Below, piece by piece: positions 1 to 64,000 of a stretch of 64,000 nucleotides of DNA (position 1 is its first letter; each line of letters starts with the position of its first letter). The DNA lies in contig JAFUQX010000058.1 in the NCBI GenBank assembly GCA_017472145.1, positions 62,001 through 126,000 on the forward strand, in the 5' to 3' direction. A model generated the notes under the pieces. It made no database searches. It saw nothing but the letters and a program-made list of their open reading frames with translations, and was not told where the DNA came from. This stretch comes from Ruminococcus sp. (lineage in GTDB: Bacteria > Bacillota > Clostridia > Oscillospirales > Ruminococcaceae). The translations under genes and the position numbers were made by a program.

Positions 1-1309
1 TCGTTCCGATATAGCGTCTCTTTGCAGAGGTCAGCTGCCGCAGGGAGAGACTTGCGGAAAGGCCCTTCTTTGTAATCGGTGCATTCAGGCGGCTGTCAAA
101 ATAGATCTCCTCCCTCCCGCCGGAAATTGCCCGTACCGGAGAGATGGAAGCTACCTTTCGTGTTTTGAATACAATCAGAAGGGCAGAGAGTACAAGAAGC
201 AGGGCGGCACACAACATACTCTTTCCAGTGGAAAGTCCTTCTGTAGGAAGAACGCCTGTAATCGTCTGACAAATAGCGCCTATGAAGCCTTCGATGGGAA
301 AGGCCAGAAGGCTGCCCAGCACTACACCTGTCACCTGCGCAAGAAGATATTGCAACAGGATAACCGCTCTGATTTTTCCCTTGGAGAAGCCCTGCGATTT
401 CAGAACACCCAGGGTCACATAATCAATTTCAATTTCTGTACCGATGCTGTGACTCATGACAATAAGCACGATGAGGAAGAGAAATACCGCAAAGGCCAGT
501 ACAATATCCAGCACAATGTCCGGCATAAGGGTGCTGTAGCGAACAGACTGATCTATATTCAGCGCACCTGTAGCCACATCGATAAGCCCTGTTTCCAGAT
601 TGAGCTGGCGCTGGAACTTCGCCGCAGAAAGCCCTGCGTCTTCCGCCTGGTGGACACGAACTACAGTGAATATACTGTGCATATCCTCTGTTTCCAGAGG
701 CTGACACAGCTCATACAGCTCCTCATAATCCTCATGACCTATGAAAACCAGCTTCCAACCAATGACCATCGAGCCCTGAAGCGGCTCCTCCACAAAGCCC
801 TTGACTGTAAATTCCGCACGGTTATCATTGATCAGATGCACTGTAATGGTATCCCCTACGCTGCACGTCAGCTTGGATTTCAGCCCCAGAGGAAGATAGA
901 TCTCCCCCTTCTGAATCTCTGGCAAGTTGCCCATATATCCATTCTGATTCTCATTATACAGTCTGATTTCCTCTGTATGCGTTGTCAGGAAGTAGGAATT
1001 CGGGTCATTGATCTCCCCTACATCTGCGCCGTTTGTGGCGATTGCATCAAAATAATCCACACGCTCTACAAGCGCACTTTTTTCCACAGCCGTACGTATT
1101 TCATCGGTCAGGCGTGTTGTTCTGACATAGGCATTCACGTCTCCGATATCTGAATAGGAATGAGAGGCTTCAATGGCGGTTCGGTAGTTATCCTGCGCAC
1201 TGAGGATAGAGGTCATCACTGTAATAACAATGGCCGTGAGCAGCATCACACTGATGAATGTCCCCTTTTTCTTCCGGATATTCGCTTTCAGTAAGGTTAA
1301 AATCTCCAT
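1..1309 (-). CDS. ABC transporter permease, FtsX/MacB-like (3' part beyond window)
   Basis: This is the membrane subunit of an ABC exporter. The start (MEILTLLKANIRKK) lies 10 bp after the stop of the ATPase gene, whose last codons supply the AGGTGA ribosome binding site. A first membrane helix at about residues 16-36 is followed by a large extracytoplasmic domain of some 230 residues. Further helices follow (for example around LDIVLAFAVFLFLIVLIVMS and LLLVLSALLIVF). This is the MacB/FtsX permease layout, and only about the N-terminal half is present. Together with the upstream ATPase and two-component genes it resembles stress- or peptide-responsive exporters of Firmicutes. The substrate cannot be deduced. 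Confidence 0.85.
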   Translation of the reverse strand, partial: MEILTLLKANIRKKKGTFISVMLLTAIVITVMTSILSAQDNYRTAIEASHSYSDIGDVNAYVRTTRLTDEIRTAVEKSALVERVDYFDAIATNGADVGEINDPNSYFLTTHTEEIRLYNENQNGYMGNLPEIQKGEIYLPLGLKSKLTCSVGDTITVHLINDNRAEFTVKGFVEEPLQGSMVIGWKLVFIGHEDYEELYELCQPLETEDMHSIFTVVRVHQAEDAGLSAAKFQRQLNLETGLIDVATGALNIDQSVRYSTLMPDIVLDIVLAFAVFLFLIVLIVMSHSIGTEIEIDYVTLGVLKSQGFSKGKIRAVILLQYLLAQVTGVVLGSLLAFPIEGFIGAICQTITGVLPTEGLSTGKSMLCAALLLVLSALLIVFKTRKVASISPVRAISGGREEIYFDSRLNAPITKKGLSASLSLRQLTSAKRRYIGT

Positions 1310-1319
1310 TTCCGTCACC

Positions 1320-2081
1320 TCACCATTTCATAGAGGCCAGCCAGGCATTGACCTGGGTCTCGCGGCTCTGCTCCTCGTTGGGACTGTATGGCGGAAGGGG
1401 CAGCTCACCAATGATTTTTCCATCCTCGATATAGAGGATTCGTGTAGCCCGGAGAGCGGCTCTCAGGTCATGGGTGACCATGAGGATGCTCTGTCCGGAG
1501 TGATTCAGCCCCGTGAGGAGGTTCAGTACATCCGTGGTATTTTTTCGGTTCAGTGCACCGGTAGGCTCATCTGCAAATAAGAGTTTCGGCGTATTCACAA
1601 CGGCTCTTGCAATGGCGCATCTCTGCTGCTCGCCGCCGGATACCTGGGACGGCAGATGCGTTTTGATATGGGTAAGGCCCATCTGCTCCAGAAGCTGCCC
1701 GGTGCGCTGTCTTACCTCAGATGCTGTTCTTTCCTTGTTCAGATAGCCGGAAACAGCGATGTTTTCAAACAGAGACAGGTTGCTCACAAGGTACATCTGC
1801 TGGAAGATAAAGCCGAAATCCGTATGACGAAGCTTCGCCAGAGCCTTTTCCTTCATGGTGACAAGATCTTCGCCGTTATAGAGCACCTGTCCGGCCGTGG
1901 CTCTGTCCATGCCGCTGAGAGCATAGAGCAAGGTGGATTTTCCTGAGCCGGATGCCCCCATAATAACTGTGAAGTCGCCCTCATACAGCTCAAAATCAAT
2001 ATGGGACAGAATGTGGAGCTGACCGCCGTTATGGGCAAAACTCTTGCAAAGTCCTTTTGCTGACAGAATCGTGTTTTTCAT
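1320..2081 (-). CDS. ABC transporter ATP-binding protein (MacB/LolD-type)
   Basis: This is the ATPase subunit, 253 aa, partnering the permease that follows. Walker [10 protein letters not shown] is at residues 42-50, the Q-loop (FIFQQ) at about 91-95, the signature VSGGEQQ at 147-153, Walker B LLFADEP at 167-173 and the switch His in MVTHD near 205. The insertion of the MacB/LolD/FtsE group is recognisable. An AAGGAAT-like Shine-Dalgarno precedes the ATG. A promoter-like element with an 11-bp-spaced direct repeat lies just upstream, and an OmpR-type regulator is encoded about 1.6 kb upstream, so regulation by that system is likely. Confidence 0.93.
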
Positions 2082-2112
2082 AAGTATATTCCTTTCTGTT
2101 TATGATACCTCT

Positions 2113-2149
2113 ATTCTATCAGACAGGATATTAAGAAGTCCTTAAGAAG
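2113..2149 (-). promoter_or_regulatory. Promoter of ABC transporter with direct repeat, probable response-regulator site
   Basis: On the minus strand a -10-like TAGAAT (2113-2118) has no recognisable -35. The -35 position is instead covered by two exact copies of CTTCTTAA (plus-strand coordinates 2142-2149 and 2131-2138) spaced exactly 11 bp. OmpR-family regulators typically bind such half-sites one helical turn apart and activate promoters lacking a -35. The regulator at 3727-4416 is the obvious candidate. This assignment is inference. Confidence 0.55.
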
Positions 2150-2150
2150 C

Positions 2151-2585
2151 TTAAATTTCATGCTTTTGCATCAGACACAGGAAATCATCTGCCTTAAAGC
2201 CGTGCTTCTCATAGAATCCCTCTGTACATTCTCCATGCAGAGTGATGAGAAAATGATGATAAATTCCCTTGAATTTGAGATATTCTATAAACTCCTCCAG
2301 AAGCCGGCCGCCGATCCCCTGTCTTTGCATAGCCTTATCCACCCAGAATTCCAGTATCTGAAAATGGATGCCGTCAAAATAGGTCTCACCCCTTCCCAGA
2401 AGAACCGCTGCAATTTTTCCGTCTGCCCTTTCCATTACACCTTCAAATTTCGGCGTACGGAAAAAATCGGTCAGACGTTCCACAGCCTGCTCCTTTGTCC
2501 AGCTGTCATTCCACGGCTCGCTGTTAAAAACAGAAATGTAGGATTCCGCAATTTCTTCTATATCATTTTCTGTTATTCTTATCAT
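2151..2585 (-). CDS. GNAT family N-acetyltransferase
   Basis: A 144-aa acetyl-CoA-dependent acetyltransferase of the GNAT fold. The pyrophosphate-binding motif A is seen as QRQGIGGRLL near residues 90-99, preceded by the beta-4 strand LEFWVD and followed by the C-terminal GFYEKHGFKADDF element typical of small-molecule or protein acetylating members. The start ATG overlaps the stop of the histidine kinase gene (ATGA), so the two are translationally coupled. The substrate is unknown. Linkage to a sensor system and an exporter would fit a resistance or modification role, but that is only context. Confidence 0.85.
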   Translation of the reverse strand: MIRITENDIEEIAESYISVFNSEPWNDSWTKEQAVERLTDFFRTPKFEGVMERADGKIAAVLLGRGETYFDGIHFQILEFWVDKAMQRQGIGGRLLEEFIEYLKFKGIYHHFLITLHGECTEGFYEKHGFKADDFLCLMQKHEI

Positions 2586-3730
2586 TCCGATTCCTCCTGA
2601 ATCACCGGCAGAGCAATCGTCACTTCCAGTCCGTCTGCATGATTATGCAGCAGCACCCTACCATGCATTTGCTCTGTGATGTATTTTACAATATAAAGTC
2701 CCAATCCTGAGCCTTGCTCATTCTCACAGTTCCGGCCCCGGTAAAATTTATCAAAAATAAAGGGCATGTCCTCATCCGGAATGCCTTCGCCATAATCCCG
2801 GAAATGAATTTGTGCATTGCCCTCCGACTGCGTAATGTGAATGTCAATATGACTTTTTGCATATTTCCGGGCATTGTTCACGATATTTTCTGTGATCTGG
2901 ATCAGTCTGTTTTTGTCAGCAGATACAAGCGCTGAAAAAGCAGGTTTTGCAAAGCGGATATCCTCCTGCTCTGCAGAGATCTCCTCCAGCACCGTTTCCA
3001 TAAACCAGCAAAGCTCCAGCTTTTCCGGAGTGATCTTCAGCTTTTCCAGATCAGACAGAGAATGCAGGAACAGATCATTGGTCAGCCGTGAAACCTCATC
3101 GCACTTCTTCATAATCACGCTGAGGTATTTCTGCCGCTTCTCAGGCGTGCTGTCCATATTGGCCTCCAGTCCCTCTGCATAAGCCCGAATGGAAGAAATG
3201 GGCGTTTTGATGTCGTGAGAAAGCGTGGCAATAACGGTTTTGTTATTCTCGATGGCCTCCCGTTCGCAGGAGCGGGCCTTGGTGATCTCCCGGCGCATGC
3301 TGTCAAAGGCCCATGTAAATGCGCCGAAATAGTTGGAACGTTCATACTTCAGGGAAATATCAAAATTACCCTGTGCGATTTTCCGGGCGAATGCCTTCAT
3401 CTTATCAAAGGGACGCAGGACGGCAAAATAGATATAGCCAAAAGCGGCTGCAATACAGGCAATACACAGGCCGCACAGAATGAAGAGTCTGTCTCCTCCG
3501 CTGGAAACCGACTGAACGGTACGGATCTCCTCCCGGAGCATTTCCGTTTTCTCCGCCATCCGGTCCAGATCACCGGACTCAGCCAGCTGCTGGATCTCGT
3601 TCAGAGCCACAAGCTGCTCTGAACGGGTATCCTCTGACTGAAGCTGCAAACCGGATGTATAAAGCAGACCTGTAACCACAAGCACGGCAGCAGCAAAAAC
3701 AGACGCTATGAAAATCAGCTTGCTTTTCAC
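2582..3730 (-). CDS. Sensor histidine kinase
   Basis: A 382-aa membrane sensor kinase. Transmembrane helices are at about residues 5-25 and 82-104, enclosing a short (about 55 aa) extracytoplasmic loop. A HAMP region follows, then the dimerisation box ATLSHDIKTPISS with the phospho-acceptor His172, and an ATPase domain with an N-box (ENIVNNARKYA), G1 (DYGEGIPD) and G2 (GSGLGLYIVK). It starts at a GTG that overlaps the stop of the response regulator gene, so the pair is co-translated. The small sensing loop suggests it senses within the membrane or through a partner such as the nearby ABC permease. Confidence 0.94.
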   Translation of the reverse strand: MKSKLIFIASVFAAAVLVVTGLLYTSGLQLQSEDTRSEQLVALNEIQQLAESGDLDRMAEKTEMLREEIRTVQSVSSGGDRLFILCGLCIACIAAAFGYIYFAVLRPFDKMKAFARKIAQGNFDISLKYERSNYFGAFTWAFDSMRREITKARSCEREAIENNKTVIATLSHDIKTPISSIRAYAEGLEANMDSTPEKRQKYLSVIMKKCDEVSRLTNDLFLHSLSDLEKLKITPEKLELCWFMETVLEEISAEQEDIRFAKPAFSALVSADKNRLIQITENIVNNARKYAKSHIDIHITQSEGNAQIHFRDYGEGIPDEDMPFIFDKFYRGRNCENEQGSGLGLYIVKYITEQMHGRVLLHNHADGLEVTIALPVIQEESE

Positions 3731-4416
3731 TCTGTCACCTCCAGCATATAACCTACCTTGAATACCGTTTTAATGTATTGCGGCTTGGCCGGATCCTCCT
3801 CCAGCTTCTCCCTCAGCCAGCGGATATGTACTGTCAGCGTGGACGGCTCTACCATAGAAAATGCACCCCATACCTCCGAAAGCAGCTTTTCCTTCGGAAT
3901 GGCTGTATTTTTATGCCCGCAGAGATAGGCAAGCAAATCGAATTCACGCAGAGAAAGAGAGACAGGCTGTCCTTTTCTGATAACAGAGCGTGCAGTAATA
4001 TTGACAGAAACCTCTCCGAACCGGACGGTTTTTTCCTCCTCAAAAAAGCCGTAGGTACGGCGAATCAGGGCATTCACCCGGGACAGAAGTTCCTTCATGG
4101 AATAGGGCTTGGGCAGATAATCATCTCCGCCGATGTCAAAGCCTGTAATCCGGTCGGTTTCACTGGTTCGTGCGCTGGCAAAGATCACCGGAACAGTGGA
4201 CACACGCCGCAGCTCCTGACACAGCTCAAAGCCTGTTGCATCGGGCAGGTTGATGTCCAGCAGAATCAGGTGATAGGTGTGCTCCGAAAGCAGCTGGAAG
4301 GCCTGCTCTCCCGTTTCAGCGCAGGCTACAGCATAACCGTAGCTTTCCAGCATGTCCGAAATGATGAAGGATAGATCCTCATCATCATCAATGATCAGAA
4401 TGTGTTTTTCAGACAT
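3727..4416 (-). CDS. Response regulator, OmpR/PhoB family
   Basis: A DNA-binding response regulator, about 229 aa. The receiver domain has the acidic pair in ILIIDDDED, the phospho-acceptor Asp near 54 (LILLDINLPD) and the conserved Lys in LPKPYS. The C-terminal winged helix shows LSLREFDLLAYL and VHIRWLREKLEEDP..YIKTVFKVGYML. Of two in-frame ATGs I chose the second because the AAGGAG box sits 7 nt before it. The gene follows gatB after a short gap and overlaps the kinase gene. Its likely targets include the repeat-bearing promoter at 2113-2149. Confidence 0.95.
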   Translation of the reverse strand: MSEKHILIIDDDEDLSFIISDMLESYGYAVACAETGEQAFQLLSEHTYHLILLDINLPDATGFELCQELRRVSTVPVIFASARTSETDRITGFDIGGDDYLPKPYSMKELLSRVNALIRRTYGFFEEEKTVRFGEVSVNITARSVIRKGQPVSLSLREFDLLAYLCGHKNTAIPKEKLLSEVWGAFSMVEPSTLTVHIRWLREKLEEDPAKPQYIKTVFKVGYMLEVTE

Positions 4417-4442
4417 AGACATTCTCCTTGTGTTGTTTTCTT

Positions 4443-5879
4443 CTATTCACTCAGCATGTGGGTGACAATTTCCCGGATAAGGCTGGGATTGGCCTTTCCG
4501 CCGGAGCGTTTCATGCACTGACCCACCAGATAGCCGAGGGCCTTGCCCTTTCCATTTCTATAATCCAAAACAGACTTCTGATTGTCCGAAAAAACCTCTC
4601 TCACCAGCTGTCTGAGCTCCTCCCGATTGGAATTCTGCGCCATTCCTTCCTCCTCGATAATCGCAAGAGGCTCTCGTCCCGTTTCCATCATCAGCAGAAA
4701 GGCCTTTTTTCCGGCTGTGTTGGAAATCACACCCTTTTCCACCTGCTCAATAAGCTCTGTGAGCCGCTTTGGTGTGATCGGCGTTTGGCTGATCTTCTGT
4801 CCGGTATCATTCGTATATTTTGCAAGATCAGCCAGAATCCAGTTGCAGATGTTCTTCGGCTTACAGCGGCCGGATTCTGCACAGGCTTCAAATAATGCGG
4901 CTCGCTCTATATCCTCTGTAATCAAGGCAGCGTCGATCTCCGCAAAGCCATAATCCTTCATATAGCGCCGTATCTTCGCATGGGGAAGCTCCGGTATACT
5001 CTCCTTCAGGGCCTGTACCTTTTCTTCATCCACCACAATGGTCAGCAGATCCGGCTCTGGAAAATAGCGATAATCCTGCGCATCCTCCTTGGTACGCATG
5101 GGAAAGCTCATGCCCTTTCCATCATCCCAGCGGCGGGTTTCCTGTATGATCGTGCCGCCGCCTTCCAGAATTTCGATCTGACGCTTCGCTTCATACTCGA
5201 TCCCCCTTACAGCTGCACGAAAGCTGTTGACGTTCTTCATTTCACACCGCACTGTAAGCTCCCTTGTGCCCTTCTCCCGGACAGAAACGTTTACATCACA
5301 GCGGATAGAACCCTCCTGCATCTTGCAGTCGGAAATTCCCAGGCAGAGCAGGATCGACCGGATGGTTTCCAGATAAGCTCTGGCTTCGGCACTGCTGCGC
5401 AGGTCCGGCTCGGAGACAATTTCAATCAGCGGCACACCGCACCGATTCAGATCGGCCAGCGAACCTGGATATGCTCCATCATGAAGCAGCTTTCCGGCAT
5501 CCTCCTCAATATGAATGCGATTCACACGGATACGCCGTGCTTCACCGCCGACCAGAATGTCCAGATACCCATTTTCACATAAAGGAACATCGGCCTGGGA
5601 TATCTGATAGCCCTTGGGCAGGTCCGGGTAAAAATAATTTTTTCTGTCCTGGCGGCAGACCGTGTTTATATGACAGTTCAAGGCATGTCCCATACGGATG
5701 GCATATTCCACGACCTTTTCATTCAGTGTGGGAAGCGCACCGGGAAGTCCCATGCATACAGGGCAGATCTGTGTGTTGACATCCATTCCAAAGGCGCTGC
5801 GGCAGCTGCAATAGATCTTGGACTGCGTGTTCAGCTCGGCGTGAACCTCCAGCCCGATGACGATTTCATAATCCTTCAT
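4443..5879 (-). CDS. gatB: Asp-tRNA(Asn)/Glu-tRNA(Gln) amidotransferase subunit B
   Basis: The tRNA-binding and kinase subunit of GatCAB, 478 aa. It phosphorylates the side chain of Glu or Asp misacylated on tRNA before transamidation. The N-terminal YEIVIGLEVHAEL signature, the cysteine-containing YCSCRSAFG..CPVCMGLPGALP metal site and the C-terminal YqeY-like helical tail (SLIREIVTHML) are all present. Translation is assigned to the ATG at 5879 because it overlaps the gatA stop (ATGA). The presence of GatCAB suggests that glutaminyl- and/or asparaginyl-tRNA are made by the indirect route. Confidence 0.97.
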   Translation of the reverse strand: MKDYEIVIGLEVHAELNTQSKIYCSCRSAFGMDVNTQICPVCMGLPGALPTLNEKVVEYAIRMGHALNCHINTVCRQDRKNYFYPDLPKGYQISQADVPLCENGYLDILVGGEARRIRVNRIHIEEDAGKLLHDGAYPGSLADLNRCGVPLIEIVSEPDLRSSAEARAYLETIRSILLCLGISDCKMQEGSIRCDVNVSVREKGTRELTVRCEMKNVNSFRAAVRGIEYEAKRQIEILEGGGTIIQETRRWDDGKGMSFPMRTKEDAQDYRYFPEPDLLTIVVDEEKVQALKESIPELPHAKIRRYMKDYGFAEIDAALITEDIERAALFEACAESGRCKPKNICNWILADLAKYTNDTGQKISQTPITPKRLTELIEQVEKGVISNTAGKKAFLLMMETGREPLAIIEEEGMAQNSNREELRQLVREVFSDNQKSVLDYRNGKGKALGYLVGQCMKRSGGKANPSLIREIVTHMLSE

Positions 5880-7336
5880 ATAACCGTACCTCCCGACCAA
5901 AAGCCTCCGCACAGCGTTTCATATGCATAGGCAGCATTCAGCAGCACCTGTTCAGAAAAGGCCGGAGCCATCATCTGCATGCCCATAGGCAGACCGGATG
6001 CGGTCTTTCCGCAGGGAACACTGATGGCCGGAAGTCCGGACAGATTGGCTGTAACTGTACAGATATCACTCATATACAGCTTCAGAGGATCATCCGACTT
6101 TTCTCCCAGCGGAAAGGCCGGCGTGGGATAGGTAGGCGTGATGAGAATATCACATTCCCGGAAGGCATCGGCAAGCTCCCGCTTTATGCGCTGCTGTGCA
6201 GCCCTGGCTTTTTTATAATATGCATCATAATAACCGGAGCTGAGTACAAATGTGCCCAGCATGACCCGGCGTTTCACCTCATCACCAAAGCCTTCGCTGC
6301 GTGTTCTTTCATACATATCCGTAAGCCCCTTGTAATGCTTCGCACGAAAGCCATAGCGAACGCCGTCATAGCGTGCCAGGTTGGAGGAGGCCTCTGCGGA
6401 AGCAATGATATAGTAGGCACTCACTGCGTATTCCGTATCAGGGAGAGAGATCTCACGAACAGACGCACCGGCCTGCTCCAGGAGACGTATTCCCTCCCAG
6501 ACAGCCACCGACACCTCCGGGCAAATGCCATCCCCGAAATATTCCCTGGGCACACCTATGCGCAGCCCTTGCACCTTGCCGCTGAGGGCGGAAGCGAAAT
6601 CCGGATATTCCCTGCGGACGGTGGTTGCATCCATCTGATCTCTGCCGCAGATCAGGCTGTACAGCATCGCCGTATCCCGGACTGTTTTTCCCATAGGGCC
6701 GATCTGCTCCAGAGAAGAAGCATAGGCCACAAGGCCATAACGGGAGACGCTGCCATAGGTAGGCTTCAGTCCTACAATTCCGCAGAGCGCCGCAGGCTGA
6801 CGAATTGAACCGCCCGTATCCGAGCCAAGAGAAAGAATCGTTTCACCGGCGGCCACGGCCGCTGCACTTCCTCCGGAAGATCCGCCGGGTACATATTCCG
6901 GATTGTGAGGATTGTGCGTCACTTTCATATAAGAGGTCTCTGTAGAAGCGCCCATGGCAAATTCATCCATATTAGTCTTTCCTGTAATGACCATTCCGGC
7001 CCGTCGTACCTTTTCTGTAACGGCGGCATCATAGGGCGGCACGTAGTTCTCCAGCATACGAGAGGCACAGGTGGTGCGAATTCCCTTGGTGGAAATATTA
7101 TCCTTCAGGGCGATGGGAATTCCGGCCAGAGGATGCAGCGCACGACCTTCGGCTATGGCTTTGTCTACGGCTTCCGCCTGCTGCATTACATCCTCACAAC
7201 GTGTAATATAAGCACCGATCCGTTCCTCAGAAGTCTCTGTGCGTTCCAGCACCTCCTGGCTGATCTCAGCGGCACTGCATTCCTTCCGCCGCAGCATATC
7301 CGACAGCTCGGTGGCCGTTTTTTCATACAGATTCAT
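5876..7336 (-). CDS. gatA: Asp-tRNA(Asn)/Glu-tRNA(Gln) amidotransferase subunit A
   Basis: The glutaminase subunit of GatCAB, 486 aa. The amidase-signature triad is complete: Lys78 in ALKDNIST, the cis-Ser of PGGSSGGSAAA (about 154) and the nucleophile Ser (about 177) in GSDTGGSIRQPAA. The ATG at 7336 is preferred because GGAGGG lies 8 nt upstream, right after the gatC stop. The upstream in-frame extension would overlap gatC. The order gatC-gatA-gatB is the usual one in Firmicutes. Confidence 0.97.
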   Translation of the reverse strand: MNLYEKTATELSDMLRRKECSAAEISQEVLERTETSEERIGAYITRCEDVMQQAEAVDKAIAEGRALHPLAGIPIALKDNISTKGIRTTCASRMLENYVPPYDAAVTEKVRRAGMVITGKTNMDEFAMGASTETSYMKVTHNPHNPEYVPGGSSGGSAAAVAAGETILSLGSDTGGSIRQPAALCGIVGLKPTYGSVSRYGLVAYASSLEQIGPMGKTVRDTAMLYSLICGRDQMDATTVRREYPDFASALSGKVQGLRIGVPREYFGDGICPEVSVAVWEGIRLLEQAGASVREISLPDTEYAVSAYYIIASAEASSNLARYDGVRYGFRAKHYKGLTDMYERTRSEGFGDEVKRRVMLGTFVLSSGYYDAYYKKARAAQQRIKRELADAFRECDILITPTYPTPAFPLGEKSDDPLKLYMSDICTVTANLSGLPAISVPCGKTASGLPMGMQMMAPAFSEQVLLNAAYAYETLCGGFWSGGTVI

Positions 7337-7350
7337 ATTGGCCGCCCTCC

Positions 7351-7620
7351 CTATCCCACGGTTTTCGGTACGGCCAGACATCCAAGCTGTACCTCCGGCG
7401 CATTCATAAGCATTTCTTCTCTTGTAAACTTCCCGTCCTCGGCTTCATCTCTGCGAAGCTGCATAGGGGTTTCTCTGTCCGGAAGAAGCGCATCCTCTGC
7501 TTCCGGTAGATGCTCTGCCATTTTTACAATGGTTTCCATCTCCTTTTCAAATACAGAAAGCGCCTCTGCTTCTATGTGCAGACGGGCCAGCTTTGCAATA
7601 TGCTGAATATCCATTCTCAT
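7351..7620 (-). CDS. gatC: Asp-tRNA(Asn)/Glu-tRNA(Gln) amidotransferase subunit C
   Basis: The small (about 89 aa) subunit that stabilises the GatA-GatB interface. The N-terminal HIAKLARLHI and the central DALLPDRETPMQLRRDEA (the DxLRxDE-like belt that wraps GatA) are recognisable. A GTG three codons earlier is possible, but GAGGA is then too close. The ATG at 7620 has it 9-10 nt away. The gene begins 17 bp after ligA. Confidence 0.93.
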   Translation of the reverse strand: MRMDIQHIAKLARLHIEAEALSVFEKEMETIVKMAEHLPEAEDALLPDRETPMQLRRDEAEDGKFTREEMLMNAPEVQLGCLAVPKTVG

Positions 7621-7637
7621 ATAGGACACTTCCTCTT

Positions 7638-9680
<2,043 letters not shown>

Positions 9681-9733
9681 TTATTATACCACATATTTCA
9701 TCTGAGCACCAGTCTTTTCTGCGGTTTTCCTGT

Positions 9734-10378
9734 CTATCCTCCAAAGGTCATATAGCTCTCCGGCACATCTCCCACGAGAAGTGTTTCCGTCAAGAGATAC
9801 TCATATTCCACCTCTGTTTCCGTCCGGCAAAAGGGAATCGCTCCCGCTGCATGGACGGTCACCTTCACCAGAATGGTATGACAGGTCTGATTGATTCCGG
9901 CGGATTCCAGCAAGCTGACAAGCTGAACCTCCGCACTGCCTATGGGAAGAAATCGGAGGGGAATTTCAGGTCCTCTTCCGGCAAAGAGCCACACGCCGCT
10001 GGCCGTCCCCAAAGACACGGATATTTCATGATCGCGGCTTTCTTCCAGCGTCTCATTCATATCGCGGAGCAGCTGGACCTGAATGCGGTTCACATTTCCA
10101 GAGAGGGTCTCCACCGCTGTGATGCTCCCGTCTGATGCATACTGTACCTCTGCAAAGTCATCATAGTCCGCTGGATGCTCAGACAGTGTTTTCTGAATGC
10201 TACTGCTGATCAGACCGGAGACATAGGCCCGGCACTCCTCATTGCAGACGGCCACGACTACAGGACGGATGCACCGATCCAGCTGAATCAGCAAAAGTAC
10301 AGCCGCAGTCAGCACAGCAGCCATCAACAGAAGCATCCGGACGCTGCGCCGCTGCTCCTCATAAGCCTGGCGTCTCAA
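9734..10378 (-). CDS. yunB: Sporulation protein YunB
   Basis: A membrane-anchored protein of the YunB family, SigE-controlled in Bacillus spores. A basic N-terminus precedes one helix (LLLMAAVLTAAVLLLIQL). The diagnostic core follows: NRIQVQLLRDMNETLEESRDHEISVSLGT-like text, then GRGPEIPLRFLPIGSAEVQLVS and TCHTILVKVTVHA. The only start in this frame is a TTG at 10378 without a Shine-Dalgarno sequence. The strong AGGAGG-ATG upstream opens a different frame (see the short ORF at 10359-10427). Removing one A from the AAAA run at 10381-10384 would fuse the two, so the sequence carries a frameshift or an indel error, or the gene really uses TTG. Confidence 0.8.
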   Translation of the reverse strand: MRRQAYEEQRRSVRMLLLMAAVLTAAVLLLIQLDRCIRPVVVAVCNEECRAYVSGLISSSIQKTLSEHPADYDDFAEVQYASDGSITAVETLSGNVNRIQVQLLRDMNETLEESRDHEISVSLGTASGVWLFAGRGPEIPLRFLPIGSAEVQLVSLLESAGINQTCHTILVKVTVHAAGAIPFCRTETEVEYEYLLTETLLVGDVPESYMTFGG

Positions 10379-10427
10379 CGAAAATCGTCTTCAGGTGCTG
10401 CTCCTGAATCGGGCGATATTTGCTCAT
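10359..10427 (-). CDS. 22-codon ORF overlapping yunB, probable true yunB N-terminus in another frame
   Basis: It reads MSKYRPIQEQHLKTIF and ends 19 bp inside yunB. It has a perfect AGGAGG seven bases before its ATG, whereas the yunB TTG has none. One fewer T in the minus-strand TTTT run would continue it as ..HLKTISLRRQAYEEQ into yunB. I infer it is the displaced start of yunB. A real leader peptide coupled to yunB is the alternative. Confidence 0.45.
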   Translation of the reverse strand: MSKYRPIQEQHLKTIFVETPGL

Positions 10428-10491
10428 AAAAAAACCTCCTGCCATATAGTAGAACATTTGCTTCTGCTATACAGTGTATTCAGGAGGTTTT
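10428..10491 (-). terminator. Long interrupted hairpin after his operon, ends in T-run
   Basis: Arms AAAACCTCCTG (minus strand, from 10491) and CAGGAGGTTTT (ending at 10431) pair over 11 bp. An inner stem TATAGcAGAA/TTCTaCTATA closes on GCAAATG, and the 3' arm runs into seven Ts. It has the form of an intrinsic terminator for hisE. The 3' arm also contains the AGGAGG of the next start codon, so folding would hide that ribosome binding site. Confidence 0.55.
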
Positions 10492-10508
10492 GGGAGTGTG
10501 TCACTCTC

Positions 10509-10859
10509 TTATGAATTTTTGTCTACATTCTTGAAGGTCTTGAGATTGCCGATCTTTGCACTGCGCTCCACCAGAACCTCTTCTACTTCTGCCCAGCTCA
10601 GACCATTCTCCACACACAGCACCATCAGATGATACAGCAGGTCGTTGATCTCATTCTTCAGCTCGTCATTGTCATGATTCTTGGCTGCAATAATGGTCTC
10701 GGTGCATTCCTCGCCGCACTTCTTCAGAATCTTGTCCAGTCCCTTATCAAACAGATAACAGGTATAGGACTTCTGGTCTTCAATATTCACCTCTCCGCTG
10801 TCATAGACACGCTTTCTGTCCAGCACTACATCATATAAATCCTGCATCGGGTTGCTCAT
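10509..10859 (-). CDS. hisE: Phosphoribosyl-ATP pyrophosphatase
   Basis: Second step of histidine synthesis, hydrolysing phosphoribosyl-ATP to phosphoribosyl-AMP, 116 aa. The all-alpha NTP pyrophosphohydrolase motif is seen as KKCGEECTETIIAAKN followed by ELKNEINDLLYHLMVL (metal-binding Glu/Asp residues). The start at 10859 has GAGGAAG upstream and nearly abuts the hisI stop. hisI and hisE are separate genes here, as often in Clostridia. It is the last gene of the his operon. Confidence 0.95.
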   Translation of the reverse strand: MSNPMQDLYDVVLDRKRVYDSGEVNIEDQKSYTCYLFDKGLDKILKKCGEECTETIIAAKNHDNDELKNEINDLLYHLMVLCVENGLSWAEVEEVLVERSAKIGNLKTFKNVDKNS

Positions 10860-10863
10860 AATT

Positions 10864-11208
10864 TTATTCTTCCTCTCCATAAATTTCATTGAAAAAACAG
10901 CTGTAAGAGCCAGTGTGACATGCGACACCGGTCTGTTTTACATTCAAAAGCAGGGTATCATCATCACAGTCCCCATAAATAGAGACGATTTTCTGAAGAT
11001 GACCGGAGGTAGCTCCCTTGTTCCACAGCTCCTGACGGGAACGGCTCCAATACCATGCATAGCCGCTCTCCAGCGTCTTTTGCAGACTTTCCTTGTTCAT
11101 ATAGGCCAGCATCAGGACAGTCTTTGTGTCCACATCATATGCAATAGCCGGAATCAGGTCGCCCTTCTTAAAAAAGCGATCCAGATCATTTACATCGATT
11201 TTAATCAT
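10864..11208 (-). CDS. hisI: Phosphoribosyl-AMP cyclohydrolase
   Basis: Third step of histidine synthesis, opening the adenine ring of phosphoribosyl-AMP, 114 aa. The Zn/Mg site [25 protein letters not shown] (GDCDxDxLL and the CHTG cysteine) and the SGHLQ..WxRSRxELWxKGxTS region are intact. It lies between hisF and hisE with short gaps, in one transcription unit. GAGGAT precedes the ATG. Confidence 0.96.
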
Positions 11209-11218
11209 AACTGTATCC

Positions 11219-11980
11219 TCACTTTATACGCATGGGAATTCCGTGGCTGCGGCAGTGTGTCTTTACATCGCCCACAGTCAGCTCACCAAAATGGAACAGA
11301 GACGCTGCCAGTGCCGCAGTTGCGCCTGTTTCCTCGAAAACCTCAGAAAAATCGTCGATCTTTCCAGCGCCGCCGCTGGCAATTACGGGAATCGTTACAG
11401 CATCACATACAGCTCTGAGCATAGGCAGGTCAAAGCCCTCCTTTGTGCCGTCGGCATCGATCGAGTTCAGGCAGATCTCCCCTGCACCCAGCTGTTCAAT
11501 GCGCTTTACCCAGTCAATAAGATCTAGCTTCATATCTACCCGGCCGCCGTTGATATATACCGTCCACTTGCCGTCAGCGATCTTCTTTGCGTCGATACCC
11601 ACACAGATACACTGACTGCCGAAAATATCTGCGCCATCCTTAATAAGCTGAGGATTCTTTACCGCCTGAGAGTTCACAGATCCCTTATCTGCACCGGCCC
11701 GGAGTGTTTCACGGATGTCATCCACCGTCTTGATGCCGCCGCCTACGGTCAGCGGTACGAATACACGCTTTGCCGTCTCACGGACAACATCCAGCATGAC
11801 GCCGCGCTTCTCATAGGATGCAGTAATATCATAGAACACGATCTCATCTGCTCCCTGTTCATTATATATCTCCGCCAGGGCTACGGGATCGCCTACATCC
11901 CGGACGCCCTCAAATTTAACACCCTTTACCACCTTGCCGTCCCGGACGTCAAGGCAGGGGATGATTCTTTTTGCAAGCAT
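11219..11980 (-). CDS. hisF: Imidazole glycerol phosphate synthase, cyclase subunit
   Basis: A TIM-barrel cyclase, 253 aa, that combines PRFAR with ammonia delivered by HisH to form IGP and AICAR. The catalytic Asp in [14 protein letters not shown] (residue 11) and the second Asp in CVGIDAKK are present, as are the phosphate-binding loops TVGGGI and ASGGAG. It follows the orphan gene at 12004-12390, which separates it from hisA. An AAAGGAGG-type ribosome binding site precedes the ATG. Confidence 0.97.
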
Positions 11981-12003
11981 TGTTTACCTCCTTTAATTTA
12001 AAT

Positions 12004-12390
12004 TCAATTATCAAGCATCTCCACAGAAATAGACTCACATTCTATAGAGAGTTCACTGTCCATTTCAAAGCTTGATACAATAAAACCTCTGTCAGTTTCA
12101 TAACCATTCTTTTTAATATCAAGCATTTGCAGACCGGTGAAAAAGCCATTGTCAATATTAAAATGAACATCACCAACAACATCGTTTAGCTGAACCTTGA
12201 TTATGTACTTGTATTCTTTATCTGTAAGCAGCATGGTAATACAAGCTATCTCTTCAAATTTCTTTTCACAATCAAAGTACCTATCAAAATTGAAGGACAA
12301 TACATTCCCGAATAAATGCCAATGATGGTACTCTTCCGGCAGCTGTTCAAGCAATTTGTCTATGCCTTGTACCCACTGCGAATTTTTCAT
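12004..12390 (-). CDS. Orphan cytosolic protein embedded in the his operon
   Basis: A 128-aa acidic protein with no signal peptide or membrane segment. It opens KNSQWVQGIDKLLEQLPEEYHHWHLFGNVLSF and continues with alternating beta-strand-like segments (YIIKVQLNDVVGDVHFNI). I do not recognise the family with certainty. The general look (W near the start, a fold of small beta proteins) recalls some polymorphic-toxin immunity families, which is only a guess. The gene is clearly AT-richer than its neighbours and interrupts the usual hisA-hisF adjacency, which suggests recent insertion. It has its own start 31 bp after hisA and probably shares the his transcript. Confidence 0.7.
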   Translation of the reverse strand: MKNSQWVQGIDKLLEQLPEEYHHWHLFGNVLSFNFDRYFDCEKKFEEIACITMLLTDKEYKYIIKVQLNDVVGDVHFNIDNGFFTGLQMLDIKKNGYETDRGFIVSSFEMDSELSIECESISVEMLDN

Positions 12391-12421
12391 TCACATACTC
12401 CTGAATTTCAGCTTATGCATA

Positions 12422-13147
12422 CTATTTATGAGCGTATTCAATCGCCTCTCGGAGATCAAGTGTTCCCTTATAAATGGACTTTCCGCAGATCGTACCATAG
12501 AGGCCCATTTCCTTGCAGGCTGCAATATCATCCATGGTATGTACGCCGCCGCTTGCAATGATATTGCAGCTGCCCTTTGTTCTGTCATAGAGAGCCTTCA
12601 GCTGCTCTCTGTTTACGCCGCTGAGTGTGCCGTCCTTTGAAATATCTGTGAAAATAAAGTACCTTACACCCACCTCGATCATCTTATTCGCAAGATCAAT
12701 GTAATTTACATCAGAGGTCTCCAGCCAGCCTTCTGTAGCTACCATCCCATTCATTGCGTCAATTCCTACAACGATCTTCTCGCTGCCGAACTTTTCTACA
12801 GCCTGGCTTACGAGCGTGGGATTTTTCAGGGCAACTGAACCAAGAATCACTCTTGTAATACCCATTTTCAGGTATTCATCAATGGTTTCGAGACTTCTGA
12901 TACCGCCGCCAAGCTCCACCTTCAGACCTGTTTTTTCTGCAACATCAGTATAGATCTTTGTATTGACCGGTCGTCCTTCCTTTGCGCCGTCCAGATCAAC
13001 CATATGAATCCACGAAGAACCGGCCGCTTCAAAGCTTCTGGCCGTTTCCAGATAGTCCGCTGCAACCTTTTCAACGGTATTGAAATCGCCCTTGAAAAGA
13101 CGGACACAGTTGCCGTCCTTGATATCAATTGCCGGTAAAATAATCAT
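12422..13147 (-). CDS. hisA: ProFAR isomerase
   Basis: 1-(5-phosphoribosyl)-5-[(5-phosphoribosylamino)methylideneamino]imidazole-4-carboxamide isomerase, 241 aa, an Amadori-type rearrangement on a TIM barrel. The catalytic Asp8 in ILPAIDIKDGNCVRL, the second Asp in IFTDISKDGT and the glycine-rich phosphate loops ELGGGIR and ASGGV are visible. Its start overlaps the hisH stop by 4 bp. Confidence 0.97.
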   Translation of the reverse strand: MIILPAIDIKDGNCVRLFKGDFNTVEKVAADYLETARSFEAAGSSWIHMVDLDGAKEGRPVNTKIYTDVAEKTGLKVELGGGIRSLETIDEYLKMGITRVILGSVALKNPTLVSQAVEKFGSEKIVVGIDAMNGMVATEGWLETSDVNYIDLANKMIEVGVRYFIFTDISKDGTLSGVNREQLKALYDRTKGSCNIIASGGVHTMDDIAACKEMGLYGTICGKSIYKGTLDLREAIEYAHK

Positions 13148-13749
13148 CTGATAAGACCTCCGAAGTTCTTCAGAATTTGCAGACCAACGCTGCCGCTTTT
13201 TTCCGGATGGAACTGTGCACCGTAAACTGTGTCTCCATCATAAACCATAGCCGGTACCCGGCCGCCGTACTCTACCCAGGCCGCAAGGTATTTTTCCTCA
13301 GTCACCGCTGCATAGGAGTGCACGAAATATACATAGGACTCGTCTCCCAGACCATGGAGAATGGGGCAGTCTGTGCCGTATTCCAGCTTGTTCCAGCCCA
13401 TATGCGGGATGATCAGACCTGGCGTCTCCATCTTCTGAACGCTGCCGGGAATCAGCCCAAGACCATCGCATTCCTCAAATTCATAGCTTTTTTCAAAAAG
13501 CATCTGCATACCAAGACAGATTCCCAGGAACGGCTTTTTCCTGGCTTCCGCCTTCACAATCTCCGTAAGGCCGCTTTCGCAGAGCTTATTCATGGCCGCA
13601 GGGAATGCACCTACGCCGGGCAGAATCACAGCGTCGGCCGCCTCGATTTTCTTTGCATCGGCTGTCAGCTCATTTTCAAGGCCCAGGTAATCCAGCGCAT
13701 TTTTTACGCTGAAAATATTGCCAGCGCCGTAGTCAACGATTGCTATCAT
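13144..13749 (-). CDS. hisH: Imidazole glycerol phosphate synthase, glutaminase subunit
   Basis: A class I glutamine amidotransferase, 201 aa, supplying ammonia to HisF. The nucleophile Cys is in FLGICLGMQMLFE and the His-Glu pair in YGAQFHPEKSGSVG. The ATG at 13749 gives the family N-terminus MIAIVDYGAGNIFSV and starts 2 bp after the hisB stop. The longer in-frame extension lies inside hisB and was dropped. Confidence 0.97.
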   Translation of the reverse strand: MIAIVDYGAGNIFSVKNALDYLGLENELTADAKKIEAADAVILPGVGAFPAAMNKLCESGLTEIVKAEARKKPFLGICLGMQMLFEKSYEFEECDGLGLIPGSVQKMETPGLIIPHMGWNKLEYGTDCPILHGLGDESYVYFVHSYAAVTEEKYLAAWVEYGGRVPAMVYDGDTVYGAQFHPEKSGSVGLQILKNFGGLIR

Positions 13750-13751
13750 TT

Positions 13752-14333
13752 TTATAACACTCCTTTCGTGGAAAGCGTTTTGCCGTCTGAAAGGGGCGTT
13801 ACTGCCGTTTTCAGAGCATGTGCCACCGCCTTGAAGGCAGCTTCGCATTTGTGGTGATCATTGCTGCCGTACATCATATTGACATGCAGCGTAATACCTG
13901 CATTGAAGGCAAAAGCCCGGAAAAATTCCTCCGTCAGGCAGGCATCGAAACTTCCGATCATGGCATTGGTAAAGCTCCCCTGAAATACCAGAAACGGTCG
14001 ATTGCTGATATCCAGACTGCAAAAGCTCAATGCTTCATCCATGGGAATAAATGCACTGCCATAGCGTGTAATACCGGATTTGTCACCCAGCGCCTCACCC
14101 AGAGCCTTGCCCAGAACGATACCGGTATCCTCCACCGTATGATGACCGTCCACATGGAGGTCACCCTTTACACGGATCGTCATACTGATCCCGCTGTGCA
14201 CGGAAAGAGCCGTCAGCATATGATCAAAAAATCCGATGCCGGTATCGATATCCGCCCGGCCCTGTCCGTCCAGCACGACATTTACCTGTATGTCTGTTTC
14301 TCTTGTTGTACGTGTGATTTGTGCTTCTCGCAT
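13752..14333 (-). CDS. hisB: Imidazoleglycerol-phosphate dehydratase
   Basis: Monofunctional Mn-dependent dehydratase, 193 aa, converting IGP to imidazole acetol phosphate. The metal-binding motifs DGHHTVEDTGI and SNDHHKCEAAFKA are intact, and the N-terminus (RTTRETDIQV) is typical. There is no fused histidinol-phosphatase domain, and no phosphatase gene is in the cluster. It lies between the orphan membrane protein and hisH. Confidence 0.97.
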   Translation of the reverse strand: MREAQITRTTRETDIQVNVVLDGQGRADIDTGIGFFDHMLTALSVHSGISMTIRVKGDLHVDGHHTVEDTGIVLGKALGEALGDKSGITRYGSAFIPMDEALSFCSLDISNRPFLVFQGSFTNAMIGSFDACLTEEFFRAFAFNAGITLHVNMMYGSNDHHKCEAAFKAVAHALKTAVTPLSDGKTLSTKGVL

Positions 14334-14359
14334 TGCACACCTCCTATATTTTCTGATTC

Positions 14360-14887
14360 TTATGAAATAACAATCCCATCTTCATCTGCGTACTTCTCCA
14401 GCAGATCCTGAAAAAATTCATATGCACTTTTACCCCGGGCCCCAAACGGCAGACCAGAGTCATAGAAATAATAGTTCGTTCCTATATCATCGCATTCATC
14501 ATTGTGCCCTGCAAACATGTATTCCGCACTAAAAAACAGACTGTCCTCACTGAACCAGATATAAAAGTCCTTATCATGGGTGTCATCAGGGTCATATATC
14601 ATTTCCTCCCCTGTCAAATTCTCCTGAATCAGCTTCAATGAATTCAGATAGACAAGGATCTCATGAACAGCCTCATCATTTGTAATTTCAACACGACAAG
14701 GGTACGCCTGATCCGGAAACAGAAGCTCCACACATTCTTCATTCTCTAAATGAAGATGTTCCTGCGTCTTTAACAAACGAAGGGGATACCGTATCCATCC
14801 AAAACACCAGGAGATGAATAAAACCAATATCAGCAGAATCACACCGCAGATGATAAGGAAAATCCATTTTGATTTTTTACTGCTCAT
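14360..14887 (-). CDS. Orphan membrane-anchored protein embedded in the his operon
   Basis: About 175 aa. One N-terminal helix (WIFLIICGVILLILVLFISWCFGW) is followed by a soluble, presumably extracytoplasmic domain that is acidic and aromatic-rich (DFYIWFSEDSLFFSAEYMFAG). The helix is preceded by SSKKSK and followed by RYPLRLLK, so orientation cannot be read with confidence. I do not recognise a family. The ATG at 14887 overlaps the end of hisD by 11 bp. AT content is higher than in the flanking his genes. No histidine-related role can be deduced, and it may be a passenger. Confidence 0.65.
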   Translation of the reverse strand: MSSKKSKWIFLIICGVILLILVLFISWCFGWIRYPLRLLKTQEHLHLENEECVELLFPDQAYPCRVEITNDEAVHEILVYLNSLKLIQENLTGEEMIYDPDDTHDKDFYIWFSEDSLFFSAEYMFAGHNDECDDIGTNYYFYDSGLPFGARGKSAYEFFQDLLEKYADEDGIVIS

Positions 14888-16181
14888 CCTCAAAACGAAC
14901 CGTAATCGCATTGGCATGTGCAGTCAGGCCCTCACGTTTTGCAATCAGCACGATGTCATCCTTTGCTTCACGCAATGCATCCTTTGTATAGTAGGTGTAG
15001 CTGGAACGCTTGATAAAGCTGTTTACACCCAGCGGAGAGAAGAATCTGGCTGTACCGCTGGTAGGCAGAACATGGTTCGGGCCGGCATAGTAATCACCCA
15101 GCGGCTCAGAGGCATATGCTCCCAGGAATACAGAGCCTGCATTGTCGAGTGCGCCCAGCAGCTCCATGGGATTTTCCATGAGGACCTCAAGGTGCTCCGG
15201 TGCGATTCTGTTAGCAATGGCTGCCGCTTCCTCACGGGTATCACAGAGAAGAACTGCACCGTATGTATTCAGAGACTTCTCAATGATCTCCTGACGGGAC
15301 AGATAAGCAGCCTGACGGTTCAGCTCCGCTTCCGTCTTATCAGCAAGCGCCTTGCTGGTGGTTACCAGAATGGAGGAGGCCAGAACATCATGCTCGGCCT
15401 GAGACATGAGATCTGCGGCCACAAACTTCGGATCCGCCTTTTCATCGGCCATTACCAGTATCTCACTGGGGCCTGCGATCATATCAATATCCACAACACC
15501 GTACAGCAGCTTCTTGGCAGTCGCTACATAAATATTGCCAGGGCCGACGATCTTGTCTACCTTCGGAATCTCCTCTGTACCATAAGCCAGGGCCGCAATA
15601 GCCTGTGCACCGCCGGACAGAAATACACGATCTACGCCGCAGATAGCTGCTGCAACCAGAATGTCCGGATTCGGCGTGCCATCCTTCCGGGGCGGCGTTA
15701 CCATGATGATCTCCTTTACGCCTGCAATCTTTGCCGGAACAGCGTTCATGATCACGCTGGAGGGATAGGCCGCAGTACCGCCCGGTACATACAGTCCCAC
15801 ACGCTCCAGGCCTCTCACACGCTGACCTACGATCACACCATTGGGCATTGCGTTAATAAAGCCTTGTGTCACCTGTCTCTGGTGAAAGTCACGGACATTC
15901 TCCATGGCATTGAGCAGTGCGCTTACAAAATCCGGATCAGCCTCGGTCAGGGCCTCGTTGATCACATCACGGGGTACTTCATAATACTGAGGAAGGTTTC
16001 CGTCAAACTTCAGGGTATAGTCCTTTACAGCCTTGTCCCCGCCGGCCTTTACATTGGCAATAATCTCTGTAACAGCTGCTGTAACTCGCTCATTGGTTTC
16101 CCCGCTGCGCTTGTCCAGCAAATCAAAAAATGCTTCTCTTTCTGCTGCATCACTTGCATTTATGCGCTTCATCTCAATCAT
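14877..16181 (-). CDS. hisD: Histidinol dehydrogenase
   Basis: Zn- and NAD-dependent four-electron oxidation of histidinol to histidine, the last step, 434 aa. Recognisable stretches include ERVGLYVPGGTAAYPSSVIMNAVPAKIAGV, the KVDKIVGPGNIYVATAK block, the DLMSQAEHD segment with metal-binding Gln and His, and the C-terminal AGPNHVLPTSGTARFFSPL. The ATG at 16181 overlaps the hisG stop. A second ATG three codons later is possible. Confidence 0.97.
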   Translation of the reverse strand: MIEMKRINASDAAEREAFFDLLDKRSGETNERVTAAVTEIIANVKAGGDKAVKDYTLKFDGNLPQYYEVPRDVINEALTEADPDFVSALLNAMENVRDFHQRQVTQGFINAMPNGVIVGQRVRGLERVGLYVPGGTAAYPSSVIMNAVPAKIAGVKEIIMVTPPRKDGTPNPDILVAAAICGVDRVFLSGGAQAIAALAYGTEEIPKVDKIVGPGNIYVATAKKLLYGVVDIDMIAGPSEILVMADEKADPKFVAADLMSQAEHDVLASSILVTTSKALADKTEAELNRQAAYLSRQEIIEKSLNTYGAVLLCDTREEAAAIANRIAPEHLEVLMENPMELLGALDNAGSVFLGAYASEPLGDYYAGPNHVLPTSGTARFFSPLGVNSFIKRSSYTYYTKDALREAKDDIVLIAKREGLTAHANAITVRFEDEQ

Positions 16182-16821
16182 TGTTCTTCAAAGCCTCCTC
16201 AATCTTTGCAACCAGTGCCTGAATTTCCTGCTGACGGAGCTTCAGGCTGACTGTGTTGACGATCAGTCTTGCAGAAATCGGTACAACATCCTCAACAACC
16301 TCCAGACCATTTTCACGAAGGGTAACACCGGTTTCTACTATATCTACAATACCGTCTGCCAGATCCAGCAGCGGTGCAAGCTCTACAGAGCCTTCGATCT
16401 TTACAATATCAATATCCATATTCTTGCCCTCGAAAAATTTCCGGGCAACATTGGGATACTTGGTAGCAATGGTCTTTACGCCGAATCCGCTGTAAAAATC
16501 TGTGCCTTTTTTGGCCGCCAGTGCAAAACGGCAGCGTCCGAAGCCCAGATCGCACAGCTCAAAGAACTTTCCTTCCATCTCAATAATGGTATCCTTGCCG
16601 ACGACACCAATATCACATACACCATGCTCTACATAGGTGATAACATCAGCAGCCTTGGCCAGTACGACCTCCATATTTCCATCCGGAACCGGCAGAATCA
16701 GACGGCGTCCCTTCTCACGGACTGCGGTGCAGTCATATCCCAGCCGTTCCAGCAGAGCTACCGTATCCTTTTCCAGTCTGCCCTTGGTCAGGGCAATTCT
16801 CAGGGGTTTTGTCATGATCAC
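16174..16821 (-). CDS. hisG: ATP phosphoribosyltransferase, short form
   Basis: Commits ATP and PRPP to histidine synthesis. At 215 aa it is the short HisG form, lacking the C-terminal regulatory domain, and therefore needs HisZ, which is encoded immediately upstream. The N-terminal LRIALTKGRLEKDT, the CDIGVVGKD loop and the PRPP-loop-like DLADGIVDIVETGVTLRENGL are present. The start overlaps the hisZ stop by 4 bp. A third-codon ATG at 16815 is an alternative start. Confidence 0.96.
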   Translation of the reverse strand: MIMTKPLRIALTKGRLEKDTVALLERLGYDCTAVREKGRRLILPVPDGNMEVVLAKAADVITYVEHGVCDIGVVGKDTIIEMEGKFFELCDLGFGRCRFALAAKKGTDFYSGFGVKTIATKYPNVARKFFEGKNMDIDIVKIEGSVELAPLLDLADGIVDIVETGVTLRENGLEVVEDVVPISARLIVNTVSLKLRQQEIQALVAKIEEALKNND

Positions 16822-18008
16822 ACCTCCGTAACTTCGCCGTTCACTACAATGATTCGGCCGATTTTCTTCTCACGTGCATACTCCCGTACTGCGTCCAGAT
16901 CATCCAGCAGTGCAAATTCCGTCACATAGCCATGCTCTGCACGCAGCTGCTTGCCAAGAGCAATGGCCTTCATTTCAAAGCCCGGCTCTGCATACAAAAG
17001 CACATCCGCCGGCTTTACCTCTCTGGGATTTTCCTTGATGGCTACCTTGGCAATCGCATCTACATTTACGCCAAAGCCCGTCGCCGGAATATCATAGCCA
17101 TAATCTGCCAGCAGCTTATTATACCGGCCGCCGGAGAGAACCTCCTCGCCGTAGCCCTCCAGATAGCCCTTGATGATGACGCCTGTGTAGTAGTCCGCAT
17201 TGTTTACCATGCCCAGGTCAACCGTCAGTCTGCCCTTGCCGATCAGCTGAGAAATCTGACCATACAGCTGACGCAGATCATCCAGGATCGCATTGATCCT
17301 CGGGTTGGAATAAAGCCCGGCGGCCTTGTCAAAGACCTCCTCGCCGCCGAACATGGCCGGCAAACGCTTCAGTGCGGCAATCGCAGGAGAATCTCCCATA
17401 GTATCCAGCAAATCATTCAGAGCCGGATAGTTCTTGGTTTCAATCAGATAGCGGATGTTCTCACGCTCATCCTCTGTGGCCTTCAGCTCACGCATCAGCT
17501 CCTTGAATACTCCTGCATCACCGATCTCCAGAGAAAAGCTGGTCTCAGAACAGCTTTCCAGCACCTCGATGGCAGTGCTTACCATTTCCAGATCGGCCAT
17601 GTGAGAGGCAGAGCCAATCAGCTCAATGCCGGTCTGCACGATCTCATTGCTCCGGCCCTTCAGAGCAGACTCAAAGCGGTATACACTCTGATTATAGTAC
17701 AGACGCAGAGGCAAAGCCGCATCCTTCAGGCGGGTGGCCACCACACGTGCAATGGGCATGGTGCTCTCCGGACGCATAACCAGAAGGCGGCCCTTGCTGT
17801 CCGTCAGCTTATACAGACGCTCCTGGGGATAATGTCCCGATTCTGTCTGAAATACATCGAAAAATTCAAGAGCCGGTGTGGTCAGCTCGTAATATCCCTT
17901 GCCCCGGAAAATGTCGTGAATCTTCTTCTCTGTTTCACGCCGCACAAGACATTCCTCAAACAGGAAGTCCTTCGTGCCCTCCGGTGTGATCAAATCATAT
18001 TTTCTCAT
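16818..18008 (-). CDS. hisZ: ATP phosphoribosyltransferase regulatory subunit
   Basis: A HisRS-like paralogue without tRNA-charging function, 396 aa, that forms a hetero-octamer with short HisG and confers histidine feedback. Class II synthetase-type motifs are seen (TPEGTKDFLFEE, LLVMRPESTMPIARVVATR, SGGRYNKLLADYG), with divergence from true HisRS. Adjacency to short hisG supports HisZ rather than HisRS. It is the first gene of the operon, with AGGAGG 7 nt before ATG and a strong promoter upstream. Confidence 0.94.
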   Translation of the reverse strand: MRKYDLITPEGTKDFLFEECLVRRETEKKIHDIFRGKGYYELTTPALEFFDVFQTESGHYPQERLYKLTDSKGRLLVMRPESTMPIARVVATRLKDAALPLRLYYNQSVYRFESALKGRSNEIVQTGIELIGSASHMADLEMVSTAIEVLESCSETSFSLEIGDAGVFKELMRELKATEDERENIRYLIETKNYPALNDLLDTMGDSPAIAALKRLPAMFGGEEVFDKAAGLYSNPRINAILDDLRQLYGQISQLIGKGRLTVDLGMVNNADYYTGVIIKGYLEGYGEEVLSGGRYNKLLADYGYDIPATGFGVNVDAIAKVAIKENPREVKPADVLLYAEPGFEMKAIALGKQLRAEHGYVTEFALLDDLDAVREYAREKKIGRIIVVNGEVTEV

Positions 18009-18035
18009 AGCTTCCTCCTATACACTTCATCATGC

Positions 18036-18076
18036 TAACATGTTACTATAGTAACATATATCCATTCAATTGTCAA
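18036..18076 (-). promoter_or_regulatory. his operon promoter with 18-bp palindromic operator
   Basis: Minus strand: TTGACA (18071-18076), a 17-bp spacer and TACTAT (18048-18053). The -10 lies in the middle of a perfect 18-bp palindrome, ATGTTACTATAGTAACAT (18040-18057), overlapped by a second palindrome TAACATGTTA (18036-18045). A symmetric site covering the -10 is typical of a repressor operator. There is no T-box or leader-peptide attenuator in the roughly 30-nt leader, so regulation is probably by a DNA-binding repressor. TrpR-family HisR proteins are described for Firmicutes, but the match to this site is unverified. Confidence 0.7.
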
Positions 18077-18086
18077 GCGTACATTC

Positions 18087-21000
18087 TTAAAACAGGGTCA
18101 TCTGACTGGATTTTGGCAGATCGCCCAAGGCATTCAACTTTTCAAGAGTCTCTATCAGTCCCTTAGAAGCACCGCTTTTCTCCTGAAATTCCTCGATGGA
18201 GATAAAGTCCCGCTTCTGCGCCGCCTCATACAGGGCATTGGCCGCCGCCGCACCCACGCCGGACAGTGCACCAAAGGGAATCCGGACCTTGCCATCCTCC
18301 ACAATATAGCGATTGGCCTGAGAACGGTAAATGTCAATGGGCAGGAATTCATAGCCGCGGGAATACATCTCGTTGACGATCATCAGCAGATCCATCAGGT
18401 CGGTTTCCTTTTTGGTACGCTCGTTCCCCTTGTCCCGCAGCTCCTCGATCTTGTCCCGGACAATCTGCTTGCCCTGCATCACGATCTCATAGTCAAAGTC
18501 GCCGCCTCGTGTACTGAAATATACAGCATAATATTCAAGGGGACGGTACAGCTTGAACCAGCCCAGCTTGATTGCCGCAGTAACATAAGCGGCCGCATGA
18601 GCCTTCGGGAACATGTATTTGATCTTCAGACAGCTCTGGATATACCAGTCCGGTACATTGTGATCCTTCAGCATCTGGACACGCTCCGGTGTGAAGGTTT
18701 TGGGAGCTTTGCCCTTACGGGTATCCTCCATGATCTGGAAGGCCTGCTTGGGTTCAACCCCCTTGTACAGCAGATAGGTCATGATGCTGTCACGAGTACC
18801 GATCACGTCAGAAATGGTACATGTGCCGTTATCAATCAGATCCTTGGCATTGCCCAGCCATACGTCCGTTCCATGGGAAAGTCCGGATACCTGCAGAAAA
18901 TCGCTGAATTTTTTGGGCTTGGAATCCAGAAGCATCTGAATGGTAAAGCCTGTTCCCATTTCCGGAATACCAAGACTTCCTGTCTTACAGTAGATCTCTT
19001 CGCCGGTAACCCCCAGCTCCTCTGCGTGGGTACACATACGGATGACTCTGGGGTCAGTAGTGGGAATGTTGCGGATATCCAGTCCGGTCATATCCTCCAG
19101 GTGTTTGTACATGGTCGGTACAACATGACCCAGCTCGTCCAGCTTCAGGATAGTATCGTGGAGCGAATGGAAGTCAAAGTGAGTCGTGATCACATCAGAA
19201 TCAGTGGAATCCGCCGGATGCTGCACCGGAGTAAAGTCATATACATCATAATCATTGGGAACAACGACCATGCCGCCCGGATGCTGTCCGGTAGTACGCT
19301 TGATGCCCGTACAGCCAATAGACAGGCGATTGATCTCTGTGGGACTGCATACACGTCCCCGTTCCTCCAGGTATTTTTTCACATAACCATATGCAGTCTT
19401 GTCTGCAACAGCAGCAATAGTTCCGGCCTTGAATACATTGTCACGGCCGAACAGCTCCTCTGTATATCGGTGCGCATTCCCCTGATATTCGCCAGAGAAA
19501 TTCAGGTCGATATCAGGCGCTTTGTCACCGTCAAACCCAAGGAAGGTTTCAAAAGGAATATCGTGTCCGTCCCGGGTCATATCTACGTGACAATGCGGAC
19601 AATCCTTGGCCGGAAGATCAAAGCCGCTTCCGTATGAACCATCGGTAATAAACTCACTGTGCTTGCACTTGGGGCATACATAATGAGGAACAAGCGGATT
19701 TACCTCCGAAATACCAGCCATAGACGCCACAAAAGACGATCCTACCGAGCCTCGTGACCCGACCTGATAGCCGTGGTCTACGCTGTCCCATACCAGCTTC
19801 TGTGCAATGATATACAGCACCGCAAAGCCGTGCTTGATGATAGAGGTCAGCTCTCGGTCAAGGCGCTTCTCTACCAACTCCGGCAGAGGATCTCCATAAA
19901 TCTCATGAGCCTTTTCATGGGTAATGCGAATGAGATCCTCCTCCGCACCCTCGATGTTAGGCGTAAACGTACCCTTAGGAATGGGACGGACACGCTCGAT
20001 CCTGTCTGCGATCGCATTGGTGTTTTCCACAACGATCTCATAGGCCTTTTCCTCGCCCAGATAGGCAAACTCCTCCAGCATTTCCTCTGTAGTACGCATA
20101 TACAGAGGCGGCTGCTTGTCCGCATCCTCATAGCCCTGACTGGCCTGAAGGATCTCCCGGTAGATGGCATCTCTGGGGTCCATGAAATGCACGTCGCAGG
20201 TTGCGCAGACGGGAATGTTCAGCTCTTCACCCAGCTTTACAATGGCCCGGTTATAATCACGCAGCTCCTCCATATTGGCGGCACTGCCGCTGCGGATCAT
20301 AAAGCTGTTGTTGGCGGCCGGCTGGATTTCCAGATAATCATAGAATTTGGCCAGCTCTACAATTTCCTTATGAGAACGCTTCTCAACCAGTGCCTGGAAC
20401 AGCTCGCCGGCTTCGCAGGCACTGCCGAAAATCAACCCTTCCCTGTGTTCCATCAGCACGGATTTGGGAATCAGCGGCTTCCGGTAGAAGCAGTCCAGAT
20501 GACCGTAGGAAATGAGCTTATACAGATTTTTCAGCCCGGCCTGATTCCGAACCAGAATGATCTGGTGGTAGGATTTCAGCTTCTTTACATCGATATCCGC
20601 CGTTTTGGTGTTCAGCTCATAGAGCTTCTCCAGCTTCTTTTCCTGAACCAGCTGACTCACCAGGCGGATGTAGATTTTCGCCAGCATCTGAGCATCGCTG
20701 TCGGCCCGATGGTGGTCAAACTTTCCCAGCTTTAATGCCTTCGCAACCTGATTCAATCGGTGTCTCGGCAGCTGGGGCAGCATAACCTGACACAGAACAA
20801 GGGTATCCACAGTTACATAGGAGAAGTCCATATGCTGTCTGCGGCATGCGCTGTTAATAAAAGAGGTATCAAATCTTGCATTATGTGCTGCAAGAACCGG
20901 ATTCGCATTTCCGCAGAAGGCGATAAATGCTTCCAGAGCCTTCCGCTCAGAGGGTGCATCTGCAACCATTGCATCGGTAATGCCGGTCAGCTCGATGATC

Positions 21001-22424
21001 TTTTCCGGAATCGGACGCTCCGGATTCACCATGATCTGGAAGGTATCCACGATCTGCATATTCCGCAGCTTGACTGCACCAATTTCTGTCAGACGATCAG
21101 ACTCCGGGTTGAGTCCGGTGGTCTCCACATCAAAGATAATAATCTCCTCATTGATGCTGCGGGAATCCGGCTGATCAATGATGACCTTTTTCATCAGGTC
21201 GTTGACAACATAAGCCTCACAGCCATAGATGACCTTGAAATTGTCGTCCTTGATGGAATTCCATGTATTCATAGCATCCGGGAAAGCCTGGGCAATACCG
21301 TGGTCGGTAATGGCAATGGCCGGGTGTCCCCACTCGTAGGCACGCTTTACCAGTGCACCGCACTCTGTAATGGCATCCATCTGGGACATGGAGGTATGGC
21401 AATGCAACTCTACACGCTTTTTCGGGGCGTTATCCCGACGTCCCTTCCGCTTGACCATTACGATCGAATCGGGCTTCATGACATCCTCACGGGCAAAACT
21501 GTCATAGTCGATCTTGCCGCAGATGAGCAGCGTGCATCCCTTTTTGATATCACTCAGAGCCATTTTTCCGATATTTTCATTGGTATCAAAAATCTTGACC
21601 AGAACGGAATTCTCATGGTCTGTAATCTGAATGGTTACAACTGTACGCTCGCCGCGAACCTCCTTGAATTCCGGCTTTGCGAAAACGTCCCCCATGATGA
21701 CAGTGCGCCGTCCCTGCTGAAGCAGAGCTTCATCGATGGAAATAGGCACATCCCGGATCGGACGTCCCTTGATGAGAACAGCACTGTCCGGTTCGATTCC
21801 CGGAATATCGCCGCTCACCTGAACCGACTGCGCAGATACAGCCGGAGCGGAAGATTCCTTCTTCGGTGCAGCAGCCTGAGGCAGCACCGATACCGTCTGC
21901 CGGGGGAGAGTTTCCTCCGCCTTGTGAATCATCTGCTGAAACTCATCCTGGGACACCGCATTGTCACCCTCAAGCTGAACGGTAACCAGACGGGAAAACA
22001 TCCGCTCGATCAGCGCTCTCAGCTTTTCCGGAACACGATACTGCATAAGCAGGTCATAGCCGCCGTTTTTCAGGACAATATGCAGGCGGTCCCCCTCCAG
22101 TGTCACTTCAGCCCCGTCCATGAAGCCATTGATGACAGACAGCTCCCGCTTCAGGAAGGTCATCATGTCCTCAAAATAGTCCATGGTCAGCATTTCGGAA
22201 GCATAGGACGGGAGAATGCGAACGGTCTCGATCTGAAGCAGCTTCTCCAGATGATGCTCGAATTCAAATACATCTCCTGCGGGAATCAGCCTTGGAAATT
22301 TTACATAAAAGGATATTCTGGTCAGATTGTCCGAATAGGTCAGCTTATGAATCAGGCCATCGTGCATCGATTCCGGAATCTGCGGGTTATATTCCTCGAA
22401 AAAATCAAAAAGACGGTATTCCAC
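18087..22424 (-). CDS. polC: DNA polymerase III alpha subunit, PolC type
   Basis: The main replicative polymerase of low-GC Gram-positives, 1445 aa. In order: an N-terminal region, an OB fold (IRDVPISIDEAL..GDVFAKPEFKEVRGERTVVTIQITD), a PHP domain (KRVELHCHTSMSQMDAI), a DnaQ-like proofreading exonuclease inserted in it (IIFDVETTGLNPESDRLTEIGAVK, with LAAHNARFDTSFI) and the C-family polymerase core (the KAPDIDLNFSGEYQ region has the catalytic Asp pair). The start is a GTG with GAAAGGAG upstream. The gene follows ispG after 16 bp, as is common in Clostridia. Confidence 0.98.
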   Translation of the reverse strand: MEYRLFDFFEEYNPQIPESMHDGLIHKLTYSDNLTRISFYVKFPRLIPAGDVFEFEHHLEKLLQIETVRILPSYASEMLTMDYFEDMMTFLKRELSVINGFMDGAEVTLEGDRLHIVLKNGGYDLLMQYRVPEKLRALIERMFSRLVTVQLEGDNAVSQDEFQQMIHKAEETLPRQTVSVLPQAAAPKKESSAPAVSAQSVQVSGDIPGIEPDSAVLIKGRPIRDVPISIDEALLQQGRRTVIMGDVFAKPEFKEVRGERTVVTIQITDHENSVLVKIFDTNENIGKMALSDIKKGCTLLICGKIDYDSFAREDVMKPDSIVMVKRKGRRDNAPKKRVELHCHTSMSQMDAITECGALVKRAYEWGHPAIAITDHGIAQAFPDAMNTWNSIKDDNFKVIYGCEAYVVNDLMKKVIIDQPDSRSINEEIIIFDVETTGLNPESDRLTEIGAVKLRNMQIVDTFQIMVNPERPIPEKIIELTGITDAMVADAPSERKALEAFIAFCGNANPVLAAHNARFDTSFINSACRRQHMDFSYVTVDTLVLCQVMLPQLPRHRLNQVAKALKLGKFDHHRADSDAQMLAKIYIRLVSQLVQEKKLEKLYELNTKTADIDVKKLKSYHQIILVRNQAGLKNLYKLISYGHLDCFYRKPLIPKSVLMEHREGLIFGSACEAGELFQALVEKRSHKEIVELAKFYDYLEIQPAANNSFMIRSGSAANMEELRDYNRAIVKLGEELNIPVCATCDVHFMDPRDAIYREILQASQGYEDADKQPPLYMRTTEEMLEEFAYLGEEKAYEIVVENTNAIADRIERVRPIPKGTFTPNIEGAEEDLIRITHEKAHEIYGDPLPELVEKRLDRELTSIIKHGFAVLYIIAQKLVWDSVDHGYQVGSRGSVGSSFVASMAGISEVNPLVPHYVCPKCKHSEFITDGSYGSGFDLPAKDCPHCHVDMTRDGHDIPFETFLGFDGDKAPDIDLNFSGEYQGNAHRYTEELFGRDNVFKAGTIAAVADKTAYGYVKKYLEERGRVCSPTEINRLSIGCTGIKRTTGQHPGGMVVVPNDYDVYDFTPVQHPADSTDSDVITTHFDFHSLHDTILKLDELGHVVPTMYKHLEDMTGLDIRNIPTTDPRVIRMCTHAEELGVTGEEIYCKTGSLGIPEMGTGFTIQMLLDSKPKKFSDFLQVSGLSHGTDVWLGNAKDLIDNGTCTISDVIGTRDSIMTYLLYKGVEPKQAFQIMEDTRKGKAPKTFTPERVQMLKDHNVPDWYIQSCLKIKYMFPKAHAAAYVTAAIKLGWFKLYRPLEYYAVYFSTRGGDFDYEIVMQGKQIVRDKIEELRDKGNERTKKETDLMDLLMIVNEMYSRGYEFLPIDIYRSQANRYIVEDGKVRIPFGALSGVGAAAANALYEAAQKRDFISIEEFQEKSGASKGLIETLEKLNALGDLPKSSQMTLF

Positions 22425-22440
22425 GATTCACGCTCCTTTC

Positions 22441-23481
22441 TTACAGCTTTTCAATCTCGGCCAGCAGCTCGGCCACGATATCCTTCTCGTCTACCTTGCG
22501 CAGAACCTCGCCTTTCTTAAACAGCATTGCGCAGCCGTCTCCACCAGCAATGCCAATGTCTGCTTCACGTGCTTCACCCGGCCCGTTTACAACGCAGCCC
22601 ATAACTGCTACCTTGATATCCTTATCCACATGCTTCAGTGCAGCTTCTACCTCCTGAGCCGTCTTTACCAGATCAATGCGGGTCCGTCCGCAGGTAGGAC
22701 AGGAAACGATCTGTGCGCCGCCGCGCAGACCCAGACTCTTCAGAATATCCTGAGCCGCTGCGATCTCCATCTCCGGCTTATCTGTCAGGGAAACACGAAT
22801 GGTCTCGCCGATGCCATCATGGAGCAGGCTGCCGATACCGATTGCAGATTTGAGCATACCCATGTGGGCTGTACCTGCTTCTGTTACACCCAGATGCAGC
22901 GGATAGGAGCAGGTCTGTGCAGCCAGACGATAGGCTTCGATCATGGTGTGTACATCGGAGGATTTGATGGAAATTACAATGTCATCGAAGTCACAGGCTT
23001 CCAGAAGGCGCACATGACCCATTGCACTCTCTACCAGAGCCTCCGGTGTGGGCGCACCGTACTTTGCAAGGATCTCCTTCTCCAGAGAACCAGCATTTAC
23101 ACCGATACGGATGGGAATATTCCGGCTGCTGCACGCTGCAACAACCTGCTTTACCTTGTCCATACCGCCGATATTACCGGGATTGATTCGAATCTTATCA
23201 ATGCCGGCGGCAGCGGCTTCCAGAGCCAGACGATAGTCAAAATGAATATCCGCAACCAGCGGAATGGAAATCTTTTCCTTGATGGCCGGAATCAGGGCAA
23301 TGGCAGACAGATCCGGAATGGCGGCTCGTACAATTTCACAGCCAGCCTTCTCCAGCGATACCGCCTGTGCAACGCTGCCGGGAATATCATCGGAGCGTGT
23401 ATTCAGCATGGACTGGATGTAGATATGTTTGCCATCCAGCAGGCAATCGCCTACACGAACCGGCTTTACACTTCTTCTCAT
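22441..23481 (-). CDS. ispG: 4-hydroxy-3-methylbut-2-en-1-yl diphosphate synthase
   Basis: The MEP-pathway [4Fe-4S] enzyme converting ME-cPP to HMBPP, 346 aa. The TIM-barrel half (VADIHFDYRLALEAAAAGIDKIRINPGNIG) and the Fe-S half with ligands in SCPTCGRTRID and GCVVNGPGEAREADIG are complete. The start at 23481 has AGGAG upstream. The longer in-frame version would be rich in cysteine and would overlap rseP. It shares an operon with dxr, another MEP enzyme. Confidence 0.97.
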   Translation of the reverse strand: MRRSVKPVRVGDCLLDGKHIYIQSMLNTRSDDIPGSVAQAVSLEKAGCEIVRAAIPDLSAIALIPAIKEKISIPLVADIHFDYRLALEAAAAGIDKIRINPGNIGGMDKVKQVVAACSSRNIPIRIGVNAGSLEKEILAKYGAPTPEALVESAMGHVRLLEACDFDDIVISIKSSDVHTMIEAYRLAAQTCSYPLHLGVTEAGTAHMGMLKSAIGIGSLLHDGIGETIRVSLTDKPEMEIAAAQDILKSLGLRGGAQIVSCPTCGRTRIDLVKTAQEVEAALKHVDKDIKVAVMGCVVNGPGEAREADIGIAGGDGCAMLFKKGEVLRKVDEKDIVAELLAEIEKL

Positions 23482-23536
23482 ATTTTTCTCCTTTCCGCAG
23501 TGAGCGCAGACCGCAATGCAGCCTGCGCAGGTTTCC

Positions 23537-24637
23537 TTATGCAAAAAATCTTGATATATCCTGAATGGAAATGACGATCATCAGCAGGAACAGCGCCGCC
23601 ATGCCGATGAGATGAACCATAGCCTCCCGCTCCTTCTGGATGGGCTTGCGGCGGATGGCCTCCACCACCATAAACAGAAAACGGCTGCCATCCAATCCCG
23701 GTATGGGTAGTACATTGAAAATGCCCACATTGATGGTGATAAACACCGTAAGAGACAGCAAGGAATTCAGACGCTCTGCCCAGTTCACACCGGATGTGGC
23801 GGCTTCGCTGATAACAGAAATCGTGCCAATCGGGCCAGAAAGATCATGGAGACCATATTTTCCGGTAACCAGATCACCCAGTGTCATCCAGATGAGCTTG
23901 CCCGTAGCAACTGTATCCCGGAAGGAAAAGGCGATCACATTGACCGGATTCTTCTCCTCCCCTACGATTTTAAAGTCCATCCGTCCGCCGGACAGCTTAT
24001 TTTCAAACACCACATGCTCCAGCGTGATCCTCTCGCCATTACGCTCCACCTCAAGAGTGAAGTCATTCTGATCCGTGGTCTGGAGCTTGTAGCTCAGATC
24101 GGTAATTGACCAGATATAAGAGCCATTTATAGAAATGATCTCATCACCCACCTGAAGTCCGGACTCCTCACAGGAAGACACAGAAATGTTCCCCGGAAGC
24201 TGCATCAGCGACCAGCTGCCCACATTGTAACCATATGTGGAATAGCTCACCTCGGCAAACTGGCTGACACATCGTGTAGGCACAAGATCATTCATGCAGG
24301 TGGTTACAATCAGCAGAACAAATCCCAGCACGATGTTCATAAAGGCCCCGGCCAGAACTACGATCATTCTCTGCCAGACCTTTTTCTTCTCATAAGCTCT
24401 GGGATTATCACTGCTGACATCCTCCCCCTCCATGGCGCAGAAGCCGCCGATGGGAAGCAGGCGCAGAGAATAAAGTGTCTCTCCCTTCTGGAATTTCAGA
24501 ATTTTCGGGCCCATACCGATGGCAAATTCATTTACCTGAATGCCATTGGCCTTGGCTGCAATAAAATGCCCGAACTCGTGAATGGCGATGATCAGGCCAA
24601 ATACGATAATTGCTACAAGAATTGTCCAGAACGACAT
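23537..24637 (-). CDS. rseP: Site-2 zinc metalloprotease RseP/RasP
   Basis: An intramembrane protease, 366 aa, cleaving anti-sigma factors and leftover signal peptides. The HEFGH zinc site is in the first helix (residues 20-24). The second site (NVLPIPGLDGSRFLF) lies near the C-terminus, and a PDZ-like domain between the helices carries GLQVGDEIISINGS. There are about four transmembrane helices. The position between dxr and ispG is conserved in Firmicutes. Confidence 0.95.
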   Translation of the reverse strand: MSFWTILVAIIVFGLIIAIHEFGHFIAAKANGIQVNEFAIGMGPKILKFQKGETLYSLRLLPIGGFCAMEGEDVSSDNPRAYEKKKVWQRMIVVLAGAFMNIVLGFVLLIVTTCMNDLVPTRCVSQFAEVSYSTYGYNVGSWSLMQLPGNISVSSCEESGLQVGDEIISINGSYIWSITDLSYKLQTTDQNDFTLEVERNGERITLEHVVFENKLSGGRMDFKIVGEEKNPVNVIAFSFRDTVATGKLIWMTLGDLVTGKYGLHDLSGPIGTISVISEAATSGVNWAERLNSLLSLTVFITINVGIFNVLPIPGLDGSRFLFMVVEAIRRKPIQKEREAMVHLIGMAALFLLMIVISIQDISRFFA

Positions 24638-24666
24638 AGTGATATAAATCCTTTCCTGAAAGAAAC

Positions 24667-25812
24667 TTAGCCAATCATCCGGCGTACGGTCTCACGGGCC
24701 GCCGCATCGGCTTCCAGCACATCTGAAAGCGAAGCGATCGCCTTAAACGGCACAGCATTCATGGCCGCTTCCACAAGCTCTGCAATCTGAAGGAAGCCGA
24801 TCCTCCCCTGCAAGAATGCGGCTACGGCTGCTTCATTTGCACCGTTCATCACAGCCGGAACTGTACCGCCCTTGCGGATGGCTTCTATCGCCAAGGGCAG
24901 ACAGCGGAAGGTTTCCATATCCGGCTCTGCAAAGGTCAGCTGACCATACTCACAGAGAGAAAGCCTTCCTGTAGGGCAAGGCTTTCTGTCCGGATAGAGC
25001 AGGGCATACTGAATGGGAATCTTCATATCCGGCACGCCCATCTGGGCAATTACGGAGTAATCATCATACTCTACAGCGGAATGCACTACACTCTGACGAT
25101 GCACTACGACCTCGATCTGCTCCGGAGTTACATCGAACAGCCACTTGGCCTCAATGAATTCCAGTCCCTTGTTCATCAGCGTTGCCGAATCAATGGTGAT
25201 CTTGCTGCCCATATCCCAGTTGGGATGCTTCAGGGCATCGGCAGCCGTTACCTGCGTCAGCTCCTCCCTTGTTCTGCCATAAAAAGGTCCGCCGGAAGCG
25301 GTCAGTATAATTTTATGCAGCTGCTTTCTGGAATTTCCCTGCAAGCACTGGAAAATTGCGGAATGCTCGCTATCCACAGGAAGAATCGGCACGCCCTTTT
25401 CTTCAGCAGCCTTCATTACCAGAGACCCGCCGGCCACCAGTGTTTCCTTATTGGCCAGTGCAATGGGAAGGCCTGCATCAATAGCAGTCAGGGTCGGCTT
25501 CAGTCCCACCATGCCCACAACTGAATTGAGCAGCATATCAGCGCCGGTATCCGCAGCAATCTCACAAAGGCCGTCCATTCCGGTCAGAACGGTTACCGGT
25601 ACATCCGAAAGACGCTCCTTCAGTTCACCATACAGCTCCTCACAGTAGATGCAGACGGTTTTCGGAGAATACTTCCGCACCTGCTGCTCCAGCATATCCA
25701 GATTACGATAGGCCGCCAATGCATGTACCTCAAAGCCATGCTTTTCAATAACCTCCAGGGCTTGCGTACCAATTGAGCCGGTTGAGCCCAGTATAGAAAT
25801 CCGTTTGCCCAT
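24667..25812 (-). CDS. dxr: 1-deoxy-D-xylulose 5-phosphate reductoisomerase
   Basis: The second MEP-pathway step, NADPH-dependent, about 381 aa. The Rossmann motif ISILGSTGSIGTQ, the NKETLVAGG segment, the metal-site block LPVDSEHSAIFQCLQG, the catalytic loop LTASGGPF and HPNWDMGSKITIDSATLMNKGLE are present. The ATG at 25812 has GAGGAG 8 nt upstream. An earlier start would place the Shine-Dalgarno inside the coding region. Confidence 0.97.
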   Translation of the reverse strand: MGKRISILGSTGSIGTQALEVIEKHGFEVHALAAYRNLDMLEQQVRKYSPKTVCIYCEELYGELKERLSDVPVTVLTGMDGLCEIAADTGADMLLNSVVGMVGLKPTLTAIDAGLPIALANKETLVAGGSLVMKAAEEKGVPILPVDSEHSAIFQCLQGNSRKQLHKIILTASGGPFYGRTREELTQVTAADALKHPNWDMGSKITIDSATLMNKGLEFIEAKWLFDVTPEQIEVVVHRQSVVHSAVEYDDYSVIAQMGVPDMKIPIQYALLYPDRKPCPTGRLSLCEYGQLTFAEPDMETFRCLPLAIEAIRKGGTVPAVMNGANEAAVAAFLQGRIGFLQIAELVEAAMNAVPFKAIASLSDVLEADAAARETVRRMIG

Positions 25813-25842
25813 TTCATACACTCCTCTCACTATGCGGCAACA

Positions 25843-25867
25843 CCCCTCATAGGTCGGCTATGAGGGG
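25843..25867 (-). other. Intergenic hairpin between cdsA and dxr
   Basis: A perfect 10-bp inverted repeat CCCCTCATAG/CTATGAGGGG with a 5-nt loop. On the transcribed strand it is followed by TGTTGCCG, not by a T-run, so a simple terminator is doubtful. It could act as an mRNA stability or processing element inside the operon. Confidence 0.5.
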
Positions 25868-25881
25868 GCTGTCTTGTTCTA

Positions 25882-26700
25882 TTAAACTGAATAAATCGGA
25901 ATTGCACATACACATGCATAGAATACCGGAATGGTAAACAGCACACTGTCAAAGCGATCCATAACGCCACCGTGACCCGGCATAATTTTTCCGAAATCCT
26001 TAATATTTCTCTGACGCTTGATCAAAGAAGCACTCAGATCACCCAGAACGCCCGCCACAGAGCATACAGCCGCTGTTATGATCAGCCACAGATACTGTAC
26101 ATGAACCCCCGCAATCAGGCCATAGATGACGCTTACGAGAATCATAACGATAATATCCACAGCAATTCCGCCCAGAAAGCCTTCCACCGTCTTTTTGGGA
26201 CTGATCTCCGGACAGAGCTTGGTCTTTCCAATAAATGTACCTGTAAAATAGGCCCCTGTGTCAGAAATCCAGGCAGCGCACAGCGCAAGAATTACATAAA
26301 CCAGACCGAACTTGCTGCTCATCTGGAGCAGTGTGACCAGCAGATTCATGGAATATGTAACAAAAACAGTTACCATCAGCATGAATGCGGTCTGATGAAA
26401 GGTGCGCTCCTTGTGATGCTTGGTAAAATCAAAGAAAATTACCATCACACCCGCAATCAAAAGCAAAGTATCCCAGCCATGGAGCCCGTAAAAACGAAGT
26501 ATGGGCGTCGTAAGCGCCGTGATACAGGCCGCTCCGAGAGATACGATATATTTTGTGCAGCGATCCGCTTTGAACAGCTCCAGAATGGCCATAGCCGAAA
26601 TCAGACCGATACACAGAGGATACAGAAAGGTCTTGTGCAGAATCAGCACCAGAATAAGCAGCACAGCTGCAACTGCACCTGAGATGATACGTGTTTTCAT
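25882..26700 (-). CDS. cdsA: Phosphatidate cytidylyltransferase
   Basis: Makes CDP-diacylglycerol for phospholipid synthesis, an integral membrane enzyme of about 272 aa with roughly seven hydrophobic segments. The CDS signature is near the C-terminus: GDLSASLIKRQRNIKDFGKIMPGHGGVMDRFDS. GGAGG lies 9 nt before the ATG at 26700. The ATG at 26706 is nearer and overlaps the uppS stop, so either may be used. It lies downstream of uppS, coupling lipid carrier and phospholipid precursor genes. Confidence 0.95.
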   Translation of the reverse strand: MKTRIISGAVAAVLLILVLILHKTFLYPLCIGLISAMAILELFKADRCTKYIVSLGAACITALTTPILRFYGLHGWDTLLLIAGVMVIFFDFTKHHKERTFHQTAFMLMVTVFVTYSMNLLVTLLQMSSKFGLVYVILALCAAWISDTGAYFTGTFIGKTKLCPEISPKKTVEGFLGGIAVDIIVMILVSVIYGLIAGVHVQYLWLIITAAVCSVAGVLGDLSASLIKRQRNIKDFGKIMPGHGGVMDRFDSVLFTIPVFYACVCAIPIYSV

Positions 26701-26702
26701 AC

Positions 26703-27452
26703 TCATACACCTCCGAACCGGCGTCCTCGTCCGGCAAAATCACGGAGGGCCTTATCCAGCTCGCTGCGTGCAAAATCCGGCCACAATACATCTGTGAAAT
26801 AGTATTCAGCATAGGCGCACTGCCAGATGAGAAAATTAGACAGGCGCAGTTCGCCGCTGGGACGAATCATCAGGTCTACATCAGGAATTTCCCGCGTGTA
26901 GAGATGCTGACTGATCGTATCCTCGGTAATCTCCTCCGGACGGATCTCACCCCTGGCCGCCTTTTCAGCAAGCTGACGAGCAGCCTGTGTAATCTCATCC
27001 CGGCCACCGTAATTGATGGCCAGAATCAGATTCATCTTATCATATTTCTTAGAGTCTTCCTCCAGCTCCAGCATACGATTGCGGATTCGCTCCGGAAGAC
27101 GGGACTTATCGCCGATAAAGATCATACGGACTTCCTGTTCCAGATATTCGTCACAATCGTTCAGATATTCCCAGAGAAGATTCATGATCGCATCAACTTC
27201 CTCCTCCGGGCGTCTCCAGTTTTCTGTGGAAAACACATAGAAAGATGCATTCTGAATGCCGATAGAACGGCAGTAGCGGGTAATATCATGGAAGGTCTTT
27301 GCGCCCTCACGGTGCCCGAATTTCCGAGGCATACCACGCTTCTTTGCCCAGCGTCCGTTGCCGTCCATAATGAAGGCTACGTGCTTAGGCAGAATCTCAG
27401 GCAGGCCTGTTTCCTCCTGCGCTGTGTTCTTTTTCAAAAAGGGAAAAGCCAT
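26703..27452 (-). CDS. uppS: Undecaprenyl diphosphate synthase (isoprenyl transferase)
   Basis: A cis-prenyltransferase elongating FPP to the C55 carrier lipid for the cell wall, 249 aa. The catalytic Asp and P-loop are in VAFIMDGNGRWAKKRGMPRKFGHREG. The FSTENWRRP segment and the C-terminal DLMIRPSGELRLSNFLIWQCAYAEYYFTDVLWPDF are typical. It sits between frr and cdsA. Confidence 0.97.
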   Translation of the reverse strand: MAFPFLKKNTAQEETGLPEILPKHVAFIMDGNGRWAKKRGMPRKFGHREGAKTFHDITRYCRSIGIQNASFYVFSTENWRRPEEEVDAIMNLLWEYLNDCDEYLEQEVRMIFIGDKSRLPERIRNRMLELEEDSKKYDKMNLILAINYGGRDEITQAARQLAEKAARGEIRPEEITEDTISQHLYTREIPDVDLMIRPSGELRLSNFLIWQCAYAEYYFTDVLWPDFARSELDKALRDFAGRGRRFGGV

Positions 27453-27466
27453 TATTTACGCCTCCC

Positions 27467-28021
27467 TTAGATGCTCATGATTTCCTTTTCCTTGGCAGCA
27501 ACAGACTTGTCAGCCTCATCACAGTAACGATCCGTCAGCTTCTGGATATCCTTCTCGCCGTTCTTTACATCATCCTCAGTCAGCTCAGAATTTTTCTTCA
27601 TAGCCTTCAGCTTATCCATAGCATCACGGCGAACGTTACGAACTGCAACCTTTGCCTCCTCGCCGTACTTCTTGATGGACTTGCACAGCTCCTTACGGCG
27701 ATCCTCGGTCAGCTGTGGGAAAGCCAGACGCAGAACCTTACCGTCATTCGTTGGAGTGATGCCAATATCAGAAGCCAGAATGGCCTTCTCAATGGACTTC
27801 AGGGAGGACATATCCCACGGCTGGATCACGAGAATACGAGCCTCAGAAACAGAGATAGCCGCCATCTGCTGAATCGGAGTCGGTGCACCGTAGTAATCAA
27901 CCGTCACCTTGTCCAGAACAGCAGGATTTGCACGGCCTGCACGAATGGCAGCCAGATCCTTGTCCAGACGATCGATGGTTTTCTGCATTTTTGCTTCTGT
28001 GTCTTTCATTACAGTTTTCAT
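27467..28021 (-). CDS. frr: Ribosome recycling factor
   Basis: With EF-G it splits post-termination ribosomes. At 184 aa it is of normal length. The family core is present: LAAIRAGRANPAVLDKVTVDYYGAPTPIQQMA, LVIQPWDMSSLKSIEKAI and RLAFPQLTEDRRKELCK. It follows pyrH, an order conserved in most bacteria. Confidence 0.98.
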   Translation of the reverse strand: MKTVMKDTEAKMQKTIDRLDKDLAAIRAGRANPAVLDKVTVDYYGAPTPIQQMAAISVSEARILVIQPWDMSSLKSIEKAILASDIGITPTNDGKVLRLAFPQLTEDRRKELCKSIKKYGEEAKVAVRNVRRDAMDKLKAMKKNSELTEDDVKNGEKDIQKLTDRYCDEADKSVAAKEKEIMSI

Positions 28022-28085
28022 AATTTTCAGTTCCTCTCAAATGTTGTAGATCGTTTTTTGGGGTTTATATGCATATATCCGGTGA

Positions 28086-28799
28086 TTACTCACCCTCTGC
28101 GACAACCGTACCAACGGGCTTGCCCAGAATTGCATCGTAAATATTGTCCGGACGGCTCAGATCGAATACCAGCATGGGCATCATATTATCGCGGCACATG
28201 GAAGCAGCTGTGCTGTCCATAACAGACAGTGCACTGCTGAGCACATCGCTGAACGTAAGGGTTTCATATCGAACTGCATCAGAATACTTGTGGGGATCCT
28301 TGTCATATACGCCGTCTACCAGGGTCGCCTTGAGCAGGATATCTGCATCGATTTCAAGAGCACGCAGTGTTGCAGCTGTATCTGTGGAAAAATACGGGCT
28401 GCCTGTGCCGCATCCAAAAATCACAACACGTCCCTTGTCCATATGGCGGATTGCACGGCTGCGGATATACGGCTCAGCTACAGCCTGCATGGAAATCGCA
28501 GTCTGCACACGAACCTCAACGCCGAGGGATTCCAGAGAATCTGCTACCGCAAGCGCATTCATAGTAGTAGCCAGCATGCCAATATGATCAGCGCGGGTAC
28601 GGTCCATATTACCGGATGAACGGCCTCTCCAGAAGTTGCCGCCGCCGACTACGATACCAATTTCCGCACCAGCATCCACGCACTTCTTGATGCTTGCACA
28701 GATGTTGTTGATCACATTGAAATCAAGACCGGTTTTCTTTTCGCCGGCCAGAGCCTCACCACTCAGCTTTAATAAGACACGTTTGTATTTCAGTTCCAT
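28086..28799 (-). CDS. pyrH: UMP kinase
   Basis: An amino-acid-kinase-fold UMP kinase, 237 aa, making UDP. The N-terminal [27 protein letters not shown] and the central [20 protein letters not shown] are diagnostic of bacterial hexameric PyrH. It begins a transcription unit: a terminator of tsf and a good promoter lie in the 169-bp gap upstream. Confidence 0.97.
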
Positions 28800-28875
28800 T
28801 TGTCAGTACATCCTTTCGTCATTGATTCTCTCACTCAAGCAGTAAGCACCATATACTCACTGCATTGCTTCTTCT

Positions 28876-28904
28876 ATTTTACACTATTTTTCCCGAAATG
28901 TAAA
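28876..28904 (-). promoter_or_regulatory. Promoter for pyrH-frr-uppS operon
   Basis: Minus strand: TTTACA (28899-28904), a 17-bp spacer and TAAAAT (28876-28881), about 75 nt before the pyrH start. The tsf terminator immediately upstream shows this is a new transcription unit. It fits the sigma-A consensus well. Confidence 0.75.
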
Positions 28905-28920
28905 GTGATTTCTCGTAAAA

Positions 28921-28954
28921 AAATAAAAAAGAGGAGATACTTGCGCATCTCCTC
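28921..28954 (-). terminator. Intrinsic terminator after tsf
   Basis: Stem GAGGAGAT/ATCTCCTC (plus-strand 28931-28938 and 28947-28954), an 8-nt loop, then six Ts on the minus strand. It lies 14 bp after the tsf stop. Confidence 0.9.
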
Positions 28955-28968
28955 CGTTTTTATAAGAA

Positions 28969-29877
28969 TTACTTGATCATGCTTGCGATTTCTTCAGCAA
29001 AATTGTCAGCCTTCTTCTCGATGCCTTCGCCGCGCTCGAAACGTACGAACTCTACGATCTTAGCACCCTTTGCAATGCTGTCAACATACTGCTGAACATT
29101 CATAGAGCTATCCTTAACAAAGGTCTGCTCCAGCAGGCAGTTCTCAGAATAGTACTTACCAACCTTGCCCTCAGCAATCTTCTCCTTAACCTGCTCCGGC
29201 TTGCTGGCCATCTTCGGATCCTCAGCCATCTGAGCCAGGATGATCTTCTTCTCGTTCTCCAGAACATCGGCCGGTACATCTTCTCTCTTGAGGTACGGCG
29301 GGTTCATAGCTGCTACCTGCAGTGCGCAATCCTTAGCTGCTGTCAGAACACCCTCTGTTGCAGCCTCGGCCTCAGCCTTAACCATAACACCGATCTTGCC
29401 ACCGCCGTGAATGTACGGTACCAGGATGCCTTCCAGACGAACAAAACGACGAATCTGCAGATTCTCACGAATCTTCAGGAACAGTTCCTGCAGAGCCTCG
29501 TCAACAGTCACTGTACCGCCAGCGATAACGGTAGACTTCAGAGCCTCAACGTCAGCCGGATTACTCTCAATGATCGTATCAGCTACAGTGTTTACAAAAG
29601 CCTTGAACTCATCGGTATTTGCAACGAAGTCAGTCTCAGAGTTTACTTCTACAACAACACCAACGGTATTGTCAGCGTTCACCTTAGCAACTACCATACC
29701 CTCAGCAGCTACACGATCTGCCTTCTTAGCCTGGCTGGCCAGACCCTTTTCACGCAGCAGCTCAATTGCCTTATCCACATCGCCGTCTGTCTCCATCAGA
29801 GCCTTCTTGCAGTCCATCATGCCAACGCCTGTCATCTTGCGCAGCTCATTTACGTCCTTAGCAGAAATATTTGCCAT
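28969..29877 (-). CDS. tsf: Elongation factor Ts
   Basis: The guanine nucleotide exchange factor for EF-Tu, 302 aa. The N-terminal UBA-like ELRKMTGVGMMDCKKALMETDGDVDKAIELLREKG and the core VEVNSETDFVAN are characteristic. It follows rpsB with a strong hairpin between the two genes and is closed by an intrinsic terminator. Confidence 0.98.
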   Translation of the reverse strand: MANISAKDVNELRKMTGVGMMDCKKALMETDGDVDKAIELLREKGLASQAKKADRVAAEGMVVAKVNADNTVGVVVEVNSETDFVANTDEFKAFVNTVADTIIESNPADVEALKSTVIAGGTVTVDEALQELFLKIRENLQIRRFVRLEGILVPYIHGGGKIGVMVKAEAEAATEGVLTAAKDCALQVAAMNPPYLKREDVPADVLENEKKIILAQMAEDPKMASKPEQVKEKIAEGKVGKYYSENCLLEQTFVKDSSMNVQQYVDSIAKGAKIVEFVRFERGEGIEKKADNFAEEIASMIK

Positions 29878-29910
29878 TTTGATTTCCTCCTATAGCTTGT
29901 TTTTTCAAGA

Positions 29911-29943
29911 AAACCCGAATATGAATTTTCCATATTCGGGTTT
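29911..29943 (-). terminator. Strong hairpin between rpsB and tsf (partial terminator/attenuator)
   Basis: A perfect 13-bp stem AAACCCGAATATG/CATATTCGGGTTT with a 7-nt loop lies 8 bp after the rpsB stop and is followed on the minus strand by TTTTCTTG. It could terminate part of the transcripts and set the S2 to EF-Ts ratio, or protect the rpsB 3' end. Confidence 0.6.
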
Positions 29944-29950
29944 GAAAGTC

Positions 29951-30694
29951 TTATTCAGCAGCAGCTTCCTCAGCAGCCTCTTCAACAACAGCTTCCTCAG
30001 CAGTTGCATCTGCACCCTGACGGCCTTCGATAATCGCATCAGCCATTACGCCGGCAATCAGACGTACTGCACGGATTGCGTCATCGTTACCCGGAATTAC
30101 ATAGTCGATCTCGTCCGGATCGCAGTTGGTATCTACGATTGCAACGATCGGGATGTTCAGCTTCTTAGCTTCTGCAACAGCGATTCTCTCCTTGCGGGGA
30201 TCAACGATGAACAGAGCACCCGGCAGCTTCTTCATTTCCTTGATACCACCCAGGAACTTCTCCAGCTTCTCGATCTCCAGCTGCAGCTTACCAACTTCCT
30301 TCTTCGGCAGCAGGTTGAATGTGCCGTCGTTCTCCATCTCGTGGAGCTGCTCCAGTCTCTTGATTCTTCTCTGGATGGTTGTGAAGTTTGTCATCATACC
30401 GCCCAGCCAACGTGCGTTTACATAGTATGCGCCTGCACGGATAGCTTCTTCCTTGATGGAATCGCCAGCCTGCTTCTTTGTACCTACGAACAGAACAGAC
30501 TCGCCCTGTGCAGCAACGTCCCGGATGAACATATAAGCCTCATCCAGCTTCTTTACAGTCTTCTGCAGGTCGATGATGTAGATTCCGTTTCTTTCTGTGA
30601 AGATGTACTGAGCCATCTTCGGGTTCCATCTTCTGGTCTGATGACCAAAGTGTACGCCAGCTTCCAAGAGCTGCTTCATTGATACTACGCCCAT
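29951..30694 (-). CDS. rpsB: 30S ribosomal protein S2
   Basis: 247 aa. The conserved [88 protein letters not shown] blocks are intact. The C-terminal tail is Ala/Glu-rich. AGGAGG is 8 nt before the first ATG at 30694. It is preceded by a promoter and a structured leader of about 108 nt. Confidence 0.98.
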
Positions 30695-30802
30695 TGTGTA
30701 GTCCTCCTAAAATATTGGTTATTTTTGCCCTCCGCTCGACTTGACTTGCAGACAACCCACTTTCATGAGCACCAGCCTGCAAAAACCGAACGTGCGAATT
30801 GC
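30695..30802 (-). ncRNA. Structured 5' leader of rpsB (candidate S2 autoregulatory leader)
   Basis: Between the predicted transcription start and the rpsB Shine-Dalgarno, the leader can form an outer stem CGUUCG (30787-30792) with CGAGCG (30733-30738) and an inner stem UUGCAG (30777-30782) with CUGCAA (30746-30751). Ribosomal protein operons are often autoregulated through such leaders, and S2 represses its own operon in E. coli. Whether this RNA belongs to a described family I cannot tell. Confidence 0.45.
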
Positions 30803-30808
30803 TTTACT

Positions 30809-30837
30809 ATTATACCACACTTTCCCACTCATTGCAA
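30809..30837 (-). promoter_or_regulatory. Promoter for rpsB-tsf
   Basis: Minus strand: TTGCAA (30832-30837), a 17-bp spacer and TATAAT (30809-30814). This is near-consensus sigma-A, as expected for a ribosomal protein operon. Confidence 0.85.
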
Positions 30838-30884
30838 GTCATACACCTGGCCACATGTAACCAAACTTTTTCAACATATTGCAT

Positions 30885-31154
30885 CTATGATTTGTCTATT
30901 TTGAATATGCTTGAACTTTTTTCCAGAGAAACAAGGATCACATCCTTCCCTATAAGCCGTATCTGATCATAGGTGATCACACTTTTCTCTCTTGCGCCGA
31001 ATATCCCAAAATAACGCGGCTTCCCATACATTATAAGCCCTGTGACTACGGCCGTCTGAGTATCCAGACGAATATCATCTGCATAGCCCAGATTTTCTCC
31101 GTTGCAGATGTTGATGATATCCTTATCCTTCAGATCTGCCATGCTGCATATCAT
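30885..31154 (-). CDS. YlmC/YmxH-family PRC-barrel protein
   Basis: About 89 aa. It shows MADLKDKDIINICNGENLGYADDIRLD, the strand pattern of the PRC-barrel YlmC/YmxH family linked to sporulation in Clostridia and Bacilli, followed by TAVVTGLIMYG and a C-terminal DVILV segment. The ATG at 31154 has GGGAGG 8 nt upstream. The longer in-frame extension is not supported. It is monocistronic-looking: a hairpin lies upstream and the rpsB promoter just downstream. The molecular function of the family is unknown. Confidence 0.85.
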   Translation of the reverse strand: MICSMADLKDKDIINICNGENLGYADDIRLDTQTAVVTGLIMYGKPRYFGIFGAREKSVITYDQIRLIGKDVILVSLEKSSSIFKIDKS

Positions 31155-31197
31155 GCATACCGCCTCCCGGTAAAAGTATATGCGCAGCATATGACAA

Positions 31198-31227
31198 GAG
31201 CTGCACAGCCAGAAAGCCATGCAGCTC
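31198..31227 (-). terminator. Hairpin after transketolase C-terminal subunit gene
   Basis: Stem GAGCTGCA/TGCAGCTC (plus-strand 31198-31205 and 31220-31227) lies 10 bp after the stop, followed on the minus strand by TTGTC. It is a moderate intrinsic terminator with a weak T-run. Confidence 0.55.
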
Positions 31228-31236
31228 AGTAAAATC

Positions 31237-32184
31237 TTATTTCTTGGCCATTGCAGCCTTTACAGTTGCAGCAATGTTGTCTGCACACAGGCCGAATTCC
31301 TTCAGCAGGTCTACAGCCGGACCGGAATGACCGTACTCATCGTTGACACCGATCTTTACAACCGGAACAGGCTTGTTCTCGATTACAGCATCTGCTACAG
31401 CAGAACCCAGACCACCGATGACGCTGTGTTCTTCTACAGTCACAATCAGACCGGTTTCATCCGCAGCCTTGTTGATAATATCCTTATCAAGAGGCTTGAT
31501 GGTGTGGATGTTGATCACACGGGCCTCAATGCCTTCGGCCTCCAGCTGCTTTGCAGCCTCCAGAGCCTCGGAGACCATGAGACCGGTGGCAACGATGGTT
31601 ACATCCTTGCCCTCCTTCAGGGTAATACCCTTGCCCAGCTCAAACTTATAGGTTGCCGCATCATTAAAGATCGGAGCAGCCAGTCTGCCGAAACGCAGAT
31701 AAACCGGACCTTCAAAGTTGATTGCCGCTTCCACAGCGGCCTTGGCCTCTACATCATCCGCAGGATTGATGATGGTCATCCCCGGAATGGTACGCATCAG
31801 GGCGATATCCTCATTACACTGGTGTGTTGCACCATCCTCGCCTACGGAGATGCCGGCATGAGTTGCACCGATCTTTACATTCAGGTGCGGATAGCCAATG
31901 GAGTTACGAACGATTTCATATGCACGGCCGGCAGCAAACATGGCAAAGGTGCTTGCAAAGGGAACCTTGCCAGCTGCTGCGAGACCAGCTGCAACGCCCA
32001 TCATATTTGCTTCGGCAATACCACAGTCGAAGAAACGCTCCGGGCAAGCCTTCTTGAACGTACCAGTCTTGGTTGCAGCCGCAAGGTCTGCATCCAGGAC
32101 AACGAGATTCGGATATTTATCAGCCAGTGCAGCCAGAGCCTCGCCATAGCTTTCTCTGGTCGCCTTCTTCATTACATCTGCCAT
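31237..32184 (-). CDS. Transketolase, C-terminal (pyrimidine/regulatory) subunit
   Basis: The second half of a split transketolase, 315 aa. It holds the Pyr domain (FDCGIAEANMMGVAAGLAAAGKVPFASTFAMFAAGRAYEIVRNSI) with the catalytic Glu that activates thiamine diphosphate, and the C-terminal domain (GLIVTVEEHSVIGGLGSAVADAV). It works with the N-terminal subunit encoded just upstream (3-bp gap) in the non-oxidative pentose phosphate pathway. Split transketolases are common in Clostridia and archaea. Confidence 0.94.
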   Translation of the reverse strand: MADVMKKATRESYGEALAALADKYPNLVVLDADLAAATKTGTFKKACPERFFDCGIAEANMMGVAAGLAAAGKVPFASTFAMFAAGRAYEIVRNSIGYPHLNVKIGATHAGISVGEDGATHQCNEDIALMRTIPGMTIINPADDVEAKAAVEAAINFEGPVYLRFGRLAAPIFNDAATYKFELGKGITLKEGKDVTIVATGLMVSEALEAAKQLEAEGIEARVINIHTIKPLDKDIINKAADETGLIVTVEEHSVIGGLGSAVADAVIENKPVPVVKIGVNDEYGHSGPAVDLLKEFGLCADNIAATVKAAMAKK

Positions 32185-32187
32185 AGT

Positions 32188-33027
32188 TTAACCCTCCAGT
32201 TCACTCAGCTGTGCTTTCAGCTCGGCCATTGCCTGTTCGTATTCCGTCTGGTTCGGAGCCTTGCCGTGCCAGCCAACCTGATTCTCCATAAAGGAAACAC
32301 CCTTACCCTTGGTGCTTTTCTGAACAATTGCAACCGGCTTACCGACAATGGTCTCAGCCTCGTTGAAAGCAGCCTCGATGGAGTCAAAATCATGAGCATC
32401 CATGGTGATCACATGCCAACCGAATGCGGCAAATTTGTCAGTAATCGGTTCCGGAGAACATACCTCTGTGATCGGGCCGTCAATCTGAAGACCGTTGTTG
32501 TCTACGATCGCAACCAGGTTGTCCAGCTTATAGTGTGCTGCAAACATAGCAGCTTCCCACACCTGACCTTCCTCAATCTCGCCGTCTCCCAGGATGGCGT
32601 ATACCTTATAGCTTGCATGATCCAGCTTGCCAGCCAGAGCCATGCCGCATGCAGCAGAAATGCCCTGACCCAGAGAACCGCTGGACATATCTACGCCCGG
32701 AATGTGAATACAGGGGTGGCCCTGAAGCAGTGCACCAATATGACGCAGGGATTTCAGCTCCTCATAGGGGAAGAAGCCACGCTGAGCCAGAACAGAATAC
32801 AGACCCGGTGCACAGTGGCCCTTGGACAGAACCAGTCTGTCACGATCCGGCCTGTCCGGCTGAGACGGATCTACATGCATCTTTGCAAAGTAGAGATAGG
32901 TCAGCAGGTCGCTGATGGACAGAGATCCGCCCGGATGACCGGATTTGGCACAGAATGTACCCTCCACAACGCCCATGCGCACCTTGCAGGCTGTAGCCTG
33001 CAATTGTTTTTTTGTTGTTACATCCAT
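32188..33027 (-). CDS. Transketolase, N-terminal (thiamine diphosphate) subunit
   Basis: The first half of the split enzyme, about 279 aa. The TPP-binding motif is seen as ILGDGEIEEGQVWEAAMFAAHYKLDNLVAIVDNNGLQIDG, preceded by RLVLSKGHCAPGLYSVLAQRGFF and GSLGQGISAACGMALAGK. The start at 33027 has GGAGGG 9 nt upstream. It lies after a Cof-type phosphatase gene, probably in the same transcript. Confidence 0.95.
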   Translation of the reverse strand: MDVTTKKQLQATACKVRMGVVEGTFCAKSGHPGGSLSISDLLTYLYFAKMHVDPSQPDRPDRDRLVLSKGHCAPGLYSVLAQRGFFPYEELKSLRHIGALLQGHPCIHIPGVDMSSGSLGQGISAACGMALAGKLDHASYKVYAILGDGEIEEGQVWEAAMFAAHYKLDNLVAIVDNNGLQIDGPITEVCSPEPITDKFAAFGWHVITMDAHDFDSIEAAFNEAETIVGKPVAIVQKSTKGKGVSFMENQVGWHGKAPNQTEYEQAMAELKAQLSELEG

Positions 33028-33045
33028 TGTAATACCCTCCATTTT

Positions 33046-33861
33046 TTAAATTTTGGAATAGAGCACTGAAATTAGTTCTGCAATTGCACCTTCATCATTG
33101 GATGCGGAAAGAACATAGTCCGCCGCCGCCTTGACACAAGCCTGTGCATTTGCAGGAGCTGCGCCGAAATCGGCGTTCTGAACCAGCTCCAGATCATTAT
33201 GATAATCCCCGGCGGCCACAATCGTTAAGCCATTCAGATTCGGCAATGCACGGCAGGTTTCAAGAGCACGGCCCTTAGAAACGCCTTCGGGGAGCATCTC
33301 ATAGAAAATTGCTTCGGAACGAACAAATGAAATTCCTTTGAAATTCTGCTTTGCTGCATATAAAGCCAGCTTCTCAAGCTCCTCCGGGCTGAGTGCAAAA
33401 AGTACCTTCAGCCAGTCCCCTTCCGGCACTTCATCCAGCGTACAATAAATCGGAGGTACGCTGCAATACGCTGCATGTTCTTTCTCATAGGAGTTAACAT
33501 TTACAATATACGTTCCATCCGGACGCAGGACCTCTGCACCGACGCTTGGAAATTTCTCCAAAATTGTTTTTGTATAGGACAGAGCCTCCTTCGGAAGCGG
33601 AGACAGATGAAGGATTTTTTCCTTCACCGGATCATAGACAGCCGCTCCATTATAGAGAATCACAGGCTGATCGATGGAAAGCTCCTTGATATACTGCATG
33701 GCCGACTGAAGCGTTCGCCCCGTTGCAAAAGCAAATCGGCCTCCATCCCTGCGGAAACGCTCAACAGCGACCCGATCCTTCTGTGACAGGATCTTATCAG
33801 ACGGAAGCAAGGTTCCGTCCAGATCACTCATGATAAATATGCGGTCGATTGCTTCAAACAT
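33046..33861 (-). CDS. HAD superfamily hydrolase, Cof type
   Basis: A 271-aa Mg-dependent sugar- or nucleotide-phosphate phosphatase of the Cof/YidA group. Motif I is IFIMSDLDGTLLPSDK, motif II is FATGR, a type IIB cap occupies the middle, and motif III/IV is SKGRALE..VAAGDYHNDLELVQNADFGAAP. The substrate is not predictable. It lies between rluD-like and transketolase genes. Confidence 0.92.
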   Translation of the reverse strand: MFEAIDRIFIMSDLDGTLLPSDKILSQKDRVAVERFRRDGGRFAFATGRTLQSAMQYIKELSIDQPVILYNGAAVYDPVKEKILHLSPLPKEALSYTKTILEKFPSVGAEVLRPDGTYIVNVNSYEKEHAAYCSVPPIYCTLDEVPEGDWLKVLFALSPEELEKLALYAAKQNFKGISFVRSEAIFYEMLPEGVSKGRALETCRALPNLNGLTIVAAGDYHNDLELVQNADFGAAPANAQACVKAAADYVLSASNDEGAIAELISVLYSKI

Positions 33862-33873
33862 AAGCTCCTCCTA

Positions 33874-34797
33874 TTACGATTGCCGAAGACTCAGCTTTCG
33901 CAGAATCGTCTGAAAATAGTCTGGCAAGGGACTTGTAAACTCCATATATTCCTGCCGGATGGGATGGATGAATCCGATTTTCCCGGCGTGGAGACACTGC
34001 CCTTCAATGCCTTTATAGGGCGTGCCATACACATCATCTCCCAGAATGGGATGCCCCAGATGAGACAGATGCACACGAATCTGGTGCGTTCGCCCTGTTT
34101 CCAGCCGCAGCTTCAGATGAGAGTAGCCTGGGAACTCAGCCAGAACCTCATAATGAGTTGTAGCCGGCTTACTGTTTTGCAGGGTGACACACATCTTTTT
34201 CCGGTCCACAGGATGCCGTCCGATAGGCGCATGGATCGTTCCTGTATGCTCCCGGAAATGCCCCTGGCAGATGGCCTGATATTCTCTTGTAAAGGTGTGG
34301 GCCTGGATCTGCTCTGACAACCCCAGATGAGCCGCATCATTTTTTGCCACCATCAGCAGTCCGCTGGTCAGCTTATCGATCCGATGGACGATTCCAGGAC
34401 GGATTACGCCATTGATACCGGAAAGCCGGTCTCCGCAGTGATACAACAGCGCATGCACCAGCGTTCCGGTATAGTTCCCCGGAGCCGGATGCACCACCAT
34501 ACCCTTGGGTTTATTGACAACCAGCAGATCCTCATCCTCATAGACAATATCCAGCGGAATATTTTCCGGCATCAGCTCCAGCGGGACAGCCTCCGGTATT
34601 TCCACCATTACAGTTGTCCCGGCCACAGCTTTGTCACTCTTGGAAGCCAGCTTTCCATTCACCAGAACCTTCTGCTCCTTCATCCGGGCCTGAATGACAG
34701 ATCGTGTCAGTCCCAGCTCTGCCTGTTCGGACAGCCATTTATCAAGCCGTACTCCGACCACGCCCTCCGGAACATACAGTACAATCTGCTCAGCCAT
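33874..34797 (-). CDS. RluA/RluD-family 23S rRNA pseudouridine synthase
   Basis: About 307 aa. An N-terminal S4 domain (VRLDKWLSEQAELGLTRSVIQARMKEQKVLVNG) precedes the catalytic domain with the active-site Asp in GIVHRIDKLTSGLLMVAKND and the ETGRTHQIRVHLSHLGHPILGDDVYG motif. Position next to lspA matches RluD (YlyB in Bacillus). The ATG at 34797 overlaps the lspA stop, and GGAGGAG lies 10 nt upstream. Confidence 0.93.
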   Translation of the reverse strand: MAEQIVLYVPEGVVGVRLDKWLSEQAELGLTRSVIQARMKEQKVLVNGKLASKSDKAVAGTTVMVEIPEAVPLELMPENIPLDIVYEDEDLLVVNKPKGMVVHPAPGNYTGTLVHALLYHCGDRLSGINGVIRPGIVHRIDKLTSGLLMVAKNDAAHLGLSEQIQAHTFTREYQAICQGHFREHTGTIHAPIGRHPVDRKKMCVTLQNSKPATTHYEVLAEFPGYSHLKLRLETGRTHQIRVHLSHLGHPILGDDVYGTPYKGIEGQCLHAGKIGFIHPIRQEYMEFTSPLPDYFQTILRKLSLRQS

Positions 34798-35308
34798 TTG
34801 CAGCGGACTCCTCCTTGGCTTTTTCTGCTTCCTTTCTCGCCTTGGCCTGCTTCGGATCAATAAACAGAATATAGATGAGGAAAAGGCCTACACCAATCAC
34901 TACACAACAGTCTGCAAAATTAAATATCGCAAAGTCAAACAGCTTGAGATCCAGATAGTCTATGACCAGACCGCCGCGGAACAGACGATCGATCAGATTT
35001 CCTACACCGCCGGCCAGGATCAGAGTCAGACATGTGCATACGATCTTTGACTTATCATGGTAACGAATCAGTCCCCATATGCAGGCTACCAGCAGAATAC
35101 CTGTAACTGCGACCAGCAGCCAGCGCATTCCGGCAAAGCTGCCAAATACAGCCCCGCTGTTCTCCAGATAGGTCAGATCCATTATTTTAAAATCGCCAAT
35201 ATGCAGGAATGGGATCGTTTCCTTTTCCTGTAATACATTCATCGCCCACAGTTTGATCAGCTGGTCAATTCCCACCAGCACAGCTGCGGCTATAAGCGCA
35301 ACAATCAC
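34790..35308 (-). CDS. lspA: Lipoprotein signal peptidase
   Basis: Signal peptidase II, 172 aa, cleaving prolipoproteins such as those at 60-62 kb. There are four transmembrane helices, and the catalytic Asp pair is in LAGGVGNLIDRLFRGGLVIDYLDL. The C-terminal tail is longer than usual and charged (DPKQAKARKEAEKAKEE). A GTG start has AGGAG at the right distance. It follows ileS after a hairpin. Confidence 0.96.
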   Translation of the reverse strand: MIVALIAAAVLVGIDQLIKLWAMNVLQEKETIPFLHIGDFKIMDLTYLENSGAVFGSFAGMRWLLVAVTGILLVACIWGLIRYHDKSKIVCTCLTLILAGGVGNLIDRLFRGGLVIDYLDLKLFDFAIFNFADCCVVIGVGLFLIYILFIDPKQAKARKEAEKAKEESAANG

Positions 35309-35336
35309 AAGCCAAACTCCTTTCTTCTTTACAGAG

Positions 35337-35364
35337 ACAGCCTGCCGAAGAAACGACAGGCTGT
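35337..35364 (-). other. Intercistronic hairpin between ileS and lspA
   Basis: Stem ACAGCCTG/CAGGCTGT with a 12-nt loop, 8 bp after the ileS stop. It is followed by CTCTGT on the minus strand, so it is more likely an mRNA-stability or processing hairpin than a full terminator. Confidence 0.5.
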
Positions 35365-35372
35365 GTGAATCT

Positions 35373-38150
35373 TTATTCCTCTACAACGCCTGCGCAGCGT
35401 GCGCACAGGGTCGGATGAGTCGCATGTGTGCCAACGGTTGTGGAATAAATCCAGCAGCGTTCGCATTTTTCACCCTCTGCCTTGGTCACAGTATATGTGG
35501 TTTCGCCATTGTCAGAACGGACAACCGTTACAGATGAAACGATCAGCACATCCTCCAGGAGCTTTGTCTCGCCGGCCAGCATCTCATACTGTGCATCGTC
35601 TGCCACTGCAATTACAACAGCGGCCTCAAGGGACTTGCCGATCAGCTTTTCATTACGCTTCTCCTCAAGAACCTTGTTTACATCCATACGTGTCTGATAA
35701 ATCAGATTCCACTTTGCAGTGAATGCATCGGATGCAGTCAGTCCGGACTTCTGCGGCATATCATTCAGGAATACACTGTCTGTGTTGTCAGAAGCAGCGT
35801 GGGGCATAAAGCTCCAGATTTCCTCGGCTGTAAAGGAGAGGATCGGTGCGACCAGACGTGTAATTGTGCTCAGAATGCGATAGATCGTAGTCTGAGCGGC
35901 ACGGCGGGCCACAGAGGTCATCGGCTCACAATACAGTCTGTCCTTGATAATATCCAGATAGAAATTGGACATATCCGTTGTGCAGAAATTATGGATGCTG
36001 TGGAATACAACATGGAAATCAAAGGAATCGTATCCGCTGTAAACCTTATCAATCAGGTTATCCAGCTTCAGCAGAGCCCAGCGATCAATATCCAGCAGCT
36101 CCTCGTCCGATACGCTGTCTGTATCCGGATTGAAGCCATCGCCGTTGCCCAGATTGCCCAGAATGTAACGGGCTGTGTTACGGATCTTTTTATAGGCATC
36201 AGACAGCTGTCCCAGAATTTCCGGAGAAATACGGATATCAGAATGATAATCAGAGGAAGCAACCCACAGACGCAGAATATCAGCGCCGTACTGCTTGATG
36301 ATCTCATCCGGCATAATACCGTTGCCCAGAGACTTGGACATTTTCCGGCCTGCACCATCTACGACCCAGCCGTGGGTGCAGACAGCCTTATAGGGCGCAG
36401 TACCCTTGTATACAACCGATGTCAGAAGGGAGGACTGGAACCATCCTCTGTACTGGTCAGCACCCTCCAGATAGAGGTCGGCCGGCCAGCTCAGGCAGTC
36501 ATACTGCTCCATAACAGCACTGTGAGAAACACCGCTGTCAAACCAGACATCCATGATATCAAATTCCTTTGTAAAGCTGCCACAGCCGCACTCGCACTTT
36601 ACCTCAGGAGAGATAAACTCAGCGGCTTCCTTCGTCCACCACGCATCAGCGCCCTCCTTGCGGAACAGATCGGCAATATTTGCAATGGTCGTATCATTCA
36701 CGATCGCCTTACCACAGTCTGCACAATAGATAATCGGAATCGGAACGCCCCATGTACGCTGACGGGAGATACACCAGTCGCTGCGGTCACGCACCATTCC
36801 CTTGATACGCTCCTCGCCCCAGCCAGGGATCCACTCTACATTCTCGATGGCCTTGATGGCCTCATCCTTAAAGCCGTTTACCGAACAGAACCACTGCTCT
36901 GTTGCACGATAAATAATCGGCTGGTGACATCTCCAGCAATGCGGATACTGGTGAACGATCTTCTCGGTAGCCAGCATTGCACCCAGCTCCGTAAGCTTTG
37001 CAGCAATGGCCTTGTTGGCTTCATCTGTATTCAGACCAGCAAATTCACCGGCTTCTTCTGTCTGACGGCCCTTTGCATCCACACACACCAGAATGCCGAT
37101 ATCATCGTAATTCTTGCTGACCTCAAAGTCCTCCACACCATAACCCGGAGCCGTGTGAACACAACCCGTACCGCTTTCCAGTGTAACATGATCGCCAACG
37201 ATCACCTTGGAGCCACGGTCGTACAGCGGATGCTTGGTCATCATATTCTCCAGCTCATTTCCGAAGAAAGAGCCGATGGTCTCATACTCTGTGATGCCGG
37301 CGGCCTTCATAGTAGCAGCAACCAGCTCCAGAGCCATGCAGTAATACTCATCGCCAACCTTGACCAGTGTGTATTCATAGCCCGGGCCTACGCAGATCGC
37401 CAGGTTGCCCGGAATCGTCCATGTAGTAGTTGTCCAGATAACAAAGTAAACCTTATCCATCGGAACATTCAATGCACTGAACAGACCCTTGTCATCCGTT
37501 ACAGCAAACTTTACATAAATAGAATAGCACGGATCGTTCTCGTACTCGATTTCAGCTTCAGCAAGAGCTGTATTGCAGTCCGGACACCAGTAAACCGGCT
37601 TCAGTCCCTTATACATATAGCCGCGCTTTGCCATTTCGCCGAATACCTCAACCTGACGAGCCTCATACTCCGGCTTCAGTGTCAGATACGGATCACAATA
37701 ATGGCCCAGGCTGCCCAGACGCTTGAACTGATTCATCTGATTGTGTACATGCGTCAGCGCAAATTCCTTGCAGTGCTTACGCAGCTCTACCGGAGAAATG
37801 GTCCCTCCATCAGCGCCAATGGCTTTCAGAGCCTTCAGCTCGATCGGCAAGCCATGTGTATCCCATCCCGGTACATAAGGAGCGCAATAGCCGCTCATAT
37901 TCTTATACTTTACAATAAAGTCCTTGAGCGTCTTGTTCAGTGCAGTTCCCAGATGAATCTCACCATTCGCATAGGGAGGTCCATCGTGAAGAATATAACT
38001 GGGTTTGCCGGCATTGCGAGCCACCATCTGCTCATAGAGATTGGTATCCTCCCACTTCTGAAGTGTATCCGGCTCCCGCTTCGGCAGATTTCCTCTCATC
38101 GGGAAATCCGTTCTTGGTAAATTTAAGGTCGTATTGTAATCCTGTGCCAT
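35373..38150 (-). CDS. ileS: Isoleucyl-tRNA synthetase
   Basis: A class I synthetase of 925 aa, bacterial type. The HIGH motif is in YANGEIHLGTALNK, followed by the editing (CP1) domain with GWDTHGLPIE nearby. KMSKS is in GRKMSKSLGNG, and the C-terminal zinc knuckle CERCWIYSTTV..CARC is present. There is no T-box in the 60-bp upstream gap, which instead holds a hairpin between the only full Shine-Dalgarno (AGGAGGG) and the ATG. Confidence 0.98.
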   Translation of the reverse strand: MAQDYNTTLNLPRTDFPMRGNLPKREPDTLQKWEDTNLYEQMVARNAGKPSYILHDGPPYANGEIHLGTALNKTLKDFIVKYKNMSGYCAPYVPGWDTHGLPIELKALKAIGADGGTISPVELRKHCKEFALTHVHNQMNQFKRLGSLGHYCDPYLTLKPEYEARQVEVFGEMAKRGYMYKGLKPVYWCPDCNTALAEAEIEYENDPCYSIYVKFAVTDDKGLFSALNVPMDKVYFVIWTTTTWTIPGNLAICVGPGYEYTLVKVGDEYYCMALELVAATMKAAGITEYETIGSFFGNELENMMTKHPLYDRGSKVIVGDHVTLESGTGCVHTAPGYGVEDFEVSKNYDDIGILVCVDAKGRQTEEAGEFAGLNTDEANKAIAAKLTELGAMLATEKIVHQYPHCWRCHQPIIYRATEQWFCSVNGFKDEAIKAIENVEWIPGWGEERIKGMVRDRSDWCISRQRTWGVPIPIIYCADCGKAIVNDTTIANIADLFRKEGADAWWTKEAAEFISPEVKCECGCGSFTKEFDIMDVWFDSGVSHSAVMEQYDCLSWPADLYLEGADQYRGWFQSSLLTSVVYKGTAPYKAVCTHGWVVDGAGRKMSKSLGNGIMPDEIIKQYGADILRLWVASSDYHSDIRISPEILGQLSDAYKKIRNTARYILGNLGNGDGFNPDTDSVSDEELLDIDRWALLKLDNLIDKVYSGYDSFDFHVVFHSIHNFCTTDMSNFYLDIIKDRLYCEPMTSVARRAAQTTIYRILSTITRLVAPILSFTAEEIWSFMPHAASDNTDSVFLNDMPQKSGLTASDAFTAKWNLIYQTRMDVNKVLEEKRNEKLIGKSLEAAVVIAVADDAQYEMLAGETKLLEDVLIVSSVTVVRSDNGETTYTVTKAEGEKCERCWIYSTTVGTHATHPTLCARCAGVVEE

Positions 38151-38158
38151 ATCGACTT

Positions 38159-38186
38159 GGTTTTCCGCCTTATTTTGCGGAAAACC
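38159..38186 (-). promoter_or_regulatory. Hairpin separating Shine-Dalgarno and start codon of ileS
   Basis: A perfect 10-bp stem GGTTTTCCGC/GCGGAAAACC with an 8-nt loop lies directly after AGGAGGG and 8 nt before the ileS ATG. Unfolded, the Shine-Dalgarno is about 35 nt from the ATG. Folded, it is within normal distance. A weaker AAGGCGG lies in the 3' arm. Confidence 0.5.
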
Positions 38187-38209
38187 CTCCTTTCCATCAA
38201 ATGATAAAA

Positions 38210-38872
38210 TTACTCCTCATCCTCAGCTGCGGATCTTCCAAAGCTGGAATCATATGCGCCCTGGATGGTCTTTGCAGAAAACTGAGAAGATGCAAAAGGA
38301 TCGCTCTGTGTTGCAGCGGCCGGAGTCTCATCCTCTGCTTCCTGATACCGCTCAGCTGCTGCAGAAGAATAGTTTGCACCGAACTCTACATCATCTTCCT
38401 CCGGCATAGCAGACAGAACCTCCAGATGCTCTCTGTACATGTCAAACAGCGCCTTCTTGAAGTCAGCTACCTTCTTTCTTGCATCGGCCAGCTGCTGATG
38501 CGCTGCGGCGATCTCCTCCTGATTCTTCTTCAGAAGGGCATCGTGCTGAACAGTGACCTCATCCATCATCTCATCGGCCTTTCTCTTAGCCTCGGCGATG
38601 ATCTCGTCCGCACGCTCGTTGGCCTCAGCAATGATCTGATGGCCCTGACGCTGCGCACCCAGAAGGGCATCCTTCAGAGCGTCCTCATCACGCATGTATT
38701 CACGAACCTTGTCAGCCAGAACCTGAATCTTATTGTTGCTGTCCTCCAGCTCCTGCTGATTCAGTTCAAGCTCATGCTCCAGCTGTGTCAGAAACTCATC
38801 AATATCCTCCTGCTTATAGCCGAAAGCGGCCTTTTCAAAGCGCAGTTCATGAATATCGTTTGCTGTAATCAT
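38210..38872 (-). CDS. divIVA: DivIVA-domain cell division protein
   Basis: 220 aa. The N-terminal membrane-curvature-binding module (DIHELRFEKAAFGYKQEDIDEFLTQLEHELE) is followed by a long coiled coil (about residues 30-150) and a disordered acidic tail. It marks poles and septa in Gram-positive cells. It forms with sepF, ylmH and yggS the conserved block downstream of the division genes. Confidence 0.95.
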   Translation of the reverse strand: MITANDIHELRFEKAAFGYKQEDIDEFLTQLEHELELNQQELEDSNNKIQVLADKVREYMRDEDALKDALLGAQRQGHQIIAEANERADEIIAEAKRKADEMMDEVTVQHDALLKKNQEEIAAAHQQLADARKKVADFKKALFDMYREHLEVLSAMPEEDDVEFGANYSSAAAERYQEAEDETPAAATQSDPFASSQFSAKTIQGAYDSSFGRSAAEDEE

Positions 38873-38886
38873 AATTTATCCACCTT

Positions 38887-39648
38887 TCAATGATATTGTT
38901 CAATCAATATATGCAATCTTCCTTTTTTAGAAAGACCAGTTACAGATTTAATACGGAACTTACCACAGCCGCGAACCACAAGGATATCTCCTTCATCTAC
39001 TGGTAAAGACGAGGAGGTCACCTCACTATAGTTCACTTCAATCCGCCCTTGCTGAAGAAGGCGTACTGTTTTTTCACGGCTTTCGTGTATAGCCAGAGCA
39101 GCTACAGCATCAATACGCATAGAAGCAACTGTACCGCTGATTTCCCTGAAATTCTGAACCAGGGGCATATCAAAGGGCTGGCTGTCTGACACCTTCACAC
39201 CGCATCGGCCGATTTTTGTCAGATCCCGCAGTAATGGTACAACAGCCTCTGTGACAAAAGCCTGAGTCCGGCCTGTCCCTGTCACAATATCACCCACTGT
39301 TTCACGCTGGATTCCGCAGGACATAAATGCTCCCAGAAAATCCCGGTGCGTCAAACCATCACTTTCACGGTACTGAAAGGTCAAACACACAAGAGGCAGA
39401 TCCTCATTTTCCAGCTGCATCCATTCCGGATACACACAGCAGATCTTTCTCTGCGCACCATCATATCCGCCCCAGAGACGAACCTGACAATCAGCCCGGC
39501 TAGAAAGCCACTGCTGCGCAAGAAACACCTGCCGCTCGTCCAGAAAACGAGTGCAGTACATTGTACAATCCCGGCTGCTGCGCTCGATCAGATCATACAA
39601 ATGAGCCTGGAGCACACGATCCGCCTGTGATTCCAAAGCCGTGGACAT
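38887..39648 (-). CDS. ylmH: YlmH-family S4-domain RNA-binding protein
   Basis: 253 aa. A C-terminal S4 domain (SMRIDAVAALAIHESREKTVRLLQQGRIEVNYSEVTSSSLPVDEGDILVVRGCGKFRI) follows the YlmH N-terminal half. Family members bind ribosomal particles and act in ribosome rescue or division-linked functions. The start lies only 4 bp after the sepF stop, with AAAGGA directly abutting the ATG, so translation may depend on coupling. Confidence 0.93.
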   Translation of the reverse strand: MSTALESQADRVLQAHLYDLIERSSRDCTMYCTRFLDERQVFLAQQWLSSRADCQVRLWGGYDGAQRKICCVYPEWMQLENEDLPLVCLTFQYRESDGLTHRDFLGAFMSCGIQRETVGDIVTGTGRTQAFVTEAVVPLLRDLTKIGRCGVKVSDSQPFDMPLVQNFREISGTVASMRIDAVAALAIHESREKTVRLLQQGRIEVNYSEVTSSSLPVDEGDILVVRGCGKFRIKSVTGLSKKGRLHILIEQYH

Positions 39649-39652
39649 TCCT

Positions 39653-40246
39653 TTAAAGCAGCGATGCTACGCTGTCAGCACTGTCGGCAGAAAATCCACC
39701 CTTGCCCTGAAGCTCATTAACAAGCTGATCGACCAGGCCTACATCATGAGGTGTTACAATATAGGTCTGATTTGCAATCGGCTTCAGATTGCCATCCTGT
39801 GCATAAGCAACGCCTACCAGGAAGTCGATAATTCTTCTTCTTGTAGGCTCGGCTGCATCCTCCAGAACCAGAACAACCGTCTTGTTATTCATCAGGTGGT
39901 CTGCAATCTTCTTTGCATCTGCAAATTCAGACGGCTTCACCAGAATTACCTGGAGTGTCGGAGACCCTGCACGTGCAGTCGAACGTGAATAGGATGACAC
40001 AGACGCAGAAGTGTTCTCGGATGTACGAGAGGATGCAGACGAATAGGACGAGCTGCTGGTTCTGCGTTCCTCCTGAGGTGCAGTATAGCTGCGTGTGGAA
40101 GAAGATGTTGCCGCAGATGTGCCCGCATAAGAGGTCGTATCTGCCTCCGGCTCAGGCCGCTCCTGCTTGTAGCTTGTGTCGTTATCATCCTCTACTTCTG
40201 ACGGAATGAAAAAATCTTTCAGGGTATTTAAAACGCTCATATTCAT
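39653..40246 (-). CDS. sepF: Cell division protein SepF
   Basis: Membrane-associated FtsZ anchor, about 197 aa. A short amphipathic N-terminus (MSVLNTLKDFFIPS) is followed by an unusually long Ser/Thr/Arg-rich low-complexity linker (about residues 30-95), then the SepF beta-alpha core (QVILVKPSEFADAKKIADHLMNNKTVVLVLEDAAEPTRRRIIDFLVGVAYA). Two in-frame ATGs are possible, and I use the one with GGAG 8 nt upstream. Confidence 0.93.
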   Translation of the reverse strand: MNMSVLNTLKDFFIPSEVEDDNDTSYKQERPEPEADTTSYAGTSAATSSSTRSYTAPQEERRTSSSSYSSASSRTSENTSASVSSYSRSTARAGSPTLQVILVKPSEFADAKKIADHLMNNKTVVLVLEDAAEPTRRRIIDFLVGVAYAQDGNLKPIANQTYIVTPHDVGLVDQLVNELQGKGGFSADSADSVASLL

Positions 40247-40340
40247 ACTCCAATCTCCGCACAAATCAATATTACAGCTGAATCGACTGTGCGGTTCTAT
40301 TCAGCTATCCGGACACTCCGGCCTGCCGGCTTTATACCGG

Positions 40341-41036
40341 CTACTTATAAATCCTTGCACCAAACAGACCTGTGCCGATTCGTACAAGTGTGGATCCATA
40401 TTGTATTGCCTTTGCATAGTCGCTGGACATTCCCATTGACAAGACACCCATATCTATATTATCCATGTTTTTGCATGAAATGTCAAGATAAAGTTGCTGC
40501 ATTTCGCAAAGAAATTTTTCGTTATCCCCCGGCGGAGGGATGGTCATCAGCCCTTTTACGCGAATATTCGGCATTTCTGCCATTTCACAGAGCAGCTCTG
40601 TAAGTGCATCCGGATGAACGCCACTCTTGGACTCCTCGCCGCCGATATTGACCTCCGCAAGCACATTCTGTATTTTTCCAACCCGCTGAGCCTGCTTATT
40701 GATCTCCATAGCCAGCCTTACACTATCCACAGATTGGATCAGATCCATGTCCTCAATAATGTACTTGACCTTGTTGGTCTGAAGATGCCCAATAAAATGA
40801 ACCGAAGCGGACGGATCGTACAAAGCCTTTTTGGATTCATATTCCTGCACCCGGTTCTCGCCAAGCAGTCTGATTCCGCAGGAAATAGCATGATTTACAG
40901 CTTCCGGCGCTACTGTTTTTGTAACCGCCATCAGTGCGACCTCATCGCCCGGACTCCGATACCGAATCTTTGCTTCCTCAATTTCCGCACAGATTCTCTT
41001 ATAATTTTCATGAATATAATCGTAAGCCGTCTTCAT
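40341..41036 (-). CDS. YggS/YlmE-family PLP homeostasis protein
   Basis: About 231 aa, an alanine-racemase-N-like TIM barrel. The PLP-binding Lys is in VALMAVTKTVAP, with HFIGHLQTNKVKYI and the C-terminal SMGMSSDYAKAIQYGSTLVRIGTGLFG. It keeps free PLP balanced. The order yggS-sepF-ylmH-divIVA is the classical post-ftsZ cluster. The start at 41036 has GGAGG upstream. Confidence 0.96.
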   Translation of the reverse strand: MKTAYDYIHENYKRICAEIEEAKIRYRSPGDEVALMAVTKTVAPEAVNHAISCGIRLLGENRVQEYESKKALYDPSASVHFIGHLQTNKVKYIIEDMDLIQSVDSVRLAMEINKQAQRVGKIQNVLAEVNIGGEESKSGVHPDALTELLCEMAEMPNIRVKGLMTIPPPGDNEKFLCEMQQLYLDISCKNMDNIDMGVLSMGMSSDYAKAIQYGSTLVRIGTGLFGARIYK

Positions 41037-41037
41037 A

Positions 41038-42297
41038 TCAGTCCGTACCTCCGCTTGCATCAATTCCCTCTACAATAATAGAGTCATATAGAGTCAGATA
41101 CCCACTGCCTGCATTCAATGAGGATAACACATAATCATCACCCTCGTAGATTACATCCAGCTTCCTGAATACCACCTTTTCGCCGTCCATGACATATACG
41201 CCTCGATAGTTGACCATCGTAGTAGTAACCTCTCCAGTCAGTACATTCGTGCTGCTTTCCTCTACATCACGAAAACGAATGGCACTTCTCGGCACCTTAA
41301 TACCGTCATAGTCTCCCTTGACCAGCCGCACACGCTCAATACGATGCTGTACAAAGTCAGAGGTCATCTGCTCGCAATACAAAACAACCATTGTTTCATC
41401 GGCCGTTTCGCCAGGTCGCAGCTCAGAAACAGTCACCTCTGTGCTTGCAGAAGAAGCGGAAAGATAAAGTGTAGCCGTATCTCCAACCTGAAGATTCAGC
41501 TCTGTATTATTGATCAGACCCAACATATACCATCCATAGCTGGCAATGGTCTTTCCAATGATGGTATCACTCTTGATGCTGTCATCACTTGTGACAGACT
41601 TGATATCATCTCTTGTAATTGCGCTCAGATTCTGAATAGACAGCTTGTCCTCATATCCGTCTGCATAGCTTACAAAATAGGAAGATGCAGGCGCAACGAT
41701 CGTATCTCTCGGATTCTGCTGCTGCGCTTCCAGCTCCTTAATCTGCATCTCAATTTCAGATATCTGCTCAGAATAATTGGTTGTACCCTGATTGATCACC
41801 AGCTGATAAGAGCTCAAAGCAATACGAAAGGCTTCCTTAGCCTGATTCATTCCCTCCAGATCTCCTCTGTCTCTGCAATAGGCGATCTGATCATAATACT
41901 GTGCGGCCTGATCGGCCAGGGTAGAAGGCTGAGCCATCTGAAGCACGCCTGGATTGGAGATACGATTAAGAACCTCCAGTTCCTCCTTCAGTGCAGTGAT
42001 CTGCTGGTTGATTTCAATCGCATTGCTGCTAGCGTAGATATTAGCAACAGCCTCATTTTTTCCCACTCGTCCGCCATCCGGAATATTATAGCAGACACTG
42101 CCGCTTCCGTTGTAGGAAAGCACGGTCTCGTCCCGGACGTAAACGCCCTCAAAAGTGACAGACTGCTCGGCCGAAGCCGAAACGGCTGTTTCTGTCTGAT
42201 AGTCCGTGTCCAGAAAATGATAGAATATCGTTCCGATCATCGTCAGTACAGATACCGAAAGCAGGATCAGCAAAATATTCGTAAGTGTATTTTTCAT
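41038..42297 (-). CDS. HlyD-like membrane adaptor protein
   Basis: About 419 aa. One N-terminal helix (LLILLSVSVLTMIGTIFY), then a barrel-sandwich/lipoyl-like part (GVYVRDETVLSYNGSGSVCYNIPDGGRVGKNEAVANIY), a coiled coil of about 130 residues (IEINQQITALKEELEVLNRIS..ISEIEMQIKELEAQQ) and a C-terminal beta part. This is the plan of efflux adaptor proteins, but no transporter is next to it. It recurs near division genes in Clostridia, so a wall- or division-related role is conceivable. It begins 5 bp after hfq. Confidence 0.75.
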   Translation of the reverse strand: MKNTLTNILLILLSVSVLTMIGTIFYHFLDTDYQTETAVSASAEQSVTFEGVYVRDETVLSYNGSGSVCYNIPDGGRVGKNEAVANIYASSNAIEINQQITALKEELEVLNRISNPGVLQMAQPSTLADQAAQYYDQIAYCRDRGDLEGMNQAKEAFRIALSSYQLVINQGTTNYSEQISEIEMQIKELEAQQQNPRDTIVAPASSYFVSYADGYEDKLSIQNLSAITRDDIKSVTSDDSIKSDTIIGKTIASYGWYMLGLINNTELNLQVGDTATLYLSASSASTEVTVSELRPGETADETMVVLYCEQMTSDFVQHRIERVRLVKGDYDGIKVPRSAIRFRDVEESSTNVLTGEVTTTMVNYRGVYVMDGEKVVFRKLDVIYEGDDYVLSSLNAGSGYLTLYDSIIVEGIDASGGTD

Positions 42298-42302
42298 ATA
42301 TA

Positions 42303-42542
42303 TCAGTCTTTTCCGTCGTTCGCATCCAGAATTGCAATCGGGCGAACCGGCTTCAGTGTTGAGATTGCGTGCTTGTACACAAGATTCTGCGTACCATCGC
42401 AATCAAGGATAATAACATAGCTGTCGAATCCGCGGACGATTCCCTTGAACTGAAAGCCATTTGTCAGAATAATGGTAACCATGATCTTCTCTTTTCTGGC
42501 CTGGTTCAGGAATACATCCTGCAAATTCATCATTTTGTTCAT
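42303..42542 (-). CDS. hfq: RNA chaperone Hfq
   Basis: 79 aa. The Sm1 motif [40 protein letters not shown] and the Sm2 motif [12 protein letters not shown] (YKHA) are complete. The C-terminal tail is short, as in Gram-positives. GGAGC precedes the ATG. It follows miaA as in most bacteria. Confidence 0.97.
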
Positions 42543-42633
42543 ATAAATGCTCCTTTCGCTCCGGTCTTTCCTGAGCTGCTCTCCGCCGTTTTCTCTGCAT
42601 CCTCAGCTCTTATATTTCTTCTTACAAAAAGAC

Positions 42634-43599
42634 CTATTCTATATTATAGCACAAAACTTCGCTCTTGGCTATAATTTTCAGACAATTTTCCCGATTTTTT
42701 TTCAAGTCGTCAGTTTTGTCCAAAACAATCCACTTTATTTGTCTATTTCTTCTAAACCATGTCAGCTGCCGCTTGGCGAAATGACGTGTCTGGAGCTTGA
42801 TTTCCTCTACACAATCACTCAAGGAGGTCCGCCCCTCAAAGTACGGCACAAGCTCCTTATAACCAATCGCATTGGAAGCCGTTTTCATTTCGCCCTGTCT
42901 CCAGACTGCATAGCTCTCCTCAACGAGTCCCAGCTGAACCATCCTGTCCACACGAAGATTGATTCGTTCATAGAGGTCATTCCGATCCGCATAATCAAGA
43001 CCGATGATACAGGACCGATAAGGAGATGGTATACTCCGGCTTTCAGCCTTCAGCGCACTGAACTTCTTCCCTGTTTCAAGACAGACCTCCAGTGCACGAA
43101 TGACCCTCACCAGATTGTTTGGATGGATCTCGGCTGCCGCCTCCCAATCCAGCTCCTCCAGACGTTTATGCAGTGCTTCTGTTCCCTGCTCCTTGGCAAA
43201 GGCAGTCAGCTCTGCGCGAAGCTCCGGATTCTGCTTCGTCTCGGAAAAGCGAATGTTTTCAAGCAGGGATGAAACATAGAGTCCTGTGCCTCCCACAACA
43301 ATGGGAAGCCTTCCCCTGCTGTGAATATCAGAAATCGTCCTGCCGGCCAGACTGACATAATCGGCCACGCTGAATTCTGTATCCCGTTCCAGGAAATCAA
43401 TCAGATGATGGGGAACGCCCTGCATCTCCTCTGCTGTAGGCTTGGCTGTGGCAATAGACATTCCCTTATAGATCTGCATGGAATCTGCTGAGACGACCTC
43501 TCCATTATAGGTCTGCGCAAGAGAAATTCCCAGCGCAGTCTTTCCGGATGCAGTAGGCCCAACAATAGCCAGCACTGGTATTTTTTCATTCTCGGCCAT
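42634..43599 (-). CDS. miaA: tRNA dimethylallyltransferase
   Basis: Adds dimethylallyl to A37 of tRNAs reading UNN codons, about 321 aa. The P-loop AIVGPTASGKTALGISLA, DSMQIYKGMSIATAKPT and VGGTGLYVSSL are conserved. The ATG at 43599 has GGAGGG 7 nt upstream and starts right after the mutL stop. Its product is the substrate of MiaB, encoded 5 kb upstream in the same cluster. Confidence 0.97.
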   Translation of the reverse strand: MAENEKIPVLAIVGPTASGKTALGISLAQTYNGEVVSADSMQIYKGMSIATAKPTAEEMQGVPHHLIDFLERDTEFSVADYVSLAGRTISDIHSRGRLPIVVGGTGLYVSSLLENIRFSETKQNPELRAELTAFAKEQGTEALHKRLEELDWEAAAEIHPNNLVRVIRALEVCLETGKKFSALKAESRSIPSPYRSCIIGLDYADRNDLYERINLRVDRMVQLGLVEESYAVWRQGEMKTASNAIGYKELVPYFEGRTSLSDCVEEIKLQTRHFAKRQLTWFRRNRQIKWIVLDKTDDLKKNRENCLKIIAKSEVLCYNIE

Positions 43600-43600
43600 A

Positions 43601-45646
43601 CTACACCCTCCTGAATTGTTTTTCCAGCTCGTGCTTGGTGACAACAAACATAACTGGCCGCCCATGAGGACAATGGCGAATCTTCTCATTGCCATACACT
43701 TCCTCTGCCAGCTTCTGAAGCTCGATCAGCTCATTGCGGTCATTGGCCTTGACAGCGGCTTTGCAGGCAATGGTGTGGAGCGTATCGTCCAGATATTCCG
43801 GCTGGGGATTTGTCTTTCCCAGCACAAGATTATGGGCAATTTCCGTTACGATCTCGTCCAGATTCAGTTCCTGGGCAAAGGTGGGAACACCTGTGGTCCG
43901 GACATAGGGCACTTCACTGAAATCAAAGGAAAATCCCATGGACAAGAGCAGCTCGGTATGGTTTTGTAAAGCATCGATCTCATCCGCCGCCAGAAGAGTT
44001 CTGGCTGGTGTCATCAGCATCTGCCGGTAATGTCTGGCCTGACCGGATTTCAGCCTTTCAAAAAGCACACGCTCATGAGCGGCATGCTTATCAAAAATCA
44101 CCATCTGTCCTTCCGCCTCAGCAAGAATATAATTCTTAAAAAGCTCTCCGATCACACGAATAGCCGGCTGCTTTGGTTCAGTCTGTACCGCTTGTACAGC
44201 AGGCTGTATCGTCCCGGCCGGCTTTGGGATATCAATCGGATCGATCGCCGGAATGACAGCCGCTTCCCGCTCTGGTTCAGCAGCCGTTTCCTTTTGAAGT
44301 GCTGGCACAGATTTTTTTTCTTCCGCAGCAGACTGCTCAGAGTCCAAAGCGGCCCACGAATCAACCCTTATATCCTCTCTCAGCTCAGAGACATCAACAA
44401 ATATCTCCTCCTGCTGCTCCTCCGGGATCTCCTGCTCCGGAAGGGAAGGGCTTGTAATTACGAAATCGTTCTTTCTTCTCACAGACTCCTGCTGAGCCAG
44501 AACAGACTCAAAGGGTACATATTCCTCCACGGGCGTTTGCACAGGAACATGCACCTCTGGAAGCGGCTGCTGTTCATAAATCGGCTCCTCCAGAATAGGA
44601 GCCGTCCAGTCTGTTACAGGCTTGGACTGGCGAATCTGAAACTCATAGATCAGGCCATTTTTCATCAGCGCATTTTTCACTGCAAAAAACAGCCCGTCCG
44701 TCACCAGCTTTTCATTGGTAAAGCGAACTTCTGCCTTGGCTGGATGTACGTTGACATCCAGGTCCGATGCATTCATGGTAACCATCAGTACGCAGGAAGG
44801 AAATTTCCCCGTCATGATCAGATTTTCATATGCTCCTTCCAGAGCCACGCTGCACACTCTGGAACGCACGAACCGCCCATTGATAAAAAAATTCTGGAAG
44901 GAGCGATTGGATTTTGCGTAAAGAGGCTTGCACACATATCCGGTTACGTGGACATAGCCGTCATCATATTCCACTGCAATCAGATCATGCGCAAATTCCT
45001 TGCCATAGATGGCATAGATCGCCGCATACAGATCATCGCTGCCGTCCGTGCAGAACTCCATCCGGTTGTCACGGATCATCTGGAAGGCCACCTCCGGATG
45101 AGACAGTGCAATCTTCTGAACGATCTGACTCACCGCATTGGCCTCTGTCACGTCTTTTTTCATAAAGCGCTGCCGGACAGGTACATTATAAAACAGATCC
45201 CGTATGATAATAGTCGTACCATTTGGGCAGCCTGTCTGTTCTGGCTCACCCTCCGGAACGCTTCCGTTGATGGCATACCGTGTGCCATATGCATCCTCAC
45301 GGCGTTTGGTCAGCAAGCTGACTCTGGCCACAGCCGAGATCGAAGCCAACGCCTCTCCACGGAAGCCTAGAGTGTAGATATGCTCCAGATCATCCTTCCC
45401 ACTGATTTTACTGGTGGCATGCCGGAGAAATGCAGTCGGCACATCCTCCGGTGCCATTCCGCAGCCGTCATCTGTGATACGCATATAGGTCGTGCCGCCC
45501 CGTTTGATCTCCACTGTAATATGCTCTGCACCAGCATCTATGGCGTTTTCCACGACCTCTTTGATAACAGAGGACGGCCGCTCGATGACCTCGCCCGCTG
45601 CGATCAGCTCTGATATTTCCTTGCTGAGTACGGTGATCTGTGCCAT
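43601..45646 (-). CDS. mutL: DNA mismatch repair protein MutL
   Basis: 681 aa. The GHKL ATPase half shows EVVENAIDAGAE, RITDDGCGM and TLGFRGEALASI. A long Pro/Glu-rich linker (about residues 355-500) leads to the C-terminal endonuclease domain with the metal motif FDKHAAHERVLFE, ACKAAVKAND and CPHGRPVMFVV. This is the nicking type found in bacteria without MutH. It lies 35 bp after mutS. Confidence 0.97.
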   Translation of the reverse strand: MAQITVLSKEISELIAAGEVIERPSSVIKEVVENAIDAGAEHITVEIKRGGTTYMRITDDGCGMAPEDVPTAFLRHATSKISGKDDLEHIYTLGFRGEALASISAVARVSLLTKRREDAYGTRYAINGSVPEGEPEQTGCPNGTTIIIRDLFYNVPVRQRFMKKDVTEANAVSQIVQKIALSHPEVAFQMIRDNRMEFCTDGSDDLYAAIYAIYGKEFAHDLIAVEYDDGYVHVTGYVCKPLYAKSNRSFQNFFINGRFVRSRVCSVALEGAYENLIMTGKFPSCVLMVTMNASDLDVNVHPAKAEVRFTNEKLVTDGLFFAVKNALMKNGLIYEFQIRQSKPVTDWTAPILEEPIYEQQPLPEVHVPVQTPVEEYVPFESVLAQQESVRRKNDFVITSPSLPEQEIPEEQQEEIFVDVSELREDIRVDSWAALDSEQSAAEEKKSVPALQKETAAEPEREAAVIPAIDPIDIPKPAGTIQPAVQAVQTEPKQPAIRVIGELFKNYILAEAEGQMVIFDKHAAHERVLFERLKSGQARHYRQMLMTPARTLLAADEIDALQNHTELLLSMGFSFDFSEVPYVRTTGVPTFAQELNLDEIVTEIAHNLVLGKTNPQPEYLDDTLHTIACKAAVKANDRNELIELQKLAEEVYGNEKIRHCPHGRPVMFVVTKHELEKQFRRV

Positions 45647-45681
45647 AAACGACCGCCTCCTTTCTTCGTTATTATGTAAAT

Positions 45682-48297
45682 TTACGCTTCACGCAGAAGC
45701 CGGAGCACATCCTCCAGAAGCTCTCTGCATTCTGTATCAGACAGCTCCTCCGGATTGGTCCGGCGAAGCATGCTGAGCGCCTGTTCACGCTGCAAATCAG
45801 CAAAGCTGATCTGACCGTCGCTATCCTTCTTTGAATCAGAACCCTGTGCAGCCTGAAGCTCCATTTCTGTCAGGAGCTTCCGTGCCCGACGCACCACCTG
45901 CTCCGGAAGGCCAGCCAGCTTGGCCACCTCAATGCCGTAGCTGTCATCTACACCGCCGGGTACGATCTTACGCAGGAATCGGATGGAGTCTCCGTGCTTC
46001 TTTACAGCAATGCTGTAGTTTTTCACGCCGTCCAGCGTATTTTCCAGCTCGATCAGCTCATGGTAGTGCGTGGCAAACATCGTCTTACAGCCGATTTTCC
46101 TGCTGCTGATATATTCGGCAACAGCCTTTGCAATGCTCACGCCGTCGAAGGTGGAAGTTCCTCTGCCCACCTCATCCAGAATGACAAGGCTGTTTTTGGT
46201 TGCATATCTCAGAATATCGGATACTTCGTGCATTTCCACCATAAAGGTACTCTGACCGGAGGTCAAGTCGTCCGATGCGCCTACACGGGTAAAGATCTTG
46301 TCCACTACAGAAATTTTTGCATATTCCGCCGGAACGAAGCAGCCGATCTGCGCCATAAGGGTGATCAACGCCACCTGACGCATATAGGTAGATTTACCGG
46401 ACATATTCGGACCAGTGATGAGCATCATCCGATTGTCCTTCAGATCGAGATAGGTATCGTTGGGAACGAACATTTCATCCGTCAGCATGCGTTCCACCAC
46501 CGGATGGCGTCCATTTTTGATCTGAATCACGCCATCCAGGGCAATTTCCGGCTTCACATACTGATTCTCAATGGAAACATTGGCAAAGGCACACAGCACA
46601 TCCACCTGCGCCACTGCATCGGCTGTTTCCTGCACGCTTTTCAGCTGCGCCGCCAGACATTCCCGAACCTCCGAAAACAGAACATCCTCCAGACGAAGCG
46701 CCTTTTCCTTTGCGCCGAGAATATCATTCTCCGCCTTCTTCAGCTCCTCTGTGATGAATCGCTCACAGTTGGCCAGAGTCTGCTTCCGAATATAGTGGGG
46801 CGGAACCAGGTCATAGTAAGACCGTGTAACCTCAATATAATAACCGAACACCCGGTTGAATCCGATTTTCAGATTCTTGATGCCGGTGGATTCCTTTTCC
46901 TTCTGCTCTAGCTCAAGAAGCATATCATTTCCACCGTTCATAATGCCCCGCAGATAATCCAGTTCCTCATGGAAGCCCTCTGCAATAACGCCGCCGTCCT
47001 TAACGGAAATGGGCGGATTATCCACAATGGCACGGCTCACCAGCTCAGCTACAGCATCAAGGGGCGAGATCTGCTGCTCCAGCTTCGCCAGCAACCTGAT
47101 GTCTGCAAATTTCCGAAGCTCCTGCTTCAATGCCGGCAGCTGTACTGCTGTAGAAGCCAGCGCCTTCAGATCGCGGGGCGTTGCTGTTTTATAGAGCACT
47201 CTGGTCATGAGACGCTCCAGGTCATACACGCTGTCCAGCAAGTCCCGGATCTCCATCAGAGGTACACTCTTTTTCATCAGCGCACCTACTGCATCCAGAC
47301 GAGCCATGATCTTTACCGGCTGTACTAAGGGCTGCTCCAGCCAGGATTTCAGCATACGCTTGCCCATGGAAGTCTTTGCTGCATTCAGAAGCCACAGAAG
47401 CGAGCCTTTTTTATCCTTGCCCCGGAGCGTTTCCGTCAGCTCCAGATTCCGTCTTGCATTCAGATCAAGACCCAGACAAGCATCCTGATCGCAGATCTCA
47501 ATGGAAATAAACCGTCCGATGGTATTTTTCTGCGTTTCACAGATATAATCAAACATACCGCAGACCGCCCTAAAATCCGTATCCTCTGCGGTAAGACCCA
47601 GCATCTCCGGTGTATCCACACCGAACTGAGTGCATACAAACGCACCCTTCTCCTCCGGAGCAAAGCATCCTTCCCCCCGGACAGTTACCGCACATTGCAG
47701 ACGAACCTTTACAAAATTCATAACCGGCTGCATGGACAGAGCCTTCTCACAGACCAGCAGCTCCGCCGGAGAGAATCTGGACAGAGCGTCAATGATCTTC
47801 TCCTCCTGCATGGCTGTAATGGGCGGCATAGCCTGCATCTCACCGGTAGACAGATCCGCAAAGCAAAGACCGATCGCTCCAGCTTCATTCACATAAAGAC
47901 AGCCGATATAATTGTTTACGCCATCCTCCAGCATACTGCTTTCGATGAGTGTACCTGGTGTGACGATACGTACAACACCACGCTCTACAATGCCCTTTGT
48001 TGTAGCCGGGTCTGTCAGCTGCTCACAGATCGCAATTTTATAGCCACGCTCCACAAGCCGCTTCAGGTACAGTTCCACGCTGTGGTGGGGCACGCCGCAC
48101 ATAGGTGCACGCTCCTCCAGACCGCAGTCCCGCCCTGTCAGGGTCAACTCCAGCTCTCTGGATACACGAATGGCATCATCAAAGAACATTTCATAAAAAT
48201 CGCCCAGACGGTAGAAAATCACACAGTCCGGATGAGCTTCCTTGACAGAAAGATACTGCCGCATCATGGGAGAGAGCTTTTCCTTATCGATTACCAT
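45682..48297 (-). CDS. mutS: DNA mismatch repair protein MutS
   Basis: Mismatch sensor, 871 aa. The mismatch-binding Phe-X-Glu is in YRLGDFYEMFFDDA. The ATPase has Walker A TGPNMSGKSTYMRQVAL, Walker B VILDEVGRGTSTFDG and the helix-turn-helix tail KLAGLPEQVVRRA. A C-terminal region for tetramer/clamp contacts is present. It is co-directional with mutL and preceded by the ylbF-like gene. Confidence 0.98.
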   Translation of the reverse strand: MVIDKEKLSPMMRQYLSVKEAHPDCVIFYRLGDFYEMFFDDAIRVSRELELTLTGRDCGLEERAPMCGVPHHSVELYLKRLVERGYKIAICEQLTDPATTKGIVERGVVRIVTPGTLIESSMLEDGVNNYIGCLYVNEAGAIGLCFADLSTGEMQAMPPITAMQEEKIIDALSRFSPAELLVCEKALSMQPVMNFVKVRLQCAVTVRGEGCFAPEEKGAFVCTQFGVDTPEMLGLTAEDTDFRAVCGMFDYICETQKNTIGRFISIEICDQDACLGLDLNARRNLELTETLRGKDKKGSLLWLLNAAKTSMGKRMLKSWLEQPLVQPVKIMARLDAVGALMKKSVPLMEIRDLLDSVYDLERLMTRVLYKTATPRDLKALASTAVQLPALKQELRKFADIRLLAKLEQQISPLDAVAELVSRAIVDNPPISVKDGGVIAEGFHEELDYLRGIMNGGNDMLLELEQKEKESTGIKNLKIGFNRVFGYYIEVTRSYYDLVPPHYIRKQTLANCERFITEELKKAENDILGAKEKALRLEDVLFSEVRECLAAQLKSVQETADAVAQVDVLCAFANVSIENQYVKPEIALDGVIQIKNGRHPVVERMLTDEMFVPNDTYLDLKDNRMMLITGPNMSGKSTYMRQVALITLMAQIGCFVPAEYAKISVVDKIFTRVGASDDLTSGQSTFMVEMHEVSDILRYATKNSLVILDEVGRGTSTFDGVSIAKAVAEYISSRKIGCKTMFATHYHELIELENTLDGVKNYSIAVKKHGDSIRFLRKIVPGGVDDSYGIEVAKLAGLPEQVVRRARKLLTEMELQAAQGSDSKKDSDGQISFADLQREQALSMLRRTNPEELSDTECRELLEDVLRLLREA

Positions 48298-48323
48298 GAA
48301 TCAATCTCCTTCGTTTCCGAGAA

Positions 48324-48737
48324 TCAGTGGCAGCTTCCGCCGCAGGATGCGCAGTTTCCGCTGCATCCTCCCAGAGAGGGATGACAGGTTTCCGGGTCTT
48401 CGCCATTCAGACAGAGGGAAATGATAGCATCCACCTCCTGCATCATAGCGTCCAGCTCCAGCTTGGCCTCCTGGAACTCCTTCATGCCCGGATGCTCCAG
48501 AATCCCATTGTACATGCTGTCCAGCTCCTTTTCCCAGCTGGCCAGCTTTTCCGCATCCGGCTGTTCCTTTTCGGATTCGTGATGATAATTCATCCGTCTG
48601 AGCTGAAATTCGTTAATCTGCTGCTGAAGCTCTGCGTCTGCATCATTAGACTTCTTTGCATTCTCATAACGCTTATAGCGGCAATCCTCCTGAATACTCT
48701 TTCCCAAAGAACGAACCGCCTCATCTACTGTCATCAT
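48324..48737 (-). CDS. YlbF/YmcA-family protein with Cys-rich tail
   Basis: About 137 aa, helical (TVDEAVRSLGKSIQEDCRYKRYENAKKSNDADAELQQQINEFQLRRMNY). Bacillus YlbF and YmcA form with YaaT an Fe-S complex that promotes RNase Y-dependent mRNA maturation and development. The C-terminus carries five cysteines in CHPSLGGCSGNCASCGGSCH, a plausible Fe-S or metal site. The start overlaps the miaB stop (ATGA), so the two are coupled. Confidence 0.88.
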   Translation of the reverse strand: MMTVDEAVRSLGKSIQEDCRYKRYENAKKSNDADAELQQQINEFQLRRMNYHHESEKEQPDAEKLASWEKELDSMYNGILEHPGMKEFQEAKLELDAMMQEVDAIISLCLNGEDPETCHPSLGGCSGNCASCGGSCH

Positions 48738-50152
48738 TCTCTTTCTCCTCCTGATACCAGAACACCGCTGACCGCCCAATTTCGGGAATGTGTGATCTTT
48801 ACATCCACAAACGAACCGATCAGAGACTTGTTTCCCTCAAATTCCACAATAGTGTAGGCACTGCTCTTACCAAACAGCCACCCTTCTCCCTGCTTGCTTT
48901 CGCCTTCTACCAGCACACGGACAGTCTGCCCTACAAAACGGCGATAATTTTCCGTTGCAACCTGTCTCTGTAAAGAAAGCAGGCGCTCCATGCGGCCACG
49001 CTTCTGCGAATCCGGTGTAGCATCCTCCATATCCGCCGCAACCGTGCCGCTGCGCTTGGAATAGATAAATGTATAGATATTGTCATATTTCACACGTTCA
49101 ACCAGCTTCAGGGTATCCTCAAATTCCTCCTCGGTCTCATTTGGAAAGCCCACCATAATATCGCTGGACAGTGCAAAGTCCTCGTGCCGCTCACGCAGAT
49201 AGTCTACGATTTCCAGATATTTCTCGGCAGTATAGTGGCGGTTCATACGCTTGAGAACCGTATCGCTGCCGCACTGCACCGGAAGATGCAGGTGCTTGCC
49301 TACCTTGTCACATTCCAGAATGGCATCCAGCAGCTCCGGCGTGGCATCCTTGGGATGTGAAGACATAAACCGGATCCAGAAATCGCCCGGAATCTCATTG
49401 AGTCTCCGCAGAAGCTGTGCAAAGGTCATGCCATCCTCCAGATCGTTTCCGTAGGAATTGACATTCTGTCCCAGCAGCATGATCTCCTTATAGCCCTTAG
49501 CAGCCAGCTCCTCTACTTCACGGATGATAACCTCTGCACTCCGGCTGCGCTCACGTCCTCTTACATAGGGTACAATACAGTATGTGCAGAAATTGTTGCA
49601 TCCAAACATGATCGGAACAGACGCTTTGAAGGTACTTTCCCGGATCTGATCCTCTGCACCGAATTCTTCCCTGTACTCAGCTATATCATAAGCCAGCTTC
49701 TGACCCTCATAATGCTCCAGCAGAAGCTTGGGCAGCTGACTGAGCGCCGATGTACCAAAAAGAATATCCACAAAGGGATAGTGACTGCGAACCTTTTCCA
49801 GAGTTTTCGGCTCAGAAGCCATACATCCGGCCAGAATCAGAACCACGCCTGGATTCTGCTTCTTATATTTCTTGATATTTCCCAGCGTTCCGTAGACCGT
49901 ATCCTCGGCGCTTTCACGAACCGCACAGGTATTCAGCAGAATCAGATCTGCATCCTCATATTGATCGGTGAATGTAAATCCCAGTGAATCCAGGATTCCT
50001 TTTATCTTCTCGCCGTCCGAAACATTCAACTGACAGCCGAAGCTGTGTACATACGCTTTTCCACCCATACGACTGTACATTTTTACATATTTCCGCACCT
50101 GCTGTGCTTCTGATGATGTCTTTACATCACAAGCCTGTATACTCATGGACAA
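48734..50152 (-). CDS. miaB: tRNA-2-methylthio-N6-dimethylallyladenosine synthase
   Basis: A radical SAM methylthiotransferase, 472 aa, acting on the i6A37 made by MiaA. The N-terminal UPF0004 domain has cysteines in SFGCQLNVSDGEKI, LLNTCAVRESAE and LAGCMASE (auxiliary cluster). The radical SAM site is GCNNFCTYCIVPYVRGRERSR. A C-terminal TRAM domain (RFVGQTVRVLVEGESKQGEGWLFGKS) is present. It has its own strong promoter 30 bp upstream. Confidence 0.97.
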   Translation of the reverse strand: MSMSIQACDVKTSSEAQQVRKYVKMYSRMGGKAYVHSFGCQLNVSDGEKIKGILDSLGFTFTDQYEDADLILLNTCAVRESAEDTVYGTLGNIKKYKKQNPGVVLILAGCMASEPKTLEKVRSHYPFVDILFGTSALSQLPKLLLEHYEGQKLAYDIAEYREEFGAEDQIRESTFKASVPIMFGCNNFCTYCIVPYVRGRERSRSAEVIIREVEELAAKGYKEIMLLGQNVNSYGNDLEDGMTFAQLLRRLNEIPGDFWIRFMSSHPKDATPELLDAILECDKVGKHLHLPVQCGSDTVLKRMNRHYTAEKYLEIVDYLRERHEDFALSSDIMVGFPNETEEEFEDTLKLVERVKYDNIYTFIYSKRSGTVAADMEDATPDSQKRGRMERLLSLQRQVATENYRRFVGQTVRVLVEGESKQGEGWLFGKSSAYTIVEFEGNKSLIGSFVDVKITHSRNWAVSGVLVSGGERE

Positions 50153-50183
50153 ACCTCACTTTAAAAATGGCATTTCAAGGTTT

Positions 50184-50212
50184 ATTATAGCATATTCCCT
50201 GGTTTTTTTCAA
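50184..50212 (-). promoter_or_regulatory. Promoter for miaB-mutSL-miaA-hfq block
   Basis: Minus strand: TTGAAA (50207-50212), a 17-bp spacer and TATAAT (50184-50189). The predicted leader before the miaB ATG is only about 25 nt. Confidence 0.85.
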
Positions 50213-50283
50213 GTGATTTTTAGAGCTAAAATCATTTTCCTGTGAGATTTTTTTGCACAAGGCTGTCGAATCCGGGCGAATTG

Positions 50284-51207
50284 CTATATTCGTCCAAAAC
50301 GCAGCCCCTGACTGCTTCCCTGCTCTCTTTGAAGCTGCTGAATCCGGTTCAGCACAAGCCGCTTTTTTCTGCTCCATTGCGGCGCGATCAGCTTTGCAGC
50401 ATCGCCGTCTCCGGTCAGCCTTTCGCACACCGTCTCCGGAGGGAAATATTCCAGCTGACGCACAACAAGCTGCGCATATTCCTCCATTTCGAGCACATGA
50501 AAGGGCTTCTCCCGGTACATCTCCGCAAGGCGCGTCCCTTCAATGATATGCAGCAGCTGGATTTTCACAGCATCCGGCCGCCATTGCCCTACAGTACGTG
50601 CGGTTTCCAGCATATCTTCTTTGCTCTCGCCGGGAAGGCCATTGATCAGATGCAGACCCACCCGGATCCCGCAGCGTTTCAGATCATCATACCGTTTCTT
50701 AAAATCACTGCGTTTACAGCAGAGATTCATCCGCTCGGCTGTCTCATCATGAATCGTCTGAAGCCCCAGCTCCACGGTCACCCATGTGCGCTCGGCCAGC
50801 TCCTGCAGATAAGCCAGAGTCTCCTCCGAGATGCAGTCCGCCCGTGTTCCGATAGAGATTCCGATTACATCCGGCTGAGCAAGAGCCTCCTCATACCGTT
50901 CCCGGAGCACGGATACCGGTGCATAGGTATTCGTATTGGCCTGAAAATAGGCAATCAGTTTACAGCCGGGAAATCTCTCATGGATCCGCTTCCGTTCTGC
51001 CAGGATCTGCTCAGAAACTGAGCCTTTTCCGGTAAAATAGCCGCTTCCTTCATCACAGAAAACACACCCTCCTGTTCCGAGACGGCCATCCTTATTCGGG
51101 CAGGTAAATCCACCATCTATAACGGCCTTCATGACACGCTGGCCAAATGTCTTTTTATAATATTGATGCAGTGCATAGTACCGCTGATTTCCAAACCGAT
51201 TATGCAT
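50284..51207 (-). CDS. TIGR01212-type radical SAM protein (YhcC-like)
   Basis: 307 aa. The Fe-S cysteines have the spacing of this group: TCPNKDGRLGTGGCVFCDEGSGYF. Later parts (ETVTVELGLQTIHDETAERMN, KIQLLHIIEGTRLAEMY) match the YhcC/Elp3-like family, whose substrate is uncertain (a tRNA or protein modification is often assumed). AGGAGGAAGG precedes the ATG. The upstream 250 bp hold hairpins and a possible -10, suggesting a structured leader or an independent small RNA. Confidence 0.9.
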   Translation of the reverse strand: MHNRFGNQRYYALHQYYKKTFGQRVMKAVIDGGFTCPNKDGRLGTGGCVFCDEGSGYFTGKGSVSEQILAERKRIHERFPGCKLIAYFQANTNTYAPVSVLRERYEEALAQPDVIGISIGTRADCISEETLAYLQELAERTWVTVELGLQTIHDETAERMNLCCKRSDFKKRYDDLKRCGIRVGLHLINGLPGESKEDMLETARTVGQWRPDAVKIQLLHIIEGTRLAEMYREKPFHVLEMEEYAQLVVRQLEYFPPETVCERLTGDGDAAKLIAPQWSRKKRLVLNRIQQLQREQGSSQGLRFGRI

Positions 51208-51239
51208 ATCCTTCCTCCTTTTATATAAACTTATATAAA

Positions 51240-51396
51240 CTGCAAAAGGCCGACAGCATGGGAGAGGTCACTGTCGGCCGGATATATGTAAAACACTGCG
51301 CAGGAGCAGTGTCTGTTTGTGGTCCGTTTCACAATCAGGGAAACGGTAAGCTGTGCTATCAGCCTCACGTGCGGCCTTTAACATGCTTTTAGTATA
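51240..51396 (-). ncRNA. Candidate small structured RNA or leader before the radical SAM gene
   Basis: A -10-like TATACT (51391-51396, weak -35) is followed on the minus strand by three local hairpins: CGTTTC/GAAACG, ACACTGC/GCAGTGT (then TTTT) and GGCCGACAG/CTGTCGGCC (then TTTTG). The last two look like intrinsic terminators. The final one sits about 35 nt before the radical SAM ATG. I do not recognise a known riboswitch core. It could be an attenuator of the downstream gene or a roughly 145-nt small RNA. Confidence 0.4.
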
Positions 51397-51462
51397 GCGT
51401 CTTCATGTGTGTACTTTGTGAAAAGCCGCTGCAAACTGCCTGAAATTTCCCTGATATCTCCC

Positions 51463-51501
51463 AGAAACAACAAAACCCCCGGACTCTGTGTTCCGAGGGT
51501 T
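51463..51501 (-). terminator. Intrinsic terminator of the 1-kb repeat-bearing transcription unit
   Basis: Stem AACCCTCGGA/TCCGGGGGTT (one G-U pair, 8-nt loop), followed on the minus strand by TTGTTGTTT. It closes the unit begun by the promoter at 52505-52533. Confidence 0.85.
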
Positions 51502-51971
51502 GCTTTTATTCAATTTTGCCAGTTTTTATTTAGGAGAACTTTCATTCTCCTGCTTAACTTTCGATTGGACTCACTCCCTGTACTTACGGATTCAATAATC
51601 GAGTTAAGATGTACATTTTCATCACAATCACGCTCTTTCCTCATTAGATCGGCTGATGTGGTTCAATGTATGTTATGCCATCGGACTCACCTTTTCAAGT
51701 TTTTTGCTTTGTACCTTATTATGTAGAGTCATACATGGGAATCACCATTTCCTGTGTCATTATTTTACAGGCTTGGTTATTATGCCATGGGAATCACCGT
51801 TTTCATTTCAAGATGTGTACGTTAAAATAAATTTTATATTTTGTTTCAATATTCAATTGTCGTTCTTGTCAGTTACAAACCCTGAATCGGATGCAACCGG
51901 TACGAACTTTATTACTTCTTTGGAGGCCCTCACCGATATTCACCGGTTCTCGCTCATCCTTTTTGTTTACG

Positions 51972-52028
51972 TTACCGAGTGCTTTTCCGATCCATAAGGC
52001 TCATGTACTGTGGTGTTTCATTTGCCAT
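51972..52028 (-). CDS. 18-codon mini-ORF, copy 2
   Basis: It encodes MANETPQYMSLMDRKSTR. GGAAGGGTGA lies just before the ATG. Start and stop align exactly with the copy at 52311-52367, and 9 of 18 residues are identical. Whether it is translated is unknown. No family is recognised. Confidence 0.3.
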   Translation of the reverse strand: MANETPQYMSLMDRKSTR

Positions 52029-52310
52029 TGGATCTCACCCTTCCTTGGTTTGATTTTTTAGTACGGTTACTCATCAGAATCGTACATAGGAATCACCCTT
52101 CATTTTCCGTTATACTTCAGCATCTATGTAAAGGCTTTTTGCCGAAGATTCGAAATCGTCATCATTTCGAATTACGTTCACCTATGCTGTCTGTGATATA
52201 ACGTTTTCCTTTACAGTTACACCCGCTGAATCAGATAAAATCCGGTACGAATATCATCACTCCTACGGGGTCATGGCTGCTTTATCAGCTCATACGCTCC
52301 GCTCTTTTCG

Positions 52311-52367
52311 TCACCGGCCGTCTTTCCGATCCAGACAGCATATGTACTGTGTCTCTTCACTTGCCAT
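52311..52367 (-). CDS. 18-codon mini-ORF, copy 1
   Basis: It encodes MASEETQYICCLDRKDGR. A perfect AGGAGG is 10 nt before the ATG. It is the first initiation site downstream of the unit's promoter that has a good Shine-Dalgarno. An overlapping 60-codon frame (52271-52453) is the alternative reading of the same segment. Confidence 0.35.
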   Translation of the reverse strand: MASEETQYICCLDRKDGR

Positions 52368-52504
52368 CGGACCTCAACCTCCTGACTGATTGTTCTTGCT
52401 TCCCAAAAGACCTTCTGTCTTAACCCTTGTGAAGCAAATCGATGAAAGATCATCCTGTAACTTCTTTTATTCTTCCGTTACTGTCTTTCTCTTTCCTTGT
52501 CTAT

Positions 52505-52533
52505 ATGATACCACACGCATCCCCATTTGTCAA
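52505..52533 (-). promoter_or_regulatory. Promoter of the repeat-bearing transcription unit
   Basis: Minus strand: TTGACA (52528-52533), a 17-bp spacer and TATCAT (52505-52510). One mismatch to consensus. It lies 115 bp after the terminator of the pseudokinase gene, so this is an independent unit. Confidence 0.85.
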
Positions 52534-52647
52534 TAGTTTTTAGTGAAAAACCACATGAAAAATCGCTGTTTTTTGTTTTGTAAGGCAAACGTAAGATCTC
52601 AGTTAATATTCTAAAGCATCCTCTTCTGATTTCGCATCACCTTCTGC

Positions 52648-52685
52648 AAAAAAGAGCTGCTGCACCTTCATATCGGTGCAGCAGC
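52648..52685 (-). terminator. Intrinsic terminator after the pseudokinase gene
   Basis: A perfect 11-bp stem GCTGCTGCACC/GGTGCAGCAGC with an 8-nt loop, then TCTTTTTT on the minus strand, 18 bp after the stop. Confidence 0.95.
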
Positions 52686-52703
52686 CTGTCTTTTCAATCC
52701 ATC

Positions 52704-54665
52704 TCAATATACAAATCCGCCTGCCTGAAGCGCAGGATCAACCAGCGGTGCTTCTGTTACCACCGGAGCCTCAGTCGGAGCCTGGGTCGGTGCTTCAGTC
52801 GGGGCCTGAGTCGGTGCTTCCGTGGGGGCCTCAGTCGGGGCTACAGTAGTCGTTGCCTCGGTCGTTACCGGCGCAACTGCATAATATACAACAATTTCTT
52901 CAGCCTTTTCCAGATCGTACTGATTCTGAATGTCCATGCTCAGCTTGGATACAGTATTGGCCGCACAATCTGCCGTTGTTTCCGCTTCAAGACGATATTT
53001 TACACCCAGCTCATCCAACTGCTTTGTATAATCGCCCACATATACATTGCTATAATTCGGCAGAAGAATCAAAGACGGACCCTTACTCACCTGGATCTTT
53101 ACCGGCTTAGAGGTATCAAAATACGCACCCTCTGCAATTTCCTGCCATACAATTGTACCAGCTGGTTCTGTATCATCAAATACTTCCTCTACGCTGAACT
53201 TCATCCAGGAGCTGTAGCGCTCTGCCTGTGTATCAAAGTTCTTGCCGACCAGATTAGGCATGATGCCATCTCCCTCAGGCGTAGTTGTCTCTGTTGACTT
53301 TTCCACATCTTCTGCGGAAACCGCCGTTGTTACTGTACTTGTAACAACCTGACTGCTCTCCGAACCCGGCGCATCGCCCCTGGAGAACATAAAATAAAGG
53401 CCAATCAGAAGGATCACCAGAAGAAGCATACCAATAATCAGCGGAACCTTTACTCTGTCAATAGCACTGGGCTGGGGTTCCTGATAAGAATTTCGCTGAT
53501 AACTCTCATTTCCGTAATCATCATACGAATAATCATCCGTATATTCCTGCTGCCCATAATGATTATAGGCATTCGGATCATCATAATACTCATTACCATA
53601 GTTCTGCTGCTGATAGCCAGCTGCTGTTCCAGCCTGATGATCTGCGCCTCTGTTCTGTACATTGCTCCTGTTCTGCGGCATTCTTCCAGCCGCGCCATAT
53701 TCATTCCTCTGCTCGCTGAACAGCTGCGTTACCAGCTCTGTGATCGTCTGGATGCGGTCTGCGCTGACCAGGTTCAGGCCCTTCATGATCACATCAGATA
53801 TATGACGTGAAATATTGGGATTCAGCAAACACGGCGCAATCAGGTTGTCATCCTCCATACGACTGATGGCACTGGTCGGCATACTGCCTGTCAGCACCCG
53901 ATACAGAACTGCACAGACAGCATAAACATCTGTCCATGTGCCCTGACGATTGCTGGCCGAATACTGCTCCGGTGCAGCATAACCGCTGAAAATCTCACAA
54001 TCCAGCTCCGTATCCGCTGTACGTACCGCTGAAATGGAAAAATCTGTCAGCTTCAGCTCGCACTTCTGGGTAACATAAATCGTTTCCGGACTGATCGCAC
54101 GGTGAATCACACCGCTGTTGTGCAGAATGCTCAGGGTGGTCAGAAACGGCGGAAGCATACCAGAAAGCTGTCCCCAGCTCAGTTCACCTGCATTCTCCTT
54201 AAGGAAATCAACAAACCGCATTCCCTCAATATACTCGAAAACGATATAGGTTGAATTATTTTCTGCAAACATATCAACCACGGTATTGATCTGCACCTGC
54301 TCCCGCATCTGAGCCAGAGATTTGTTCAGATCTGTAAATTCCTCCATCAGAACCTTATACTGCGGCAGCTTGGATGGGTTCACCCGAATCAGCGGCGATC
54401 CATCTACACGGGAGCAAAGATTCAGCGGCATATACTCCCGGAGCAGTACACGGCAGCCAATGGAGCGGTCCAATGCGATATATGTAATTCCTTCACCATT
54501 CATGGAAAGGGCTGTTCCGACAATATACCGCTGATTCAGCTCTGTCCCAGGCTGGATAAAGACTGCATTCACAGCCACATTCTCGTTATACCCGCAGCGC
54601 TGACAAGTACCATTGTGATAATCCGTATTCAGCATGCATCCGAAGCATAATTTTCTTTCAGCCAA
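52704..54665 (-). CDS. Membrane PASTA-domain pseudokinase with N-terminal zinc ribbon
   Basis: 653 aa. In order: a zinc ribbon (CFGC at residues 7-10 and CQRC at 21-24), a Ser/Thr-kinase-like domain (about 47-320), a Gln/Asn/Tyr-rich linker, one transmembrane helix (about 402-424), two PASTA-like domains (about 467-600) and a Thr-Glu-Ala-Pro repeat tail. The kinase fold keeps APEQY and WTDVYAVCAVLYRVLTG, but key residues are changed: the VAIK Lys is Arg76 (VLLREYMP), the HRD Asp is Ala190 (HRAISPETI), the following Asn is Thr195 and DFG is DFS (208-210). It is therefore probably inactive and a peptidoglycan- or muropeptide-sensing scaffold. The start is a TTG with GGAGGG 6 nt upstream. Own promoter and terminator. 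Confidence 0.9.
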   Translation of the reverse strand: MAERKLCFGCMLNTDYHNGTCQRCGYNENVAVNAVFIQPGTELNQRYIVGTALSMNGEGITYIALDRSIGCRVLLREYMPLNLCSRVDGSPLIRVNPSKLPQYKVLMEEFTDLNKSLAQMREQVQINTVVDMFAENNSTYIVFEYIEGMRFVDFLKENAGELSWGQLSGMLPPFLTTLSILHNSGVIHRAISPETIYVTQKCELKLTDFSISAVRTADTELDCEIFSGYAAPEQYSASNRQGTWTDVYAVCAVLYRVLTGSMPTSAISRMEDDNLIAPCLLNPNISRHISDVIMKGLNLVSADRIQTITELVTQLFSEQRNEYGAAGRMPQNRSNVQNRGADHQAGTAAGYQQQNYGNEYYDDPNAYNHYGQQEYTDDYSYDDYGNESYQRNSYQEPQPSAIDRVKVPLIIGMLLLVILLIGLYFMFSRGDAPGSESSQVVTSTVTTAVSAEDVEKSTETTTPEGDGIMPNLVGKNFDTQAERYSSWMKFSVEEVFDDTEPAGTIVWQEIAEGAYFDTSKPVKIQVSKGPSLILLPNYSNVYVGDYTKQLDELGVKYRLEAETTADCAANTVSKLSMDIQNQYDLEKAEEIVVYYAVAPVTTEATTTVAPTEAPTEAPTQAPTEAPTQAPTEAPVVTEAPLVDPALQAGGFVY

Positions 54666-54737
54666 AGCTCTCCCTCCAGTTTTCTCATGTTTTTTCAGAC
54701 AGTACTGCTTACTTGCAGCACTCCCTCAATCTTACTT

Positions 54738-54766
54738 ATTGTAACACGCCGCCGGATTTCTGTCAA
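54738..54766 (-). promoter_or_regulatory. Promoter of the pseudokinase gene
   Basis: Minus strand: TTGACA (54761-54766), a 17-bp spacer and TACAAT (54738-54743). The leader is about 70 nt. Confidence 0.85.
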
Positions 54767-54798
54767 CCGGTTTCTGAAATTGACATCTTCCGGCGGCG
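54747..54798. repeat. GC-rich inverted repeat overlapping the pseudokinase promoter
   Basis: A 10-bp inverted repeat CGCCGCCGGA (54747-54756) and TCCGGCGGCG (54789-54798) encloses a second inverted pair, TGTCAA/TTGACA, the latter being the -35. It lies 52 bp after the PLP-enzyme stop and may terminate that operon. It has no clear T-run, so it may instead be an operator. Confidence 0.5.
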
Positions 54799-54850
54799 AA
54801 TTGTTTCTTTTCTGTAATGATATTGAAACGATTTTCGTCTGCCTATCACA

Positions 54851-56125
54851 TTACAGTGTGATCAAGCCCTGTGAAAGCAGCTTCTGTGCTGCAAGAAGCA
54901 CGCCGATCTTTCCGCTTGTATAGGTGATACCGCCCTGCATCCATACTGCAAAAGGCTCACGAAGGGGCGCATCCGCAGAAAGCTCAATGGACGCACCCAT
55001 GGTAAAGGCTCCGGCCGCCATGATCACCTGGCTGGTATAACCCGGCATATCCCACGGCTCGGGAACAACATGAGCATCAATAGGCGAACCGGCCTGGATT
55101 CCCTGACAAAAAGCGATCAGATTCTTCTCGCAGCCAAGGCAGATGGCCTCTACAATATCACCTCTTGTCTCGCCCAGCGCCGGAGAGCAGACAAAGCCCA
55201 ACCTGCTGAATAAGGCTGCTGCAAAAACAGAGGTTTTCAGCGCATTGGCCACACAGTCCGGGGCATGGAAAAAGCCCAGGAACATCTCCCGGTTCATATC
55301 CAGAGTACAGCCGACCTCCTTGCCCATGCCTACACATGTAAGACGGAAGGCACACTGCTCCACCAGCTCCCTGCGGCCTGCAATATAACCGCCGGTACGA
55401 GCGATTCCGCCGCCGGCATTCTTGATCAGCGAACCGATCATCAGGTCAGCGCCGTTCTGAGTCGGCTCAGAATCCTCCACAAATTCACCATAGCAGTTAT
55501 CCACCATGATAATCGCATCCGGATTGCCGCGGCGCACGGCCTCTGCCATTTTACGCACCTGCTCCATGGTATATGCAGGACGCAGAGAATAACCTCTGGA
55601 CCGCTGTATGTAGGCAACCTTTGCGCCGCTCACACCAGCTTCGATGGATGCATAGTCCGGCGCACCATCCGGGAGCAGATCTACCTGGCCATATTCCACA
55701 CCGTAGTCCATAAGCGAACCATGGCCCGGCTCACCAGCCAGCCCCAACACCTCCTCCAGCGTATCATAAGGCTTGCCTGTGATGGAAACGATCTTATCCC
55801 CGCTGCGCAGAACGCCGAACAAAGCCACGGTCAGCGCATGGGTGCCGGATACAAAATTATGCCGTACAAGAGCGTCCTCCGCACCAAATGCATCCGCAAA
55901 AACACGATCCAGAACCTCCCGGCCCTGATCACCATAGCCATAGCCTGTACTTCCATAGAAGCAAGGCTCACTGACACGGTTTTTCTGGAAGGCCGCCAGC
56001 ACCTTTGCGCCGTTGTACTGCGCAATTTCCTCTATACGCTGAAAATCCGCCTGACAGTCCTTTTCTGCTTCCTGTGCAAGAACGGCCAGCCGCTCATCTA
56101 TCTCAAAAAAATCCTGTATTTTCAT
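54851..56125 (-). CDS. PLP-dependent enzyme, methionine gamma-lyase/aluminium resistance family (YnbB-like)
   Basis: 424 aa, fold-type I. Family features include GSTGYGYGDQGREVLDRVFADAFGAEDALVRHNFVSGTHALTVALFG, VDNCYGEFVE with the cofactor-ring Asp, and the Schiff-base Lys in MIGSLIKNAGGGIARTGGYIAG. Homologues are annotated as aluminium resistance protein or as a carbon-sulfur lyase, with the true substrate unsettled. It is the last gene of the murD run and starts 2 bp after the GNAT-like gene. Confidence 0.9.
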   Translation of the reverse strand: MKIQDFFEIDERLAVLAQEAEKDCQADFQRIEEIAQYNGAKVLAAFQKNRVSEPCFYGSTGYGYGDQGREVLDRVFADAFGAEDALVRHNFVSGTHALTVALFGVLRSGDKIVSITGKPYDTLEEVLGLAGEPGHGSLMDYGVEYGQVDLLPDGAPDYASIEAGVSGAKVAYIQRSRGYSLRPAYTMEQVRKMAEAVRRGNPDAIIMVDNCYGEFVEDSEPTQNGADLMIGSLIKNAGGGIARTGGYIAGRRELVEQCAFRLTCVGMGKEVGCTLDMNREMFLGFFHAPDCVANALKTSVFAAALFSRLGFVCSPALGETRGDIVEAICLGCEKNLIAFCQGIQAGSPIDAHVVPEPWDMPGYTSQVIMAAGAFTMGASIELSADAPLREPFAVWMQGGITYTSGKIGVLLAAQKLLSQGLITL

Positions 56126-56127
56126 TT

Positions 56128-56916
56128 TTACTGCAAAGCTCCCTTCTGGGTATCTTCCTTCTGAACATCCATTCGTTCCAGAACATATTCTGTCTCTATT
56201 TCCTCAAATCCGATCTCCTTATAGAAGCTGCGGCGCACATCCAGTGCATACAGAACCGCTTCCTTGCCCAGGCCGCCCAGCCAGGCCGAAAGCCATTTCA
56301 GGAAATCTCTTGCATAGCCGCTGCCCCGGCTGGCTGCACGTGTGGCCACCTGACCGATCATAACACAATTATTCTGATCAAAGACAATGGTCACCGTGGT
56401 GCTGTTCTTGTAGGTCAGCACATGGCTCACTCCGTGACGGCATCTGTGAGAAGTATCCGTCAGCCACAGAGGATAATCCGTAAGATTCGGAAAGCCCTCC
56501 TGCAGGATATCGTATACATCCGACAGATGGGGATTGAATTCCACATCAGCTTCGCAGAAGGTTTCTGAAACCGGATGGGGCTTCAGGGCAAAGAGCGTCC
56601 GCCGGAGCTGCTGATAATTCGGAAGCCTGCTCAGCTCCGGAAGCATATTCTGAGGACACTCGATCCGGAAGGGCATGTGCATCCGGATAAAGTCCATAGC
56701 TTCCTCGGCCGGAAGCGCATCATTAGAGCAGATCACAAGGGTTGAATTGAGCAGGAACATCCAGCCCAATGCATTTTCATATTCAAGGCGAAAGAACTGG
56801 CAGAAATCATATTCACCGCCATAGGCCTTGAAATAAGCAAGCAGCTTCTTTCCGCGCCAGCTTTTTTGAAGCGCACACCGCTGCTCCGCTGTAAAATCAT
56901 ATACTCGTACAATCAT
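56128..56916 (-). CDS. GNAT-fold acetyltransferase-like protein
   Basis: 262 aa. The N-terminal half (about residues 1-110) is unassigned. The C-terminal half shows a GNAT pattern: TVTIVFDQNNCVMIGQVATRAASRGSGYARDFLKWLSAWLGGLGKEAVLYAL and the end motif SFYKEIGFEEIETEYVLERM. The acetyl-CoA loop (RGSGYA) is a variant of R/QxxGxG/A. Substrate unknown. The ATG overlaps the M42 peptidase stop, implying coupling in this operon. Confidence 0.75.
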   Translation of the reverse strand: MIVRVYDFTAEQRCALQKSWRGKKLLAYFKAYGGEYDFCQFFRLEYENALGWMFLLNSTLVICSNDALPAEEAMDFIRMHMPFRIECPQNMLPELSRLPNYQQLRRTLFALKPHPVSETFCEADVEFNPHLSDVYDILQEGFPNLTDYPLWLTDTSHRCRHGVSHVLTYKNSTTVTIVFDQNNCVMIGQVATRAASRGSGYARDFLKWLSAWLGGLGKEAVLYALDVRRSFYKEIGFEEIETEYVLERMDVQKEDTQKGALQ

Positions 56917-57938
56917 ATCTGCACTGCCTTTTCAATCATTGCATAGGTCAGCTTCATGCAGTTTTCAATATCCTGCAAATCGGCCACACAGGACGGAGAA
57001 TGCAGATACCGGCAGGGAGCAGAGATGGCAAGCGTCCGCACGCCGCCCCGGCTCTTATGAATCGCACCGCTGTCATTTCCGCCTGCAATCCGTGTTTTTG
57101 TCTGACAGGGAATGCCCATTCTTTCGCATTCTGCAAAAGCCAGATGATACAGCTCTCTGTCATAAATGGTGCTTCTGTCCATGAAGGATACCACCGGACC
57201 TTCTCCCAGCGCACATACCTTTGCGTCTCCCTCTGCGCCTGTCAGATCAGCCGCTGTTGTAGCCTCCAGCACAATGGCCATATCCGGGTTTACCGTATAG
57301 GCTGCAACCTGGGCCCCGCGAAGGCCGACCTCCTCCTGCACCAGGAAGGCAAAAGTCACATCATAGGGCAGCTCCTGGGCCATCAGTGTCAGCATGATCG
57401 CACAGCCAATGCGGTCATCCAATGCCTTGCTGCGGACTTTCCCGCCGCCCAATTCTGCAAAGGCAGGCAGGAAATGGGCAAAGGTACCCGGAGGAGCGAT
57501 TTTCATGGCTTCTGCCTTATTTTCCGCACCAATGTCCAGATACAGCTCTGCAAATTTCGGAAGTTTTTTCCGCTGCTCGCCGCTCAGAAGATGGATCGGC
57601 TTTGCACCAATCACGCCACTGATTCCGACATCTCCCACAATAACAGGCCGTCCGATCACCACAGAAGCCTCAATGCCGCCTACCGGAGCGATCTGCATCG
57701 TACCGTCCTCGTTCACATAAGTCACGATCAGTCCCACTTCATCCATATGGGCACTGACCATGAGCTTTTTCGGAGAAGGCTTTGCGCCCTTCTTCTCGGC
57801 GATCACGCTGCCCAGCGGATCGATCTTCACACAGTCTGCATAGGGCTTGATCTGCTCCAGGATATAGTCACGCACAGCCTTTTCATGGCCGGATGCACCG
57901 CACAGGAGACAAAGCTTTTTCAGATGTTCATTCAGCAT
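56913..57938 (-). CDS. M42 family metallopeptidase (copy 2)
   Basis: Cobalt/zinc aminopeptidase of the tetrahedral M42 family, 341 aa. The metal ligands are in VSAHMDEVGL, ALDDRIGCA, LVQEEVGLRGAQVA and GGNDSGAIHKSRGGV. Such enzymes trim short peptides in the cytosol. It overlaps the 3' end of a paralogue of identical length (57928-58953) by 11 bp. The two differ enough to have distinct specificities. Confidence 0.94.
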   Translation of the reverse strand: MLNEHLKKLCLLCGASGHEKAVRDYILEQIKPYADCVKIDPLGSVIAEKKGAKPSPKKLMVSAHMDEVGLIVTYVNEDGTMQIAPVGGIEASVVIGRPVIVGDVGISGVIGAKPIHLLSGEQRKKLPKFAELYLDIGAENKAEAMKIAPPGTFAHFLPAFAELGGGKVRSKALDDRIGCAIMLTLMAQELPYDVTFAFLVQEEVGLRGAQVAAYTVNPDMAIVLEATTAADLTGAEGDAKVCALGEGPVVSFMDRSTIYDRELYHLAFAECERMGIPCQTKTRIAGGNDSGAIHKSRGGVRTLAISAPCRYLHSPSCVADLQDIENCMKLTYAMIEKAVQI

Positions 57939-58953
57939 AATGCCCCTCCTTCAGCCAGGCGGCCAGCAGCCGGCCCGTATTCTCAACATCCCCAAGGGAA
58001 ATCACCTCGGAGGGTGTATGCATATAACGCAGCGGAATGGAAAGCGTACAGCTGCGCACACCGCCCCGGCTCACAGAGAAGCGGTCTGCATTTGTACCAG
58101 TCGTTCCGCTCATAACCTCCGGCTGCCATGGGATATTCTGCCCCTCAGCCGCTGAAATGAGGCTATCCGATATCTCCCTGGAAAGGGTGGGAGAAATGCC
58201 GATCATCGGGCCGCCGCCCAGCTTTCCACACTTGACAGGATCATCCCCATGCCCCATGGCAAAGGTCACATCCACTGCAATGGCCATATCTGGATTTATG
58301 GTATAGCCAGCTGTTTCTGCACCGCATTCGCCGACCTCCTCCTGCGCTGAGAAAAGAACGCTCACCTTACAGGGAAGCGTCTTATTCTTCAGCAGCTCCA
58401 GAGCATACAGAATTGCAGCCATACCGCATCGGTCGTCCATGGAGCGGGCAGCGATCCGGTCTCCCTGTAAAATCTGAAAAGGTGTATCAAAGGAGATCCT
58501 GTCTCCGGGAGAAAGAATCTCTTCCAGCTCTGCCTTGCTGTATCCGGTGTCGATCAGCAGCTCGGTCACATCCAGCACCTTCTGCTCACCGCCGATGAGA
58601 TGGGGCGGTACAGAGGCCGCAACACCCGGAATGGTCTTTTTTCCATGAAGCAGCAGATTCTGCGCCGGCATCAGACGCATGTCAATACCGCCCACATGGT
58701 CGGCCCTTACAAAGCCCTCATCTGTAATAGCAGTCACGATCAGTCCCACCTGATCCAGATGGGCATCCAGCAGAATATGGGGTGCATTTTCCAAAGTGTT
58801 GCCCATATGTCCAATGATATTGCCGCTCGGATCTATTTTCGCATCAGGGCAATAGTCCCGCAGCAGCTCCAGCGCCTTTTCCCCGGCCGGAGATTCCCAG
58901 CCGGAGACACCCTCCGCCTGAGAGAGTATTCTCAGAATTTCAGTCAGGTTCAT
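57928..58953 (-). CDS. M42 family metallopeptidase (copy 1)
   Basis: 341 aa. Ligand motifs are LLDAHLDQVGL, SMDDRCGMAAIL, SAQEEVGECGAETA and SGTTGTNADRFSVSRGGV. It resembles its neighbour in architecture, but the segment around the last metal ligand differs (GTNADRF against GGNDSGAIH), which suggests divergent peptide preference. It overlaps the murD stop by 4 bp. Tandem M42 genes are common in Clostridia and archaea and may form mixed particles. Confidence 0.94.
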   Translation of the reverse strand: MNLTEILRILSQAEGVSGWESPAGEKALELLRDYCPDAKIDPSGNIIGHMGNTLENAPHILLDAHLDQVGLIVTAITDEGFVRADHVGGIDMRLMPAQNLLLHGKKTIPGVAASVPPHLIGGEQKVLDVTELLIDTGYSKAELEEILSPGDRISFDTPFQILQGDRIAARSMDDRCGMAAILYALELLKNKTLPCKVSVLFSAQEEVGECGAETAGYTINPDMAIAVDVTFAMGHGDDPVKCGKLGGGPMIGISPTLSREISDSLISAAEGQNIPWQPEVMSGTTGTNADRFSVSRGGVRSCTLSIPLRYMHTPSEVISLGDVENTGRLLAAWLKEGHYAE

Positions 58954-60350
58954 GCCTGCTCCTCCAGCTCCTTTACAAGTCCCTTGTAGTGGTTGCCTCT
59001 TGCTTCAAAATTCGGATAAAGATCAAAGCTTGCACAGGCCGGAGAAAGGGTCACGATATCGCCTTTTCCTGCAATTTCCCGGGCCTTGGCTACAGCCTCT
59101 TCCATAGAGGAAACATGCACGATCACAGGGCAGCCCTCCTTATAGGCCGGACAGCCTGTTACAGCTGCTTCAATCTTACCAGCCGTTGCGCCCATAAGAA
59201 TCATTACCTTTACCTTTTCACAGACGGTCTCTGCCATCGGCTCAAAGGGAATCTTCTTGTCATAGCCGCCCATGAGAACGATGAGCTTCTGATTGAAGGA
59301 ATTCAGTCCGGCCAGAACACGGCTGGGACTGGTGGCGATACTGTCATTGTACCACTTTACACCATCCAGCTCACGGACAAATTCAATCCGGTGCTCAACA
59401 CCGCCGAAGGTCTTTGCCACATGAACGATAGTATCTGTGGAAACCTCACCCCAGACAGCGCTGATGGCCGTCAGGTAGTTTTCCACGTTATGCATACCCG
59501 GTATGCGGATGTCATCCATGTGCACCACCGGAGTCACTATGCCCTTGTCCGTATAGCACAGCAGGCCGTCCTCACGCAGGAAGCAGCCTCTCTCCGGAAC
59601 TGCATTCCGGGAGAATTTCACCAGTGTACCGCGCACCTGGGATGACAGGCTATTTGTCAGCGCATTATCCAGATTCAGAATGGTCTTAGAGAATGCATTC
59701 TGATGAGCGATCAGATTCACCTTGGCTGCAATGTACTCCTCCATTGTGCCGTGTACATCCAGATGATTGGGCGCAATGTTGGTGATTACAGCTACATCCG
59801 GAGACTGTCTCATAGACAGCAGCTGGAAGCTGGACAGCTCTACCACTGCGGCATCTGTCTCCTTGATTTCCTCAATGATCGGCAGCAGTGCACGGCCGAT
59901 ATTACCGCCCTTGTGAACCGTCACACCGGAGGCCTGCAAAAATTCAGAAATAAGCGTTGTAGTCGTGGTCTTGCCGTCCGATCCTGTTACTGCATAGATC
60001 TTACAGGGGCACAGCTCAAAGAAGACTTCCATTTCCGTAGTTACGGAAACACCGTCTGCACGGGCCTGCGTCAGCTTCGGGTGATGAAAATACATACCCG
60101 GAGAACGGAAAATCACATCGAAATCCGTGAGATTTTCCAGATATTCTTCTCCCAGCCGGAACTCCACGCCAGCCGCCTTCAGCTCCTCATAAAGAGAGCC
60201 CAGCTGCTCCGGCTGCTTACGATCCAGAAGGGTGATGCCGATCCCCTTTTTCAGGAACAAACGGATAATATCTGTATTGGTCACACCCACGCCAATGAAT
60301 GCAACCTTCTTCTGCTGCATTTCCTCAAAAAAACGAGCGATCTGTTTCAT
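58950..60350 (-). CDS. murD: UDP-N-acetylmuramoylalanine--D-glutamate ligase
   Basis: A cytosolic Mur ligase adding D-Glu in peptidoglycan precursor synthesis, 466 aa. The ATP loop is AVTGSDGKTTTTTLISEFL. The central domain shows DVAVITNIAPNHLDVHGTMEEY and EHRIEFV, and the C-terminal domain SPSRVLAGLNSF and LSPACASFDLYPNFEARG. The ATG at 60350 has GGAGG 8 nt upstream. A longer frame would run through a terminator stem. It heads the run with two M42 peptidases and is isolated from the usual mra cluster. Confidence 0.96.
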   Translation of the reverse strand: MKQIARFFEEMQQKKVAFIGVGVTNTDIIRLFLKKGIGITLLDRKQPEQLGSLYEELKAAGVEFRLGEEYLENLTDFDVIFRSPGMYFHHPKLTQARADGVSVTTEMEVFFELCPCKIYAVTGSDGKTTTTTLISEFLQASGVTVHKGGNIGRALLPIIEEIKETDAAVVELSSFQLLSMRQSPDVAVITNIAPNHLDVHGTMEEYIAAKVNLIAHQNAFSKTILNLDNALTNSLSSQVRGTLVKFSRNAVPERGCFLREDGLLCYTDKGIVTPVVHMDDIRIPGMHNVENYLTAISAVWGEVSTDTIVHVAKTFGGVEHRIEFVRELDGVKWYNDSIATSPSRVLAGLNSFNQKLIVLMGGYDKKIPFEPMAETVCEKVKVMILMGATAGKIEAAVTGCPAYKEGCPVIVHVSSMEEAVAKAREIAGKGDIVTLSPACASFDLYPNFEARGNHYKGLVKELEEQA

Positions 60351-60378
60351 GCTTCTATCCTCCATCATGCCAACATAC

Positions 60379-60416
60379 AAAAAGGCACCTTCCGCTGTGG
60401 AAGCGTGCCTTTTTTT
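60379..60416 (-). terminator. Strong bidirectional terminator between the cyclophilin gene and murD
   Basis: Stem AAAAAGGCA/TGCCTTTTT continuing with GCTTCC/GGAAG around a 5-nt loop (one unpaired position each side), with T-runs on both strands. It lies 18 bp after the cyclophilin stop and 28 bp before the murD start. Confidence 0.92.
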
Positions 60417-60434
60417 CGGTTTTGATATATATTC

Positions 60435-61073
60435 TTACTCAGCTACCGGAATTTCTTCCATAGTGAACTGAACACGAGGATTACCGTCCTCATCGTCCTC
60501 GATCATAACAGCCTTGGAAATCGTAATCGGAGAGTTGGGTGCAGAAATTTCACCGTCTCCGCCCAGAGAGCGCTCTACCTTCAGGAAGGAATCGATTACC
60601 TCCATGCCCTCAGTCACCTCGCCGAATGCTGCATACTGACCATCCAGGAAGGAGCAGTCTGTATAGCAGATAAAGAACTGGCTGGATGCGCTGTCCATAT
60701 CACTGGAACGAGCCATGGAAACTACACCTCTCTGGTGAGAAAGGTCATTCTCTACGCCGTTCTGAGCAAACTCACCCTTGATCTTATTCTCACTGCCGCC
60801 TGTGCCGTTGCCGTTGGGATCGCCGCCCTGTGCCATAAAGTTATCTACAACACGATGGAAGGTCAGACCATCGTAGAAGCCGTCACTTACCAGTGTCTCA
60901 AAATTCTCACAGGTGATCGGCGCAATATCCGGATACAGGGTCATGATAAAGGTATCACCTTCACCTCCGGCCGTACCAGACTCGTTTTTCTTATCTTCAG
61001 AGCAACCCGCAAATGTCCCCATCATCATTACCATAGCCAATGCAGATGCAAAAATTCTTGTAGCCTTTTTCAT
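60435..61073 (-). CDS. Cyclophilin-type peptidyl-prolyl isomerase lipoprotein (copy 2)
   Basis: 212 aa. A lipoprotein signal (RIFASALAMVMMMGTFAGC, acylated Cys24) precedes a single cyclophilin domain. Catalytic residues are visible in LTFHRVVDNFMAQGGDPNGNGTGG and SQFFICYTDCSFLDGQYAAFGEV. It would fold exported proteins at the outer membrane face. It has its own near-consensus promoter and terminator. It is a paralogue of the gene just upstream. Confidence 0.95.
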   Translation of the reverse strand: MKKATRIFASALAMVMMMGTFAGCSEDKKNESGTAGGEGDTFIMTLYPDIAPITCENFETLVSDGFYDGLTFHRVVDNFMAQGGDPNGNGTGGSENKIKGEFAQNGVENDLSHQRGVVSMARSSDMDSASSQFFICYTDCSFLDGQYAAFGEVTEGMEVIDSFLKVERSLGGDGEISAPNSPITISKAVMIEDDEDGNPRVQFTMEEIPVAE

Positions 61074-61104
61074 AATTGTAATTCCTTTCAGAAGTATATT
61101 TCAA

Positions 61105-61139
61105 GGTATAATTATACCATATTTATACGAGCATTGCAA
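61105..61139 (-). promoter_or_regulatory. Promoter of cyclophilin lipoprotein copy 2
   Basis: Minus strand: TTGCAA (61134-61139), a 17-bp spacer and TATAAT (61111-61116). The -10 lies in a 14-bp palindrome GGTATAATTATACC (61105-61118), which may be an operator or chance. Confidence 0.85.
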
Positions 61140-61162
61140 GTGTTTTTTTAAAATTCAGCAAT

Positions 61163-61903
61163 TCATCCTACAGATTCCTCCGAAACGGCGGCAGTCTCTG
61201 TTTCCGTAGAACTGGTTTCTGAAGGTGCTGTCTCCGGCGGAGCGGTCTCTGCAGCTGTATCGGTTTCCTTCTCAGAAGCCTCTCCGGGCTTTACATCCAC
61301 TACAAACTGCACACGGGGATTGCCTGCGGAATCCGACTCGATCATAGCTGCGTGCTCAATTACAATGGGCGTATCCGGAACAGATATTTCACCCATTCTT
61401 CCTACAGAACGGGGCACATCCAGAAATCCGTCCACGACCTCCATACCCTCCGTCACAACACCAAAGGAGGCATATGTACCATCCAGATAGGTCAGGTCTG
61501 TATAACAGATAAAGAACTGACAGGTGGCACTGTTGTAATCATCGGCTCTGGCCATGGAAACTGTACCGCGTGTATGAGAAAGTGTATTATTCACGCCATT
61601 CTCAGAAAACTCACCTGTAATGGCCTTACCGCTTCCGCCTGTGCCATCTCCGCTGGGGTCCCCGCCCTGCGCCACAAACTCGTCTACCACACGATGAAAG
61701 GTCAGACCGTTATAAAAGCCCTCCTCAACAAGGGACTGGAAATTCGCACAGGTGATCGGCGCAATGTCCGGATACAGCGTCATAATAAAGCTGTCTTTTC
61801 CCACTACCGCCTCTTCCAGAGGATCATCCTCACTGCACCCTGCAAGCAGAGACAACGCCATCACTGCGCTGACCGCAGCAGCGGCGCACTTACAAATTCT
61901 CAT
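61163..61903 (-). CDS. Cyclophilin-type peptidyl-prolyl isomerase lipoprotein (copy 1)
   Basis: 246 aa. The signal ends at the lipobox LLAGC (Cys23). The cyclophilin domain (LTFHRVVDEFVAQGGDPSGDGTGG, CQFFICYTDLTYLDGTYASFGVV) is followed by a Thr/Glu/Ala/Pro-rich tail of about 40 residues absent from its paralogue. The ATG at 61903 has GGAAAGGA upstream. A much longer in-frame start would put unrelated sequence before the signal peptide. The promoter is immediately upstream. Confidence 0.95.
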   Translation of the reverse strand: MRICKCAAAAVSAVMALSLLAGCSEDDPLEEAVVGKDSFIMTLYPDIAPITCANFQSLVEEGFYNGLTFHRVVDEFVAQGGDPSGDGTGGSGKAITGEFSENGVNNTLSHTRGTVSMARADDYNSATCQFFICYTDLTYLDGTYASFGVVTEGMEVVDGFLDVPRSVGRMGEISVPDTPIVIEHAAMIESDSAGNPRVQFVVDVKPGEASEKETDTAAETAPPETAPSETSSTETETAAVSEESVG

Positions 61904-61937
61904 AAGAAATCGTCCTTTCCGTAATCTCGGTATTTCT

Positions 61938-61966
61938 ATTGTACCACATTTTCTCCGGATAATCAA
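61938..61966 (-). promoter_or_regulatory. Promoter of cyclophilin lipoprotein copy 1
   Basis: Minus strand: TTGATT (61961-61966), a 17-bp spacer and TACAAT (61938-61943), 35 bp before the start codon. Confidence 0.7.
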
Positions 61967-62027
61967 GCAATTTTCCCAATTTTTATTGTCAATTCGCTTG
62001 TTATTTGATGTTTTTCCATGCACAAAT

Positions 62028-62067
62028 AAAAAAACGAAGCCGCCGCTCATACACAAGCGGCAGCTTC
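62028..62067 (-). terminator. Intrinsic terminator after the small lipoprotein gene
   Basis: Stem GAAGCtGCCGCT/AGCGGCgGCTTC with an 8-nt loop, followed by GTTTTTTT on the minus strand, 18 bp after the stop. Confidence 0.92.
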
Positions 62068-62084
62068 TGAAGTATATTGCATTC

Positions 62085-62618
62085 TTATTGATCCTGCAAA
62101 GGATTCTCCAGCTCATCGATCCGGAAGGTCTCAGATGTGAAATAATTGGTGCAGATCTTCTCATCTCTCACAAAGAAGCTGCATGCAGACCCCAGGACCG
62201 CTTCATAAGTGCCCTCCGGACGGGATTCACCTGCATCCGCCAGAAAGCAAAGGTAGGATTCCCCGGCCTGAGGTGCTGGAAAATCCTCCAGGCCATGATC
62301 GGCATATACGGTAATCAGATTCCCTTCACACAAACCGCCCCGGTAACTTTCTGCAATGCAGATTTCCAGCACATCAAAGGTTACACCGCCGATAACGGTA
62401 ATTTCAGCTGTCTCGATCTCTCCCTCGATCACATACTGAGAATACCGGCTCAGCTCGGAAAGCGTCGGGGCAAAGGCATATTCTCCCCACATGAAATGGG
62501 ATACGAGTGTGGTTGTTTCAGATGCTGCTTCGTCGCTTTCTCCGGATGAAACCGGACTGCATGCGCACAGGCTCTGCATCAGTACAGCAAGCAGCAAAAC
62601 AGGAAGCCTTTTTGCCAT
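62085..62618 (-). CDS. Small exported lipoprotein, unknown function
   Basis: About 177 aa. A lipoprotein signal (KRLPVLLLAVLMQSLCAC, acylated Cys20) precedes a Ser/Glu/Thr-rich stretch and a beta-rich domain (YVIEGEIETAEITVIGGVTFDVLEICIAESYRG..GNLITVYADHG..ESYLCFLAD). That pattern resembles small all-beta domains that recur next to secreted proteins. I cannot name the family. The ATG at 62618 has GAGGTGA at the ideal distance and lies 19 bp after the beta-propeller gene, with which it is probably co-transcribed. Confidence 0.8.
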   Translation of the reverse strand: MAKRLPVLLLAVLMQSLCACSPVSSGESDEAASETTTLVSHFMWGEYAFAPTLSELSRYSQYVIEGEIETAEITVIGGVTFDVLEICIAESYRGGLCEGNLITVYADHGLEDFPAPQAGESYLCFLADAGESRPEGTYEAVLGSACSFFVRDEKICTNYFTSETFRIDELENPLQDQ

Positions 62619-62636
62619 ATGTATCACCTCATTTGA

Positions 62637-64000
62637 TCAGAATGTGATGCGGTCGGTTTCCTGCATGGTCATAAGATCAACCGCAACGATGCCGCCGGAA
62701 TTCACCAGATATGCATAATCTCCGATATAGAGACTGCGCTGTGCTGTGTGCTCATCCTCTGTATAGTAAACGCCCAGCTGGGTAAAGCTGCCATTCTCAT
62801 AGGAATAAAGTGCATAGCCATTTTCGGTAATGTACATCTTTGTGGTAGGGTGGACCCATGCGCAGTTAAAGGGAACGGCGATCAGATTCTTCTCAGGTGC
62901 GATCAGAAGCATCTTTCGTTCATAGACCGCTTCAGAATACAGATATCTGCCGTCCGGCCGCTCAGGAATGACATCCTCCGCATAGATGGGCATATAGCCG
63001 CATTCAATAAGATCATTCGGATCGCTGTTGTCAAACATCACAAGCTTCAGCCCGGTTTCCATGCCATTTTCATCTGCATCTATGCCGAAGCCCAACAGAA
63101 GATTTTCATCCCACTGCTGCATGTAGGTGCTGTAGCCTGTGATCTTGTACTCGTCCAGAATCACCGGATTCGCAGGGTCAGACAGATCGATGGAAAACAG
63201 CGGATCGGTCTGACGATAGGTCACCAGATACAGCAGATCGCTCTGAAAGCTTGCGGACTTGATGGTCTCTGTAGGAGCAATTCCCTCCAATGCGCCAATC
63301 TGTTCCATATTGCTGTCGAATACATACACTGCGCTGCTCTGCTCAATGGTCATAGAGGCCACATATTCATCGCGGGTCTCAGTTCGCTTCTGCTGGGTTA
63401 CAGCCGCACGAAAGTATCCATTGTATTCACTCATGGAAAACTGATCCTTGACATAACCCAGAACCGAAGCCGAGCCTGTAGGTGCAATGCTTCCGCTGTC
63501 GATAGAGAGACGGGTAAAATCGGTATACTGACCATCCTCCTCCCATCGGCTGCTGCTGAGATAGATATTCTCAATTGAACAGTACATAGAGCCGCTGAAT
63601 CCGGCCAGGCACTTGAAATCGATGGATACATCCGGCGTATCGGACAACACATTCAGGCTGCCGATATTGGTAAAGGAATCACTGAATTCGCATTCGATCT
63701 CCGCTGTCTCCTCGTTCACCTCTGCTGCAGGAAGGAGGATCTCCTCCGGGGCTGCGGCTTCATATACGCCGTCACAGCCGTAGGACGGAATGCAGTATAA
63801 CGGATCATTTTCGTCATATGTATCATACCAGGAATCGTTCGTCACAAGATACATCGTGCCATCCTCCATAAGGCGCACATCAGAGGTGCAGCCATCCTGG
63901 GAATAGCAGCCAAGAAGTGCTGGCTCTGCTCCGGTCTCATAGATCAGCACATAGGTACGGGCCGTACCCTCTGAAGCATCCTCTGTCTGACCAACACCCT
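62637..64000 (-). CDS. Beta-propeller domain protein (5' part beyond window)
   Basis: At least 454 codons, open to the window edge (GVGQTEDASEGTARTYVLIYETG at its visible start). The region from FQSDLLYLVTYRQTDPLFSIDLSDPANPVILDEYKITGYSTYMQQWDENLLLGFGIDADENGM is typical of the secreted beta-propeller family (PF09826) of Clostridia and archaea. Repeated blade-like strands run through the rest. Function unknown; probably surface-exposed. Followed by the small lipoprotein gene. Confidence 0.88.
   Translation of the reverse strand, partial: GVGQTEDASEGTARTYVLIYETGAEPALLGCYSQDGCTSDVRLMEDGTMYLVTNDSWYDTYDENDPLYCIPSYGCDGVYEAAAPEEILLPAAEVNEETAEIECEFSDSFTNIGSLNVLSDTPDVSIDFKCLAGFSGSMYCSIENIYLSSSRWEEDGQYTDFTRLSIDSGSIAPTGSASVLGYVKDQFSMSEYNGYFRAAVTQQKRTETRDEYVASMTIEQSSAVYVFDSNMEQIGALEGIAPTETIKSASFQSDLLYLVTYRQTDPLFSIDLSDPANPVILDEYKITGYSTYMQQWDENLLLGFGIDADENGMETGLKLVMFDNSDPNDLIECGYMPIYAEDVIPERPDGRYLYSEAVYERKMLLIAPEKNLIAVPFNCAWVHPTTKMYITENGYALYSYENGSFTQLGVYYTEDEHTAQRSLYIGDYAYLVNSGGIVAVDLMTMQETDRITF

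Follow-up and report, generated by a model that had tools for sequence, protein, structure and literature searches.

The large structured RNAs OLE, ROOL and GOLLD are described as poorly understood in function, in passages that mention no arrays of start sites or mini-ORFs in these or in the raiA-motif RNAs (PMC12286853). The two-codon minigenes of axe-txe and of EHEC LEE1 consist of a Shine-Dalgarno sequence, an AUG, one codon and a stop. The axe-txe minigene exerts its effect on translation in cis, the LEE1 minigene is described as influencing the downstream ler gene, a strong site ahead of a mini-ORF can stabilise the RNA, and two-codon minigenes can be toxic via peptidyl-tRNA release, the axe-txe minigene itself being non-toxic (PMC8708949). 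The uORF and sORF motifs obtained from comparative genomics have conserved start and stop codons and often a Shine-Dalgarno sequence (PMC11109978, PMC6429828).

The locus presented here resembles each of these systems in part. It is a structured RNA similar in size to OLE, ROOL, GOLLD and the raiA-motif RNAs, which to our knowledge lack arrays of start sites and mini-ORFs, and it differs from them in having no Rfam match. With the axe-txe and LEE1 minigenes it shares the order of Shine-Dalgarno, AUG, one codon and stop, whereas it carries many minigenes in a row on a free-standing RNA that has a promoter and a terminator to itself. Phage lambda bar is another two-codon minigene. Start and stop codons are conserved as in the uORF motifs, but a uORF goes with one consistent gene downstream, while this unit has varying neighbours and many ORFs per RNA. 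The published minigenes support elements of the mechanism proposed below. Minigenes, Shine-Dalgarno motifs and large structured RNAs are all known as parts; we found no description of such an RNA, nor of these parts joined as a separate gene, in the open-licence literature searched.

We are highly confident that the unit is a conserved structured mini-ORF RNA. Its sequence further suggests, at a little under even chances in our judgement, a standalone, structured and translated RNA that would engage ribosomes, act in trans and encode no normal protein. More tentatively, it may represent a new class of dedicated ribosome-trapping RNA, a 30S sponge or gauge in an RNA-based control of free ribosomes, a reading that takes in the arrays of extended Shine-Dalgarno motifs, the two-codon genes, the AUG-stop pairs and the start-less sites after stops. 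If true, gut bacteria would possess a natural RNA on which ribosomes are engaged repeatedly although no protein results, and the physiological use of minigenes and the control of free ribosomes would become directly testable. Such genes lie in a blind spot, as two-codon ORFs are too short for gene finders and, we infer, RNA finders tend to skip regions containing start sites.

Organisation of the unit

The window is the whole 64,000-nucleotide (64-kb) stretch of DNA that was analysed, and the unit occupies positions 52533 to 51465 of its minus strand, with transcription predicted to run from high to low coordinates (Table 1). The initial annotation had described a clean promoter and terminator around a region without a normal gene, and it was right on these points. 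The promoter has the top score among the 10 promoter-like sites in 3 kb, where shuffled sequences give a mean of 4.6 sites of any score, and about 1,000 bases separate it from the terminator stem. The longest listed coding-strand frame within the body has 60 amino acids (52453-52271), and the antisense (plus) strand contains frames of 113 and 105 amino acids that the annotation did not mention. None of these three longest frames of the unit has a Pfam match at E≤1, and a protein remnant was therefore rejected.

Table 1. Features of the unit, in order of the predicted transcript (positions in the window).
Feature	Position	Strand	Remark
Promoter TTGACA-17-TATCAT, TG before the -10 box (extended)	52505..52533	-	11/12 consensus matches
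Putative transcript start, conserved CAAGGAAAGAG	52489..52499	-	start site predicted from sequence
5' hairpin GCUUC..GAAGC	52398..52435	-	alignable equivalent in most genus copies (uncounted)
First copy of the duplicated module: ORF1 and downstream part	52214..52383	-	
ORF1, MASEETQYICCLDRKDGR-stop, preceded by AGGAGGUUGAGGUCCG	52311..52367	-	18 codons; acidic-start ORF1 in other members
Central folded domain, hairpin with GAUGACG loop	52117..52191	-	covariance model R1
Motif AAGGGUGAUUCCU and mini-ORF MYDSDE-stop	52067..52100	-	L004 MYNSEKR-stop, L005 MCDFTVI-stop, L006 MYDSIS-stop
Second module copy	51870..52043	-	
Motif and second ORF1-like frame MANETPQYMSLMDRKSTR-stop	51972..52043	-	
Motif and two-codon minigene AUG-GCA-UAA (MA-stop)	51780..51802	-	
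Motif and mini-ORF MYDST-stop	51719..51751	-	
Motif and two-codon minigene AUG-GCA-UAA (MA-stop)	51673..51696	-	second instance
Basic mini-ORF MKMYILTRLLNP-stop	51584..51639	-	relatives MKKYLFVRFLNP-stop, MKINVVFRLFNP-stop
Start-less motif GGGAGUGAGUCC, then AUC instead of AUG	51558..51578	-	
Hairpin AGGAGAA-UGAAAG-UUCUCCU	51532..51551	-	start-less motif and hairpin together form model R2
AAAAUUGAAUA ahead of the terminator	51507..51517	-	
Intrinsic terminator	51465..51501	-	10-pair stem 51501-51474, then T-rich tail

A search of the 64-kb window against 4227 Rfam families gave 0 matches, which fits an undescribed RNA; the best match within the unit at a relaxed threshold reached E=0.05 and 25.5 bits against a cut-off of 70, and a known RNA family was rejected in view of the lack of a match at the gathering score. 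The window likewise contains no detectable tRNA or tmRNA, and an identity of the unit with tmRNA is ruled out as the above-cut-off tmRNA of the same genome sits elsewhere (C60:3995-4368). The Rfam model for 6S RNA found no match in this genome; the result means little, since the same search was positive in only 5 of 14 control genomes. As for a virus-borne origin, one exact minigene pattern, the sole pattern tried, matched 0 stretches in viral contigs.

The body had also been read as tandem copies of a ~345-bp unit. One module of about 170 nt is indeed duplicated at a spacing of about 340 nt (a 76-nt pair with 74% identity at spacing 339 and a 23-nt pair with 78% at spacing 345), but the body does not consist wholly of such copies. 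Much of the remaining repetition is the recurring short motif GGUGA.UCC.AUG (repeat families D2 and D3). The first reading had thus seen the repeats but missed both their apparent nature, an extended Shine-Dalgarno sequence with AUG, and the two-codon ORFs. A further GUG frame after a motif match in the unit (VNIGEGLQ..) is probably due to chance. For the AAAAUUGAAUA element ahead of the terminator, the form [AC]AAUUGAA[UA]A is present anywhere in 28 of the 53 units described below, compared with 0-4 of 53 in ten mononucleotide shuffles.

Start-site motifs and very short reading frames

The repeated element reads GG..[UC]G[AG]..[UA]CC, mostly with AUG or GUG one base later, and by its sequence it is an extended Shine-Dalgarno element with predicted complementarity to the 3' end of 16S rRNA. 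The 12 units of the genus are mutually related and hence not independent, but they were found by whole-unit blastn and their counts are therefore free of motif-based selection: they hold 58 motif sites (shuffle mean 8.0, maximum 17), 46 sites with a start codon (1.5, maximum 7) and 18 two-codon ORFs (0.14, maximum 2). In 23 units obtained from a 5' pattern there are 108 sites (16.9 in shuffles), 70 with a start (2.2) and 28 two-codon ORFs (0.13). In the full set of 53 units the motif had a part in deciding membership outside the genus, and every locus from an ORF1 pattern contains one motif with start by construction. This set yields 248 sites, where shuffles give 37.8 and the reverse strand 33; for sites with a start the corresponding figures are 163, 5.4 and 3.

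These 53 units comprise the 12 genus copies, 23 of 42 stretches matching the 5' pattern, 16 units from 44 ORF1-pattern loci, and L038 and L044. The 42 stretches came from a 5'-end scan of named genomes; 27 were judged members and 11 non-members, three of the members (L075, L078 and L089) were omitted as repeating genus copies, L088 as truncated, and L071, L073, L081 and L091 as too short or outside the examination. From the 44 ORF1-pattern loci 24 were chosen by eye and 8 of them removed by a filter at ≥88% identity. The ends of L024, L092 and L100 were set by hand before the counts.

At 156 of the 163 started sites the AUG or GUG stands exactly one base past the motif, and 63 of the 163 motif-led ORFs, spread over several genera, have exactly two codons. 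The second codon of these 63 is of 16 kinds, their stops are UAA (46), UGA (10) and UAG (7), and GUG is the start in two. Four further motif-led ORFs consist of a start followed immediately by a stop; a start-stop element, with AUG and stop codon adjacent behind a strong motif, is seen in L079, L103, L149 and L151. A stop triplet lies at the in-frame offset +6 in 64 of 164 cases; the other twelve offsets in the range +3 to +15 have 4-19. We regard this peak as stronger evidence than ORF length, because short ORFs are also frequent in frame +1: ORFs of at most two codons follow the motif in 67 of 163 cases (133 of 961 at other AUGs in the same units), in 46 of 161 cases in frame +1 and in 23 of 162 in frame +2. 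The arrangement that marks a two-codon minigene, a strong Shine-Dalgarno sequence, start, one sense codon and stop, is therefore present, twice in the unit of the window itself. Other motif sites lead ORFs of 10-26 codons or have no start codon.

Pairing energies were calculated with what we take to be the 3'-tail sequence of 16S rRNA. The medians were -13.1 kcal/mol for ORFs of up to three codons, -16.4 for longer ones and -14.1 for start-less sites, compared with -6.1 over all ATGs of the units and -10.3 for the best start of the long ORFs in the window, a comparison in which the motif definition favours strong sites.

The motif also occurs outside the unit. The string GTGANTCCNATG is found 14 times in the genome of origin, 4 of them inside the unit, and its backward-read control nowhere in that genome. 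Among 30 motif loci read across the genus, three precede ORFs that have 99-281 codons and a purine-rich lead; several sit within coding sequence. Its occurrence before long ORFs suggests that the motif is ordinary initiation equipment, present here in unusual number. Elsewhere, other genes have a lone minigene with this motif a short way upstream: AUG-AAG-UGA ahead of an apparent secreted-protein gene (L122, G000:C5:15671), MQCVNEM-stop (L123, G003:C72:3442) and AUG-UAA (L133, G014:C11:25880); these are possible leader minigenes. One copy of the start motif, GTGAGTCCAATG, lies at G000:C60:3464-3475, on the strand of the tmRNA gene and about 0.5 kb downstream of it. Protein genes at L065, L087, L090, L099 and L101 have the same promoter and CAAGGAAAGAG start, with a similar GGTAACTATACCACAAAAAAGTGC stretch ahead that is perhaps an operator.

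Conservation and distribution

The blastn comparison suggested with the initial annotation gave matches in 13 of 16 genus genomes, some of them only short pieces. The genome of origin contains one blastn copy and two chance-level matches; the three genomes lacking the unit are 82, 56 and 83% complete. Model R1, for which these 13 genomes supplied the sequences, detects a single copy per genome in all 13 and none in the other three. Together with the strong covariation of the central domain described below, these matches confirm that the unit exceeds chance. Measured between -10 box and terminator, the 12 complete genus copies are 762 to about 1,090 nt long, with some ends set automatically; the copy in G008 is split over two contigs and was omitted from the counts, its 3' part being included in alignments A1-A3. 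TTGAC[AT] lies upstream in 12 of the 12 copies, 11 of which pass the regex used, and TTGAC[AT]-16..19-TA is present in 23 of the 23 units that the 5' pattern yielded. In the most diverged genus copy (L036, G006:C157), a row of minigenes, six with two codons and two with three, includes one with a GUG start; the gene downstream of this copy is presumably that of ribosomal protein L34.

Arrays of this kind extend to other genera. The 42 stretches of the 5'-end scan are all MAGs, mostly labelled Ruminococcus, Oscillospiraceae or Clostridia, and one member (L085) is labelled Bacteroides. In L092, L100, L077 and L094, ORFs of 10-15 codons alternate with GGAGUGAGUCC sites, several of which have AUG-GCA-UAA. 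L207 shows tandem minigenes (four AUG-GAA-UAA and one AUG-GAC-UAA), L195 the minigenes MF-stop, MY-stop and MV-stop, and L187 three copies of a short basic ORF followed by a start-less motif and the UGAAAG hairpin.

Of 396 family genomes, 53 match the ORF1 pattern (25 of 126 genera; backward-read control 8 genomes), some matches resembling chance or ordinary genes. The pattern undercounts, since it picks up only 1 of the 7 genus genomes included there. With 343 of the 396 lacking the pattern, the RNA may not be universal. Model R2, for which genera g89 and g117 supplied part of the sequences, finds 55 of the 396 genomes (26 of 126 genera) at E≤0.01 and 28 genomes (9 genera) at E≤1e-4, and misses the genus member G006. 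Model R1 gives five weak matches (E 0.011-0.0499) outside the genus in the 396 family genomes, none with a minigene array by automatic count; L056 and L057 look protein-coding, and L060 looks intergenic with a stretch like the GAUGACG hairpin. In 137 genomes of the order R2 finds the genome of origin and one weak other, and the ORF1 pattern matches 14 order genomes, 7 of them from other families, whose loci L167-L172, L179 and L180 have 1-3 motifs each by automatic count. From this shallow search outside the family, the RNA looks provisionally confined to it.

Proposed action and competing readings

In the ribosome-engaging reading, a strong promoter would give an RNA of about 1 kb, whose extended Shine-Dalgarno motifs would recruit 30S subunits. 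These would start at the AUG or GUG one base on and stop after 1-7 or 10-26 codons. Start-less motifs, often placed just past a stop, would hold (post-termination) 30S subunits without a start, and the folded domains between the sites would shape the RNA together with the UGAAAG hairpin. At 53 of 84 start-less sites, as compared with 40 of 164 started ones, an ORF of 4-30 codons led by a Shine-Dalgarno sequence ends at most 20 nt upstream, a count made without a shuffle control. The likely role would be that of a binder, buffer or sensor of free ribosomes or initiation capacity; we hypothesize that the RNA acts in trans, which would require ribosome capture on a scale large enough to matter. 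This reading draws on the motif, start and stop counts, the start-less sites after stops, the covarying folds, the varying neighbours and the weakly constrained peptides; counting against it are the motif copies elsewhere, the start-less sites expected by chance and the short ORFs in frame +1.

The folded domains might instead do the work in a large noncoding RNA, on which the mini-ORFs would keep ribosomes as a shield from nucleases or Rho. We consider this somewhat unlikely, even though two folded elements covary. In the central domain (13 sequences) 97.9% of the cells are paired and 8 of the 18 pairs are changed on both sides, with 43 such cells. Its covariation score of 0.514 is reached by 0 of 500 shuffles (slid controls 0.034-0.149), while 15 of 500 shuffles reach 8 pairs changed on both sides and 41 of 500 reach the number of pair types. 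The UGAAAG hairpin near the 3' end was scored on alignment A3, the 15 of 22 regex matches that have the stem and were thus chosen for it (12 genus sequences, L158 and L038 from other genera and L072, a MAG); here 99% of the cells pair, 6 of 7 pairs show changes at both positions and the score is 0.612, with 0 of 500 shuffles as high and slid controls at 0.098-0.186. Both structures were derived from the same alignments that were used for scoring. The unit is a structured RNA by the compensatory base changes in these two elements, the changes that the initial annotation had proposed to look for. However, the many separate sites, the exact two-codon ORFs and the start-less sites after stops exceed what protection needs, and R1 has only the five weak matches outside the genus, whereas motif arrays occur there.

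A micropeptide operon, in which ORF1 and the basic ORFs of 10-14 codons would encode functional peptides (signals, antimicrobials or leaders that act on the ribosome), is a less probable alternative. Peptide ends recur (..YHDLNI, ..RKEYEF and ..RLFNP, each followed by a stop), and ORF1, as read from the ORF list, tends to an acidic start, which could be a peptide feature or reflect A/G-rich RNA. Over 11 aligned ORF groups, picked for peptide likeness, pN/pS ranges from 0.25 to 1.08; it is below 1 in 10, with one at 0.99, and lowest for CELRLAI (0.25) and YHDLN (0.34). The peptides are thus not wholly free, a point against ribosome engagement as the whole account. Despite this choice of groups, the pooled variable columns number 70, 70 and 83 by codon position (position-3 share 83/223, p=0.12). 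Two genus clades read ORF1 past Gln in different frames while the RNA remains similar, and two-codon and AUG-stop ORFs could hardly encode working peptides. Conservation is clear for start, stop and ribosome site but, judging from the alignments, appears mostly not to extend to the peptide sequences, with ..CELRLAI and ..YHDLN among the exceptions.

It is very improbable that the motif is an untranslated protein- or RNA-binding element mimicking a start site, or that the region is a decayed repeat gene. To be sure, 85 of the 248 motif sites in the 53 units lack a directly following start codon, where chance would give about 32 (37.8 minus 5.4). The in-frame stop peak at +6, the GUG-for-AUG swaps and the three stop types speak against a mere binding element, and single-copy conservation with covarying stems against decay. 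The initial annotation had offered an undescribed structured RNA, a carrier of mini-ORFs and a decayed repeat gene as alternatives. The first two hold together, one on the compensatory changes and the absence of an Rfam match, the other on the motif, start-codon and stop-codon statistics; the third finds no support, as 13 of 16 genus genomes keep the unit in single copy, its promoter and folds preserved.

The genomic neighbours vary. Across 14 loci in 13 genus genomes, the kinase gene that lies upstream in the window has a homologue near the unit in 6 and a radical-SAM gene adjoins the unit in 6, the latter downstream and co-directional only in the genome of origin; the remaining loci have different neighbours, and some contigs end near the unit. 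The constant co-directional downstream gene expected of a uORF or attenuator is not found across the 14 loci, and the varying neighbours together with the terminal terminator make a cis role unlikely. A leader or attenuator of the downstream gene is hence barely credible, for all that the genome of origin has its co-directional radical-SAM gene and single minigenes precede other genes of the genus, when the unit closes with a terminator and that gene is so placed in one locus. The kinase-like protein encoded upstream of the unit in the window (52704-54665, minus strand) has a repetitive TEAPTQAPTEAP C-terminal tail.
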